From Trichlorobacter ammonificans (GTDB taxonomy: Bacteria > Desulfobacterota > Desulfuromonadia > Geobacterales > Pseudopelobacteraceae), in assembly GCF_933509905.1 (NCBI RefSeq), contig NZ_OW150024.1:794001-858000 (forward strand): a stretch of 64,000 nt of DNA, given 5' to 3'. Positions within the stretch are counted from its first letter, which is position 1, and the number at the start of each line of letters is the position of its first letter. The notes beneath the pieces were generated by a model. That model saw nothing but the letters and a program-made list of their open reading frames with translations, was not told the DNA's origin and ran no database searches. Positions 1 to 64,000 of this stretch are shown one piece after another. A program made the translations under genes and the position numbers.

Positions 1-777
1 GACCACCGACTTGGCAACGTTGATCGGGATCGCAAAGCCGATCCCCTGGCCGTTGGCGATGATGGCGGTGTTGATCCCCACCACCTTCCCCTGGGCGTTG
101 AAGAGCGGCCCGCCGGAGTTGCCGGGGTTGATGGAGGCATCGGTCTGGATGAAATCGTCGTAGGGGCCGCTGCCGATCACCCGCCCCTTGGCGCTGACGA
201 TGCCGGCGGTGACGGTCTGGGAGAGGCCAAAGGGGTTGCCGATGGCCATGACCCACTCCCCCACCTCCAGGGCGTCGCTGTCCCCCAGCTCCGCCGCCGC
301 AAAGGTGCTCTTGCCGTCGGCGAGCTTCAGCAGGGCAATATCCAGCTTTTCATCCTGTCCCTTGATCTCCGCCTTCAACTCCCGACCATCGGACAGCTTG
401 ACCAGGACTTCGTCCGCACCGTTTACCACGTGGTTGTTGGTCAGCACGAAGCCGTCCTGACTGATGATGAAGCCGGTACCCAGGGACTGTTCCTTGCGCG
501 AACGCTGCTGGGGCTGCTGGAACTGGTCGCCGAAGAAGGGGGCGAAGAACTCGTTGAAAAAGTCGTTGCCGAAGAAGGGATGGGGAGCCCGGCGGCCGGT
601 GTTGGCCCGCGGCTTGACCACCTTGGCGGTACGGATGTTCACCACCGAAGGGTTGAGCCGTTTGGCCAGCTCGACGAAGTCGGGACTGACCGGCTTTGCC
701 TCCGCCGTCTCCGGCAGTGCCGGCGTCAGGGCCAGCAGGGAGACCAGCAACATCAACAGTATTTTTTTCAGCAGCAT
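1..777 (-). CDS. htrA: HtrA/DegP-type periplasmic serine protease (C-terminus cut by window edge)
   Basis: A Do-family serine protease/chaperone that degrades or refolds damaged envelope proteins. The 259 visible residues hold an N-terminal hydrophobic signal segment (about residues 4-20, after MLLKK), an F/Q/P-rich flexible loop (68-95) and the trypsin-like domain. The catalytic triad is visible: H116 in TNNHVV, D146 in KLDIALL and S221 in NPGNSGGPL. The PDZ domains expected downstream lie beyond position 1. The ATG at 777 is preceded by AAGGAGA about 10 bases upstream. The gene lies only 20 bp downstream of ppsR on the same strand, so the two may be cotranscribed. Family assignment is certain; which paralog (DegP, DegQ or MucD type) cannot be told without the C-terminus. 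Confidence 0.95.
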
Positions 778-797
778 ACGTTCAATCTCCTTTCGTG

Positions 798-1607
798 CTA
801 GGCAATGGTCTGCCCCGTCAGGCGGCGCAGGATTTCCGACGCCGATTCCTCCACCGACTTGCTGGTCACGTCGATGATCAGCCAGCCGGGATGGCGGCGG
901 AAGTACTGACGGCAGAAGGCGATTTCGTCTTCCACCTGTTCGTGGTCGGCATAGCGGTTCTTCATGCTCTGTCCCATGTTGATCAGCCGGGAGGTACGGA
1001 TTTCCACCAGGCGTTTGGGACTGATCATCAGCCCCACCACCTTGGCCGGGTCGAGACGGTCCAGCTCATCGGGGGGATCGATCCCTTTCACCAGCGGCAC
1101 GTTGGCTACCTTGTACCCCTTGTTGGCCAGGTACATGGACAGGGGGGTCTTGGAAGAGCGGGAAACCCCCACCAGCACCAGGTCGGCCCGGTGCAGGTTG
1201 CGGGTTTCCTGGCCGTCGTCGTGCTTGACGGTGAAGTTGACCGCCTCCATGCGGCGGAAGTAGTCGGTGTCGATCTGGTGCAGCAGGCCCGGTGTGGCCT
1301 GAGCCACGGAGCCGAGGAATACGGACAGGCTGTTCAGCAGGGGAGACAGCAGGTCAAAGGCCATGAGTCCCGCCTCTTCCGCAATGGTCTGGGCGGCATG
1401 GGCCAGGTCGGCATCCACCAGGGTGTAGACCAGCAGTCCCTGGTCGGAAGTGACCACGGTAATGGCCTGGTGCAGTTCCTGCTGGTTGGTGACCTTGGCC
1501 AGCCGGACGATCCTGACGTCGCTGCCGCCGAACTGGGAAAGAGCGGCCCGCACCACCCGTTCGGCGGTTTCGCCGGTGGAGTCGGAGAGTACATAGATTT
1601 TTTTCAT
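798..1607 (-). CDS. ppsR: PEP synthase regulatory kinase/pyrophosphorylase (DUF299)
   Basis: A bifunctional ADP-dependent kinase and phosphate-dependent pyrophosphorylase of the PpsR/PDRP family, which inactivates and reactivates phosphoenolpyruvate synthase (or PPDK) by phosphorylating a threonine next to the catalytic histidine. The 269 residues match family length. The N-terminus [15 protein letters not shown] and the P-loop-like motif GVSRSSKT (147-154) are diagnostic. No ppsA or ppdK gene lies in the window, so the target is encoded elsewhere. A possible promoter upstream is TTGACA (complement of 1679-1684), but the matching -10 is poor. Function rests on family membership. Confidence 0.93.
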
Positions 1608-1785
1608 GGGATTCCTGACGGTTCCACTGTTTTTTACGACGGCCAGTCTTCCAGAAGGTAGTCAGCATCTCCTTTGCTTGTCAAGGGTTTTGGGCTGTTT
1701 TTTCGTTGTCACTGCCCGGCGCTTCTGCTAGGTTGCACTCCCGTGAAAGACCGGAATATCCTGCTTCAGAGGAGTTGTGCCGCGC

Positions 1786-2706
1786 ATGTCCGCCCCCTCG
1801 TCCTGGTACCAGGTCAGTTGCCCTATTCCCGCTGCCTGCGCTGAAACCGTCGCCGATCGATTGTCCGAGCTGTCCGGCTGCGGCGTCTGCACCGATAACC
1901 GTTGTGTCGACACTTTTTCCTGCGATGATATTCCGGAACAGGCCCAGGTAACCCTTACCGCCTGGTTTGCCGCACCCTGCGACATCGAGCGGTACCTGGC
2001 CGACATTGCCCTGGTGCTGCGGGAGGCGACCGCCGCCTGTCCCGAGTTCGTGCCGCAGGCGCCGGAGGTGTCCCTGATCGGGGACGAGGACTGGGCCCAG
2101 TCCTGGAAAGCCCACTTCAAGCCGCTTGCAGTGGGCAGACGCCTCAGCATTGTTCCCTCCTGGGAGGAGCTGCCGGCAGACCCGCAGCGACAGCAGATCG
2201 TGCTGGACCCCGGCATGGCCTTTGGTACCGGCGGGCATGAAACCACCCGGCTGTGTCTGGAATGCCTCGACTCTCTGCTGCCCGAGCCGCCGCAGGTACC
2301 GATTCTCGACCTGGGTACCGGCTCCGGTATCCTGGCCATCGCTGCCGCCAAGCTGGGAGCCCGCAGCATCGACGCCGTCGACATCGACCCTCTGGCGGTG
2401 GAGGTCGCCGCTGAAAACTGCCGGATCAACGGCGTTGCCGAACAGGTGCGCTGCAGTACCGTGCCGCTGGAGCAGTTGCCCGGCGGGTACGGCATCATTC
2501 TGGCCAACATTCTGGCGGAAGAGCTGGTCCGCATGGCGCCGGACCTGGTATCCCGCCTGATCCCCGACGGCAGTCTGGTCCTTTCCGGCATCCTGGCGGA
2601 GCGGGAGCAGTTCGTGCGGGACGGATTCGCTCCGTTGCCCCTGGCGCTGGAAACGGTTCTTCGCGACGGTGAGTGGCGCTGCCTGCACTACCGGAGGCTG
2701 CCGTGA
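1786..2706 (+). CDS. prmA: Ribosomal protein L11 methyltransferase
   Basis: A SAM-dependent methyltransferase that methylates ribosomal protein L11. With the ATG at 1786 it has 306 residues, near the usual length. The PrmA signature DPGMAFGTGGHETT (141-154) is followed by the SAM-binding loop DLGTGSGIL (175-183) and ILANILAEEL. The start is ambiguous: a GTG at 1777 is in frame, but the AGAGGAG at 1768-1774 lies only 2 bases before it and 11 before the ATG, so I prefer 1786. The stop overlaps the start of rsmE, so the two rRNA/ribosome-modifying genes are translationally coupled. Its substrate L11 (rplK) is also in this window at 25331. Confidence 0.95.
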   Translation: MSAPSSWYQVSCPIPAACAETVADRLSELSGCGVCTDNRCVDTFSCDDIPEQAQVTLTAWFAAPCDIERYLADIALVLREATAACPEFVPQAPEVSLIGDEDWAQSWKAHFKPLAVGRRLSIVPSWEELPADPQRQQIVLDPGMAFGTGGHETTRLCLECLDSLLPEPPQVPILDLGTGSGILAIAAAKLGARSIDAVDIDPLAVEVAAENCRINGVAEQVRCSTVPLEQLPGGYGIILANILAEELVRMAPDLVSRLIPDGSLVLSGILAEREQFVRDGFAPLPLALETVLRDGEWRCLHYRRLP

Positions 2707-3455
2707 GCGAACAGCGCCGTTTCATGGTCAGCTCCCGCAGCATCCGTGACGGCTACGCCTCCTATGACGGCGATCTGCACCATCACATGGCCCGGGTGCT
2801 GCGGCTGCGTTCCGGCGACACGGTACTGCTGGTGGATGAGCTGGGCAGAAGCCACCAGGGGGTCATCGATCAGGTGACCCAGGAGTGGACCGCGGTCCGG
2901 CTGGTTGCTTCCAGCGCCCCCGCTGCGACGACGGCCACCGTTCCGGCCATCACGGTCATCCAGGGGTTGCCCAGGGGCGAGAAGGTGGAACTGGTGCTGC
3001 AGAAAGGGACCGAACTGGGGGTGCATGACTTTTTCCTGTTCCGGGCCGACCGTTCCGTTCCCCGCCTGAACGGCGACAAGCTGCAGAGTCGTCTGGACCG
3101 CTGGCAACGGATCGTTGCCGAGGCTGCCCGTCAGTCGGAGCGATTCGATCAGCCCTCCGTGCTCTGGCACCCTTCCGCGGCCGCGGCCGCGGCCGCGGCA
3201 TCCGGTGCCGACCTGAAGCTTCTGCTCTGGGAGCGGGGAACCAGCGCACCGTTGCGCGACAAGCTGGCAACGCTTCCCTGTCCCGCCAGGATCGCCCTTG
3301 CCGTCGGACCGGAGGGGGGGTTCGAAGCGGAGGAGGTGGAGGCTTTTACGTTCTGGGGATTCATGCCGGTCACGCTGGGGGAGCGGATTCTGCGTACCGA
3401 GACCGCCGCCCTTGCCATGACCGCGATCCTGCAGTATATCTGGGGAGATATCTGA
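2703..3455 (+). CDS. rsmE: 16S rRNA (uracil-1498-N3) methyltransferase
   Basis: A SPOUT-class methyltransferase that makes m3U1498 in 16S rRNA. It has 250 residues from the GTG at 2703, which overlaps the prmA stop and has GGAGG at 2693-2697. An upstream in-frame ATG at 2673 lies inside prmA and is unlikely. The C-terminal knot carries AVGPEGGF (about 200-206) and LGERILRTETA, both typical of RsmE. Odd feature: a run of eight alanines (159-166) encoded by four CCGCGG hexamers, lying between the RNA-binding domain and the SPOUT core. PrmA-RsmE adjacency is common in many bacteria. Confidence 0.95.
   Translation: MSEQRRFMVSSRSIRDGYASYDGDLHHHMARVLRLRSGDTVLLVDELGRSHQGVIDQVTQEWTAVRLVASSAPAATTATVPAITVIQGLPRGEKVELVLQKGTELGVHDFFLFRADRSVPRLNGDKLQSRLDRWQRIVAEAARQSERFDQPSVLWHPSAAAAAAAASGADLKLLLWERGTSAPLRDKLATLPCPARIALAVGPEGGFEAEEVEAFTFWGFMPVTLGERILRTETAALAMTAILQYIWGDI
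3175..3198 (+). repeat. (CCGCGG)4 hexanucleotide tandem repeat inside rsmE
   Basis: Four perfect copies of the palindromic hexamer CCGCGG lie in frame within rsmE and encode the eight-alanine run. Gain or loss of one unit would add or remove two alanines without a frameshift. Confidence 0.9.
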
Positions 3456-3476
3456 TGTTCCGGGGAGGGGCTGGCC

Positions 3477-4013
3477 ATGAAGTGTCCCGCGTGCGGATTC
3501 AACAGTTTTGAAAGCAACGATTCCTGCCCCAAATGCGCGGCAGGGCTGAAAGAGGTCAAGCAAACCTACGGTCTCACCGCCGTGGTCCTTTCGCCGGCCC
3601 ATCGCCGCGCGCTGACCGCCGAGTACGCAACGGCGTCCGTTGCTGTCGATACCGGTGCCCAGATGTTCAGCTTCGAACTGCCCGGCGCCGAACCGGAGCA
3701 GACGCCGCCGCAAGCGGCCGGTGCCGATCCGTTCTCCTTCATCGATTCCCCCACCCCCGAAACCGTGGCGCCCCCAGCGGCCGCCCCCGACCCTTTTGCC
3801 GAACTGCTGGAGTCAACCACACGTTCCGAGCCGCAGCCGTCCGCCGCTACTGCACCCGCACCCACGGTTTCCGACCAGGGGTATGAACTGAGCAGCTTTT
3901 CCTGGGATGACACGCCGCCGGCCGAACCTGCCTGCCCCGAAGCGGAGGCACCCGCCGCCCCGGAAGACGATTTTGCCAGCCTGTTCGGTGATCTCGGCGA
4001 ACCCAAGAAGTAA
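3477..4013 (+). CDS. Zinc-ribbon protein with long disordered acidic tail, unknown function
   Basis: 178 residues. The N-terminus MKCPACGF...CPKC (C3, C6, C17, C20) is a compact zinc ribbon. The rest is low-complexity, rich in Ala, Pro, Glu and Asp, with repeated short motifs of an acidic residue followed by aromatic or hydrophobic residues: DPFSFID, DPFAELLE, FSWDD and DDFASLFGDL. No catalytic domain or membrane segment is visible. The start is clear (GGGGAGGGG at 3462-3470). It lies 21 bp after rsmE and 6 bp before mutL on the same strand and is probably in that operon. I do not recognise a named family; the motifs suggest a protein-docking role, which is inference only. Confidence 0.8.
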   Translation: MKCPACGFNSFESNDSCPKCAAGLKEVKQTYGLTAVVLSPAHRRALTAEYATASVAVDTGAQMFSFELPGAEPEQTPPQAAGADPFSFIDSPTPETVAPPAAAPDPFAELLESTTRSEPQPSAATAPAPTVSDQGYELSSFSWDDTPPAEPACPEAEAPAAPEDDFASLFGDLGEPKK

Positions 4014-4019
4014 CCGGCC

Positions 4020-5801
4020 GTGCCGTCACGCATCAAAATACTCTCTGAATCCCTGGCCAACAAAATCGCCGCCGGCGAGGTGGTGGAGCGTCCCGCCTCG
4101 GTCATCAAGGAGCTGGTTGAAAACGCCCTTGATGCCGGCGCCACCGACATCCGTCTGGAGATCGCGGCCGGCGGACGCCGTCTGATCCGGGTCAGTGACA
4201 ACGGCCACGGCATGTCCCGCGAGGATGCCCTGCTGGCCCTGGAGCGTCATGCCACCAGTAAGCTGCTCTGCGACCGGGACCTGGAGGCCATCTCCACCCT
4301 GGGCTTCCGGGGCGAGGCGCTTCCCTCCATCGCGTCGGTTTCGCGCTTGCGCCTGAAAAGCCGTGAAAACGGCGCTGTGGAAGGAACCGAGCTGTATCTT
4401 GAAGGGGGCGTGGTCCGTTCGGTCACCGCCTGCGGCATGGCGGTGGGGACGGAAATATCCGTTGAGCATCTTTTCTTCAACACGCCGGCCCGACTGAAAT
4501 TCCTGCGCAGTGCCCAAACCGAGGCGGGCCACGTGGGGGACCAGATGGTGCGGCTGGCCGTGGCGCGTCCCGACGTTGCCTTCAGCTACACCAGTGACGG
4601 GCGGGAGCTGTTCCGGGTGACTGCCGGTACCGCCCGCCAGCGGCTGCAGAAGCTGGTTGCCAGGGATGCGCCGCTGTTTGAGGTGGCCGGCGAGACCGCC
4701 GTCCTTTCCATCAGCGGCTTTTTTGCCCCGCCCCATGCTGCCCGCTCCACCACCGCCGCCATGTTCACCTACATCAACGGCCGGTTCGTACGGGACAAGG
4801 TGGTGCAGCATGCCGTCATGCAGGCGTTCCGGCCGGTGCTGGAACGGGGACGGTACCCGCTGCTCGCCCTGTTCATCAAGATTCCGCCGGAAGAGGTGGA
4901 TGTCAACGTCCACCCGACCAAGCATGAGGTGCGCTTCCGCCGCCAGCATCAGGTGCATGACACCATCCACGCCGTCCTCTCCGAGGCCTTGAGTCGTTCC
5001 CCGTGGCTGGCAACGGGCCGGGTCCCAGAAATTGCCGCTAGTGCCGTACCGTCGCCGGTGCCGGCACCCCGGACCGCTGAACCGACCGGCCACCGGGCAG
5101 GGGTGCAGCAGGCCCTGGAGCGGTTCATGGCGGCCCCGCCGTCTGCTGCACCCCGCATCCATGAACCGCCGCCGGCCTATGTCCGGCCGGTGCCGACAGA
5201 GCCTCCGCCGCAGACCGGCTATTTTTCCGCCCTGACCGTCATCGGCCAGTTCCAGGCTGCCTACATCCTCTGCCAGTCCGAGACGGCACTGGTGATCATC
5301 GACCAGCATGCTGCCGCCGAGCGGGTCCGCTTCCAGGAGCTGCGGCAGCGTGTCCTGGCTCACCGGATCGAGTCCCAGCGGCTGCTGATCCCCGACACGT
5401 TGGAACTTTCCTTTGCCGAGGCCGACACGGCCCGCCGCTACCATGGAGAGTTGGGGAGGTTGGGGATCGAACTGGAACCCTTCGGAGGACAGACCTTCAT
5501 GCTTACCGCCGTACCGGTCCTGGTGGCCGACACGGACCGGGTCCGGCTGGTGCGGGACCTGCTGGAGGAGCTGACCGGCCTGGGGAAAAGCTCGGCCTTC
5601 GACAGCGTGCTGGACGACCTGCTTTCCCGCATCGCCTGCCACAGCGTCATCCGGGGCGCCCATCCCCTGGACCGGCGGCAGATGGAGGAACTGCTGCGCC
5701 GGATGGACCGGACCGATTTCGCGGCCCACTGTCCCCATGGCCGCCCGGTCTCCCACGAGCTGCCGCTGTCGGAGATCGGTCGCTTCTTCAAACGAACCTG
5801 A
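4020..5801 (+). CDS. mutL: DNA mismatch repair protein MutL
   Basis: 593 residues, GTG start. The N-terminal GHKL ATPase is complete: KIAAGEVVERPASVIKELVENALDAGA, DNGHGM, TSK, GFRGEAL, and the NVHPTKHEVRF segment at its end. A Pro/Ala-rich linker (about 335-400) leads to the C-terminal dimerisation/endonuclease domain with DQHAAAE (428-434), ACHSVIRG and CPHGRP. MutL couples mismatch recognition by MutS to strand incision; no mutS lies in the window. The C-terminal metal motif reads DQHA-x2-E-x4-Q where the consensus ends in E. The gene follows the zinc-ribbon gene by 6 bp, with only a weak AGAAG ribosome-binding site. Confidence 0.97.
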   Translation: MPSRIKILSESLANKIAAGEVVERPASVIKELVENALDAGATDIRLEIAAGGRRLIRVSDNGHGMSREDALLALERHATSKLLCDRDLEAISTLGFRGEALPSIASVSRLRLKSRENGAVEGTELYLEGGVVRSVTACGMAVGTEISVEHLFFNTPARLKFLRSAQTEAGHVGDQMVRLAVARPDVAFSYTSDGRELFRVTAGTARQRLQKLVARDAPLFEVAGETAVLSISGFFAPPHAARSTTAAMFTYINGRFVRDKVVQHAVMQAFRPVLERGRYPLLALFIKIPPEEVDVNVHPTKHEVRFRRQHQVHDTIHAVLSEALSRSPWLATGRVPEIAASAVPSPVPAPRTAEPTGHRAGVQQALERFMAAPPSAAPRIHEPPPAYVRPVPTEPPPQTGYFSALTVIGQFQAAYILCQSETALVIIDQHAAAERVRFQELRQRVLAHRIESQRLLIPDTLELSFAEADTARRYHGELGRLGIELEPFGGQTFMLTAVPVLVADTDRVRLVRDLLEELTGLGKSSAFDSVLDDLLSRIACHSVIRGAHPLDRRQMEELLRRMDRTDFAAHCPHGRPVSHELPLSEIGRFFKRT

Positions 5802-5849
5802 TCCGGTCCGTCCGGTGCGGTGGCGTTCCCGGATTTTTCGCGCCATTGC

Positions 5850-5877
5850 TTGAAGAACGGCAACCACCGTGTATACT
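5850..5877 (+). promoter_or_regulatory. Probable sigma-70 promoter for glgC
   Basis: TTGAAG (5850-5855), a 16-base spacer and TATACT (5872-5877) lie 47 bases upstream of the glgC start in the 123-bp gap after mutL. The match to consensus is good but not tested. Confidence 0.55.
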
Positions 5878-5924
5878 GATGGGCGGATTCCATCCCTATC
5901 ACAGCCTGTTTTGGAGGAACGTGC

Positions 5925-7166
5925 ATGTACGCAGCCGACAACATCGGACGAAACACCATCGCCATGGTACTTGCCGGGGGCAAGGGGGAGCGGCTGATGC
6001 CGCTGACCCTGCGCCGGGCCAAACCCAGCGTCCCCTTTGGCGGCAAGTACAAGATCATCGACTTCGTCCTCTCCAACATGTTCAACTCCGGCATCAAGAA
6101 GGTCTACATCCTGACCCAGTACCGGGCCTATTCCCTCAACAAGCATATCCGCGAATCCTGGGGCACGTGGACCGGCCTCGGGGAATTCTACGTGGCCATC
6201 TCGCCGGAGACCCGCAGCGAGAGCGAGGAGTGGTTCAAGGGGACCGCGGACGCCATCCTCCAGTACCTGCGCTTCGTGGAATCCTCCAACGCCGATTACG
6301 TGGCCATTTTTGGCGGCGACCACATCTACAAGATGGATGTGACCCAGATGATCAACTACCACCGGATGAACCGGGCCGACATCACCATCGCCGCCCTGGA
6401 GGTGCCGGTGGAGGAGGCGGGCCGTTTCGGCGTCTTCTCCGTGGACGAGGATTCCCGGATCACCGCCTTTGCCGAGAAGCCGAAACATCCGGAAACCATT
6501 CCCGGTCGCGACACCTGCTTCGCCTCCATGGGCAATTACATCTTCCCCACCAAGAAGCTGATCGAGGTGCTGATGGAGGGGAAAAAGCTCCATGAGGATC
6601 TGGATTTCGGCAAGCACGTGATTCCGATGATGCTGGAGCGGGGGGACCGGGTCTTTGCCTACAACTTCAACGACAACGTCATCCCCGGCATGCGGGCGGA
6701 GGAACGGGGCTACTGGAAGGATGTGGGGACCATCGAGTCCTACTACGACGCCAACATGGACCTGATCAACGTCAGTCCGCAACTGAACCTCTACAACTAC
6801 AAGTGGCCCATCCTGACCAACCAGGGAAATCTGCCGCCGGCCAAGACCGTGTTCGACGACGAGGACCGCCGGGGGGTGAACATCGATTCCTACGTCTGCG
6901 CCGGCTGCATCACCAGCGGCAGCACGGTGCGCCGCTCCATCCTGGGGCCGCTCTGCAAGATCAACAGCTATAGCCTGGTGGAGGAGTCGATCCTCTTCGA
7001 GAGCGTCACCGTCGGCCGTCACTCGAAAATCAGGCGGGCCATCATCGACAAGGGGGTGGTGATCCCGGACGGCACGACCATCGGCTACGACCTGGAGGCG
7101 GATCGGCGTAGCGGCTATACGGTCACTGAATCGGGGATCGTGGTGGTGCCGCGCAAGGACCGCTAA
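5925..7166 (+). CDS. glgC: Glucose-1-phosphate adenylyltransferase (ADP-glucose pyrophosphorylase)
   Basis: Makes ADP-glucose from ATP and glucose-1-phosphate, the committed step of bacterial glycogen synthesis. 413 residues. The nucleotidyltransferase domain starts with MVLAGGKGERLMPLT (14-28) and AKPSVPFGGKYKIIDF, then IFGGDHIYKMD and the sugar-binding FAEKP. The C-terminal left-handed beta-helix shows the hexapeptide-type pattern from about 320 on (SYVCAGCITSGSTVRRSILGP). The start has TGGAGGAA at 5912-5918. No other glg gene is adjacent, and a strong terminator follows, so it looks like a single-gene unit with its own promoter. Confidence 0.97.
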   Translation: MYAADNIGRNTIAMVLAGGKGERLMPLTLRRAKPSVPFGGKYKIIDFVLSNMFNSGIKKVYILTQYRAYSLNKHIRESWGTWTGLGEFYVAISPETRSESEEWFKGTADAILQYLRFVESSNADYVAIFGGDHIYKMDVTQMINYHRMNRADITIAALEVPVEEAGRFGVFSVDEDSRITAFAEKPKHPETIPGRDTCFASMGNYIFPTKKLIEVLMEGKKLHEDLDFGKHVIPMMLERGDRVFAYNFNDNVIPGMRAEERGYWKDVGTIESYYDANMDLINVSPQLNLYNYKWPILTNQGNLPPAKTVFDDEDRRGVNIDSYVCAGCITSGSTVRRSILGPLCKINSYSLVEESILFESVTVGRHSKIRRAIIDKGVVIPDGTTIGYDLEADRRSGYTVTESGIVVVPRKDR

Positions 7167-7191
7167 GTTCCACTCTTACTCGCCAACACTG

Positions 7192-7228
7192 CAAACGCCT
7201 CCGGAACGGTCTGTCCCGGAGGCGTTTG
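7192..7228. terminator. Bidirectional terminator between glgC and scpB
   Basis: A perfect 13-bp inverted repeat, CAAACGCCTCCGG (7192-7204) and its complement (7216-7228), with an 11-base loop. It sits between the convergent ends of glgC (stop 7166) and scpB (stop 7260) and can serve both strands. Confidence 0.85.
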
Positions 7229-7259
7229 TACGTTTGTCGTCGGCGGTGTGGAGTCCGTA

Positions 7260-8039
7260 TCACTCCCCCCTGAAGACCGGCTTCCGCTTCTCCAGAAAGG
7301 CCCGTTTCCCTTCCAGGTAGTCGTCGCTGTCGTAGACCATCCGGCGCAGTCCCTGGATGTATTCGAAGGTTTCCGGCGCAAAGGGGTGAGAGTCGGCCAG
7401 GATGCGCAACTGCTGCTTCATGGCCCGGTTGGCCAGGGGAGCATTGTCGGCGATCCGGTTTGCCATGGCAAAGGTGAAGGATTCGAGTTCCTCCGTCGGC
7501 ACCAGATGGTTGAGGATGCCCACCTGCAGAGCCCGCTCGGCATCCACCGGCTGGGCGGTGTAGAACATCTCCCGGGCCACCCGTGGTCCCACGATGTTGA
7601 CGAAGTGCATGACGCCGGTGACGTTGTACGGCACACCGATCTTGGCGGGAGTGATGGCGAAGGAGGCGCTGGGCCCGCCGATGGCCAGATCGCAGACAAA
7701 CGCCAGGTCACAGGCCCCGCCCCAGACGCTTCCCTCGATCATGGCGATGACCGGCGCCGGTGAGCGGGCCACGCTGCGCAGCAGGCACTCCAAGGGATCG
7801 TTGTAGGCAAGAGGGTCCCGTCCCGGCTCGGGCAGTTCCCGGATGTTGAAGCCGGATGACCAGACCGTGGAACCGGCCGGCGCGCGGATGATAACCGCCC
7901 GAACCGTGCGTTGGGTAAACTGATCCATGGCATCGATCATCTCCTGCAGCATGGCGCGGGAGAGACTGTTGCGCGATTCGGGGTGATTGAGGGTGATGGT
8001 GGCGATCCGGTCGTCGCAGGTGGTGAGAATCAGTGACAT
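7260..8039 (-). CDS. scpB: Methylmalonyl-CoA decarboxylase-like crotonase (ScpB/YgfG type)
   Basis: A 259-residue crotonase-fold protein. It follows E. coli ScpB along its whole length rather than generic enoyl-CoA hydratases: ELPxxGRDPLxYxDPL, EGSVWGGA, GVPYN, VGILNH and the tail FLEKRKPxF. E. coli ScpB decarboxylates (R)-methylmalonyl-CoA to propionyl-CoA. The oxyanion-hole glycine (in VWGGA) and the tyrosine equivalent to Y140 (Y138 here) are kept, but the histidine equivalent to H66 is phenylalanine (F64, in SSGFNI). The gene stands alone between two untranslated regions. Its ribosome-binding site GAAAGGAG can pair with an upstream complement. Activity toward methylmalonyl-CoA is inferred; another acyl-CoA substrate is possible given the substitution. 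Confidence 0.85.
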   Translation of the reverse strand: MSLILTTCDDRIATITLNHPESRNSLSRAMLQEMIDAMDQFTQRTVRAVIIRAPAGSTVWSSGFNIRELPEPGRDPLAYNDPLECLLRSVARSPAPVIAMIEGSVWGGACDLAFVCDLAIGGPSASFAITPAKIGVPYNVTGVMHFVNIVGPRVAREMFYTAQPVDAERALQVGILNHLVPTEELESFTFAMANRIADNAPLANRAMKQQLRILADSHPFAPETFEYIQGLRRMVYDSDDYLEGKRAFLEKRKPVFRGE

Positions 8040-8045
8040 GGCGTA

Positions 8046-8163
8046 CTCCTTTCGGCAGGTCAGGCGCCTGGCCGGGGACGGACCATGGCGCCACGGCAGT
8101 GTGACGCGACCAGCACTTCTAACTGTAGCGCACTCTCTGCGTTCTGTCCGCTGCCGAAAGGAG
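8046..8163 (-). promoter_or_regulatory. Candidate long-range hairpin masking the scpB ribosome-binding site
   Basis: In the scpB transcript the segment CTGCCGAAAGGAG (complement of 8046-8058) contains the ribosome-binding site, 6 bases before the ATG. A perfect 13-base complement, CTCCTTTCGGCAG (complement of 8151-8163), lies 92 bases upstream. Pairing would hide the Shine-Dalgarno sequence. The enclosed region holds a small palindrome (CAGGCGCCTG at 8061-8070). I recognise no known riboswitch class in it. Confidence 0.45.
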
Positions 8164-8226
8164 ATTGTGGGGGGAGGGAGGCAGGGGAGCTGTTGGCATG
8201 GTGTTGCCGACAGTGTGTGAGGGCCG

Positions 8227-9522
8227 CTACCCCAGCCCCAGCCGTATCCCCACCGATTTTCCGTGGGCCTCCAGCCCTTCCAGCCCGGCGATGCGCACGA
8301 TGTCGTTCCCCAGCCGTTTCAGCCCCTGTTCGGAGAAGCTGATGATGGAGGACTTCTTGACAAAGTCGTCCACGGAAAGGGGGGAGAAGAAGCGGGCCGT
8401 GCCACCGGTGGGCAGCGTATGGTTCGGTCCGGCCAGGTAGTCGCCGGCCGCCTCCGGGGTCCAGTGGCCCATGAAAATCGCCCCGGCGTTGGTGATACGG
8501 GGCAGCAGGCCGAAGGGGTCGGCCACCGCCAGCTCAAGGTGCTCCGGCGCGATCCGGTTGGAGAAGGCGGCCGCTTCCTCCAGGGAGCCGGCCACGATGA
8601 TGGCCCCGAACTTCTCCCAGGAAGCACGGGCAATGGATTCGCGGGAAAGCTGGCCCAGCTGGTACTCCACCTCAGCCGCCACCGCTTCGCCGAAGCTCCG
8701 GTCGGTGGTGATCAGGATGGAAGAGGCCAGCTCGTCGTGCTCGGCCTGGGAGAGCAGGTCCGCCGCGATGTGGGCCGGAGTGCCGGTACCGTCGTTGATC
8801 ACCAGAATCTCGCTGGGACCGGCGATCATGTCGATCCCCACCTGGCCGAACACCAGCTGCTTGGCCGTGGCCACGTAGATGTTGCCCGGTCCGGTGACCT
8901 TGTCCACCCGGGGGATGGTGGCGGTGCCGCAGGCCAGGGCCGCCACCGCCTGGGCCCCCCCAACCCGGAAGATGCGGTGGACGCCGGAAAGGTGGGCCGC
9001 AGCCAGCACCGCCGGGTTGATTTCACCGCCGGGGGTGGGGCAGACCATGATGATCTCCCGCACGCCGGCAACCCGTGCCGGTACGGCATTCATGATCACG
9101 CTGCTGGGGTAGCTGGCCTTGCCGCCGGGGACGTAAATCCCCACCCGGTCCAGAGGGGTCACCTTCTGGCCCAGCAGAATGTCCGGTTCTTCGGTGGAGA
9201 GCCAGGTCTGGCTCTTCTGCTTTTCGTGGAAGCGGGCCACTCGCTCGACGGCCAGCTTCAGCGCCGCCAGGTCCTCAGCGGGAACCGCCGCCACGGCAGC
9301 CTCCACCTCCTGGCGCCCGATCTCCAGACCTGCCGCATCGGTCAGGTTAAGGCGGTCGAAGCGGTTGGTGTAGTCGATCAACGCCTCATCGCCCCTGGTG
9401 CGGACATCGGTGATGATGCCCCGCACCGTTTCCAGAACCTGGGCCGAGGTCTCCTCGCTGCGGTTCAGGATGGCGCTAAACTGCCGGTCAAAATCGGTAT
9501 CGGTAATATCGAGAAACAGCAC
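8227..9522 (-). CDS. hisD: Histidinol dehydrogenase
   Basis: Zinc enzyme catalysing the last two steps of histidine synthesis (L-histidinol to L-histidine with two NAD+). 431 residues, the usual length, GTG start with GGGAG 8-9 bases upstream. Family motifs seen: VPGGKASYPSSVIMNAVPARVAGV, TGPGNIYVATAKQLVFG, IDMIAGPSEILV, the metal/catalytic QAEHDE, and AGPNHTLPTGGTARF near the C-terminus. It follows hisG by 12 bp, with murA upstream, a known murA-hisG-hisD neighbourhood. The rest of the his pathway is not in the window. Confidence 0.97.
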   Translation of the reverse strand: MLFLDITDTDFDRQFSAILNRSEETSAQVLETVRGIITDVRTRGDEALIDYTNRFDRLNLTDAAGLEIGRQEVEAAVAAVPAEDLAALKLAVERVARFHEKQKSQTWLSTEEPDILLGQKVTPLDRVGIYVPGGKASYPSSVIMNAVPARVAGVREIIMVCPTPGGEINPAVLAAAHLSGVHRIFRVGGAQAVAALACGTATIPRVDKVTGPGNIYVATAKQLVFGQVGIDMIAGPSEILVINDGTGTPAHIAADLLSQAEHDELASSILITTDRSFGEAVAAEVEYQLGQLSRESIARASWEKFGAIIVAGSLEEAAAFSNRIAPEHLELAVADPFGLLPRITNAGAIFMGHWTPEAAGDYLAGPNHTLPTGGTARFFSPLSVDDFVKKSSIISFSEQGLKRLGNDIVRIAGLEGLEAHGKSVGIRLGLG

Positions 9523-9534
9523 GATGGAACTCCC

Positions 9535-10176
9535 TTATCCCAGTATCGCTTCCAGGCCGTCGATGATCCCCCGGATCCGCTGATGGCGGGTTTTGAGGCT
9601 GGCCCGGTTCACCACCAGCCGGGTGGTGATCTCGGCAATGGTTTCCACTTCGCAGAGGCCGTTCTGGCGCAGGGTCTCGCCGGTGGAGACCAGGTCCACG
9701 ATCCGCTCGGACAACCCCACCAGCGGTGCCAGCTCGATGGAACCGTACAGCTTGATGATCTCCGCCTGCACCCCCTTGGCGGCGAAGTGCTGCTCCGCGA
9801 CGTGAGGGTACTTGGTGGCCACCCGGACATGGGTCCAGCGGGTCGGGTCGTCGCCGGTGGCCAGACCGGCCGGCTCCGCCACCACCATCCGGCAGTAGCC
9901 GAACTTCAGGTCCAGTGGTTCGTACAGGTCCTTGTCCTGCTCCAGCAGGGTGTCCTTGCCCACGATCCCCAGGTCGGCACAGCCGTGCTCCACGTAGGTG
10001 GGGACATCGGTGGCCCGCACGATCAGGGCGCGGACCAACTGGTCCGGGTAGTCGAAGATCAGCTTGCGGGAGTCGTCCAGCATGCCGGAAAGATCGATGC
10101 CGATCCGGGAGAACAGCTGGATCGATTCGGTGAGGATGCGTCCCTTGGGGATGGCGATGGTCAAGGTGCTGTTCAT
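9535..10176 (-). CDS. hisG: ATP phosphoribosyltransferase, short form (catalytic subunit)
   Basis: First enzyme of histidine synthesis, condensing ATP and PRPP. The chosen ATG at 10176 gives 213 residues starting [14 protein letters not shown]. The reading frame stays open upstream to 10491, but that part lies inside murA, and the ATGA overlap with the murA stop plus AAGGA support the short start. Motifs: [24 protein letters not shown]. It lacks the C-terminal regulatory domain of the long form (about 290 residues), so it is the HisG-S type, which works in a complex with HisZ. No hisZ is present in the window. Confidence 0.95.
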
Positions 10177-11432
10177 GATTCCTTCACCCGTTCGATCCGC
10201 GCCCCCAGGCCGGCCAGCTTTTCCTCGATCCGCTCGTAACCGCGGTCGAGGTGATAAATCCGCTGGATTTCGGTGGTCCCCTCTGCGGCAAGGCCGGCCA
10301 GCACCAGGGAGGCCGATGCCCGCAAGTCGGTGGCCATGACCGGCGCGCCGGAAAGTTTCTTCACCCCTTTGACCGTGGCCGAGTTCCCCTCGATGGTGAT
10401 GTCGGCGCCGAAACGCTGCAGTTCCGAAACGTGCATGAAGCGGTTTTCGAAGATGTTCTCGGAAATGACGCTGGCGCCGTCGGCGATGCACATCAGTGCC
10501 ATGAACTGGGCCTGCATGTCGGTGGGGAAGCCAGGGTAGGGGCGGGTTTTGATGTTGACCCCGTGGGGGCGTTTCGGCCCCTTGACGCGCACCACGCCGT
10601 CCCGGCTGACGATCTCAACCCCGGCATCCTGCAGCTTGAAGCAGAGGGCGTCCAGGTGCTCGGCCTTCATGCCGTTGATCCGCACATCACCGCCGGTGAT
10701 GGCGGCGGCGATCATGAAGGTACCGGCCTCGATCCGGTCCGGCATCACCTCGTAGGCGGCCGGGGTCAGCTCGTTCACCCCCTGGATGCGGATGGTATCG
10801 GTTCCGGCCCCCTCAATTTTTGCCCCCATCCGGTTCAGGTAGTCCCCCAGGTCGCTGATCTCCGGCTCCCGGGCGGCGTTCTCCAGGATGGTTTCTCCCT
10901 TGGCAGTGGCGGCGGCCATCATCAGATGCTCGGTCCCCCCCACGGTGGAGATGTCGAAGTTGATCCGGGCCCCTTTCAGGCGTTTTTTGGCAATTGCCTC
11001 CACGTAGCCGTGCTCCAGTGTGATCTCGGCACCCAGCGCCTTCAGCCCTTTCAGGTGCTGGTCAATGGGGCGGGCACCGATGGCGCAGCCGCCGGGCAGG
11101 GAGACCCGGGCCCGGCCGAAGCGGGCCAACAACGGTCCCAGAACCAGTACCGAGGCCCGCATGGTCTTGACCAGATCGTAGGTGGCTTCCACGGTGTTGA
11201 TCGGCCCGGCATCGATCCGTAGCGCCGAACCGGTACGCTCCACGGAGGCGCCCAGCGATTCGAGCAGTTTGGCGGTGGTGCTGATGTCCCGTAACCGGGG
11301 CACGTTACCGATGGTGCTGGCACCGTTTGCCAGGATGGCGGCGATGCAGATGGGAAGGGAGGCGTTCTTGGAGCCGCTGACGGTCACGTCGCCCTTCAGG
11401 CGGGTACCGCCGGTGATGATCAGTTTGTCCAC
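10173..11432 (-). CDS. murA: UDP-N-acetylglucosamine 1-carboxyvinyltransferase
   Basis: Commits UDP-GlcNAc to peptidoglycan synthesis by adding enolpyruvate from PEP; the target of fosfomycin. From the GTG at 11432 it has 419 residues beginning MDKLIITGG; the TTG at 11441 directly abuts AAAGG, so the GTG, nine bases further on, is the better start. Motifs: SGSKNASLP (substrate lysine region), [16 protein letters not shown] with the active-site cysteine (fosfomycin-sensitive type), and the repeated beta-alpha folds typical of EPT enzymes. The stop overlaps hisG by four bases. Confidence 0.97.
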
Positions 11433-11501
11433 AACGGTCAACCTTTGCGTTGGATTTGATCACGCATCATAGCCCAGGTGGCAGGCGAGGGAAAGGAGAA
11501 A

Positions 11502-12362
11502 TCAGCGGTAGACCGGCAGGTTTCCCCGCACCTCAAGGATCGGGCCGTAGTCCAGTTCCTGGAAGCTGCCGTCATCTTCGCCGTGCTCGTCATCCGGCGC
11601 GGCCCAGACGTAGAGTTTCTGGGAGTCCAACAACACCGGCCCGGCGGGCATGCCGAAGGTCCGCTTCTGCATCGCCTCGTCGAACAGCCCGATGCAGCCG
11701 TGGGAGGCGGGCCGCCCCGGCAGGTCCCGGGCGTGGATCCAGTAGCCTACGTTTTCTTTGTCGATATGGAAGCGCAGGGCGTTGTCCATGGGGTATTGCT
11801 CCTCGTCCCCGGCGGTGCGGTAGAGCGAGGAGGTATGGGTGCGGTGGCGGGCGTCGATCCTGAAAATGCCGAGCGGGGTTTCCGAACCGGCCTTGCCGGT
11901 GGCCGCCGGCATGGAGAACTTGAGTTTGCCTCGTTCATAGGCGCCGATCCACTGTTCGCCCACATCAAGCAGGATGTAGCGACGGTGCTGGCGGGCCGGC
12001 GGGTAGTCCGCGGGCAGGGGGGTGTAGGTGCGGATATCGTCCATCCGCTCCGGTTCCTTGATGGTCATGCCGGGGTAGGCATGGCGGCGGTCCAGGCGGT
12101 TGAAGCGGGCCACCAGGGTCCAGTCCTTGCCGTAGAGGGATTCCAGGGTCTCGTGGGGACGGATGAAGCGGGGGCGCCAGCGGATGTTCCGTTGGCTGGG
12201 ATAGTCGATCCGGCTGAGATCCTCCAAGGCCTTGTCCTGGGGAGAGGGGCCGGGAGAATCGACGATATCGGCCTCCCAGATCACGGCGCAGGAGGAGAGC
12301 AGGCCGGTCAGAAGCATCACCAGCACCAGCCGGTGGCTCCATCTCATGCGACTTGTCCGCAT
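11502..12362 (-). CDS. L,D-transpeptidase (YkuD family) lipoprotein
   Basis: 286 residues. The N-terminus has basic residues, a hydrophobic stretch and a lipobox LSSC with C25, so it is probably an envelope-anchored lipoprotein. The YkuD domain occupies about 127-275, with H210 and the catalytic SHGC (220-223, nucleophile C223) followed by IGL. Such enzymes form 3-3 cross-links in peptidoglycan or anchor proteins to it. The segment before the domain (about 60-115) may hold a LysM-like wall-binding piece (ESLYGKDWTLVARFNRL...YPGMTIK), but this is weak. It sits 10 bp after glmS and upstream of murA, a cell-wall gene context. Confidence 0.88.
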   Translation of the reverse strand: MRTSRMRWSHRLVLVMLLTGLLSSCAVIWEADIVDSPGPSPQDKALEDLSRIDYPSQRNIRWRPRFIRPHETLESLYGKDWTLVARFNRLDRRHAYPGMTIKEPERMDDIRTYTPLPADYPPARQHRRYILLDVGEQWIGAYERGKLKFSMPAATGKAGSETPLGIFRIDARHRTHTSSLYRTAGDEEQYPMDNALRFHIDKENVGYWIHARDLPGRPASHGCIGLFDEAMQKRTFGMPAGPVLLDSQKLYVWAAPDDEHGEDDGSFQELDYGPILEVRGNLPVYR

Positions 12363-12372
12363 CGCCCGCTTC

Positions 12373-14202
12373 CTATTCCACCGTGACGCTCTTGGCCAGG
12401 TTGCGGGGCTGGTCCACGTCGGTCCCCTTCAGTACGGCGATATGGTAGGCCAGCAGTTGCAGCGGCACGGAGAGCAGAATCGGGTCCAGGTCCTCGCTGA
12501 CCGTGGGCAGTTCCAACACCGCCTCGGCCCGGGCTCCGGCCTCCCGGTCGCCGGCGGTGACCAGGGCAATGACCCGGCCGCCCCGGGCGATGACCTCTTC
12601 CATGTTGGAAACGGTCTTTTCGTAAGCGCTGTTCTTCGGCACCAGCACCACCACCGGCACCTGCTCGTCGATCAGGGCGATGGGGCCGTGCTTCATCTCG
12701 CCGGCCGGGTAGCCTTCGGCGTGGATGTAGGAGATCTCCTTCAGCTTGAGCGCCCCTTCCAGGGCAATGGGAAAGTTCTTGCCCCGGCCCAGGTAGAGGA
12801 AGTCACGGGCGTTCAGGTACTGGCGGGCGATCTTTTCGGTAGCCGGGTTCAGCGCCAGGGATTCCTCCAGCAGCCCCGGCACCATTCGCAGGGCCGCGAT
12901 CATCCGTGCTCCTTGGGCCGCATCGATCCGGTGTATGGCGCGGCCCAGGCGGATGGTCAGCAGATAGAGTGCGGACAGCTGGGTGACAAAGGCTTTGGTG
13001 GAGGCGACGCCGATCTCCGGGCCGGCGTGAGTGTAGATCACCCCTGCCGCCTCGCGGGCGATGGAGGAGTCCACCACGTTGCAGATGGCCAGATTCATGG
13101 CACCGAGGCTCTTTGCCTCCCGCAGGGCCGCCAGGGTGTCGGCGGTTTCGCCGGACTGGGAGATAACCAGCACCAGGGTGCTCTGGTCGATCACCGGCTT
13201 GCGGTAGCGGAACTCCGAGGCGATATCCACCTCCACCGGGATGCGGCAGTGCTCCTCGATCAGGAATTTGCCGGTCAGGCCCGCATGCCAGGAGGTGCCG
13301 CAGGCCACGATCACCATCCGCCGGATCGACTGCAGGGCGGCATCGTCGTAGCGCAGATCCTCGAGGTAGACATCCCCCTTGTCGTCCAGCAGCCGGCCGG
13401 CGATGGTGTCCCGTACCGCCCGGGGCTGCTCGAATATCTCCTTGAGCATGAAATGCTTGTAGCCCCCCTTTTCCGCCATGAGGGGGGACCAGTCGATATG
13501 GCGGGGTTTTTTCTCCAGGGGCTGGCCGGCAATGGTGGAGAAGCGACAGCTCCGGCCGCTGAACAGGGCCAGTTCGCCGTCCTCCAGGAACACCATCTCC
13601 CGGGTGTGGGCCAGGATGGCGGGAATATCGGAGGCCACGAAGAACTGTCCCTCCCCCAGTCCCACCACCATGGGAGAACCCAGTTTGGCGGCGATCAGGG
13701 TGTCCGGCTCCTCCCGGCAGAGGATGCAGACGGCGTAGGCGCCGCGCAGCTCCTGCAGGGCAGCCCGTACCGCTGTTTCAAAATTACCGTTGGCACGGTA
13801 GTGGCTGTCGATCAGATGGGCGATCACCTCGGTGTCGGTCTCGCTGCTGAAACAGTGACCGGCTGCCTGGAGCCGCTCTTTCAGCCCCAGGTAGTTTTCG
13901 ATGATACCGTTGTGCACCACCACAATGGAACCGGCCTGGTGGGGGTGAGCATTGGTTTCCGAGGGACGGCCGTGGGTGGCCCAGCGGGTGTGGCCGATCC
14001 CCAGGGCACCGGCCAAAGGCTGTTCTGCCAGAAGTTTTTCCAGGTTGACCAGCTTGCCTTCGCTGCGGCGGACACTGATGACTCCGTCCGTGAGCGTGGC
14101 AATGCCGGCGGAGTCGTAGCCGCGGTACTCCAGCTTGCGCAGCCCTTCGAAAATGATCGGGGTGGCCTCCTGCGGGCCGATATATCCAACGATTCCACAC
14201 AT
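12373..14202 (-). CDS. glmS: Glutamine-fructose-6-phosphate aminotransferase
   Basis: Makes glucosamine-6-phosphate for peptidoglycan and LPS, feeding the MurA substrate UDP-GlcNAc. 609 residues. The N-terminal glutaminase starts with the nucleophile C2 in MCGIVGYIG and has RWATHG. Two SIS domains follow (about 285-420 and 455-600) with [17 protein letters not shown] and the second-domain [27 protein letters not shown] segments in fragments. The C-terminus LAKSVTVE is canonical. No glmS ribozyme can be placed in the 176-bp upstream region. It begins the leftward run glmS-ldt-murA-hisG-hisD. Confidence 0.98.
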
Positions 14203-14378
14203 CGTCCGTTACCTCGTCAGTGCCGTTTGTCCGGCATGTTCACTGATTTGTCTGGGTGATAATATCCTGCTAATCTTGCCCATCGATTCACGCATGTCAA
14301 GCACGTTCAATCGTGATGCTTGAACCTGCCGGTCGGTTGTCCTATTATCAACCGGATATTGTACGCAAGGATTTATGC
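14203..14378. promoter_or_regulatory. Divergent control region glmS / AAA+ ATPase gene
   Basis: For the rightward gene a good promoter is present: TTGAAC (14320-14325), 17-base spacer, TATTAT (14343-14348). An inverted repeat TCAAGCA (14297-14303) / TGCTTGA (14317-14323) overlaps this -35 element and could be an operator. On the complementary strand a TTGACA (complement of 14295-14300) faces glmS, but its -10 is unclear. Confidence 0.5.
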
Positions 14379-15455
14379 ATGAACGTCGAACAGATGAAGC
14401 AGGTGCTGAAGGAGATACTGACCACCACCGATCTGACCCCCTGCGTGGTGGGGCACCGCGGGGTGGGCAAGACCGCCGGCATCGTCCAGGTCTGTCGCGA
14501 GATCGGGCGGACCTATCTGCCGCTGCGGCTGGGGCAGATGGAGGTGGGGGATCTGGTGGGGATACCGTTTCGGGACGGCGAACGGATGCACTGGTCCCGG
14601 CCGGCCTGGTGGCCCGGCGACGACGAACCGCCGGCGGTGGTCCATTGCGACGAACTGAACCGGGCCCAGCAGGAGGATACCCTGCAGGCGATTTTCCAGT
14701 TCGTGGAACCGCCTGCCGAGGGGCTGCAGCGGGCTCTGCACACCCATCGCCTGGCTCCCCGCCACAAGGTGGTGGTGACCATCAACCCGCCGGACGGCAC
14801 CTACCAGGTGGCCACCCTGGACCGGGCATTGATCGACCGGATGGTGATGCTGTACGTGGAAACCGATTACCAGTGCTGGGCGCGGTATGCGGCCCAGCGG
14901 GAGCTTGATACCGACGTGCGCGGCTTTCTGGCCGGCAACAGCGGACTGCTGGCCCGCCAGGGTGCGCCGCTTGATATGCAGGTGGAGCCGACGGAGCGGG
15001 GCTGGGAGATGGTCAGCATCCTGCGCCGACACTGCCGCTTTCCCGGCGATCTGGCCATGGAGGTCTACAGCGGCGTCGTGGGGAAAGAAGCGGCCATTGC
15101 CTTCATGCGCTGGCTGTCGGACAAAAGCGGCCGTCCCCTGACCGCTGTCGATATCCTCGATCACTGGCCGGAGGTGGCGCAGCAGGCCGCAGCACAGCGG
15201 GATGATGTGCAGGCAGCCACGATCAGCGATCTGCTGGCCACCCTGCAGGTTCGCCAGGCACTGCAGCCGGAGCAGGAGGACCACCTGGTGGCCTACCTGG
15301 CGGTGCTGCCCCGGGACCTGCGTTTCGGCCTGGTCAAATCGCTGTTGCGCATACCGGCGGTGGCCCTGGCCATCAGCCAGGACCGCTACGATGCAGTGGT
15401 GCTGGATGCCATCAGAGTCATCAGTGCCGAAACACAGGCTGCGCCATCACACTGA
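14379..15455 (+). CDS. MoxR-like AAA+ ATPase
   Basis: 358 residues from the ATG at 14379 (AAGGA 7 bases upstream; a longer frame from 14313 overlaps the promoter). Walker A GHRGVGKT (25-32), Walker B VVHCDE (87-92), sensor-1 VVTINPP and the arginine-containing ALIDRM segment define an AAA+ ATPase of the MoxR/dynein-related branch. Such proteins usually act as chaperones with a von Willebrand factor A partner for metal insertion or complex assembly. Here no vWA gene follows; the next gene, 36 bp away, is a ferritin-like protein. Substrate unknown. Confidence 0.8.
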   Translation: MNVEQMKQVLKEILTTTDLTPCVVGHRGVGKTAGIVQVCREIGRTYLPLRLGQMEVGDLVGIPFRDGERMHWSRPAWWPGDDEPPAVVHCDELNRAQQEDTLQAIFQFVEPPAEGLQRALHTHRLAPRHKVVVTINPPDGTYQVATLDRALIDRMVMLYVETDYQCWARYAAQRELDTDVRGFLAGNSGLLARQGAPLDMQVEPTERGWEMVSILRRHCRFPGDLAMEVYSGVVGKEAAIAFMRWLSDKSGRPLTAVDILDHWPEVAQQAAAQRDDVQAATISDLLATLQVRQALQPEQEDHLVAYLAVLPRDLRFGLVKSLLRIPAVALAISQDRYDAVVLDAIRVISAETQAAPSH

Positions 15456-15491
15456 CATACCTCGGAATATCCTCGGAAAAGGAGTGAATGC

Positions 15492-15965
15492 ATGAGCGAC
15501 GAACGGATCTGTTATACCTACGAAAGCGCCCTTGAGGCGGCCATTGCCATGGAAGAGGAAGGGTTCCGCAACTACCTGCGGGCACTGCGCACCGTGCAGC
15601 AGAAGGGGGCCAAGGAGATTCTGCGGGAAAACGCCCTGGATGAGCTCAGCCACAAGCAGCAACTGGAAAAGGCGCTGGTTGAGGGGCATATGGCGGATGG
15701 CGGCGAGATCAGCCGCACCATCCCCACCATGAACCTGAGCTATGTCCTGAAGAAGGCCGACCTGCGACCGGAATCAACGGTTCGCGAGGCACTGCTCTAT
15801 GCCATACAACTGGAAAAGGAAGCGGCCGAGTTTTACCGCAAGGCGGGAGAAGGGTGCTCCGGCGCGCCGATGGCTGCCCTGTTCGAACGGCTGCACCGCG
15901 AGGAGAGCAGCCACCTGCAGCGGCTGGAAGACCTCTACGAAGCCCATTTCATGACCGAAAACTGA
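15492..15965 (+). CDS. Ferritin-like (rubrerythrin-type) diiron protein
   Basis: 157 residues, all helical in appearance. Two ExxH motifs, E51-L-S-H54 and E138-S-S-H141, with additional glutamates at 21-23 and 108-110, make up the two halves of a diiron four-helix bundle. The rubredoxin domain of classical rubrerythrin is absent. The likely role is iron handling or peroxide/oxygen detoxification. It lies between an AAA+ ATPase and priA on the same strand; the GGAG about 10 bases upstream supports the ATG at 15492. The exact reaction cannot be assigned. Confidence 0.82.
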   Translation: MSDERICYTYESALEAAIAMEEEGFRNYLRALRTVQQKGAKEILRENALDELSHKQQLEKALVEGHMADGGEISRTIPTMNLSYVLKKADLRPESTVREALLYAIQLEKEAAEFYRKAGEGCSGAPMAALFERLHREESSHLQRLEDLYEAHFMTEN

Positions 15966-15972
15966 CCCCCGG

Positions 15973-18207
15973 GTGCCGTTGCCTGTTGCCACCATAGAAG
16001 TGTCGGTGCCGCTGCCGCTGGAGGGGAGCTTTCACTACGCCGTTCCCGAATCCCTGGCCGCTGCGGTGCGTCCCGGTATCAGGGTGCTGGTGCCGTTCGG
16101 GCGGCGTACGGTCAGCGCCTATGTGCTGGGGTGCGGTGGCGCGCCGGATGGGCAGTCGCTGAAGAGCATTCTGGAGTTGCTGGACGACGAGCCGCTGTGG
16201 AGCGAGCAGCAGCTTGCCTTTTTTCGCTGGATTGCCGACTACTATCTGCATCCTCTGGGAGAAGTGCTGAAGACCGCCCTTCCTGCCGGCATCAACCGCC
16301 AGAGCCGGAAAAAGGGGGATGCCAGTGTGCTGACCGGCGGCCGGACCATCAGGACCGAGCGTTGGTACCGCCGGGGGGAGCTGGACCGGAATGCGGTGAG
16401 TCTGCGGGGGAAAAGCCTGGAAATTCTGGCCTGGGTGGAAGAGGCTGGCGCCGTCTCCGCGGCAGAGGTGAAGGCCCGGTTCGGCGACTGCGCCCCCCAG
16501 TTGAAAAAACTGCGGGACACGGGATTGTTGCTGGCAGAACAGCGGGAGGCGTACCGTAATCCCTTTGCCGGGGTGACGGTGGAGCGGGATCTGCCCAAAC
16601 CGCTTTCCCGGCACCAGCAGGCGGCCCTGGATGCGGTTGCGGCGCCGCTGGATAGCGCCACCTTTGCGCCATTCCTGCTGCACGGCGTCACCGGCAGCGG
16701 CAAGACCGAAGTCTACCTGCAGACCATTGCCCGTTCTCTTGCCGACGACCGTACCGCCCTGGTGCTGGTGCCGGAAATATCGCTCACCCCCCAGCTGGTG
16801 CACCGCTTCCGGGCCCGGTTCGGCGACGGCATCGCCGTACTGCACAGCGCCCTGTCCGACGGCGAGCGCTACGACGAATGGCGCCGCATCCGGCGGGGCG
16901 AAGTGCGGATCGTGATCGGCGCCCGTTCCGCCATTTTTGCCCCCCTGGAGCGGATCGGCATCATCGTGGTGGATGAGGAGCACGAGGCGTCGTTCAAACA
17001 GTCGGACGGCCTGCGCTACAACGCCCGGGACCTGGCCCTGGTGCGGGGCCGCCAGGAGGGGGCGGTGGTGCTGCTGGGTTCAGCCACGCCGCTGGTTACC
17101 ACCCGTCATGCGGCCCGCAACGGCCGCCTGGGGTATCTGGAGCTGCCGGAGCGGATCGGCTCCCGCCCCCTGCCGGAGACCCGGCTGGTCACGGAGCGGA
17201 TGACCGCGGAGCAGCCGCTGTCGCCGCCGCTGCTGGAGGCATTGGCCCATACCCTGGCCCGGGGGGAGCAGAGCCTGATCTTTCTCAATCGCCGCGGTTT
17301 TGCCAGCTTTCTGGCCTGTCCGGCCTGTGGAGCCCAGCTCTCCTGTCCCAACTGCTCCGTCTCCCTGACCTACCATAAAAGCCGCAGCCGCAGCATCTGC
17401 CACTACTGCGACTACCAGGTGCCCTTTCCCTGCATCTGCCCGGCCTGCGGCGAGCCGGAACTGCGGGAGATGGGGGCGGGGACCGAGCGGGTCGAGCATG
17501 AACTGGCGGCCCGGTTCCCGGAGGCGCGGGTGGCCCGGATGGACAGCGACACCGTTGCCGGCAAGGGGGGCCATGCCCGGATTCTGGACCGGGTGGCGCG
17601 GGGCGAAGTAGATATCCTGGTGGGGACCCAGATGATCGCCAAGGGGCACGATTTCCCCGGCGTGACGCTGGTGGGGGTGCTGCAGGCGGAGGGAAGCCTG
17701 TACCTGCCCGATTTCCGAGCTGCTGAGCGGACCTTTCAACTGCTCTCCCAGGTCATCGGCCGGGCCGGACGGGGGGAGCTGCCGGGCCGGGTGCTGGTGC
17801 AGGCGCTGCAGCCGGACCATTACGCCCTGGTTCATGCGGTGAACCACGATTACGACCAGTTCTGCAGCGAGGAGCTGGCCTTCAGGGAGGAACTGGGCTA
17901 TCCCCCCTTCGGCCACCTGGCGGCGCTGCTCTTTTCCGGCACCTCCGAAACGGCGGTCAGCGACGCGGCCACCGAGGCGGCCCGGCTGCTGGTGGAACTG
18001 AAGGTGCGCCTGAAGCTGCGCACCGAACTGTTGGGCCCGGCCCAGGCCCCCTTCTACCGGCTGCGGGGACGGTTTCGCCGGCACCTGTTACTCAAGGACG
18101 CAGACCGGAGCGCCCTGCGGCGGCTGCTCACGGCCTACCGGAAAGAGCGGGTGACGCCGGTCCGGGTGCGGGAGGCGGTTGATGTTGATCCGGTTGATTT
18201 ACTGTAA
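15973..18207 (+). CDS. priA: Primosomal replication restart helicase PriA
   Basis: 744 residues, GTG start 8 bp after the previous stop, probably coupled. PriA reloads the replisome at stalled forks. Order: N-terminal 3'-DNA-end-binding domain (about 1-105), winged-helix region, superfamily 2 helicase with Walker A GVTGSGKTEVY (238-248) and DEEH (334-337), and the zinc module with eight cysteines (449, 452, 458, 461, 476, 479, 489, 492) between the helicase lobes. Later motifs: GTQMIAKGHDFPGVTLVG and QVIGRAGRG. No truncation or missing residue is seen. Confidence 0.97.
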   Translation: MPLPVATIEVSVPLPLEGSFHYAVPESLAAAVRPGIRVLVPFGRRTVSAYVLGCGGAPDGQSLKSILELLDDEPLWSEQQLAFFRWIADYYLHPLGEVLKTALPAGINRQSRKKGDASVLTGGRTIRTERWYRRGELDRNAVSLRGKSLEILAWVEEAGAVSAAEVKARFGDCAPQLKKLRDTGLLLAEQREAYRNPFAGVTVERDLPKPLSRHQQAALDAVAAPLDSATFAPFLLHGVTGSGKTEVYLQTIARSLADDRTALVLVPEISLTPQLVHRFRARFGDGIAVLHSALSDGERYDEWRRIRRGEVRIVIGARSAIFAPLERIGIIVVDEEHEASFKQSDGLRYNARDLALVRGRQEGAVVLLGSATPLVTTRHAARNGRLGYLELPERIGSRPLPETRLVTERMTAEQPLSPPLLEALAHTLARGEQSLIFLNRRGFASFLACPACGAQLSCPNCSVSLTYHKSRSRSICHYCDYQVPFPCICPACGEPELREMGAGTERVEHELAARFPEARVARMDSDTVAGKGGHARILDRVARGEVDILVGTQMIAKGHDFPGVTLVGVLQAEGSLYLPDFRAAERTFQLLSQVIGRAGRGELPGRVLVQALQPDHYALVHAVNHDYDQFCSEELAFREELGYPPFGHLAALLFSGTSETAVSDAATEAARLLVELKVRLKLRTELLGPAQAPFYRLRGRFRRHLLLKDADRSALRRLLTAYRKERVTPVRVREAVDVDPVDLL

Positions 18208-18225
18208 TACACAAAAGGGAGTCGT

Positions 18226-19161
18226 ATGAAACGGAAGAAGGAACCGGGGCCGCTGAACCAGCTTGAAGCGGAGATCGCCATCACGGCACTGCACGCCACC
18301 GGCGAATACCAGGTGCTGCGCAAGATCAACCTGGAGCGGGATCATCGCCTCCGGGGCCTACATGGCGAGGGTGCCCGGATCGGTCTCTGTCTCGACACCG
18401 AGACCACCGGCCTGGATCACCGCCAGGACCGGATCATCGAGCTGGGGATCGTGGCCTTCGCGTACGACCCGGTTACCGCCGAAATCCTGCGGGTGACGGG
18501 CCGCTACAACGGTTTTGAGGACCCGGGCGCCCCCCTTGCCCGCGAGATCACGGAGATAACCGGCATTACCGATGACATGGTACGGGGACAGGCGCTGGAC
18601 GACGAACAGGTCATGGCGCTGGTGGCCGGGGCCGATCTGGTGATCGCCCATAACGCCGCCTTTGATCGTCCCTTTGTGGAGGCCCGGTACCCGGCCTTTG
18701 CGGGGATTCCCTGGGCCTGTTCGGTGCTGCAGATCGACTGGCAGGCCGAGCGGCTGCAGGCCCGCTCCCTGGAGTACCTGCTGTTCAAGTTCGGCTGGTG
18801 CATCAACGCCCACCGGGCCCTGGACGATGCCGAAGGGGTGCTGGGGCTCCTGCTGGAGCGTCTGCCGGTGAGCGACCGGTCGGTGTTCGCGGCACTCCTG
18901 GAGGGAAGCCGCCAGTCAGCCACCCGCATCCATGCGGTGGGAGCCCCCTTTGACAAGAAGGAACTGCTCAAACAGCGCGGCTACCGCTGGCATGACGGTG
19001 CGGACGGCAAACCCAAGTGCTGGTGGATCGGTATCGTTGATACCAGGGAACAGGAAGAGTTGGCATTCCTGGCCCGTGAGGTGTACGGCGGCACCCTGCC
19101 CGGCGGGGTGACCGTCCGCCGGATCGGGCCGCTGGACCGTTTCTCGGTGCGGGAAGGCTAG
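18226..19161 (+). CDS. DEDDh 3'-5' exonuclease (DNA polymerase III epsilon-like)
   Basis: 311 residues. The exonuclease domain (about 52-208) has D57 and E59 in LDTETTG, D147 in [10 protein letters not shown] and H196-x4-D201 in HRALDDAEG, the full DEDDh set. The N-terminal 50 residues are a charged helical extension. The C-terminal part (about 225-311: [21 protein letters not shown], then a CWW and a GG turn) is an accessory domain often seen with stand-alone exonucleases of this family. It is not the replicative DnaQ, which lacks this extension. It follows priA by 18 bp, suggesting a repair or restart link. Confidence 0.85.
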
Positions 19162-19162
19162 T

Positions 19163-19558
19163 ATGGGGCCGGCAACAACCGTACGGCATCCGTTGCTGCG
19201 CCGGTTGCTGCTTTGCGCCGGTCTGCTCTGCACTGCACTGGGCGTGGTCGGCATTTTTGTGCCGCTGCTGCCCACCACTCCGTTTCTGCTGCTGGCCGCT
19301 GCCTGCTTTGCCCGCAGCTCCGAGCGCTTTCATACCTGGCTTCTGACCCATGAGCGACTGGGACCTATGATTTCCGGCTACCTGGACGGCTCGGGGATAC
19401 CGGCCCGTGCCAAGGCGGTTTCAGTGAGCATGGTCTGGCTGAGCCTGCCGCCCTCGGCCCTGCTGCTGGTGCCGGTGGTCTGGGTCAAGCTGCTGCTGAT
19501 CCTGCTGGCGATCGGCATTACCTGGCACCTGCTACGGCTGCCCACCCGAAAGGCCTGA
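19163..19558 (+). CDS. YbaN/DUF454 family inner-membrane protein
   Basis: 131 residues. An N-terminal hydrophobic segment (about 12-50) contains the family signature [27 protein letters not shown], followed by the FHTWLLTH and GPMISGYL motifs and a C-terminal hydrophobic pair (about 88-122). Function of the family is not established. It starts one base after the exonuclease stop and ends two bases before rluB, so it is within the operon. Confidence 0.85.
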
Positions 19559-19560
19559 CC

Positions 19561-20391
19561 ATGAAGGAACGTTTGCAAAAAATCATCGCCGCAGCCGGAG
19601 TCACCTCCCGGCGTGCCGCCGAAGAACTGATCCTGGCCGGCCGGGTTGCCGTGAACGGCCAGGTGGTCACCGAACTGGGAGCCAAGGCCGACGGTGCCGA
19701 AGACCGGATCACCGTGGACGGAACGCCGGTCAGACCGGCGGAGAAGCTGTACTACGTGCTGCTGCACAAGCCGGCCGGCTACGTCACCAGCCTGAAGGAT
19801 CCCCAGGGGCGACACCTGGTGACCGAGCTGGTGAAGGATGTCGACGCGCGGCTTTTTCCGGTGGGGCGCCTGGACTACAACTCCGAAGGGCTGCTGCTTC
19901 TGACCAACGACGGCGCCTGGGCCAACCGGCTGATGCATCCCCGGCACCAGGTGGACAAGGAGTATCACGTCCGGGTGCGGGGCAAGGCCGATCCCCAGCA
20001 GATCAGACGCCTTGCCGAAGGAGTGGAGCTGGAGGACGGCCCGGCTGCCGGCGCCACGGTACGGCTCCTCAAGACGGATCAGAACAACGACTGGCTCTCC
20101 ATCACCATCAGGGAAGGACGCAACCGGCAGGTGCGGCGGATGTGTGCCGCTGTCGGGCTGTCGGTGGTCCGGCTGCGGCGGATCCGCTACGGCTCCCTGA
20201 CGCTGGGAGGGTTGAACCCCGGAGAATACCGGTTGCTCAGCACCGCTGAAGCGATGGGGCTGGATGCCCCTGCCGAGCCGAAGCCGAAGCGAACAGCGCC
20301 GCCACGGCCGGGCGCGGCGGCCGGCGGTTCCAAAGCGGAGGCACCGCGGCCGGCATCCCGCCCCCGGCCGCCGCAGCGGCATGGCACCTGA
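19561..20391 (+). CDS. rluB: 23S rRNA pseudouridine synthase (RsuA/RluB family)
   Basis: 276 residues. An S4 RNA-binding domain at 1-60 (RLQKIIAAAGVTSRRAAEEL... in the family pattern) precedes the synthase domain with the catalytic aspartate D105 in GRLDYNSEG and GRNRQVRRM. RluB modifies U2605 of E. coli 23S rRNA; RsuA and RluE are related, but the S4 domain plus a basic tail best fit RluB. The tail (about 232-276) is rich in Pro, Arg and Ala. Its last codons overlap the next gene by 11 bp. Confidence 0.88.
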   Translation: MKERLQKIIAAAGVTSRRAAEELILAGRVAVNGQVVTELGAKADGAEDRITVDGTPVRPAEKLYYVLLHKPAGYVTSLKDPQGRHLVTELVKDVDARLFPVGRLDYNSEGLLLLTNDGAWANRLMHPRHQVDKEYHVRVRGKADPQQIRRLAEGVELEDGPAAGATVRLLKTDQNNDWLSITIREGRNRQVRRMCAAVGLSVVRLRRIRYGSLTLGGLNPGEYRLLSTAEAMGLDAPAEPKPKRTAPPRPGAAAGGSKAEAPRPASRPRPPQRHGT

Positions 20392-22306
20392 TCTGTCCCG
20401 ACTGACAGCGCTGCTGGGATTCGGTAGTGCACTGCTGGGGTTCATACCACTGTTCGCCCATGTGCCGCTGCTGCCGCAGCTGCTGTTCGCGGGCGGCCTG
20501 CTGGCCGGTCTCGCCAGGGAAGTGCGCGGCACGGTTACGGTGCCCCCTCCTTTCCTGACCGTCGGTGCCACGGCGTTGTTTCTCTGGTACGCTGCCCAGT
20601 TCAGCCGCCACAATCCCGCCCTGCCGGTGATCTGCATCCTCACGGTGCTGCTGGCAGCCCGCCTGGCGGCGGAAAAGACACCCCGTACCTGGCTGCAGCT
20701 GTGTGCCCTTTCGCTCTTTGCCCTTGCCGCATCATCCCTCTTCGATCTCGGCCCCCGTTTCCTGCTGTTGCTTGTTCTGATGCTTCCCGTGCTGGCACTT
20801 CAGGTGGTGCTGCTCACCATGCAGGGCCACGGCGTCACCCGGCTGGCCGGACCGGCGCTTCGCCACCTGCTTGTCGTCGGGCTGCTGATACCGGTCTGCT
20901 CCCTGCTGCTGGTGCCGCTCTTCTTTTCCATGCTGCCCCGCACCCGGCTGCCGCTCTGGAGCTTTATTCAACAGGCAGGGGGCACTACCCCCGGTGGACT
21001 CTCCGATACGGTGGTTCCCGGCAGGAGCTCGACGGTACCGGACAGTGGTCCGCTGGTCTTTCGTGCGGAACTGGAACGCCGGCCGGCCGGTCAGCTCTAC
21101 TGGCGGGTCGCAGTGTTCAGTCGCCTTGACGAACGGGGCTGGCAGCGGGATAGTGGCGTCCAGACGGTGAGGGTGACGGGACAACCGGTGCGGATCGAGC
21201 AGACCATCACCATGGAGCCGGGCAGTTCGCGCATGCTGGTGGGACTCGATCTGCCGGTCTCCTTTACCCATCCGGGCGGCAGCAGTATTCCCGGGGCCAC
21301 CTGGAATCGGCCGCTTCCCGCGTCCCGCCGTGTTCGCTACACGGTGACGTCCCTGCCGGACGGCGCTGGCGCCCTGCGCACACCGCCGGCACGCGAACAG
21401 CTGACCAGCCTCCCCGCAGGTGTCTCGCCGCGTCTGCGGCAGCTTGCCCAGCGTTTCAGGCGGGAGGGGACGTCTGACCGGCAGCGCCTGGATGCGGTTG
21501 TTACCTGGTTCAGAAACGGTAATTTCAGATATAGCCGCAACGATCTCCCCACCGGCGCGGATGCGCTGGAGCGCTTTCTCTTCGAACGCAGGGCGGGGCA
21601 TTGCGAGTTCTTTGCCTCGGCCTTTGCTCACCTGGCACGGGGAGCCGGAATACCGGCCCGTCTGGTCGGGGGATATCTGGGAGGAGAGTTCAACGAGCTG
21701 GGAGCCTACTACCGGATAACGGAGGAGCGGGCCCATGTCTGGGTGGAAGCGTGGCTGGAGCGCGAGGGGTGGGTGCGCATCGACCCCAGCAGCTTTGCAA
21801 TCAACGCTGACGTCGCCCTGGGAGGGCAGCGCCGGACATCCCTTGCGCAGCAGACGCGTCTGCTGCTGGATACGCTGGATCATCTCTGGACCTCTGCGGT
21901 GATTACCTATGATTTCGAACGCCAACTGGAGCTGGCAAGCGGGATGTCGTCCCGCCTGCATGTCGTTCGTCTGGGGGATCTCAGGCGGTGGAGTTGGGCC
22001 ATCGGTGGGGGATGCCTCCTGGGGCTGCTGAGCTGGTACGGCGTCCGCTGCTGGAGGGCAGGGCATCTGCGGCGAGAGGAACGTCTGCTTCGCCGGTTCC
22101 GGGCCGCAATAAAACGAGACTTCGGCCTGAGTGTCGACCGAAACACTGGTCTGTTCGACTGTGCCGAGCGCACGGGAAATGCACGAGTGAGAACCTTTGC
22201 CGACATTTACGGAGGGGCGGTGTATCGCGGCAGGCGGCTGACGGAAGAAGAGGCCGCACAGTTGCGGCGTCTGCTGCGCCAAGGGTTTCTTATTCGCCCC
22301 GAATAG
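20381..22306 (+). CDS. Membrane-bound transglutaminase-like protease (TgpA/DUF3488 type)
   Basis: 641 residues from the ATG at 20381, which overlaps the rluB end. About six hydrophobic segments occupy the first 190 residues, then a periplasmic region with the transglutaminase core: C408 in GHCEFFAS, H452 in AHVWVEAW and D468 in RIDPS. A further membrane helix lies near 535-552, followed by a short cytoplasmic domain with a DUF4129-like part. This TgpA layout is linked to cell-envelope function in other bacteria. The substrate is unknown. It is the last gene of this rightward run, followed by an AT-rich hairpin. Confidence 0.85.
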   Translation: MAPDLSRLTALLGFGSALLGFIPLFAHVPLLPQLLFAGGLLAGLAREVRGTVTVPPPFLTVGATALFLWYAAQFSRHNPALPVICILTVLLAARLAAEKTPRTWLQLCALSLFALAASSLFDLGPRFLLLLVLMLPVLALQVVLLTMQGHGVTRLAGPALRHLLVVGLLIPVCSLLLVPLFFSMLPRTRLPLWSFIQQAGGTTPGGLSDTVVPGRSSTVPDSGPLVFRAELERRPAGQLYWRVAVFSRLDERGWQRDSGVQTVRVTGQPVRIEQTITMEPGSSRMLVGLDLPVSFTHPGGSSIPGATWNRPLPASRRVRYTVTSLPDGAGALRTPPAREQLTSLPAGVSPRLRQLAQRFRREGTSDRQRLDAVVTWFRNGNFRYSRNDLPTGADALERFLFERRAGHCEFFASAFAHLARGAGIPARLVGGYLGGEFNELGAYYRITEERAHVWVEAWLEREGWVRIDPSSFAINADVALGGQRRTSLAQQTRLLLDTLDHLWTSAVITYDFERQLELASGMSSRLHVVRLGDLRRWSWAIGGGCLLGLLSWYGVRCWRAGHLRREERLLRRFRAAIKRDFGLSVDRNTGLFDCAERTGNARVRTFADIYGGAVYRGRRLTEEEAAQLRRLLRQGFLIRPE

Positions 22307-22318
22307 TACCGTGCGGCA

Positions 22319-22350
22319 TTTTTTCACGAAGTAGGGTGAAAAAAAGTTTT
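22319..22350 (+). terminator. Possible terminator after the transglutaminase gene
   Basis: TTTTTTCAC (22319-22327) pairs with GTGAAAAAA (22336-22344) around an 8-base loop and is followed by a T run at 22347-22351. The stem is AT-rich, so strength is uncertain. Confidence 0.4.
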
Positions 22351-22360
22351 TGAAAAAGAG

Positions 22361-22389
22361 TTGACAGTGAATGTGCATTAGGATAATAA
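22361..22389 (+). promoter_or_regulatory. Strong promoter of the tRNA-tuf cluster
   Basis: A perfect TTGACA (22361-22366) with a 17-base spacer to TAATAA (22384-22389), or 15 bases to GATAAT, lies 24 bases upstream of the first tRNA. It sits in an AT-rich stretch unlike the surrounding DNA, as expected of a growth-rate-controlled stable-RNA promoter. Confidence 0.8.
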
Positions 22390-22413
22390 TCCAAATTCAC
22401 GCTTGGACGGTGC

Positions 22414-22489
22414 GCTGGCGTAGCTCAATTGGCAGAGCAGCTGACTTGTAATCAGCAGGTTGCGGGTTCGAGTCCCATCGCCAGCTCCA
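22414..22489 (+). tRNA. tRNA-Thr (anticodon TGT)
   Basis: 76 bases with 3' CCA encoded. Acceptor GCTGGCG pairs with CGCCAGC; anticodon stem GCTGA/TCAGC encloses CTTGTAA, giving TGT, which reads ACA and related threonine codons. The T arm has GGTTCGAGTCC. First of four clustered tRNAs. Confidence 0.97.
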
Positions 22490-22510
22490 AAGCTGAAGCG
22501 GTTCTTCCCT

Positions 22511-22596
22511 GGAGGGATTCCCGAGCGGCCAAAGGGAACAGACTGTAAATCTGTCGTCGTACGACTTCGGAGGTTCGAATCCTCCTCCCTCCACCA
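22511..22596 (+). tRNA. tRNA-Tyr (anticodon GTA)
   Basis: 86 bases with a long variable arm (class II) and encoded CCA. Acceptor GGAGGGA pairs with TCCCTCC; the loop CTGTAAA gives anticodon GTA. T arm GGAGGTTCGAATCCTCC. Confidence 0.97.
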
Positions 22597-22710
22597 TACT
22601 ATGTTTTCATCGGCAGGTGTTTGTGTGTCCCGAATCCAGGAGGCCGTGATTGGTCGCGATAACTGGTCTGGGGGATGCGGGTGCCGCCACAGCAGTTCAT
22701 GCCGAAGTGT

Positions 22711-22787
22711 GCGGGAGTAGCTCAGTTGGCTAGAGCATCAGCCTTCCAAGCTGAGGGTCGCGGGTTCGAGTCCCGTTTCCCGCTCCA
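22711..22787 (+). tRNA. tRNA-Gly (anticodon TCC)
   Basis: 77 bases with encoded CCA. Acceptor GCGGGAG/TTCCCGC (one G-T pair); anticodon stem TCAGC/GCTGA around CTTCCAA gives TCC. The gap of 114 bp before it holds no gene. Confidence 0.97.
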
Positions 22788-22812
22788 ATTCTGATCAGGT
22801 TTCGTTTTGTGT

Positions 22813-22888
<76 letters not shown>

Positions 22889-22891
22889 TTT

Positions 22892-22923
22892 TTGACAGAA
22901 GGCATGAAGTCCGGAATATTCCG
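22892..22923 (+). promoter_or_regulatory. Second promoter for tuf copy 1, overlapped by a palindrome
   Basis: TTGACA (22892-22897), 17-base spacer, AATATT (22915-22920), directly after the last tRNA. A perfect 12-base palindrome CGGAATATTCCG (22912-22923) covers the -10. This could let tuf be transcribed apart from the tRNAs, with the palindrome as an operator. Confidence 0.45.
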
Positions 22924-22976
22924 AATATAAATCCGTAAAAGACCACACATGACGGTGCGCCCGGTGCGCACGGACA

Positions 22977-24181
22977 AAAGGAGTATGCGCCATGGCCAAG
23001 GCAAAATTTGAGCGTACGAAGCCTCATGTTAACATTGGAACGATCGGTCACGTTGACCACGGCAAGACCACGCTGACGGCAGCGATCACCAAGGTTCTTG
23101 CTCAGCGCGGTGGGGCAGAGTTCAAGGGTTATGACCAGATCGACAACGCTCCCGAGGAGCGTGAGCGTGGTATCACCATCGCCACCACCCACGTTGAGTA
23201 CGAGACGGACAAGCGTCACTACGCCCATGTTGACTGCCCGGGTCACGCCGACTACGTGAAGAACATGATTACCGGTGCTGCTCAGATGGACGGTGCCATT
23301 CTGGTTGTGTCGGCCGCCGACGGCCCGATGCCCCAGACCCGTGAGCACATCCTGCTTGCCCGTCAGGTTGGCGTTCCCTATATCGTGGTCTTTCTGAACA
23401 AGGCCGATATGGTTGATGATGCCGAGCTGCTGGAGCTGGTTGAGCTTGAGATTCGTGAGCTCCTGTCCAGCTACGACTTCCCGGGCGACGACATTCCGAT
23501 TATCAAGGGTTCCGCTCTGAAGGCGCTGAACGGCGACAAGGATGAGCTGGGCGAGCAGTCGGTCGAGAAGCTGATGGAAGCTGTTGACAGCTATATTCCC
23601 GAGCCGGAGCGCGCCATTGACAAGCCGTTCCTGATGCCGGTTGAAGACGTCTTCTCCATCTCCGGTCGTGGTACGGTTGCCACCGGTCGTGTTGAGCGCG
23701 GTATTGTCAAGGTTGGCGAGGAAGTTGAGATTGTCGGCATCAAGGCTACCGGCAAGACCACGGTTACCGGTGTTGAAATGTTCCGCAAGCTGCTTGACCA
23801 GGGTCAGGCCGGCGACAACATCGGCGCCCTGCTGCGTGGTGTGAAGCGTGAAGATGTTGAGCGCGGTCAGGTTCTGGCCAAGCCGGGCAGCATTACGCCG
23901 CACACCAAATTCAAGGCCGAGGCTTACATCCTGACCAAGGAAGAAGGCGGTCGTCACACGCCGTTCTTCAACGGCTACCGTCCCCAGTTTTACTTCCGTA
24001 CGACTGACGTGACGGGTGTTGCCGAGCTTCCTGCCGGTACCGAGATGGTGATGCCTGGTGACAACGTTGCCCTGACGATCAACCTGATCACGCCGATCGC
24101 CATGGACGAAGGTCTTCGTTTTGCAATCCGTGAGGGTGGCCGTACCGTGGGCGCTGGCGTCGTCAGCGCAATCGTTGAGTA
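22977..24181 (+). repeat. tuf direct repeat, copy 1 of 2
   Basis: The 1,205-base segment from the ribosome-binding site to the second base of the stop codon is the same as 39875-41079. Sequence differs immediately outside (TAG here, TAA in copy 2), which marks the extent of homogenisation. Confidence 0.93.
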
Positions 24182-24182
24182 G
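22992..24182 (+). CDS. tuf: Elongation factor Tu, copy 1
   Basis: GTPase that brings aminoacyl-tRNA to the ribosome. 396 residues with G1 GHVDHGKT (19-26), DCPGH, NKAD and the three-domain layout; switch region ERERGITI is intact. Its protein is identical to that of copy 2 at 39890, and the nucleotide sequences match throughout the coding region. This copy sits in a tRNA operon beside rpmG, tRNA-Trp, secE and nusG, a widespread bacterial arrangement. AAAGGAG lies 9 bases before the ATG. Adjacent: a GTGCGC/GCGCAC hairpin at 22955-22971 in the leader. Confidence 0.99.
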
Positions 24183-24255
24183 TGTCCGTTCGGCTGCCCG
24201 CCTGATGGGTGTGGTTGGCGGTAGTGCGGACGGCATATAATCAAGAGGAAACGTG

Positions 24256-24405
24256 ATGAGAGACATCGTGACCCTTGCTTGCGGTGAGTGCAAGCAGAGA
24301 AACTATACCACGACCAAAAACAAGAAGACGACGCCCCAGAAGCTCGAGTTCAGCAAGTACTGCCGTTTTTGCCGCAAGCATACGCAGCACAAGGAAACCA
24401 AGTAA
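24256..24405 (+). CDS. rpmG: 50S ribosomal protein L33 (zinc form)
   Basis: 49 residues, [20 protein letters not shown] at the N-terminus, then [21 protein letters not shown]. The two CxxC pairs (C9, C12 and CRFC) make it the zinc-binding C+ form. AGAGGAA lies upstream of the ATG. Its position between tuf and tRNA-Trp/secE is conserved in many bacteria. Confidence 0.97.
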
Positions 24406-24430
24406 GGCGGTCTGTAGCGGCTTGGATTGC

Positions 24431-24507
24431 AGGCCAGTAGCTCTAACGGCTAGAGCGCCGGTCTCCAAAACCGGATGTTGGGGGTTCGAATCCCTCCTGG
24501 CCTGCCA
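24431..24507 (+). tRNA. tRNA-Trp (anticodon CCA)
   Basis: 77 bases with encoded 3' CCA. Acceptor AGGCCAG/CTGGCCT; anticodon stem CCGGT/ACCGG around CTCCAAA gives CCA. Placed between rpmG and secE as in many proteobacteria. Confidence 0.97.
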
Positions 24508-24551
24508 TAATTCCCTGTCGCTGTTCAGTGATGCCGATGCAGGAGAGTGCA

Positions 24552-24734
24552 GTGCACAACGTCAAGGTCTTCTTTGATTCGGTAAAAACAGAGCTTGTCA
24601 AGGTAACATGGCCGTCGCGCAAAGAGACGGTCGCCACGACGGGTGTTGTTATTTTTATTGTGCTTATTATTTCCGTGTATCTCGGCTTGTGTGACCTCGT
24701 GCTCACCAGGCTGATTCGAATGATACTCGGATGA
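24552..24734 (+). CDS. secE: Preprotein translocase subunit SecE
   Basis: Stabilises SecY in the inner-membrane Sec channel. The GTG at 24552 has AGGAG at 24541-24545 (6-base gap) and gives 60 residues, the usual length of single-helix SecE; starts at 24528-24537 are also in frame but have no such site. VKVFFDSVKTELVKVTWPSRKET is the amphipathic helix signature (split here as FFDSVKTEL and VTWPSRKE), followed by one membrane helix (about 31-52). Adjacent to nusG as usual. Confidence 0.93.
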   Translation: MHNVKVFFDSVKTELVKVTWPSRKETVATTGVVIFIVLIISVYLGLCDLVLTRLIRMILG

Positions 24735-24753
24735 CTGGCGGGAATTAACTGCG

Positions 24754-25281
24754 ATGACCCAGAAATGGTATGGCGTGCATACGTACTCAGGGTACGAGAA
24801 CAAGGTTCGTCTGAATATTCTTGAGCGTGTCAGGAATGAAGGGATGGAGGAGTATTTCGGTGAAATACTGATTCCGTCCGAGACGGTCGTCGAGCTGAAG
24901 AAGGGGGAGAAGAAGACCTCTTCACGCAAGTTTTTTCCCGGCTATATCCTGATCAAGATGGAAATGAACGACGATACCTGGCACATCGTCAAGGAAACTG
25001 CCAAGGTAACGGGGTTCGTCGGAGGCAATGCGCCGTTTCCGATTCCGGAGGAGGAGATTGGCAAGATCTCCCGCAGGATGGAAGAGGGGGCCGAGAAGCC
25101 GCGTCCCAAGGTTGAGTTTGAGGTTGGCGAAACGGTGCGGGTGGTTGATGGTCCCTTTCTCAACTTCACCGGCATGGTGGAGGACGTCAAGCCCGATCGG
25201 GGCAAGTTGCGCGTGGCTGTTACCATTTTCGGCCGGTCGACGCCGGTCGAGCTTGAGTTCATGCAAGTGGAAAAATGCTGA
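24754..25281 (+). CDS. nusG: Transcription termination/antitermination factor NusG
   Basis: 175 residues. NGN domain begins with [15 protein letters not shown] and includes [13 protein letters not shown]; the C-terminal KOW domain has [21 protein letters not shown]. Binds RNA polymerase and links it to Rho or the ribosomal protein S10 (rpsJ at 41099). First gene of the nusG-rplK-rplA stretch. No unusual residues. Confidence 0.98.
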
Positions 25282-25330
25282 TTCCGTTGTGTCTCAACGA
25301 CGCAACATGCACTAAAAGGAGCGCATCGTC

Positions 25331-25753
25331 ATGGCGAAGAAAATAACCGGTTACATAAAACTGCAAGTGCCCGCGGGCAAGGCAAATCCGTCGCCTCCCA
25401 TCGGTCCGGCCCTTGGTCAGCACGGCGTCAACATCATGGAGTTCTGCAAGGCGTTCAACGCTAAGACTCAGGCTGACGAAGGCACTATCACGCCGGTCGT
25501 GATCACGGTCTATGCCGACCGCAGTTTTACCTTCATCACCAAGACGCCTCCGGTACCGGTGTTGATCAAGAAAGCCCTCGGTATTGAGAGTGGCTCAAGT
25601 GTGCCCAATAAAACCAAGGTCGGCAAGCTGACAAAAGCCCAGGTGGAAGAAATCGCCAAGAAGAAGATGCCGGACCTGAATGCCGCCTCGCTGGAAGCAG
25701 CCATGAGAACCGTCGAGGGCACCGCACGTTCGATGGGTGTGGATATCGTTTAG
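25331..25753 (+). CDS. rplK: 50S ribosomal protein L11
   Basis: 140 residues, [30 protein letters not shown] in the standard pattern, with the proline-rich N-terminal domain and the rRNA-binding C-terminal domain. Builds the GTPase-associated centre with L10/L12 and is the substrate of PrmA (1786). AAAGGAG lies before the ATG. Confidence 0.99.
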
Positions 25754-25800
25754 TAACGTAATCACGTAATGATTTGAATAGCGTTTGCAGGAGAGGCGAC

Positions 25801-26502
25801 ATGTCAAAAAGTACCAAAAAGCATGGCAATGCGATGAGCAAAATTGACCGTACCAAGCTGTATCCCCTGAAAACAGCGGTCGGTGTTGTGAAGGAAGCGA
25901 GCTATGCGAAGTTTGATGAAACGGTTGATGTTGCCGTCAAGCTGGGAGTAGATCCACGTCATGCCGACCAGATGGTTCGCGGAGCCGTCGTGCTGCCGAA
26001 CGGTCTCGGCAAGAATGTTCGCGTGCTGGTTTTCGCCAAGGGCGAAAAGGAAAAAGAGGCGCTTGAGGCAGGTGCTGACTACGTTGGCGCCGAGGATCTC
26101 GTGGCGAAAATTCAGGAGGGATGGTTCGAGTTCGATACGGCCATTGCAACCCCGGACATGATGGGCGTTGTCGGCAAGATCGGTAAGCTGCTCGGTCCCC
26201 GCGGCCTGATGCCGAACCCCAAGGTCGGTACGGTTACCTTCGAAGTATCCCGCGCCGTCAAGGAGTCCAAGGCCGGCAAGGTGGAGTTCCGGGTCGAGAA
26301 GGCCGGTATCGTCCATGCACCGGTTGGTAAGGTCTCCTTTGAGCCGGAGAAGCTGGAGGGGAATATCGTTGCGCTGGTCGAGGCACTGGTCAAGGCCAAG
26401 CCCTCCGCTGCCAAGGGCACCTATATCAGGAAAATTTCGGTGTCATCGACCATGGGACCCGGCATTAATCTGGATATTTCCGACGTAACGTCGAATATGT
26501 AG
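25801..26502 (+). CDS. rplA: 50S ribosomal protein L1
   Basis: 233 residues from the ATG at 25801, with GGAGAGG just upstream; an in-frame ATG at 25774 precedes that site and is rejected. L1 signature [25 protein letters not shown] is present in two parts (residues about 120-145). Forms the mobile L1 stalk and in many bacteria represses the rplK-rplA mRNA. Confidence 0.98.
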
Positions 26503-26515
26503 CAAATTTCACATC

Positions 26516-26653
26516 GCCAAAGTCAAAGACAGCAGGTGCGCACTGCATAAAGGTCGCAACCGGGATCTGCCTGCCGAGACTTGGGGTACGTAAGATGTCC
26601 TTGCGCTTCCTGACTTTGGCATGGGGTTCGCCCCGTAACCCATAGAAAGGAGG
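26516..26653 (+). promoter_or_regulatory. Ribosomal protein L10 leader (autoregulatory mRNA element)
   Basis: The 158-base gap before rplJ matches the L10-leader pattern. GCCAAAGTCA (26516-26525) pairs perfectly with TGACTTTGGC (26611-26620). Inside, the kink-turn-like element AAAGACAGCAGGTG...CCTGCCGAGAC has stem GCAGG/CCTGC (26532-26536 with 26570-26574). A GGGG-TTCG-CCCC hairpin follows at 26623-26634, then AAAGGAGG. In other bacteria L10(L12) binds this leader and represses rplJL. Confidence 0.85.
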
Positions 26654-26660
26654 ATGACGC

Positions 26661-27185
26661 TTGAACCGTACAGTAAAGCAAGAGCAAGTCGAGTTGATGC
26701 GTGAGAAGCTGAAGCGCGCACAAGCGGTTTTTCTGGCCGATTTCCGCGGCATGAACGTGGAAAAGGCTACTACGCTCAGAAATGAGCTGCGTGCTGCCGC
26801 CGTTGACTACAAGGTCTTTAAGAACAGCTTGTTGGAACTGGCAGCCAAAGAAACCGATTTTGAATGCCTGCAGCCCTATCTTGCCGGTCCGACTGCCGTT
26901 GCCATTTCCTACGACGATCCGGTCGCAGCGGCAAAGGTGCTGTCGAAGTTTGCCAAGGTTCCCCAGGGTGCATTCGTACTGAAGGCCGGGGTGCTTTCCG
27001 GCAAGCTGCTGGATGTTGCCCAGATTCAGGCACTGGCAGACCTGCCGTCGCGTGAAGTGCTGCTCGCCAAGATGCTGGGTTCCCTGCAGGCACCTGCCAC
27101 CAACTTTGTTGGCGTGCTCGCCGCAATCCCCGGCTCCTTCGTGCGGGTACTTGATGCCATACGCGCGAAGAAGGAAGGCAACTAG
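26661..27185 (+). CDS. rplJ: 50S ribosomal protein L10
   Basis: 174 residues, TTG start with AAAGGAGG 7 bases upstream. N-terminal rRNA-binding domain with [21 protein letters not shown] and a C-terminal helix that carries L7/L12 dimers. An ATG at 26653 in another frame is closed within a few codons. Confidence 0.98.
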
Positions 27186-27253
27186 TCGAACAACGGTCAG
27201 CAGCGCTGACAGACCACACTTATACCTAACATTATCTTTGGGAGGATACATCG

Positions 27254-27637
27254 ATGGCTGACATCACGAAAGCAGATGTAGTTGCATTTATTGAGAAGAT
27301 GACCGTTCTTGAGCTGGCTGAGCTGGTGAAGGAACTGGAAGAGAAATTCGGCGTTTCCGCTGCAGCTCCCGTTGCCGTTGCCGTTGCCGGTGGCCCTGCT
27401 GCCTCCGCTGAACCCGCCGAAGAAAAGACCGAGTTCGACATCATCCTGAAGAACGCCGGTGCCAACAAGATCAACGTCATCAAGGTCGTGCGCGCACTGA
27501 CCAGCCTGGGGCTGAAGGAAGCCAAGGATCTGGTTGACGGCGCTCCCAGCCCGGTCAAGACCGGTGTTTCCAAGGCTGAAGCTGAAGAAGCCAAGAAGCA
27601 GCTGGTTGAAGCAGGAGCTGAAGTCGAAATCAAATAA
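27254..27637 (+). CDS. rplL: 50S ribosomal protein L7/L12
   Basis: 127 residues: N-terminal dimerisation helices, an Ala/Pro/Val hinge (about 36-56) and the conserved C-terminal domain [21 protein letters not shown]... split around K-V-R-A-L-T and [13 protein letters not shown]. Stalk protein that recruits EF-Tu and EF-G, all encoded in this window. Confidence 0.99.
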
Positions 27638-27660
27638 TTGTTTCATAGATACCTGCGGGA

Positions 27661-27689
27661 AGCCAAGGTCGTCCGGTGCGGCCTTGGCT
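27661..27689 (+). terminator. Attenuator-like hairpin between rplL and rpoB
   Basis: An 11-bp stem AGCCAAGGTCG (27661-27671) with CGGCCTTGGCT (27679-27689, one G-T pair) and a 7-base loop lies in the 166-bp gap. No strong T run follows, so it may reduce rather than end transcription, comparable to the partial terminator at this place in E. coli. Confidence 0.55.
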
Positions 27690-27803
27690 TGTCCAGTTTG
27701 AGCCCTCCTCACCACTCAAGCCGTTGGGAGTTTTTTACTGGCGGGTCCAGCCGGTGAGTTTCGTATATTCAGTTCTTTCACGCCACGTGTCGAAGGAGAA
27801 GGT

Positions 27804-32297
<4,494 letters not shown>

Positions 32298-32371
32298 GCG
32301 GTATCGTGGTGCGTACGGAACGGCGTAGATCGACCGTTCTCTGGCAAGATTCAAACTGGAGGATATGACCT

Positions 32372-36526
<4,155 letters not shown>

Positions 36527-36540
36527 TTGTCATCATGTAT

Positions 36541-36590
36541 TTCAGCCGGCGCCGGGATATCCAGCGCCGGCTGAAATAAATTTAATAAAA
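36541..36590 (+). terminator. Terminator after rpoC
   Basis: A perfect 12-bp inverted repeat TTCAGCCGGCGC (36541-36552) / GCGCCGGCTGAA (36564-36575), 11-base loop, followed by AATAAATTTAAT. It ends the nusG-to-rpoC transcription block. Confidence 0.88.
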
Positions 36591-36594
36591 AATA

Positions 36595-36623
36595 TTGACA
36601 ATGGCTTAGACGTGCGTTATATA
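36595..36623 (+). promoter_or_regulatory. Strong promoter of the str operon
   Basis: A perfect TTGACA (36595-36600), 17-base spacer and TATATA (36618-36623), starting 20 bases after the rpoC terminator stem. Transcription would begin near 36630, leaving a leader of about 270 bases before rpsL. Confidence 0.8.
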
Positions 36624-36896
36624 TCCACGTCTGAATCCTGAACGTACGTGACAAGGCTGCAGTGTTGGGTTGCTGCAGTGCGCATTGGATGGAGATGCCG
36701 GTCTGATTCCGGCCCTACACCTATTCCATCCCCCACCGTTTATATTGTCAGTGTCACGTCGTGTATGAAGTTCCGTGTGGTTGGATGTTTGTGGGGTGTT
36801 GTGTGGGTTTTGGTGCGGGCTTGGTAGCCGTGTCCCAAGGTGTTTTTGTCGCTTGTTTGGTTGTTAAATGGATAGATAAGGTGTGGAGAAACGCGA
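36624..36896 (+). promoter_or_regulatory. Long structured, GT-rich leader upstream of rpsL
   Basis: The 273-base region has no clear gene. It can form several hairpins: CTGCAG (36657-36662) with CTGCAG (36673-36678), and an outer stem GGATGGA (36687-36693) with TCCATCC (36725-36731) enclosing GCCGG/CCGGC (36697-36701 with 36709-36713). From about 36760 the strand becomes rich in G and T. A 20-codon reading frame with three tryptophans (36765-36827) lies there without a clear ribosome-binding site. This may be a regulatory leader; no known family was recognised. Confidence 0.5.
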
Positions 36897-37268
36897 ATGC
36901 CAACGATTAATCAGCTGATTCGACAGGGTAGGGAGAGTAAGAGGGAAAAGTCGAATGCGCCTGCGCTGAAGAGTTGTCCTCAGAAGCGGGGTGTTTGTAC
37001 TAGGGTGTATACCACGACCCCTAAGAAGCCGAACTCCGCGCTTCGGAAGGTTGCCAGGGTTCGTCTCACCAATGGTATCGAGGTGAGTTCCTATATTCCG
37101 GGGGTGGGGCACAACCTGCAGGAGCACTCGGTTGTGTTGATTCGTGGTGGTCGTGTCAAGGACCTTCCGGGTGTGCGGTATCATATCGTGCGGGGAACGC
37201 TCGACTCGGTCGGTGTCAAGGATCGCAAGCAGGGTCGTTCCAAGTATGGCGCCAAGCGTCCTAAGTAA
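36897..37268 (+). CDS. rpsL: 30S ribosomal protein S12
   Basis: 123 residues. Decoding-centre protein with [12 protein letters not shown] and [12 protein letters not shown]; the lysines at which streptomycin-resistance changes occur are wild type. First gene of the str operon. TGGAGAA lies upstream of the ATG. Confidence 0.99.
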
Positions 37269-37284
37269 ATAGAGGGGTACAAGT

Positions 37285-37755
37285 ATGCCGAGGAGACGTG
37301 AAGTTCCTAAGCGGATCATTCTGCCGGATCCGAAATATAGCGACAAGACGGTTGCCAAGCTGATCAATATTCTGATGCTTGCTGGCAAAAAGAGTGTTGC
37401 CGAGTCTATTCTGTATCGTGCCATGGATATTGTGGCGAGCAAGACTGGTGAAGATGCGGTCAAGGTGCTCAAGAAGAGTCTCGATAACATCAAGCCGACG
37501 CTGGAGGTTAAGTCGCGTCGGGTTGGTGGTTCTACCTATCAGGTTCCGGTTGAAGTGCGCGCTGATCGTCGGGTGTCGCTGGCGATGCGCTGGCTGATCA
37601 AATATTCCGTGGCCCGCTCCGAGAAGACCATGACGGAAAAGTTGGCAGGGGAGATGCTTGATGCGTTCAATAACCGCGGTGCCGCGGTGAAAAAGCGTGA
37701 AGACACCCACAAGATGGCTGAGGCCAACCGTGCCTTTGCGCACTACCGCTGGTAG
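37285..37755 (+). CDS. rpsG: 30S ribosomal protein S7
   Basis: 156 residues, [20 protein letters not shown] start, with the conserved [12 protein letters not shown] and the AHYRW end. Initiates assembly of the 30S head. The 16-bp gap after rpsL is too short for the S7-binding intercistronic element known from E. coli. Confidence 0.99.
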
Positions 37756-37781
37756 ATACCGGGTTTTGGAGGATTGATTTC

Positions 37782-39857
37782 GTGTCACGTTTGTCTCCTT
37801 TGAATAAATATCGCAATATCGGCATCATGGCTCACATTGACGCCGGCAAGACCACTACCACTGAGCGCATTCTCTATTATACCGGTGTCTCTCACAAGAT
37901 TGGTGAAACGCATGAGGGTACCGCCACCATGGACTGGATGGAGCAGGAGCAGGAGCGTGGCATTACCATCACCTCCGCTGCCACCACCTGTGAGTGGAAA
38001 GATCATCGTATCAATATTATCGACACTCCGGGTCACGTTGACTTCACCATCGAGGTGGAGCGCTCCCTGCGGGTGCTTGATGGCGCTGTTGCCGTCTTTT
38101 GTTCGGTTGGTGGTGTTGAGCCCCAGTCCGAGACCGTCTGGCGTCAGGCTGACAAGTACCGGGTGCCCCGTATTGCCTTTGTGAACAAGATGGACCGTAT
38201 TGGTGCCGACTTCTTCCGTGGCGTGCAGATGATCAAGGATCGTCTGAAGGCGAATCCGGTGCCGATTCAGATTCCGGTCGGCAAGGAAGAGCACTTCAAG
38301 GGTGTGGTTGACTTGGTCACCATGAAGGCGATTATCTGGGACGATGATACGCTTGGTGCGACGTTCCGTGAGGAGGAGTTGAGCGGGGAGCTGCTCGATG
38401 AAGCTCAGGAGTGGCGTGAGAAGATGATCGAAGAGATCTCCAGCCACGACGACACCCTTATGGAAAAGTATCTGGGGGGTGAAGAGCTGACTGAGAGTGA
38501 GATCAAGGCGGCTATTCGTGCCTGTACGATCAATATCGACATTATTCCGGTTATCTGTGGTTCCTCCTTCAAAAACAAAGGCGTGCAGAACCTGTTGGAC
38601 TCGGTTATCGAATACATGCCGTCCCCGCTGGATATTCCCCCTATCAAGGGTGTTGATGAGGCGGGCAACGAGATCGAGCGCAAGGCGGATGATGCCGAAC
38701 CGTTCGCTGCTCTCGGCTTCAAGATCATGACCGACCCCTTTGTTGGTCAGTTGACCTTCATCCGGGTGTACTCCGGTGTGCTGCAGTCCGGTTCCTATGT
38801 CTATAACGCAACCAAGGGCAAGAAAGAGCGCATCGGTCGTCTTCTCAAGATGCACGCCAACAAGCGTGAAGAGATCAAGGAAGTGTATGCCGGCGATATC
38901 GCCGCTGCTGTCGGTCTCAAGTACACCATCACTGGTGATACGCTCTGCGAGGAAGCGAAGCCGGTGGTTCTGGAGTCCATTGATTTTCCGGAGCCGGTTA
39001 TCTCCATTGCCATCGAGCCCAAGACCAAGGCTGACCAGGAAAAGCTGGGTCTCTCCCTGCAGAAGCTGGCTAGTGAGGACCCCTCTTTCAGGGTCAAGAC
39101 TGATGAGGAGACCGGCCAGACCATCATCTCCGGCATGGGAGAGCTGCATCTCGAAATTATCGTTGACCGTCTGATGCGCGAGTTCAAGGTTGAGGCCAAC
39201 GTCGGCAAGCCGCAGGTCGCCTATCGTGAAACCATCAGCAAGAAGGTGAAGGTTGAGGGTAAGTTTGTTCGGCAGTCCGGTGGTCGTGGCCAGTACGGCC
39301 ATGTCTGGCTTGAAGTCGAACCCCAGGAACCCGGCAAGGGTTACGAGTTTGTTGATGCCATCAAGGGCGGTGTTGTGCCCCGTGAGTACATTCCGGCGGT
39401 TGACAAGGGGATTCAGGAGGCTACCGACAACGGTGTGTTGGCCGGTTTCCCGGTGGTGGATGTCAAGGTCACTCTGATCGACGGTTCCTATCACGAAGTC
39501 GACTCCTCGGAAATGGCGTTCAAGATTGCCGGCTCCATGGGCTTCAAGGAAGGTTGTCAGAAGGCCTCGCCCATTCTGCTTGAGCCGATCATGTCGGTTG
39601 AGGTGGTGGTTCCCGAGGAGTACATGGGCGATGTTATCGGTGACTTGAACTCCCGTCGCGGCAAGATCATGGGTATGGACTCCCGTGCCGGTGCTCAGGT
39701 GGTCGGTGCCATGGTTCCCCTGGCGAATATGTTCGGTTATTCGACTATCCTGCGCTCCGCCACTCAGGGGCGTGCTACCTACACTATGACTTTTGACCAC
39801 TATGAACCGGTTCCGAAGTCGGTTTCTGACGAGATTGTTACGAAGATCAAAGGCTAA
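37782..39857 (+). CDS. fusA: Elongation factor G
   Basis: 691 residues, GTG start with TTGGAGG upstream. Translocation GTPase: AHIDAGKT (17-24), [14 protein letters not shown], and domains II-V complete ([14 protein letters not shown] in domain [24 protein letters not shown] in domain V, split here). The usual order rpsL-rpsG-fusA-tuf is kept. Confidence 0.99.
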
Positions 39858-39874
39858 CTAAGCCAGTTTTTGAC

Positions 39875-41079
39875 AAAGGAGTATGCGCCATGGCCAAGGC
39901 AAAATTTGAGCGTACGAAGCCTCATGTTAACATTGGAACGATCGGTCACGTTGACCACGGCAAGACCACGCTGACGGCAGCGATCACCAAGGTTCTTGCT
40001 CAGCGCGGTGGGGCAGAGTTCAAGGGTTATGACCAGATCGACAACGCTCCCGAGGAGCGTGAGCGTGGTATCACCATCGCCACCACCCACGTTGAGTACG
40101 AGACGGACAAGCGTCACTACGCCCATGTTGACTGCCCGGGTCACGCCGACTACGTGAAGAACATGATTACCGGTGCTGCTCAGATGGACGGTGCCATTCT
40201 GGTTGTGTCGGCCGCCGACGGCCCGATGCCCCAGACCCGTGAGCACATCCTGCTTGCCCGTCAGGTTGGCGTTCCCTATATCGTGGTCTTTCTGAACAAG
40301 GCCGATATGGTTGATGATGCCGAGCTGCTGGAGCTGGTTGAGCTTGAGATTCGTGAGCTCCTGTCCAGCTACGACTTCCCGGGCGACGACATTCCGATTA
40401 TCAAGGGTTCCGCTCTGAAGGCGCTGAACGGCGACAAGGATGAGCTGGGCGAGCAGTCGGTCGAGAAGCTGATGGAAGCTGTTGACAGCTATATTCCCGA
40501 GCCGGAGCGCGCCATTGACAAGCCGTTCCTGATGCCGGTTGAAGACGTCTTCTCCATCTCCGGTCGTGGTACGGTTGCCACCGGTCGTGTTGAGCGCGGT
40601 ATTGTCAAGGTTGGCGAGGAAGTTGAGATTGTCGGCATCAAGGCTACCGGCAAGACCACGGTTACCGGTGTTGAAATGTTCCGCAAGCTGCTTGACCAGG
40701 GTCAGGCCGGCGACAACATCGGCGCCCTGCTGCGTGGTGTGAAGCGTGAAGATGTTGAGCGCGGTCAGGTTCTGGCCAAGCCGGGCAGCATTACGCCGCA
40801 CACCAAATTCAAGGCCGAGGCTTACATCCTGACCAAGGAAGAAGGCGGTCGTCACACGCCGTTCTTCAACGGCTACCGTCCCCAGTTTTACTTCCGTACG
40901 ACTGACGTGACGGGTGTTGCCGAGCTTCCTGCCGGTACCGAGATGGTGATGCCTGGTGACAACGTTGCCCTGACGATCAACCTGATCACGCCGATCGCCA
41001 TGGACGAAGGTCTTCGTTTTGCAATCCGTGAGGGTGGCCGTACCGTGGGCGCTGGCGTCGTCAGCGCAATCGTTGAGTA
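39875..41079 (+). repeat. tuf direct repeat, copy 2 of 2
   Basis: Same 1,205 bases as 22977-24181, in direct orientation 16.9 kb away. Identity begins at the AAAGGAG ribosome-binding site and ends inside the stop codon. Between the copies lie rpmG to fusA including rpoBC. Confidence 0.93.
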
Positions 41080-41080
41080 A
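39890..41080 (+). CDS. tuf: Elongation factor Tu, copy 2
   Basis: 396 residues identical to copy 1. This copy is in the str position, 32 bp after fusA and 18 bp before rpsJ, so it joins the str and S10 gene sets. The only coding difference I find from copy 1 is the stop codon (TAA versus TAG). Two identical tuf genes are usual in proteobacteria and are kept alike by gene conversion. Confidence 0.99.
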
Positions 41081-41098
41081 AGAACAAGCGAGGAAGCG

Positions 41099-41407
41099 AT
41101 GCAGAGTCAGAAGATCAGAATTCGTCTGAAGGCGTATGACCATAAGTTGCTTGATGTTTCGGTCGGTGAAATCGTCGATACCGCCAAGCGCACCGGAGCC
41201 CGTATTGCCGGGCCCATCCCGCTGCCGACAGTAATCAACAAGTACTGCGTGCTGCGGGGACCTCACGTTGACAAGAAGTCCCGGGACCAGTTTGAAATCA
41301 GGACGCATAAGCGCCTTATCGATATTCTTGATCCGACTCAGCAGACCGTCGATGCACTTATGAAGCTGGACCTTTCCGCCGGTGTTGACGTTGAAATCAA
41401 GCTGTAG
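41099..41407 (+). CDS. rpsJ: 30S ribosomal protein S10
   Basis: 102 residues, [16 protein letters not shown] start and [22 protein letters not shown]. Also acts as NusE in antitermination with NusG. First gene of the S10 set; no promoter or terminator is visible in the 18 bp after tuf. Confidence 0.99.
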
Positions 41408-41434
41408 TTACTACTGCAAGATAGGATGTCTGTT

Positions 41435-42070
41435 ATGAAGAAAGGAATAGTGGGGAAAAAACTGGGCATGACCCAGATCTTCCTTGAAGACGGCACCAGA
41501 GTTCCGGTTACGGTTGTTCAGGCCGGCCCCTGTGTGATTCTCCAGAAGAAAACCGCTGAAACCGACGGCTACGTTGCCGTACAGGTCGGATTTGAGCAGA
41601 TCGATGCTAACAGGGTTACCCGTGCACTGCGCGGTCACTGCGTGAAATCGGGCCAGGGGGCCTACCGCCACCTGAAGGAGCTCAAGCTGGAACAGGCGGA
41701 CTCGGTTGCCCTCGGCGATGCATTGACCGTTGAGCAGTTCGCTCCCGGCGATTTCGTCGACGTGACCGGCATCAGCATCGGTAAAGGTTTTCAGGGCGTT
41801 ATCAAGCGCCATAACTTTAAGGGTGGCCGCGCATCTCACGGCTCCCGTTTCCACCGGGCTCCCGGCTCCATCGGCTGTTCGGCAACTCCCTCGCGGGTGT
41901 TTAAGAACAAGCGGATGCCGGGTCAGATGGGGAACGAACAGGTTACTGTCCAACGACTGCAAGTTGTGCGCGTTGATGCGGATCAGAACCTTCTCCTGAT
42001 CAAGGGGGCGATTCCCGGATCCAAAAATAATGTAGTAGTCATTAAAGACAGCGTTAAAACGATTAAGTAA
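41435..42070 (+). CDS. rplC: 50S ribosomal protein L3
   Basis: 211 residues from the ATG at 41435 ([16 protein letters not shown]). The upstream ATG at 41426 is in frame but abuts the AGG of the ribosome-binding site. Peptidyl-transferase-region motif [20 protein letters not shown] is present, in family order. Confidence 0.96.
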
Positions 42071-42088
42071 TAAGAGCGGAGTAGCACG

Positions 42089-42712
42089 ATGCCTACTATA
42101 TCGATGTACAATATGCAAAATGAAAAGGTTGGGGAGATTTCTCTTGACGAAGCGGTATTCGCTGCTGAAGTCAAGGAGCCGCTGATTCATCAGGCGCTGA
42201 AAATCCAACTGGCCAATCGCCGTGCAGGTACGGTTTCAACCAAGAATCGCTCTGAGGTAGCGGGTAGCGGCAAGAAACCGTTCAAGCAGAAGGGAACTGG
42301 CGGTGCTCGTCAGGGATGCAAGCGCGCTCCCCAGTATCCGGGCGGCGGCATTGTCTTTGGCCCCCAGCCCAAGACGTACCAGTTGAGCATCACCAAGAAG
42401 GCACGCAAGGCTGCCCTGCGCTCGTTGCTTTCGCTGCAGTTGAAGCGAGACAGAATCACCGTTCTGGACAACCTTGAGTTCAGTGCGATCTCCACCAAGG
42501 AGTTTGCCGGTTTCCTGAAGCGGTTTGATCTCGACCGTTCGTTGATCATTACCGAAGAGCCGTCAACCAATCTCTACCTGTCCTCACGCAACGTGCCCTA
42601 TGTCAAGCTGCTGAAGGCAGATTCCCTGAATGTCTATGATGTGTTGAAGTACCGGAACATCATTCTGACCAAAGGGGCTGTACCTCTTGTCGAAGGAGCG
42701 CTCCAGCAATGA
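42089..42712 (+). CDS. rplD: 50S ribosomal protein L4
   Basis: 207 residues, with the extended loop [11 protein letters not shown] and [11 protein letters not shown] lining the exit tunnel. In E. coli L4 represses the S10 operon; no matching leader structure was seen here because rpsJ follows tuf directly. The stop overlaps rplW by four bases. Confidence 0.98.
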
Positions 42713-42993
42713 ATATCTATTCCATCATTAAGCGTCCCCATGTGACTGAGAAGACGTCCTTGGGAACCCAGGCCGGCAACACGATTACCCTGGTGGTTGA
42801 TCGTGACGCCAACAAGATAGAGATCAAACAGGCCGTTGAAACGCTGTTCAAGGTTGATGTCACCTCGGTGCGGACATCGGTGGTGGCAGGCAAAGTCAAG
42901 AGATTTGGACGTACCTTTGGTAAGCGTCAGAATTGGAAGAAAGCCTACGTTACGTTGAAAGAAGGCCAGACCGTAGACTTTTTTGAAGTGTAA
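42709..42993 (+). CDS. rplW: 50S ribosomal protein L23
   Basis: 94 residues, [12 protein letters not shown] and [15 protein letters not shown] followed by [20 protein letters not shown]. Tunnel-exit protein that docks trigger factor and SRP. ATGA overlap with rplD indicates coupled translation. Confidence 0.98.
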
Positions 42994-43025
42994 CGGATCA
43001 ATCATTACTGAATCGGGGTTCTGGT

Positions 43026-43850
43026 ATGGCAATAAAGAGCTATAAGCCGACATCAGCAGGTCGCAGACATCAAACCTGCTCGACGTTCGAAGAAATTACA
43101 ACTCAAACGCCGGAGCGTTCATTGCTCATCAAGCTGAAGAAGACCGGCGGACGCAATCATTATGGTCGTATTACTGCTCGTCACCAGGGCGGCGGGCATA
43201 AGCAGAAATACCGTATCATTGACTTTCGTCGTGACAAACGCGGCATTCCTGCCAAAGTAGCCACCATTGAGTATGATCCGTACCGGAGCGCCCGGATTGC
43301 ATTGCTGCACTATATCGATGGCGAAAAGCGCTACATTCTCGCACCGCTTGATCTCAAAGTCGGCGATACCGTCATCAGCGGACCCGATGCCGACATCAAG
43401 CCGGGCAATGCGTTGCCGATCCGTTCGATTCCGCTGGGTACCATTATTCACAACATCGAGCTGAAGATTGGCAAGGGCGCACAACTGGCCCGCAGCGCCG
43501 GTACTTTTGCCCAATTGATGTCCAAGGAAGGCAAGTACTCCCAGGTGAAGCTCCCTTCCGGTGAGGTGCGCATGATCCTGATGGATTGCTATGCCACTAT
43601 CGGCCAGGTCGGAAACATTGATCACGAGAACGTTAGTCTCGGTAAGGCGGGGCGTTCCCGTTGGCTCGGCAAGCGGCCGAAAGTGCGGGGTGTTGCCATG
43701 AACCCGGTTGATCACCCCCATGGCGGTGGTGAAGGGCGTACATCCGGTGGTCGACATCCGGTAACTCCTTGGGGCATCCCGACCAAGGGCTACAAGACTC
43801 GTACGAATAAGACCACTGATCGCTTTATTGTCAAAAAGCGCAGCAAATAA
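43026..43850 (+). CDS. rplB: 50S ribosomal protein L2
   Basis: 274 residues. Contains [17 protein letters not shown] and the near-catalytic [19 protein letters not shown] stretch (as [14 protein letters not shown]). Needed for subunit joining and peptidyl transfer. Normal length and ends. Confidence 0.99.
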
Positions 43851-43872
43851 TTGAAGAGAGGCTCGTACCGCT

Positions 43873-44151
43873 ATGGCACGCTCGATAAAAAAAGGTCCCT
43901 TCGTTGATGATCATCTGATGAAGAAAGTCGAAACAGAAGGACCGAATTCGAAGAAAATCATCAAAACCTGGTCTCGTCGGTCGACGATTACCCCGGAGTT
44001 CATCGGGGTCTCGCTTGCCGTGCACAACGGCAAAAAGTTCATTCCGGTTTTCGTAACTGAGAACATGGTTGGGCACAAGCTTGGTGAATTTGCGCCTACG
44101 CGTACCTTCCATGGTCATGCTGCTGATAAGAAGAGCAAGGTCAAGAAGTGA
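43873..44151 (+). CDS. rpsS: 30S ribosomal protein S19
   Basis: 92 residues: [15 protein letters not shown] start, [13 protein letters not shown], and [16 protein letters not shown]. Head protein contacting S13 and the A-site tRNA. No anomalies. Confidence 0.99.
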
Positions 44152-44168
44152 CCTAAGGAGTGATTTAC

Positions 44169-44510
44169 ATGGAATACAGTGCCAAATTGATGCTCGCACG
44201 ACTTTCGCCTCGCAAGACGCGGATCGTTGCAGACCTTGTGAGGGGGAAGGGTATTCAGGAAGCTCTGAACACGCTCAAGTTCGTTCCCAATTCGTCGGCC
44301 CCGATCATTCGCAAGCTGCTGGCATCGGCAGTGGCAAACGCCGAGCAGAAGGGTGCGGGTGATGTTGACAAGCTGTACGTCAAGACCATCTGTGTTGACG
44401 GCGGCGCAGTACTGAAGCGTTTCGTGCCGCGCGCCATGGGGCGGGCCAGCCGCATTCGTAAGCCAACGAGCCACATTACCGTGGTTCTGTCAGACATGAA
44501 ATCGAGATAG
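44169..44510 (+). CDS. rplV: 50S ribosomal protein L22
   Basis: 113 residues from the ATG at 44169, eight bases after AAGGAG (44155-44160); the in-frame GTG at 44160 overlaps that site. LSPRKTRIVADLVRGK and the tunnel loop RAMGRASRIRKPTSHI are canonical. Confidence 0.97.
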   Translation: MEYSAKLMLARLSPRKTRIVADLVRGKGIQEALNTLKFVPNSSAPIIRKLLASAVANAEQKGAGDVDKLYVKTICVDGGAVLKRFVPRAMGRASRIRKPTSHITVVLSDMKSR

Positions 44511-44525
44511 GCCGGAGGTGCAGTC

Positions 44526-45152
44526 TTGGGACAGAAAGTAAATCCAATTGGTTTTAGGCTCGGCGTTATCAAAACCTGGGATTCGAAGTGGTATGCTGAG
44601 GCTGATTACGCCAAGAACCTCCACGAAGACCTGAAGATTCGTCAGTTTTTGAAAAAGCGTCTGTACAGCGCCGGCATTTCGAAAATCGAGATCGAGCGGG
44701 CTGCAAACAAGACCAAAGTCAATATTCATGCAGCCAGACCGGGCCTGATCATTGGCAAAAAAGGTGCCGAGGTTGAGTTGCTTAAGAAGGATCTCGCCAA
44801 GATCACCACCAAGGAAGTGTTCATCAACATCAATGAAGTGCGCAAGCCTGAACTGGACGCGCAACTCGTTGCCGAGAACGTCGCACTTCAGCTTGAGCGC
44901 CGGATCGCCTTCCGTCGTGCCATGAAGAAAAGCGTGACCGCCTCGCTCAAGTTCGGCGCCAAGGGCATCAGAATCACCTGTTCGGGCCGCTTGGGTGGCG
45001 CCGAAATGTCCAGAACCGAATGGTATCGCGAAGGCCGCGTGCCGCTGCATACACTGCGAGCCGATATCGACTACGGTTTTGCTGAAGCCAAGACGACCTA
45101 TGGCATCATCGGCGTCAAGGTTTTGATCTTCAAGGGTGAAGTTTTGTCCTGA
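44526..45152 (+). CDS. rpsC: 30S ribosomal protein S3
   Basis: 208 residues, TTG start with CCGGAGG upstream. [13 protein letters not shown] start, KH motif [16 protein letters not shown] and the C-terminal [31 protein letters not shown] region (conserved in parts). Forms part of the mRNA entry helicase. Confidence 0.98.
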
Positions 45153-45176
45153 CAATAAGCTGCGGGAGTATTGTAC

Positions 45177-45599
45177 ATGTTAATGCCGAAAAGGGTTAAG
45201 CATAGGAAGCAGATGAAGGGGCGCATGACCGGCGCCGCCTGCCGCAAGGTAGAGATTGCTTTTGGGCAGTATGCTCTGCAAGCAACCGAGTGCGGCTGGG
45301 TTGATTCACGGCAGATTGAGGCTGCGCGTATTGCCATGACACGCTACATCAAGCGGGGCGGCAAGATCTGGATTCGCATGTTTCCGGACAAGCCTCTCAC
45401 GGCCAAGCCGGCTGAAACCCGGATGGGCAAAGGTAAAGGCTCGCCCGATTCGTGGGTCTGCGTCGTCAAACCGGGCATGGTGCTCTATGAGATGGAAGGT
45501 GTGACCGAGGAAATCGCACGGGAAGCATTCCGGCTCGCTGCACACAAGCTGCCGATTTCCACAAAGTTTATTACCAGGAGCGAACATAATGAAGCCTAG
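45177..45599 (+). CDS. rplP: 50S ribosomal protein L16
   Basis: 140 residues from the ATG at 45177 (GGGAG 8 bases upstream), [40 protein letters not shown] is the family core in two parts. Contacts the A and P sites. Its end overlaps rpmC by 11 bases. Confidence 0.97.
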
Positions 45600-45777
45600 T
45601 GAACTCCGTTCGATGACCGATACCGAGCTCAGAACAAAGCAGCAGGGTCTGACCCAGGAGCTGTTCAATCTGAAGTTTCAACTGAACACCGGGCGCTTGG
45701 AAAATACAGCCAAGATCAACGCAATTCGTCGTGATATTGCCCGTATCAATACCATCCTTACAGAAAGCAGGGGTTAG
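45589..45777 (+). CDS. rpmC: 50S ribosomal protein L29
   Basis: 62 residues, two helices, [14 protein letters not shown] start and [18 protein letters not shown]. Overlaps the end of rplP, with the ribosome-binding site AGGAG inside it. Confidence 0.98.
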
Positions 45778-45785
45778 AGACTGTC

Positions 45786-46043
45786 ATGGGTGAGCGTGGA
45801 CATAGACGTAAGCAGACCGGCATTGTCGTAAGCGACAAGATGGATAAAACGGTCGTAGTCAAGGTAGATCGCCTCGTAAAGCACTCTCTGTACAACAAGT
45901 ACATAAAGCGGAGTGTGAAGTATAAGGTGCATGACGAGTCGAATAGCTGCAAGGCGGGCGACAAGGTTCAGATTGTTGAGTGCCGGCCGCTCAGCAAGGA
46001 TAAGCGCTGGGCTTTGTACCAGATTCTTGAAAGCGCTGCCTAG
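45786..46043 (+). CDS. rpsQ: 30S ribosomal protein S17
   Basis: 85 residues, [23 protein letters not shown] start and [15 protein letters not shown] end. The OB-fold protein of the 30S body. Starts 8 bp after rpmC. Confidence 0.98.
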
Positions 46044-46067
46044 TAGCCCCCCAGAGAGGACACAAGC

Positions 46068-46436
46068 ATGATCCAGATGCAGACAATACTTGATGTTGCT
46101 GATAACTCGGGCGCAAAGAAGCTTTTTTGTATTAAGGTGCTCGGCGGTTCAAAGCGTAAATATGCGGGTGTTGGCGATGTTGTCGTCTGTTCGGTCCGCG
46201 AAGCGCTGCCGAACTCCAAGGTGAAGAAGGGTGACGTGGTCAAGGCGGTGATCGTGCGGACTGCCAAGGCTCTGGGACGTCCCGACGGATCGTACATCCG
46301 CTTTGACAACAATTCAGGCGTCGTTATCAACAACGCTAAGGAGCCTGTGGGAACTCGTATTTTTGGCCCTGTCGCACGTGAATTGCGCGCCAAAAAATAC
46401 ATGAAGATTATCTCCCTTGCCCCTGAAGTACTTTAA
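46068..46436 (+). CDS. rplN: 50S ribosomal protein L14
   Basis: 122 residues, [19 protein letters not shown] start and [26 protein letters not shown] end (standard). GAGAGG lies upstream. Confidence 0.99.
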
Positions 46437-46454
46437 CGGAAATTGGAGAATCAG

Positions 46455-46781
46455 ATGCAAGCCAAGAAATTCCACGTAGCTAAGGGTGATACGGTAATGG
46501 TGATCGCCGGCAAGGAGAAATCCAAAACCGGTAAGGTTCTCAAGGTGCTGCCCAAAAAGGATGGTGTGATCGTTGAAGGCCTGAACATGGTAAAGCGTCA
46601 TGTTCGTGCCCGCGGTAACGAGCCCGGGGGTATCGTCGAGAAAGAGGCTGCGCTCCATGTCTCCAACGTCCAGCTGTACTGCACCAAGTGCGTGAAGCCT
46701 GTCAGAACCGGCATCAAGGTTCTTGAAAATGGTGACAAACAGCGTACCTGCGTAAAGTGCGGTACGTCACTGGAGAACTAA
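46455..46781 (+). CDS. rplX: 50S ribosomal protein L24 with zinc ribbon
   Basis: 108 residues from the ATG at 46455, with TTGGAG just upstream (46443-46448); the TTG at 46443 is part of that site. The KOW domain ([21 protein letters not shown]) is followed by a C-terminal ribbon [13 protein letters not shown]...[12 protein letters not shown] with two CxxC pairs that E. coli L24 lacks. Confidence 0.97.
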
Positions 46782-46799
46782 TCAGGAGGAAACCTGTTC

Positions 46800-47339
46800 A
46801 TGTCGAGACTGAGAGAAATGTATACTTCGGAGATCATTCCGAAGCTTCGTGCCGAATTCAACTATAAAAATATCATGCAAATTCCCAAGCTTGAAAAGGT
46901 TGTCATCAACATGGGACTTGGGGAAGCCATTCAAAATATCAAGATCCTCGACTCGGCTTCCGCCGAACTCGCAGCGATCAGCGGTCAGAAGCCGGTAGTA
47001 ACCAAGGCGAAAAAGTCCATCGCCAGCTTCAAACTGCGTGAAGGGATGCCGATCGGTTGTATGGTGACCCTGCGCCGTGACCGGATGTATGAGTTCCTTG
47101 ATCGCCTGTTGAATATTTCCCTTGCCCGGGTTCGCGACTTCAAAGGGGTGTCCGGCAAGGCATTCGATGGCCAGGGCAACTACACGCTGGGTGTTAAAGA
47201 GCAACTGATTTTTCCCGAGGTCAACTATGACCAGATCGACAAGATCAAGGGATTGAACATTACTATTGTAACGTCTGCGAAGACGGACGAAGAGGGTAAG
47301 GCGCTTCTGAAACACTTTGGGATGCCTTTCAGAAACTAG
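46800..47339 (+). CDS. rplE: 50S ribosomal protein L5
   Basis: 179 residues: [41 protein letters not shown] (in family order) and the GMPFRN end. Binds 5S rRNA and bridges to S13. AGGAGG is 9 bases upstream. Confidence 0.99.
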
Positions 47340-47370
47340 AAGCCAGAAGTGATACAAACGGGAGGATTCC

Positions 47371-47556
47371 GTGGCAAAAGTCTCGATGATCAACAAGTCG
47401 CAGCGCACCCCCAAGTTCAAGGTACGTCAGCATAACCGTTGTCCGGTATGCGGACGCCCGAAAGCATTTTACCGTAAATTTCAGATGTGCCGGATCTGCT
47501 TGCGTAAATATGCATCCGCCGGACAAATTCCCGGCGTTATTAAGTCCAGTTGGTAA
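47371..47556 (+). CDS. rpsN: 30S ribosomal protein S14, zinc type
   Basis: 61 residues, GTG start with GGGAGG upstream. Short S14 (RpsZ type) with zinc ligands in CPVCGR and CRICLRK. The end [11 protein letters not shown] is typical. The longer zinc-free form is not present in the window. Confidence 0.98.
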
Positions 47557-47587
47557 GTTTCGTATATACACAGAGGAGTGCGTCTCG

Positions 47588-47986
47588 ATGTCAATGACTG
47601 ATCCCATCGCCGACATGCTGACCAGAATTCGCAATGCGAATATGGTTAAGCTGCAAAAGGTCGATATCCCTTCTTCAAGTGTCAAGGTCAATATTGCCCA
47701 GGTACTCAAGCAGGAGGGGTTTATCAAGAATTACAAGGTTATCGCAGACAACCGGCAGGGAGTGCTGCGGGTGTATCTCAAGTTTATCGATGAGAAGGAA
47801 CCGGTTATCAATGAGATCACACGTGTAAGCAAGCCCGGGAGCCGGACCTACGTCGATGCGGCGTCGATCCCGGTTGTCAAGAATGGCATCGGGATTGCGA
47901 TTCTCTCCACCTCCAAGGGTATTATGACTGATGCTGCTGCGCGTCAGGCCGGTATTGGTGGCGAACTGCTCTGTACCGTCTGGTAG
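47588..47986 (+). CDS. rpsH: 30S ribosomal protein S8
   Basis: 132 residues from the ATG at 47588, preceded by AGAGGAG; a frame open to 47510 overlaps rpsN and is rejected. [14 protein letters not shown] start and [18 protein letters not shown]. In E. coli S8 represses the spc operon by binding the rplE mRNA. Confidence 0.97.
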
Positions 47987-48023
47987 AGCAGGCCGGCCAC
48001 AGATTTGTAAAAGGAGCTACTGC

Positions 48024-48563
48024 ATGTCACGAATCGGGAAAATGCCGATTGCTGTCCCCAAGGGTGTCACTGTTTCTCTGAGTGACTCGGTGCTGACCGT
48101 CAAGGGGCCCAAGGGAGAATTGAGCCGTCAGATCATGCCGGCAATTTCGCTTGAAATTGCTGACACGGCGATTGTTGTCACGCGTCAGGATGATTCCATT
48201 GCCTCCCGGTCTGCCCACGGCCTGACCCGTACCTTGGTGAACAACATGGTGATCGGGGTAACCGCCGGCTACCAGACTGATCTGGAAATCAATGGCGTTG
48301 GCTATCGTGCCGAGGTCAAGGGGCAAGAGCTCGTGCTGAGCCTTGGCTATTCACATCAGGTGGTATACCCGCTGCCGGCAGGTATCGCCGTTGATGTTGA
48401 CAAAATGACCAAGCTGAGTGTCAAGGGGATCGATAAGGAGCTTGTTGGCCATACTGCAGCAAAGATCCGTTCGTTCCGTGGCCCCGAACCGTACAAGGGC
48501 AAGGGGATCAAGTATGCGAATGAAAAGATTTTGCGTAAGGCCGGCAAAACAGGTAAGAAATAG
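48024..48563 (+). CDS. rplF: 50S ribosomal protein L6
   Basis: 179 residues from the ATG at 48024 with AAAGGAG upstream; the longer open frame to 47931 overlaps rps[16 protein letters not shown] start and [15 protein letters not shown] near the end. Two related alpha/beta domains, both complete. Confidence 0.98.
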
Positions 48564-48590
48564 TCACCTGAACAGGTAAGGAGTACTATC

Positions 48591-48959
48591 GTGGGAAAGA
48601 CAGCACAAAAAACCCTTATCCGCCGTAAGCGCCAGGTCAGGGTTCGTAAAAAGGTTCTCGGTACACCGGAACGGCCCCGTTTGAGCGTATTTCGGAGCGC
48701 CAATCATATCTATGCCCAGTTGATTGACGATAGCCGCGGCGTAACCCTGGCTGCAGCGTCGTCGCTGACCGAGGGCGTTGCCCAGGTCGGCGTGCATACC
48801 GGCAACAAAGCATCGGCTGCTCTGGTTGGCAAGGCCATCGCGTCGGTCGCACTTGCCAAAGGTATCCAGTCGGTTGTGTTTGACCGTAACGGTTTTCTTT
48901 ATCATGGCCGGATTCAAACGCTTGCAGACGCAGCACGAGAAGCTGGACTCAAATTTTAA
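48591..48959 (+). CDS. rplR: 50S ribosomal protein L18
   Basis: 122 residues, GTG start with AAGGAG upstream. [18 protein letters not shown] and [26 protein letters not shown] (in parts) are canonical. Binds 5S rRNA together with L5. Confidence 0.98.
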
Positions 48960-48986
48960 GCTTTCATGCTCCCAGGGAGGTCGGTA

Positions 48987-49475
48987 GTGAGCAGGATTAA
49001 TTCAAACGATTTGAATCTTACGGACCGCGTGGTTCACATAAGCCGTGTAGCCAAGGTTGTGAAGGGTGGCCGTCGCTTCAGCTTCTCCGCACTGGTTGTG
49101 GTCGGTGATGCTGACGGTCATGTCGGCTATGGGCTTGGCAAGGCGAATGAGGTGCCGGAAGCGATCCGCAAGGGTGTCGAGCAAGCCAAGAAGAATCTGA
49201 TTCGGGTTCCGGTCAGCCAGAGTCAGAGTATTCCCTATGAAATAACCGGTCGCTTCGGTGCGGGCAAAATTCTGATGAAGCCCGCCTCCCCCGGTACCGG
49301 CGTTATTGCAGGCGGTGCCGCCCGGGCTATATTTGAGGCCGCCGGTATCAACAACATCCTTTCAAAGTGCCTGGGATCGAACAATCCCCATAACGTTGTC
49401 AAAGCGGCATTTGAAGGGTTGCGCCTTCTGAAGACGCCGGAGGAGCTTGCAGCTCGTCGCGGCCTCACCGACTAG
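48987..49475 (+). CDS. rpsE: 30S ribosomal protein S5
   Basis: 162 residues from the GTG at 48987, with GGGAGG 7 bases upstream; the ATG at 48966 precedes that site. Motifs [16 protein letters not shown] and [13 protein letters not shown]; the fidelity-related loop is intact. Confidence 0.97.
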
Positions 49476-49513
49476 CCGCTCTTCAGACCCACTTATCAAC
49501 AAGGAACGGTGCC

Positions 49514-49690
49514 ATGAGTACAACAATCGATATTACCCTGGTAAAGAGCACAATCGGTGCCTCCAAAAAACAGCGAGCGGTCGTTCGCGGCCTTGGCCTG
49601 CGTAAGCTGCAGCAGACGGTCACTTTGAATGACTCCCCCGAGGTACGCGGGATGGTCAACAAAGTGGATCACATGGTGAAAGTTAAGTAA
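49514..49690 (+). CDS. rpmD: 50S ribosomal protein L30
   Basis: 58 residues, starting MSTTIDITLVKSTIGASKKQ and followed by RAVVRGLGLRKLQQTVTL. The short reading frame lies in its expected place between rpsE and rplO, with AAGGAAC upstream of the ATG. Confidence 0.96.
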   Translation: MSTTIDITLVKSTIGASKKQRAVVRGLGLRKLQQTVTLNDSPEVRGMVNKVDHMVKVK

Positions 49691-49706
49691 ACAACGGAGG
49701 CATGCG

Positions 49707-50156
49707 ATGGAATTGAATACTTTGAGCCCCGCACCGGGGTCGACGAAAAATAAGAAGCGTATTGGTCGTGGTATCGGTTCCGGCCACGGCAAGACCGCTA
49801 CCAAAGGTCATAAAGGTCAAAAGGCACGTTCCGGCGGCAGTGTGAAGCCCGGCTTTGAAGGCGGCCAGATGCCGCTGCAACGGCGTCTTCCCAAGCGGGG
49901 TTTTCGTCCTTTGGCTCGCACCGAATATGTCGTTATCAACCTCAGTCAGCTGGATGTATTTGAGACAGGATCCACGGTTGACCGCGATGCCATGGATGCC
50001 AAGGGACTTCTGAAAAAGTCCGCGTTGCCGGTCAAGGTGCTCGCCAACGGCAGTGTAACCAAGGCCCTGAATATCAAAGCTGACAAGTTCAGCAAGGCGG
50101 CAGCGGATAAGATTGCTGCTGCAGGCGGTTCAATCGAGGAGCCTTCGCGTGCTTGA
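49707..50156 (+). CDS. rplO: 50S ribosomal protein L15
   Basis: 149 residues: the glycine-rich N-terminus [22 protein letters not shown] and [18 protein letters not shown]. Ends within the start of secY (8-base overlap), the usual coupling. Confidence 0.98.
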
Positions 50157-51462
50157 AGCTTTTCAGAATATTTTCCGTATTCCTGAGCTGAAGAAACGTG
50201 TGCTGTTTACTCTTGGCATGCTGGCGGTTTACCGTGTCGGCTGTCATATCCCGACTCCCGGTGTCGATGCCGTTGCATTGTCACATTTTTTCAAACAGGC
50301 TCAGGGGACTCTGCTGGGCCTGTTTGACATGTTTTCCGGTGGTGCCTTGGAGCGGATGTCGGTGTTTGCCCTGGGCATCATGCCGTACATCTCGTCGTCG
50401 ATTATCTTCCAACTGATGACCGTTGTCGTGCCTGCTATTGAAAAGCTCTCCAAGGAGGGCGAGGCCGGTCGCAAGAAGATCACTCAGTACACACGCTACG
50501 GAACAATGGTCCTGAGTATTGTTCAGGGGGCCGGTATTGCCATCGGATTGGAAAGTATGCGGGGACCTGCCGGAGAACTGGTTATTCCCAGCCCGGGATG
50601 GTCGTTCCGGCTGATGACCATTATTACGCTGACCGCTGGTACGGCATTCATTATGTGGCTGGGAGAGCAGATGTCCGAACGTGGTATCGGCAACGGCATT
50701 TCCCTGATCATTTTTGCCGGGATTGTCGTCGGTATTCCCGGTGCTGTCGGAAATACGTTCAAACTGATTAACAGCGGAAACATGTCGCTTTTTTCGTTGA
50801 TCTTCGTTGTTGTGCTGATGGTTGCAGTTATCGCTGCCATTGTTTTCGTGGAGCGAGGCCAACGGCGTCTGCCGATCCACTACGCCAAGCGTGTATCGGG
50901 CCTCAAAACATTCAGTCCGCAAATTTCACATTTGCCCCTCAAGGTGAACATGGCTGGGGTTATTCCTCCGATCTTCGCTTCATCCATCATTATGTTTCCG
51001 GCCACTGTGGCAAACTTTGTCAGTGTGCCGGCTGTTCAGCAGTTTGCCAAGATGCTGACACCGGGGCATTGGTTGTATAATGTTTTTTATGTTGCCTTTA
51101 TTGTGTTCTTTTGCTATTTCTATACGGCTATTACGTTTAATCCGGTGGATGTGGCCGAGAACATCAAGAAGCATAACGGCTATATTCCCGGCATACGTCC
51201 CGGCAAGGAAACGTCTGAGTTCATGGACAGCGTGCTGACCAGGCTTACGTTTGCCGGTGCTATTTATATTTCGCTGGTCTGTGTGCTTCCCTCGCTTTTG
51301 ATAGGGGGGTTCAAGCTTAACCTGCCGTTCTACTTCGGGGGCACGTCGCTTCTGATTGCGGTCGGCGTTGGTATGGATACGGTTGCCCAGATAGAGTCGC
51401 ACCTTATAACCCGGAATTATGAAGGGTTTTTGAAGGGTGTTCGTATTCGTGGTCGGAGGTAG
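50149..51462 (+). CDS. secY: Preprotein translocase subunit SecY
   Basis: 437 residues from the GTG at 50149, which overlaps the rplO end and is preceded by GAGGAG. Ten membrane helices with the plug region [21 protein letters not shown] (in parts) and [15 protein letters not shown]. Forms the channel with SecE (24552). The open frame to 50113 lies inside rplO. Confidence 0.97.
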
Positions 51463-51472
51463 GCGACACGAC

Positions 51473-52117
51473 ATGAATCTGATTCTTTTTGGTCCTCCGG
51501 GGGCCGGCAAAGGGACGCAGGCTCAGTTTCTTGTGAAGCAGTATGCTGTTCCGCAGATATCGACCGGTGATATGCTCCGTGCTGCAGTAAAGGCTGAAAC
51601 TTCTCTGGGGCTTCAGGCAAAGGCTATCATGCAGCGAGGCGGGTTGGTTTCGGATGAAATCGTTCTCGGTATGGTGGAAGAGCGTCTGGCGCAACCCGAT
51701 TGTTCTGGCGGGTTCGTTTTGGATGGTTTTCCGCGTACGATTCCCCAGGCCGATATGCTGCATGCTGTTCTTTCGCGGATGGGGCGCTCGATCGAGCATG
51801 TGCTGTCTCTGGAGGTTGAGCCAGAGGAGTTGGTTCACCGGCTTTCTGGCCGGCGCTCCTGTCCCGCGTGTGGCAGGGGGTATCATGTAGAGTATGAGCC
51901 GCCGCAGCAGGCTGGTATGTGTGACCAGTGTCATGTGGCACTGGTGCAGCGTGATGACGATCGCGAAGAGACAGTGCGCAATCGGCTGAGTGTGTACGAG
52001 GAGCAGACCCATCCGCTCAAGGCGTATTACTTGGCCAAGGGGATGCTGCGGCAGATTCCGGGTATTGGGAGCATTGCCGAGATACAGCAACGAATTTCGT
52101 CTGTCCTGGCAGGTTGA
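51473..52117 (+). CDS. adk: Adenylate kinase, zinc-finger lid type
   Basis: 214 residues from the ATG at 51473 with TCGGAGG upstream. P-loop GPPGAGKG (7-14), DGFPRT and NMP-binding STGDMLR. The lid domain carries C130, C133, C150 and C153, a structural zinc site as in Bacillus-type enzymes and unlike E. coli. Placed after secY as usual. Confidence 0.98.
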   Translation: MNLILFGPPGAGKGTQAQFLVKQYAVPQISTGDMLRAAVKAETSLGLQAKAIMQRGGLVSDEIVLGMVEERLAQPDCSGGFVLDGFPRTIPQADMLHAVLSRMGRSIEHVLSLEVEPEELVHRLSGRRSCPACGRGYHVEYEPPQQAGMCDQCHVALVQRDDDREETVRNRLSVYEEQTHPLKAYYLAKGMLRQIPGIGSIAEIQQRISSVLAG

Positions 52118-52119
52118 TC

Positions 52120-52866
52120 GTGATTGTCCTGAAGTCTCCCCGTGAGATCGAAAGGATGCGTGCTTCCTGCCGGATAGTTGCTGAGGTTCTGGAGTTGCTG
52201 AAGGAAAGGGTGGCCCCGGGAGTCACGACGCTGGAGTTGGAGCAGCTCGCGGTAAGTGAGACGAGGAAGCGCAAGGCGCTTCCCGCCTTCAAGGGGTATG
52301 GCGGTTTTCCGTACGCTCTGTGCTGTTCGCCGAACGACCGTGTTATTCATGGTATGCCCAACGCGATTCCTTTGTGTGAGGGCGACATACTCAGTATAGA
52401 CTTTGGTGTGCAGTACGACGAGTTTTACGGAGATGCTGCCGTGACGCTCCCGGTGGGCGGTGTTTCTGCAGCGGCGCAGGATCTGTTGGTCGCTACCGAG
52501 CAGTCCCTCTATCGAGGGATTGAAAAAGCGGTTGCGAGTGGAAAGCTCTTCGATATTTCCCATGCCGTACAGAGTTGTGTTGAATCCCGGGGGTACTCGG
52601 TAGTCCGGGATTTTGTCGGCCACGGTATCGGCAAGAAGCTGCATGAGGATCCCCAAGTTCCGAATTACGGAACAGCGGGAAAGGGGGTCCGGCTGAAGCC
52701 GGGAATGGTTTTGGCGATCGAGCCGATGGTCAATCAAGGCTCCTACGCCGTCAAGGTGCTCGAAGACGGCTGGACTGCGGTAACGGCAGATGGCAAGCTT
52801 TCGGCTCACTTTGAGCACACGGTGGCAATAACGGATAACGGTCCCGAGATTCTTACGCGTCTCTGA
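52120..52866 (+). CDS. map: Methionine aminopeptidase type I
   Basis: 248 residues from the GTG at 52120 (MIVLKSPREIERM); a TTG at 52114 overlaps the adk stop and adjoins the AGG. The five metal ligands are in place: D94, D105, H168, E201 and E232, each three less than in the E. coli enzyme. Removes the initiator methionine from new proteins. Followed by rpmJ with no infA between. Confidence 0.97.
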   Translation: MIVLKSPREIERMRASCRIVAEVLELLKERVAPGVTTLELEQLAVSETRKRKALPAFKGYGGFPYALCCSPNDRVIHGMPNAIPLCEGDILSIDFGVQYDEFYGDAAVTLPVGGVSAAAQDLLVATEQSLYRGIEKAVASGKLFDISHAVQSCVESRGYSVVRDFVGHGIGKKLHEDPQVPNYGTAGKGVRLKPGMVLAIEPMVNQGSYAVKVLEDGWTAVTADGKLSAHFEHTVAITDNGPEILTRL

Positions 52867-52894
52867 AGGACCTTGTGAAGAAAGGTGAACTGCA

Positions 52895-53008
52895 ATGAAA
52901 GTTCGGGCTTCAGTCAAGAAGATTTGTGACAAATGTCAGATTGTTAAGCGCAAGGGTGTTGTCCGTATTATTTGTGACACCCCCAAGCACTCACAACGTC
53001 AAGGGTAA
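52895..53008 (+). CDS. rpmJ: 50S ribosomal protein L36 (zinc form)
   Basis: 37 residues, starting [20 protein letters not shown] and ending [12 protein letters not shown]11, C14, C27 and H32 form the zinc site, so this is the C+ form. AAAGGTG lies upstream of the ATG. Confidence 0.97.
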
Positions 53009-53028
53009 CAACCAGAGGAGGACAGTCA

Positions 53029-53397
53029 GTGGCACGTATTGCAGGTATCGATCTACCGAAGAACAAGCGGATTGAAATTGCGCTCACCTATATTTACGGT
53101 ATCGGGCGCACAACCGCGAAGAACATCCTGGTTGCAACCCAAATTGATGCTGACACGCGGACGGATAAACTTACTGAAGTTGAAGTATCCAAGCTCCGTG
53201 AGGAAATCGACAAGAACATCAAGGTTGAAGGTGATCTGCGTCGTGAAATTTCTATGAATATCAAGCGGCTTATGGATCTTGGCTGCTACCGGGGGCTGCG
53301 CCACCGGAAAGGGCTGCCCTGTCGCGGACAGCGTACCAAGACCAATGCGCGTACTCGTAAGGGACCGGCCCGTACCGTGGCTGGCAAGAAGAAATAA
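53029..53397 (+). CDS. rpsM: 30S ribosomal protein S13
   Basis: 122 residues, GTG start with GAGGAGG upstream. [29 protein letters not shown] (in parts) and [26 protein letters not shown] (in parts) are canonical. Head protein contacting the P-site tRNA. Confidence 0.99.
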
Positions 53398-53426
53398 ACT
53401 AATTTTCTGGTAGCTCTGGAGGAAGC

Positions 53427-53819
53427 ATGGCAGCTCCGAAGAAGGTCGTCCGTAAAAAGAAAGAAAAAAAGAACATAACCAACGGTGTGGCACATATTCA
53501 GGCCACATTCAACAATACGATCATCACCATTACCGATCCGGTCGGTAATGTGATTTCCTGGTCGACTGCCGGAGCAAAGGGCTTCAAGGGCTCACGGAAA
53601 AGCACTCCCTTTGCTGCACAGGTTGCTGCCGAGGATTGCGTCCGCAAGGCCCAGGAGCATGGCCTGCGCAACGTCGAAGTTTACGTGAAGGGGCCCGGCT
53701 CCGGCCGTGAGTCCGCGTTACGAGCCCTGCAGGCAGCTGGGCTGAACGTCAGCTTCATTCGCGATGTCACGCCGATTCCCCATAACGGCTGTCGACCCCC
53801 GAAGCGCAGAAGAGTCTAG
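53427..53819 (+). CDS. rpsK: 30S ribosomal protein S11
   Basis: 130 residues with [18 protein letters not shown] and [15 protein letters not shown] end. Platform protein near the Shine-Dalgarno helix. CTGGAGGAAG precedes the ATG. Confidence 0.99.
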
Positions 53820-53863
53820 TTCGTTCATTGATTTTGTTTTGATACAGTATTGAGGAGGCTACC

Positions 53864-54490
53864 TTGGCTAGGTACACAGGACCATCCTGCCGTCTGTGCA
53901 GAAGAGAAAATATGGAATTGTTTCTGAAGGGAGACCGTTGCTATACGGATAAGTGCGCCCTGAAGCGTCGTAACTATCCTCCGGGTCAGCACGGCCAGGG
54001 GCGTTCGAAGACTTCGGATTACGGCGTTCAATTGCGTGAAAAGCAAAAAGTCAAGCGTATGTACGGTTTGCTTGAGAAGCAGTTCCGCGGCTATTTTGAA
54101 CGTGCGGACAGGATGAAAGGCGTGACCGGTACCAATCTGCTGGGCCTGCTGGAGCGTCGTCTCGATAATGTCGTGTATCGTCTCGGCTTTGCTTCGTCCC
54201 GTGCAGAATCCCGCCAGCTGGTAAGCCATGGCCACTTCACGTTGAACGGCCGCAAGGCAACGATCCCCTCGATACAGGTCAAGGCTGGCGACCGTATCGA
54301 ACTGCGTGAAAAGAGCCAAAAGGTTGCCCAGATCAACGAGTCGCTTGATGCCGTTGTGCGTCGCGGGGTACCGCAGTGGCTTGAGCTTGAGCGCGATGCG
54401 TTCAAAGGGGCCGTCAAGGCTCTGCCGGCACGTGAGGATATCACGACGCCGATTCAGGAACAGCTGATTGTCGAACTGTATTCGAAGTAA
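53864..54490 (+). CDS. rpsD: 30S ribosomal protein S4, zinc-finger form
   Basis: 208 residues, TTG start with GAGGAGG upstream. [15 protein letters not shown] and [19 protein letters not shown]: the four N-terminal cysteines (C9, C12, and the pair in CYTDKC) make a zinc site. The S4 domain ([26 protein letters not shown], in parts) follows. In E. coli S4 represses the alpha operon. Confidence 0.98.
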
Positions 54491-54558
54491 CAGAACTGCG
54501 CCACCGTTGTGCAGTTCGCATGTATCGAGACCGTTTACCCCTTGAGGGGAGGAATTGA

Positions 54559-55581
54559 ATGTATAAAAACTGGCGTGATCTGATAAAACCCAAACAGCTG
54601 CAAGTTGAGAAGGAGTCTCTTTCCTCGACGTATGGTAAGTTCGTTGCCGAGCCGTTTGAGCGCGGGTTTGGTACAACGCTTGGCAATTCGTTGCGTCGTG
54701 TCTTGTTGTCGTCGCTGCAGGGTGCTGCAATTACGTCCGTCAGAATCAAGGGTGTGCAGCACGAATTTTCTTCCATCCAAGGCGTTACCGAGGATGTCAC
54801 CGATATCATTCTTAATCTTAAAGGGGTGCGACTTCGCCTGCACGGTACCGATCAGACCACCATTCGTATCATCCACAAGGGTGAAGGCAGCGTGAAGGCT
54901 GGCGATATCGTCATTCCCCATAATGTCGAAATCATGAATCCCGAGCAACATATCGCAACCTGTGGCAAGGATGCGGTACTTGAGATGGAGCTTGCGGTCC
55001 GCACGGGTAAGGGATACGTTTCTGCCGACAGGAACCGCGATGAAAAGGCTCCGGTGGGAACTATTCCAATCGACGCGATCTTTTCTCCCATCACCAAGGT
55101 CAACTTCGTCGTTTCCAATGCACGGGTCGGCCAGATGACCGACTACGACAAGCTGACCCTCGAAGTGTGGACCGATGGCAGTGTCAAGCCGGAAGACGCC
55201 ATTGCCTATGCTGCCAAGATCGTCAAGGATCAGATGTCGGTTTTCATCAACTTCGACGAGGATGGTGAGCCGGTACAGCAGGATGAAGAATCCGAGGATC
55301 AATCCCGGGTCAACGAAAACCTCTACCGGACCGTTGACGAGCTGGAGCTTTCCGTGCGTTCGGCAAACTGCCTTAAAAATGCCGGCATCAAGCTGATTGG
55401 CGAACTGGTTTCGAAGACCGAAGCCGAAATGCTGAAGACCCAGAACTTCGGCCGGAAGTCCCTGAATGAGATCAAGGACATTCTGAGTGAGATGGGATTG
55501 GTCTTCGGGATGAAGCTGGAGAACTTTCCGGACCCGGAAGTTGTGAAGCGCCTGCGTGGCGAGCAGAAGGAAGAAGAGTAA
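54559..55581 (+). CDS. rpoA: RNA polymerase alpha subunit
   Basis: 340 residues. The N-terminal assembly domain ([25 protein letters not shown] in parts) and the C-terminal domain with the promoter UP-element contacts ([32 protein letters not shown]) are complete, joined by an acidic linker at about 235-255. Works with RpoB and RpoC of this window. Confidence 0.99.
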
Positions 55582-55629
55582 TACAGCATTTTGATTGCAT
55601 ACATGGCGGTACTGCAGAAAGGATAGACA

Positions 55630-55998
55630 ATGCGTCACAACAACTCAGGAAGAAGACTTGGCCGTACCACGAGTCACCGGGTCGCCATGTTCAGAAACAT
55701 GGTAACATCGCTGCTGACTCATGAGCGGATTATTACGACCGATGCCAAGGCAAAGGAAATCCGCTCCGTCGCCGAAAAGATGATCACTCTCGGTAAGCGT
55801 GGCGACCTGCATGCACATCGTCAGGCAGCATCCTATATCCGTGAGAAATCGGTAGTAACGAAATTGTTCTCCACCATCGCTCCCCGCTACAAGGACCGTC
55901 AGGGCGGGTATACGCGAATCATCAAGCTCGGCCAGCGTTCAGGCGATGCGGCGTCGCTGTCGGTCATTGAACTCGTTGAGGAGTCAACCGCTTCCTGA
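55630..55998 (+). CDS. rplQ: 50S ribosomal protein L17
   Basis: 122 residues, [20 protein letters not shown] start and [16 protein letters not shown] near the end. Last gene of the ribosomal block, 50 bp before a strong hairpin. Confidence 0.99.
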
Positions 55999-56044
55999 CC
56001 AGTTGGAGGGATTCCTTTCCCTGTGTAGCCGGTTTGACCCATGA

Positions 56045-56083
56045 GCGGGGGCACATCAGATTGATGTGCCCCCGCTTTCGTTT
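56045..56083. terminator. Terminator after rplQ, possibly bidirectional
   Basis: A 14-bp perfect stem GCGGGGGCACATCA (56045-56058) / TGATGTGCCCCCGC (56062-56075) followed by TTTCGTTT. It ends the ribosomal block and lies next to the end of the convergent YaaR-like gene. Confidence 0.88.
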
Positions 56084-56535
56084 CACGTGATCAGGTCAAC
56101 CACCAGCCCCTTGATGCCGATGACCGCGGCCGTAATGGCCATTCGGTTTTTCTGCTCCTTCACGACCAGTTCGTACAGTTTGTCCGCCTCTTTGTCGATG
56201 ACGGTGATGATTTCGAAGTAACGCGGATTCAGGGGGGTCCCCCCGACCTTCTCGAGGCGGTAGGCCTCACCGCTGATCCGTTTTGCCAGCCTGCTCAGTA
56301 ACTCCCTGAACTGTTTGAAGTTGGCAAGAGTCGGCTCTTGCTCCAGCTTGGCACCGGCTTGGTCGATCTGCTGTCGGAGCGTTTCGATATCCTGGCCATA
56401 GTTGTCCACTTCCTGCTGCTTTCCTTTCAGTTCCGTTGCAAAAAACGAGCTGAGCTTGGCTTCCGCCGAGGAGCGCGGTGTGCCGTGCCCCTTTTTGGGC
56501 GTGTTGGCCAGTGCGTGGCGATCATTGATTTTCAT
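56083..56535 (-). CDS. YaaR/DUF327 family protein
   Basis: 150 residues, a mostly helical protein with a coiled-coil-like central part (about 36-70) and the family end pattern LNPRYFEIITVIDKEADKLYELVVKEQ. The first 25 residues are basic and likely disordered. Function of the family is not established. It is a lone leftward gene between the rplQ terminator and the divergent ntrY. Confidence 0.82.
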   Translation of the reverse strand: MKINDRHALANTPKKGHGTPRSSAEAKLSSFFATELKGKQQEVDNYGQDIETLRQQIDQAGAKLEQEPTLANFKQFRELLSRLAKRISGEAYRLEKVGGTPLNPRYFEIITVIDKEADKLYELVVKEQKNRMAITAAVIGIKGLVVDLIT

Positions 56536-56770
56536 AGGGACGTTCCTTGCTGAGACGGTCAGGGTTCACTGCGGCAGTATAGCAGCGCGAATCAGGTTTG
56601 CAAGGTGCTGCCGATGTGCTATTTATGCTCAGTTTTTGAGGCGTGCCTCGTGGCGATAGCTTATCAGGCCCATCCGCATCGCTCCGGCGATGCCTGCGTC
56701 GCCGACTACCGCGCCGCCTTGCTCCCATCCGTGCTGTGAAGGCGGATTTACCGCCGCCCTCGAGGGTACC
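56536..56770. promoter_or_regulatory. Divergent region between the YaaR-like gene and ntrY
   Basis: 235 bp without a gene. Toward ntrY a weak promoter may be TTGCAA (near 56598) with TATTTA 16-17 bases on. A perfect hairpin GCATCGC-TCCG-GCGATGC lies at 56676-56693 in the likely ntrY leader. No sigma-54-type GG-N10-GC site was noticed. Confidence 0.35.
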
Positions 56771-58981
56771 ATGGTTTCATCCGAAGAAAAGAAAAAACGG
56801 GTCCGGGAGGCGGCAATCATCGTCCTCGCCCTGGTCCTGATCGTTCTCCTGACCGGTGTCGAGATACGTCTGACCCAGTTGAGTTCGACGGCACCGCTTT
56901 CCAGTAACGTTGTCATCTTCGGCATGATCAACATCATCATTCTGTTGGTGGTGCTACTGGTCTACCTGATCAGCCGCAACGTCGTCAAGCTGCTGGTGGA
57001 AAGCCGGGGAAGCATTCTGACGACCCGGTTGCGTACCAAGCTGGTCATTTCGTTTGTCGGTCTTTCCCTGATACCGACCATGCTGCTCTTCTTCGCCTCG
57101 GCGAGCTTTATTACCAACAGCGTGCAGAACTGGTTCAATATCCAGATAGAAACTTCGCTCAACGAATCCCTGGAGGTTGCACAAACCTACTATAAGAGTT
57201 CTGCCGGCAACGCTCTGCAGTTCGCCCGGCAACTGAGCACGGTCATCAGGCGGGAACGGCTGCTGAACGACGACAACATTCCCCGCATGAAGGCATTTAT
57301 CCGGGAAAAGCAGAAGGAGTATAACCTGGGGATTGTGGAGGTGTTCTCAGCTCAGCGGGAAGAGCTGGTACGCGCTTCCAATCCGGAGGTGCCGCTGGGG
57401 GACCTGACCAGCCCGGCATCAGAAGATATCAGCCAAGTACTGAAAGGCAAGGAGCTGACCAAGGTGAACTCGGCCGGCAAGGCCGACCTGATCCGCGGGA
57501 TCGTGCCGATCTACTCCACCTACAATGATCGTGACGTGGTCGGGGTGGTGGTGGTGAACTACTACGTTCCCCACTCGCTGGTCAGCAAGATGAAGGAGAT
57601 ATCTTCATCCTACCAGGAGTTCCGTCGTCTCAAGCTGCTGAAAAGCCCCATCACCACCGGCTACCTGCTGATCCTCTTCCTGATCGCCTCGGTGATTGTC
57701 TTCCTGGCATTCTGGATCGGTATTTACCTTGCCAACAGCATGACCCGGCCGATCCAGCGGCTGGTGGAAGGAACAAAGGCTGTCGCCGATGGCGACCTGG
57801 CAGTACGGATCGATGCGGAGGGACCGGACGAAATCGGCATGCTGGTCCGCTCCTTCAACCTGATGGCGGCGGACCTGCAGGCCAAGCGTCAGGAGCTGAA
57901 CAATTCGAATCAGGAGCTGACCAGAATCAACCAGGAAATAGAATCCCGCCGTCGCTACATGGAAACCGTGCTGCGCAACGTCGCAGCCGGCGTCGTCTCC
58001 GTTGATCGGGCCGGTCTGGTCATTACCATCAACAAGTCGGCGGAGCGTCTGCTGAATATCGATATCGACAAAGTCATGGGACGGCATTTTCGCGAAGTGT
58101 TACGTGATGCACACCTGGATATTCTTCGCGATGCCCTGCGTGACATGGCGATTACGCGACATGATTCCTTGGCGCGCCAGATTACGCTCGACATCAAGGG
58201 GGATCGCCGGGTTCTGCAAATGAACCTGACCATGCTGCGGGACGATCAGGATGATTTTATCGGCTCGGTGCTGGTGCTGGACGATCTGACCCAGATTGTG
58301 AAAGGGCAGCGGATGGCGGCTTGGCGGGAGGTGGCCCGTCGGATTGCCCATGAGATCAAGAACCCTCTGACTCCGATTCAACTTTCGGCCCAGCGGCTGC
58401 GCAAGCGCTATCTGGAGCGTTTTTCGGGCGACGACGACGGGCGGGTGTTCGATGAATGCACCCGGATGATCAGCAAGGCAGTTGACGAGTTGAAGGTGCT
58501 GGTCAACGAATTTTCCAGTTTCGCCCGCATGCCGGCGGTCCAGCCGGTTGCCAACGACCTGAACGAGCTGGTGCGTGAGACCCTGACGCTCTACCAGGAG
58601 GCCCACCGTGGGGTCCGGTTCGATTTCCAGCCGGACCCGGCCTTGCCGATTCTCAAGATCGACCGCGATCAGATTAAACGGGTGCTGATCAACCTGCTTG
58701 AAAACTCGGTGGCTGCCATGGAAGCACAGGGTACCGTCAGCATTGCCACCCGGTATGACGTGGAACTAAAGATGGTCTCCTGCAGCATCGCCGATGATGG
58801 CCCCGGAGTTCCCCCCGAGGTGCGCCACCGGCTGTTTGAACCCTATTTTTCAACCAAGAAGGGGGGGACCGGCCTGGGGCTGGCGATCGTGACCAGTATT
58901 GTGGCCGACCATAATGGCTTTGTCCGCTTCCGGGACAACCTTCCCCGGGGGGCCTGTTTTGTACTGGAATTTCCGGCCTGA
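56771..58981 (+). CDS. ntrY: NtrY-type sensor histidine kinase
   Basis: 736 residues from the ATG at 56771; an open frame extends to 56690. Layout: three N-terminal membrane helices (about 14-35, 45-68 and 90-112), an extracytoplasmic sensing region, another helix near 295-318, a HAMP linker (MTRPIQRLVEGTKAVADGDL), a PAS domain (about 390-500), then the kinase with H527 in RRIAHEIKNPLTPIQLSAQ. N-box LINLLENSVAAME, DDGPGVP and GGTGLGLAI complete the ATP site. Upstream partner of the regulator at 59006, 24 bp away. The signal sensed is unknown. Confidence 0.93.
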   Translation: MVSSEEKKKRVREAAIIVLALVLIVLLTGVEIRLTQLSSTAPLSSNVVIFGMINIIILLVVLLVYLISRNVVKLLVESRGSILTTRLRTKLVISFVGLSLIPTMLLFFASASFITNSVQNWFNIQIETSLNESLEVAQTYYKSSAGNALQFARQLSTVIRRERLLNDDNIPRMKAFIREKQKEYNLGIVEVFSAQREELVRASNPEVPLGDLTSPASEDISQVLKGKELTKVNSAGKADLIRGIVPIYSTYNDRDVVGVVVVNYYVPHSLVSKMKEISSSYQEFRRLKLLKSPITTGYLLILFLIASVIVFLAFWIGIYLANSMTRPIQRLVEGTKAVADGDLAVRIDAEGPDEIGMLVRSFNLMAADLQAKRQELNNSNQELTRINQEIESRRRYMETVLRNVAAGVVSVDRAGLVITINKSAERLLNIDIDKVMGRHFREVLRDAHLDILRDALRDMAITRHDSLARQITLDIKGDRRVLQMNLTMLRDDQDDFIGSVLVLDDLTQIVKGQRMAAWREVARRIAHEIKNPLTPIQLSAQRLRKRYLERFSGDDDGRVFDECTRMISKAVDELKVLVNEFSSFARMPAVQPVANDLNELVRETLTLYQEAHRGVRFDFQPDPALPILKIDRDQIKRVLINLLENSVAAMEAQGTVSIATRYDVELKMVSCSIADDGPGVPPEVRHRLFEPYFSTKKGGTGLGLAIVTSIVADHNGFVRFRDNLPRGACFVLEFPA

Positions 58982-59005
58982 TGCCGCATATGTATGGAGG
59001 AGTCG

Positions 59006-60382
59006 ATGTCGAACATGATCTTGATCGTTGACGATGAGGAGGATATCCGGACATCGTTGGGCGGAATACTGGAGGATGAGGGGTATCTGGTGGTGACGGC
59101 CGAAAACGGCACCGACGCCATCGATGTGGTGCGAGAAGAAGTGCCCGACCTGGTGTTGCTGGACATCTGGATGCCGGGGATGGACGGTATCCAGACCCTT
59201 GGCCAGATCAAGCAACTGTTTCCCGAGATGACCGTGGTCATGATGTCAGGCCATGGTACCATCGAGACCGCCGTGCGTGCCACCAGGCTGGGAGCCTTTG
59301 ATTTCATCGAGAAGCCGTTTTCCCTGGACAAGCTGTTGATCACGGTGGGGAATGCCATCAAGCTCAAGGAGCTGCGCAAGGAAAACCTGGTACTTCGGTT
59401 GTCGGCCCAGAAGGAGCATGACCTGGTTGGCGCAACACCGGCCATGGAAAGCCTGCGGCTCAGCATCCAGCGGGTGGCCTCCGCCTCAACGCCGGTCTTG
59501 ATAACCGGCGAACCCGGCGTCGGCAAGGAGCTGTCCGCCCGGGTTATCCACTATCTTGGTTCCCGTCGTGATCGCCCCTTTGTCACCATCAACTGTATGG
59601 CCATTCCGGCGGACCTGCTCTATGCGGAGCTGTTCGGCTATGAGCGGGATGGCGGCCCCGAAGGGGCGGCGCACAAGCGGGGGCGTTTTGACCTAGCGGA
59701 TGGTGGCACGATTTTTCTGGACGAGATTCAGGAGCTGCCGGTGGATGTACAGACCGAGCTGTTGCGGGTTCTATCGGAAAACAGCTTCGAGCGGCAGGGG
59801 GGACAGCGTCCGGTTCGCTGCGATATCCGAGTGATCGCTGCCACTTCCCGCTCGCTTGAAGCGGCACGGGAAGCGGGCAGTTTTCTAGAAGACCTTTATC
59901 ACCGCCTGCAGGTGGTGCCGTTGCATATCTGTCCCTTGCGGGAGCGGCTTGCGGACATTCCGCTGTTGGTCAGGCATTTCGTCAACCAGTTTCACCAGCG
60001 GGAGGGGTGGGAGCCGATGCAGTTTTCAGCGGAAGTGCTGGAACTGATGCAGGGGTACGAGTGGCCGGGCAATGTGCGGGAGCTGAAGAACGTCGTCGAA
60101 CGGATTCTGATCATGGTCGCCGGACCGGTGGTCACCGCCGGGGACCTGCCGGAGCTGTTGCCCTCGCTTGCCTCCACGGCCGCACCGGAGGACGGGGGGG
60201 GGGAGCAGTGCTCCCTGACGGCGGCCCGTCAACAGTTCGAGCGCGAGTTCATCCAGCAACGGCTCGCAGTCTGCGGCTGGGATCTGGAGCGGGCAGCCCT
60301 CAGCCTCGGACTGGAGCGGACCTCGCTGCACCGGAAGCTGGTGCAGTATCATCTGACGCCGGAAAAGGGGACAGGTGCCTGA
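59006..60382 (+). CDS. ntrX: NtrX-type response regulator lacking the sigma-54 contact motif
   Basis: 458 residues from the ATG at 59006, five bases after GGAGGAG; an ATG at 58994 is part of that site. Receiver domain with phospho-acceptor D53 and K103 in IEKPF; AAA+ domain with Walker A GEPGVGKE (168-175) and Walker B GGTIFLDE (233-240), WPGNVRELKN; C-terminal Fis-type helix-turn-helix (WDLERAALSLGLERTSLHRKL). The L1 loop, normally GAFTGA, reads YERDGGPEGAAHKRG (212-226), so it probably cannot remodel sigma-54 holoenzyme in the classical way. It forms a pair with ntrY. Confidence 0.92.
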   Translation: MSNMILIVDDEEDIRTSLGGILEDEGYLVVTAENGTDAIDVVREEVPDLVLLDIWMPGMDGIQTLGQIKQLFPEMTVVMMSGHGTIETAVRATRLGAFDFIEKPFSLDKLLITVGNAIKLKELRKENLVLRLSAQKEHDLVGATPAMESLRLSIQRVASASTPVLITGEPGVGKELSARVIHYLGSRRDRPFVTINCMAIPADLLYAELFGYERDGGPEGAAHKRGRFDLADGGTIFLDEIQELPVDVQTELLRVLSENSFERQGGQRPVRCDIRVIAATSRSLEAAREAGSFLEDLYHRLQVVPLHICPLRERLADIPLLVRHFVNQFHQREGWEPMQFSAEVLELMQGYEWPGNVRELKNVVERILIMVAGPVVTAGDLPELLPSLASTAAPEDGGGEQCSLTAARQQFEREFIQQRLAVCGWDLERAALSLGLERTSLHRKLVQYHLTPEKGTGA

Positions 60383-60628
60383 ATCAAGCGGTGTGCGATC
60401 TGTGTTTCGAACCGGTTGGAACAGCAGAATGTCACTCCCGTGTTCACGCCGGTTTCCCCGCTGAGCCGGTGGACCCCGTGCTGGTGGGGGCGAAGGCAGC
60501 CCGCAGCAGCTCACGCACGGTTGCTTCCGCGAAGAGGATGAACGGCCGCTTGACCGTCTGTACCTGCATCAGCATCAGGGGACCTGGGCGTGTGCGTGAA
60601 AACCGCCGGACATCCCTCCCGAGTGGTG

Positions 60629-61342
60629 TCACTGCGTCAGAATACGCAGGATGATTTCATGTTCGGGGCTTGCCAGAAACTGGCCGGCAAGTCGTTCCAC
60701 CACCGCCTCAGGTTCTCCCGGCAGATCATTCCAGACTCCCAGCACCGGTGCTCCGCAGAGGGAGCCGATCTGGTGGGCCGCACCCCGCTCCGCCAGTCCG
60801 GGCTCGGCAGGGTAGCGGTTGACGATGACTCCCCTTACCGCAATCTCCATCTGGGTGGCGGCAAAGCAGGTCAGTACGCTGTGGTTGATGGTACCGAGAT
60901 TGGGGCGGGCCACCACCAGGAGCGGCAGCTCCAGGTGGCGTACCAGATCGGCGATCAACAGGCCGCCGCAGAGCGGCACCATCAGGCCGCCGGCTCCCTC
61001 CACCAGGACGAAGTCGTGCCGTTTCGCAAGCCTGTCGTAGGATTCGGCAATTTTGCCGAAATCGATTCTCACACCGTCCCGTTTCGCGGCATCGGCAGGA
61101 GCGATCGGCTCCCGCAGGCAATAGGGGGCTACATCCCCGTCGCACTCCACGCCGGCAGCCCAGGCGAGCAGTTCGGCATCATCGGAAATCAGCTCGCCGT
61201 CGCTCTCGCGACAGCCGCTGGTAACCGGCTTCATAACCCCGACGTTAATCCCGACGCTGCGTAGCGCACGGGCCAGTGCCGCGGTAACCATGGTTTTTCC
61301 CACACCGGTATCGGTCCCGGTGACAAACAGACCTCGCTTCAT
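60629..61342 (-). CDS. bioD: Dethiobiotin synthetase
   Basis: Forms the ureido ring of dethiobiotin from DAPA, CO2 and ATP in biotin synthesis. 237 residues from the ATG at 61342 (GGAGAGCGG upstream); the open frame to 61441 runs into the gspE end. P-loop GTDTGVGKT (9-17), KPVTSGC and the VEGAGGLMVPL motif are typical. No other bio gene is in the window. The 246 bp between ntrX and bioD hold no gene I can support. Confidence 0.95.
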   Translation of the reverse strand: MKRGLFVTGTDTGVGKTMVTAALARALRSVGINVGVMKPVTSGCRESDGELISDDAELLAWAAGVECDGDVAPYCLREPIAPADAAKRDGVRIDFGKIAESYDRLAKRHDFVLVEGAGGLMVPLCGGLLIADLVRHLELPLLVVARPNLGTINHSVLTCFAATQMEIAVRGVIVNRYPAEPGLAERGAAHQIGSLCGAPVLGVWNDLPGEPEAVVERLAGQFLASPEHEIILRILTQ

Positions 61343-61450
61343 CCGCTCTCCTTCTGTCAGGCTGTTAAGATGGTAGGGTCCCTCAATACACCGCCAGATC
61401 GTCGCATCCGCACACCGCGGCTTTCGAGGACGGCGGCGCAATGGCCAACC

Positions 61451-63238
61451 TTAACCGGTGATGCTGACCACCTCGTCGTAGGTGGTGATTCCTTCGAGCA
61501 TTTTACGGATCGCGATCTGGCGCAGGGTTGCATAGCCGTCCTGGACAGCCGCCGCCACTACCGCCGCCAGGTCCAGCGGTTCCGTCACCAGGGGCCTGAT
61601 CCGTTCGCTCAGTTCCAGTACCTCGAAGACGCCGGTGCGGCCTTTGTAGCCGGTACCGCGGCACTCCCGGCAGCCGCTTCCCTCCCTGACCGTCAGGCTG
61701 GTGCCGGCAAGCTGCAGGTACTGCTGCTCTTCCGGTGTCAAGGTACGGGACACGGCGCAGTGGGGACAGACCTTGCGCAACAGCCGCTGGGCGACGATTC
61801 CCGCGACGGTTGCGGAGATCAGGTAGGGAGGGATACCCAGGTCGATCAGCCGGGCGATGGAGGAAGGGGCGTCGTTGGTATGCAGGGTCGACAGTACCAG
61901 GTGGCCGGTCAGAGCTGCCTGTACGGCGTTTTCAGCGGTCTCCCGGTCCCTGATTTCGCCGACCATGACGATGTCCGGATCCTGGCGCAGCACCGTGCGC
62001 AGGATAGTGGCAAAGGTGACGCCGATTGCCGGCTGCACGGCGATCTGGTTGAACTCCTCCATGACCATCTCGATCGGATCTTCGATGGTGACGATGTTGA
62101 TTTCCGGCGATGACAGCGTGCGCAACGAGGAGTACAGGGTAGTGGTCTTACCGCTGCCGGTGGGGCCGGTCACCAGGATGATGCCGTTGGGACGCTGGAT
62201 AAAACTGGTATAGAGGCGGTATTCACGGGCGTAGAATCCGATCGTGTCCAGCGCCTGCAGCAGAATATCCGGATCAAATATCCTGATCACCACCTTCTCG
62301 CCGAAGGCGGTGGGCACCGTGGAGATGCGCAGCTCCACATCCTTGCCGTTGTGGCTGGTCTTGATCCGTCCGTCTTGGGGGCGGCGCTTTTCCGCCAGGT
62401 CCATGCGGGCCAGCAGCTTGATCCGGGAAACGATCGGGGCGTGGAGCGGCTTGGGCAGCAGGTGGATGGTATGCAGCAGGCCGTCCAGGCGGAAGCGGAT
62501 CAGGCACTTCTCCCGTTTCGGCTCGATATGGATATCACTGGCCCGCTGGTCAAAAGCGTAGGAAAGCAGGAAGTCCACGGCCGAGATGACGTGGCCCTCG
62601 CTTTCCGCCAACTCCTGGTTTCCCTTCATCCTGAAAAACTGTTCCAGGTTGCCCAGGTCCGCGCCGGCGGATGCCTCCGCCTCCGCCGCCACGACCGATG
62701 CCCGAAACCCGTAGAAATCCCGCAGCACCTTCTGGATATCGGAGCAGGAACTCAGGACCCGTCGTACCTTCATACGGTGGGCCGTGGAAAATTCCCGCAG
62801 CGGTTCGTCGTCAAAAGGATCTGCCGTGGCCACCACCAGGTCGCCGTCGCGCATCGCCACCGGCACGATCAGGTGCCGCAGTGCAAAGGGGCGGGGAATG
62901 TGCGTGGTGACGATGTCCAGGTCGAGCTTGAGGGGATCAATTTTCAGATAGGGAAGACGCAGGTACTTCGCCAGGGCCTCGGTAATGGCGTCTTCTGACA
63001 GAATACGTCCCCTATCCCCGTGGGTTTCCAGGTTAAAGGAGCTCACGATCTGGGCAGGGGAGGGGGCCTCGCCGGCGCGGTGCACACGGCGTCCGGACTG
63101 GTGAGGGACGGCGATCAGGCGAGCTTCCTGGGCCTTGGCGCCCTCCAGGATCATCTCGCGTTGCTCCGGCGAGATCAGGCGCTGCTCGAACAGTAACGAC
63201 ACCACATAGGGCAGGGTAAGGTGGGACGGTGCGGTCAT
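61451..63238 (-). CDS. gspE: Type II secretion / type IV pilus assembly ATPase (GspE/PilB family)
   Basis: 595 residues. An N-terminal GspE_N-type region (about 1-170), then the ATPase: Walker A GPTGSGKTTTL (near 358-368), the aspartate box TIEDPIE, Walker B RQDPDIVMVGEIRD and the His box TGHLVLSTLHTNDA. A zinc module with CPHC and CREC follows near 500-540. It powers pseudopilus or pilus assembly. No gspF/pilC or secretin gene is adjacent, so whether it serves secretion or pili is unclear. It lies 18 bp after the small membrane protein on the same strand. Confidence 0.9.
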   Translation of the reverse strand: MTAPSHLTLPYVVSLLFEQRLISPEQREMILEGAKAQEARLIAVPHQSGRRVHRAGEAPSPAQIVSSFNLETHGDRGRILSEDAITEALAKYLRLPYLKIDPLKLDLDIVTTHIPRPFALRHLIVPVAMRDGDLVVATADPFDDEPLREFSTAHRMKVRRVLSSCSDIQKVLRDFYGFRASVVAAEAEASAGADLGNLEQFFRMKGNQELAESEGHVISAVDFLLSYAFDQRASDIHIEPKREKCLIRFRLDGLLHTIHLLPKPLHAPIVSRIKLLARMDLAEKRRPQDGRIKTSHNGKDVELRISTVPTAFGEKVVIRIFDPDILLQALDTIGFYAREYRLYTSFIQRPNGIILVTGPTGSGKTTTLYSSLRTLSSPEINIVTIEDPIEMVMEEFNQIAVQPAIGVTFATILRTVLRQDPDIVMVGEIRDRETAENAVQAALTGHLVLSTLHTNDAPSSIARLIDLGIPPYLISATVAGIVAQRLLRKVCPHCAVSRTLTPEEQQYLQLAGTSLTVREGSGCRECRGTGYKGRTGVFEVLELSERIRPLVTEPLDLAAVVAAAVQDGYATLRQIAIRKMLEGITTYDEVVSITG

Positions 63239-63255
63239 GGGGTTTCAGAAGGGCA

Positions 63256-63672
63256 TCAGTTGATCAGCTTGTTCGACTTCACGGCTTCTTCACGCTTTTC
63301 CTGAATCCGCTTGCTGACCGCTTCCAGTACCTCTTCCTCTGTGTAGCCTTTTTTTCGGGGCAAGAGCGGCAGATCCAGGTCGGCGTCGGCCGGCTGTTCC
63401 ATTGCCGGTCCCATGGCCTTGCGCAACATTTCCATTTTTTCGTCGTAGATGATGGCCTCCTGGGCCAGACGAACTGCGTTCAGCAGTACGCCCCGCACGG
63501 TGAAGACCAGCAGCAGGAGGGGAACGATATCTTCCAGCCAGTAGTCGAAACTGCGCTCGCGCGCCATCGTACCGGCCAGCAGCCCTGCCGAGGCGATCAA
63601 CGCGCCGAACAGATTGCCCAGCAGCCGGAACTCGGGGCCGTCAGGAAGCTGTTGGATGTACTCTTTCGCCAT
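63256..63672 (-). CDS. Small two-helix membrane protein, unknown function
   Basis: 138 residues. Two hydrophobic segments (about 17-36 and 47-66) are followed by a charged cytoplasmic-looking tail with predicted helices ([21 protein letters not shown]). The start overlaps the end of the upstream RND permease gene by about 30 bases, so the two are probably cotranscribed. I do not recognise a named family. Confidence 0.75.
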
Positions 63673-64000
63673 GGGGCACCTCCCGACGGCGTACCTCCAT
63701 CAACCGTCGCTGTACAAGGTCTAGATAGTAGTAGACCACCGGTGTTATGTAAAGGGTTAATATTTGGGAGACTATCAAGCCGCCAACCACCGCCAGTCCC
63801 AGGGGACGGCGGGCGGCGGCACCGGCACCGATACCCAGGGCGATGGGCAGCGCCCCCATCAGGGCGGCCATGGTGGTCATCATGATCGGCCGAAAGCGGA
63901 TCAGCGCCCCCCGGTAAATGGCGTCCAAAGGCGCCGTCCCTTCACTGCGCTGCGCCTCAAGGGCGAAGTCGATCATCATGATGGCGTTCTTCTTAACGAT
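63641..64000 (-). CDS. RND efflux permease, C-terminal end (cut by window edge)
   Basis: 119 visible residues, frame open to the right edge. [55 protein letters not shown] and the final membrane helix [13 protein letters not shown] match the last part of AcrB/MdtB/MdtC-type drug or metal efflux pumps; the GAAARRPLG turn favours the MdtBC/HAE1 group. The rest of the gene lies beyond 64000. Confidence 0.93.

Follow-up and report, generated by a model that had tools for sequence, protein, structure and literature searches.

The scpB gene of Trichlorobacter ammonificans lies on the minus strand of the 64,000-nucleotide stretch of DNA analysed here (the window), with hisD as its upstream neighbour on the same strand. 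A gap of 187 nt separates the hisD stop codon from the scpB ATG, at position 8039. The name scpB, given in an earlier note on this DNA, is right, since the product scores 383.4 bits against the NCBIfam model NF008506, methylmalonyl-CoA decarboxylase (cut-off 257). The enzyme forms propionyl-CoA, and the closest scpB relative from a named organism is that of Trichlorobacter thiogenes (75% identity). For Geobacter bemidjiensis, a proposed role of the enzyme is to turn (S)-methylmalonyl-CoA back into propionyl-CoA in fumarate growth (PMC2996986, excerpt); the role described in that excerpt offers no hint of a ligand for the scpB leader. The features of the locus, in the direction of transcription, are the following:

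8227..9522, minus strand: hisD, histidinol dehydrogenase, same-strand neighbour upstream of scpB
8151..8163, minus strand: 5′ helix arm with the RNA sequence CUCCUUUCGGCAG, which can pair with the arm holding the Shine-Dalgarno
8122..8150, minus strand: weak sigma-70-like promoter candidate (CGGACA-17 nt-TACAGT, 8 of 12), immediately downstream of the 5′ arm
8059..8150, minus strand: 92-nt loop between the arms, with two modest predicted stems, little more structured than shuffles and holding no recognised sensing domain
8060..8086, minus strand: possible 8-codon upstream frame, MVRPRPGA, without a Shine-Dalgarno of its own
8046..8058, minus strand: 3′ helix arm with the RNA sequence CUGCCGAAAGGAG, which holds the scpB Shine-Dalgarno
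7260..8039, minus strand: scpB, methylmalonyl-CoA decarboxylase, 259 aa (NCBIfam NF008506)

Inside the gap, CTCCTTTCGGCAG (8163-8151) and CTGCCGAAAGGAG (8058-8046) are perfect 13-base complements with a spacing of 92 nt. The scpB Shine-Dalgarno, AAAGGAG, occupies 8052-8046 within the 3′ arm, its GGAG standing 6 nt from the ATG. This confirmed the complementarity described in the earlier note, including its coverage of the whole Shine-Dalgarno. The 13-mer has exactly two sites in the 3.06-Mb genome and, with one mismatch allowed, 6 sites in total versus 7 for a reversed control pattern; it therefore represents no repeat family. The MVRPRPGA frame stops two bases ahead of the Shine-Dalgarno arm, and a ribosome translating it would open the helix.

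Rarity and predicted folding of the match

To estimate how often such a match arises by chance, shuffled sequences were used. After dinucleotide shuffling of the gap, a perfect inverted repeat of at least 13 bases was found in 2 of 1,500 sequences. When the Shine-Dalgarno zone was kept fixed and the part upstream of it shuffled, a match of 13 was never reached in 5,000 trials, one of 12 was reached once, and one of 9 in 15 (about 0.3%). If the tail of these shuffles is extrapolated with a factor of four per base, a 13-base match to the Shine-Dalgarno is expected at about 1e-5 per gene. We also compared scpB with the genes of its own genome. Among 231 genes roughly called by a crude open-frame caller in the window and 20 further stretches (464 kb of the 3.06 Mb), a set that takes in only genes with a Shine-Dalgarno of at least 4 bases, scpB is unique with its match of 13 bases, the next best being 8.

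Over the whole window the picture is different: 11 of 60 shuffled windows carry some perfect repeat of at least 13 bases with a loop of 3-200 nt, and the real window carries four, of which three have short loops (3-11 nt). The statement of the earlier note that the match is unlikely by chance thus stands for the 187-nt gap and is much weaker over every gap read. The 13-bp match is a clear local outlier, yet it was picked out while reading a long sequence. That it arose by chance, or as a mutational by-product (template switching, for instance, can leave an inverted copy), and plays no regulatory role, is nearly as likely as the regulatory reading to which we come below. The count of repeats in shuffled windows speaks for such an origin. 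Against it stands the choice of partner, as the Shine-Dalgarno exactly would be hit at the low extrapolated rate per gene.

Folding of the region, which the earlier note had suggested, predicted the Shine-Dalgarno helix to be dominant whenever the RNA has both arms. For the 118-nt element the minimum energy is -60.2 kcal/mol (z -4.5; none of 200 shuffles equally stable), and the 211-nt region is also more stable than most shuffles (z -2.8; 2 of 200 equally stable). The 92-nt apical part alone reaches only z -1.6 with 500 shuffles and z -1.3 in a set where 20 of 200 were equally stable, so that the stability of the element comes from its arms. The ensemble energy is -82.0 kcal/mol with both arms, compared to -70.5 kcal/mol when the 3′ arm is held unpaired. 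The predicted probability that AAGGAG is unpaired is 0.005 for the whole gap, and likewise with 400 nt of hisD added. According to this model, RNA carrying both arms would hardly escape helix formation, which also weighs against a by-product without any role. Predicted burial is in itself common: scpB is one of 10 genes, among the 231, in which the Shine-Dalgarno has a probability of at most 0.01 of being unpaired.

The earlier note took the arms for a translational switch in which the 92-nt apical part may be the sensing domain. We consider it highly improbable that the leader is a riboswitch or another ligand- or temperature-sensing leader. Only the geometry suggests it, namely a helix burying the Shine-Dalgarno and an apical part of sizeable length; the ability to hide the Shine-Dalgarno is shared with the translational riboswitches in Rfam. 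Unlike these, the scpB leader matches no Rfam family, shows no conserved sensing domain and has no relatives: the modest z values of the apical part (-1.3 to -1.6) argue against a sensor, and a search of 140 other genomes of the order, with at most five candidates scored per genome, gave no homologue. No Rfam family matched the leader at the gathering threshold, in agreement with the earlier note, which had recognised no known riboswitch class. At a permissive threshold five matches appeared, all of them sub-threshold and to eukaryotic microRNA or lncRNA families. As a common aptamer was sought (14 genomes of the genus, 140 of the order, Rfam at gathering threshold) and not found, we do not class the leader as a riboswitch. 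A literature search returned nothing on this scpB leader among the matches listed, and the riboswitches mentioned in the excerpt of PMC2996986 sit at other genes.

RNA thermometers such as ROSE and fourU hold the Shine-Dalgarno in a helix. The scpB Shine-Dalgarno is likewise placed; in contrast to these thermometers, its helix is a perfect 13 bp and is predicted to stay shut at 55-65 °C. The predicted probability of an unpaired Shine-Dalgarno rises only from 0.002 at 30 °C to 0.011 at 45 °C and 0.025 at 55 °C. This predicted failure to melt disfavours a thermometer, and with it temperature sensing in general.

The leader and its gene order in relatives

We then looked for the leader in other genomes. 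No DNA similar to it was detected in 56 other relatives, nor in 14 other genomes of the genus at E≤0.001; the best match below threshold in the genus search was a 26-nt stretch (E 0.0022, in G010) over 8211-8186, outside both arms. Across the searches of relatives, genus and order (in the order, at most five candidates scored per genome), the only sequence retrieved at E≤0.001 was that of the window's own genome.

Leaders of scpB genes were also compared directly. For this, 90 of 111 loci were kept, leaving out those with less than 150 nt upstream, duplicates (identified from the first 300 bases of the coding sequence) and weak homologues (E above 1e-60). A blastn comparison of the gap with the 600 nt preceding each of the 89 other scpB genes detected nothing at E≤1, and neither arm was present in the 400 nt upstream of any of them. 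In the 72 leaders with a recognisable Shine-Dalgarno (the other 17 of the 89 were scored 0), the longest perfect match was 9 bases, in Citrifermentans bremense (L051), followed by 8 (L027). Since a match of this length is reached by about 0.3% of shuffles, this lone 9-base match is no signal. Conservation of the arms, on which the earlier note would have its switch judged, was therefore not borne out as far as the search reached, and the helix leader is represented by a single example in all genomes searched. As no relative examined has the match, it looks private and possibly neutral, rather than a new riboswitch; its absence from all relatives searched is also what a chance origin would give.

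Four related scpB loci (L022, L027, L029 and L049) share a promoter-like stretch, TTGACG...TACTC(A/C), upstream of the gene, part of which could pair with the Shine-Dalgarno. A local Shine-Dalgarno hairpin in these four was considered and rejected, the consensus being weak (-7.1 kcal/mol) with two-sided change in 1 of 18 pairs.

The adjacency of hisD and scpB was seen in this genome alone: 27 other loci, with flanks reaching up to 1.5 kb, had no hisD near scpB. Here scpB follows hisD and breaks the order of the his genes. In contrast, a hisC-like frame, recognised by eye from its translation, follows hisD in 10 of the 12 other genomes of the genus with a hisD match, the two remaining genomes (G009 and G003) having other genes at this place. 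After a second hisD piece in G012 (locus L141) come another small gene and a convergent glgC-like gene, in this order. The latter matches positions 6297-7165 of the window at 82% identity, and the hisD tail matches at 84%. L141 thus has the gene order of the window minus scpB and its leader, which indicates that the leader is new sequence and that scpB was either placed behind hisD in the present lineage or lost from the other. The gene order being a recent arrangement, the gap is young sequence, a point that again favours chance or a mutational by-product.

The position of the arms where the gene order changed also raises the possibility of a feature acting at the level of DNA: a 118-bp unit with 13-bp inverted ends could be a small mobile element with its terminal inverted repeats or, the arms lying 105 bp apart, a paired protein-binding site. 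We regard this as quite improbable. The unit is single copy in the genome, has no homologue in the 140 other genomes of the order (at most five candidates scored in each), and shows no visible target duplication at its ends; for a MITE-like element, several copies or homologues and a target duplication were looked for and not found. In addition, one of the arms must be a Shine-Dalgarno anyway.

A possible helix on read-through RNA and the comparison with T4 gene e

No intrinsic terminator was detected by our scan rule in 7000-9000, including between hisD and scpB, so read-through from hisD into scpB is possible. Downstream of scpB, the space between two convergent genes, which end at 7166 and 7260, holds a perfect inverted repeat (7192-7228) with arms of 13 bp and a loop of 11 nt; it is likely a terminator for both, though absent from the list given by the terminator scan.

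A stricter promoter scan, at 9 of 12, detected no promoter in the gap. The candidate at 8150-8122, between the arms, where a transcription start would in the view of the earlier note speak against its switch, is the sole sigma-70-like site given by a looser scan, against a background of 0.11 such sites per shuffled region and 0.44 per 187 nt per strand over the window. Sigma-54 promoters were also considered and rejected, the best candidates scoring 7 versus a mean of 6.8 for the best in shuffled sequence. A start about 7 nt past the 8150-8122 candidate would leave an RNA without the 5′ arm and, if this promoter is real, the helix would act on read-through RNA only. For RNA starting between 8156 and 8086, within or after the 5′ arm, the predicted probability of an unpaired AAGGAG is 0.52-0.61. 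For RNA starting at about 8116, the Shine-Dalgarno reaches 0.53, and the predicted openness of the ATG is only 0.15, compared with 0.63 for the full leader; this makes free translation of such a short RNA less plausible.

The known case that the scpB leader most resembles is gene e (lysozyme) of phage T4. There, as in I-TevI, long transcripts bury the Shine-Dalgarno and those from internal late promoters leave it open; in gene e the long transcripts are early ones and the late-promoter transcripts, which lack the 5′ strand, are translated, the effect was measured, and such leaders recur in related phages (PMC3014915, excerpt). As in gene e, the strand of the scpB helix that covers the Shine-Dalgarno is the upstream, 5′ one, and it would occur only in long read-through RNA. 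Between the two arms there is a weak promoter candidate. Burial in the long RNA is predicted from folding here (probability unpaired 0.005). Unlike gene e, scpB is a chromosomal metabolic gene, its loop is 92 nt, its promoter candidate matches at only 8 of 12, its start codon is predicted to be less open in the short RNA, and no conserved leader was found. The two could work alike at most by analogy.

Taken to its full extent, this analogy would make the locus a chromosomal, single-species counterpart of gene e: the helix would silence read-through from the his operon, only RNA from a promoter between the arms would be translated, scpB would ignore the transcription of its neighbour, and fixation of the arms would have followed the placement of scpB behind hisD. 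We consider this complete scheme unlikely.

What we tentatively prefer is a simpler reading, that a lineage-specific long-range helix damps scpB translation from hisD read-through RNA and senses nothing. RNA would run from hisD into scpB, as the lack of a detected terminator permits. Its 13-base 5′ arm would then pair with the arm holding the scpB Shine-Dalgarno, as folding predicts, and this pairing may lower scpB translation. The block would be static, or set by where the RNA begins, with no ligand sensed. Such a helix would have arisen in this lineage, in which scpB sits behind hisD.

If the helix acts in this way, it would illustrate how RNA folding by itself, with no terminator, can insulate a gene from read-through once that gene has come to lie behind another operon. 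Should the helix be inactive, the locus is a caution that a striking 13-base match to a Shine-Dalgarno can be private to one genome.
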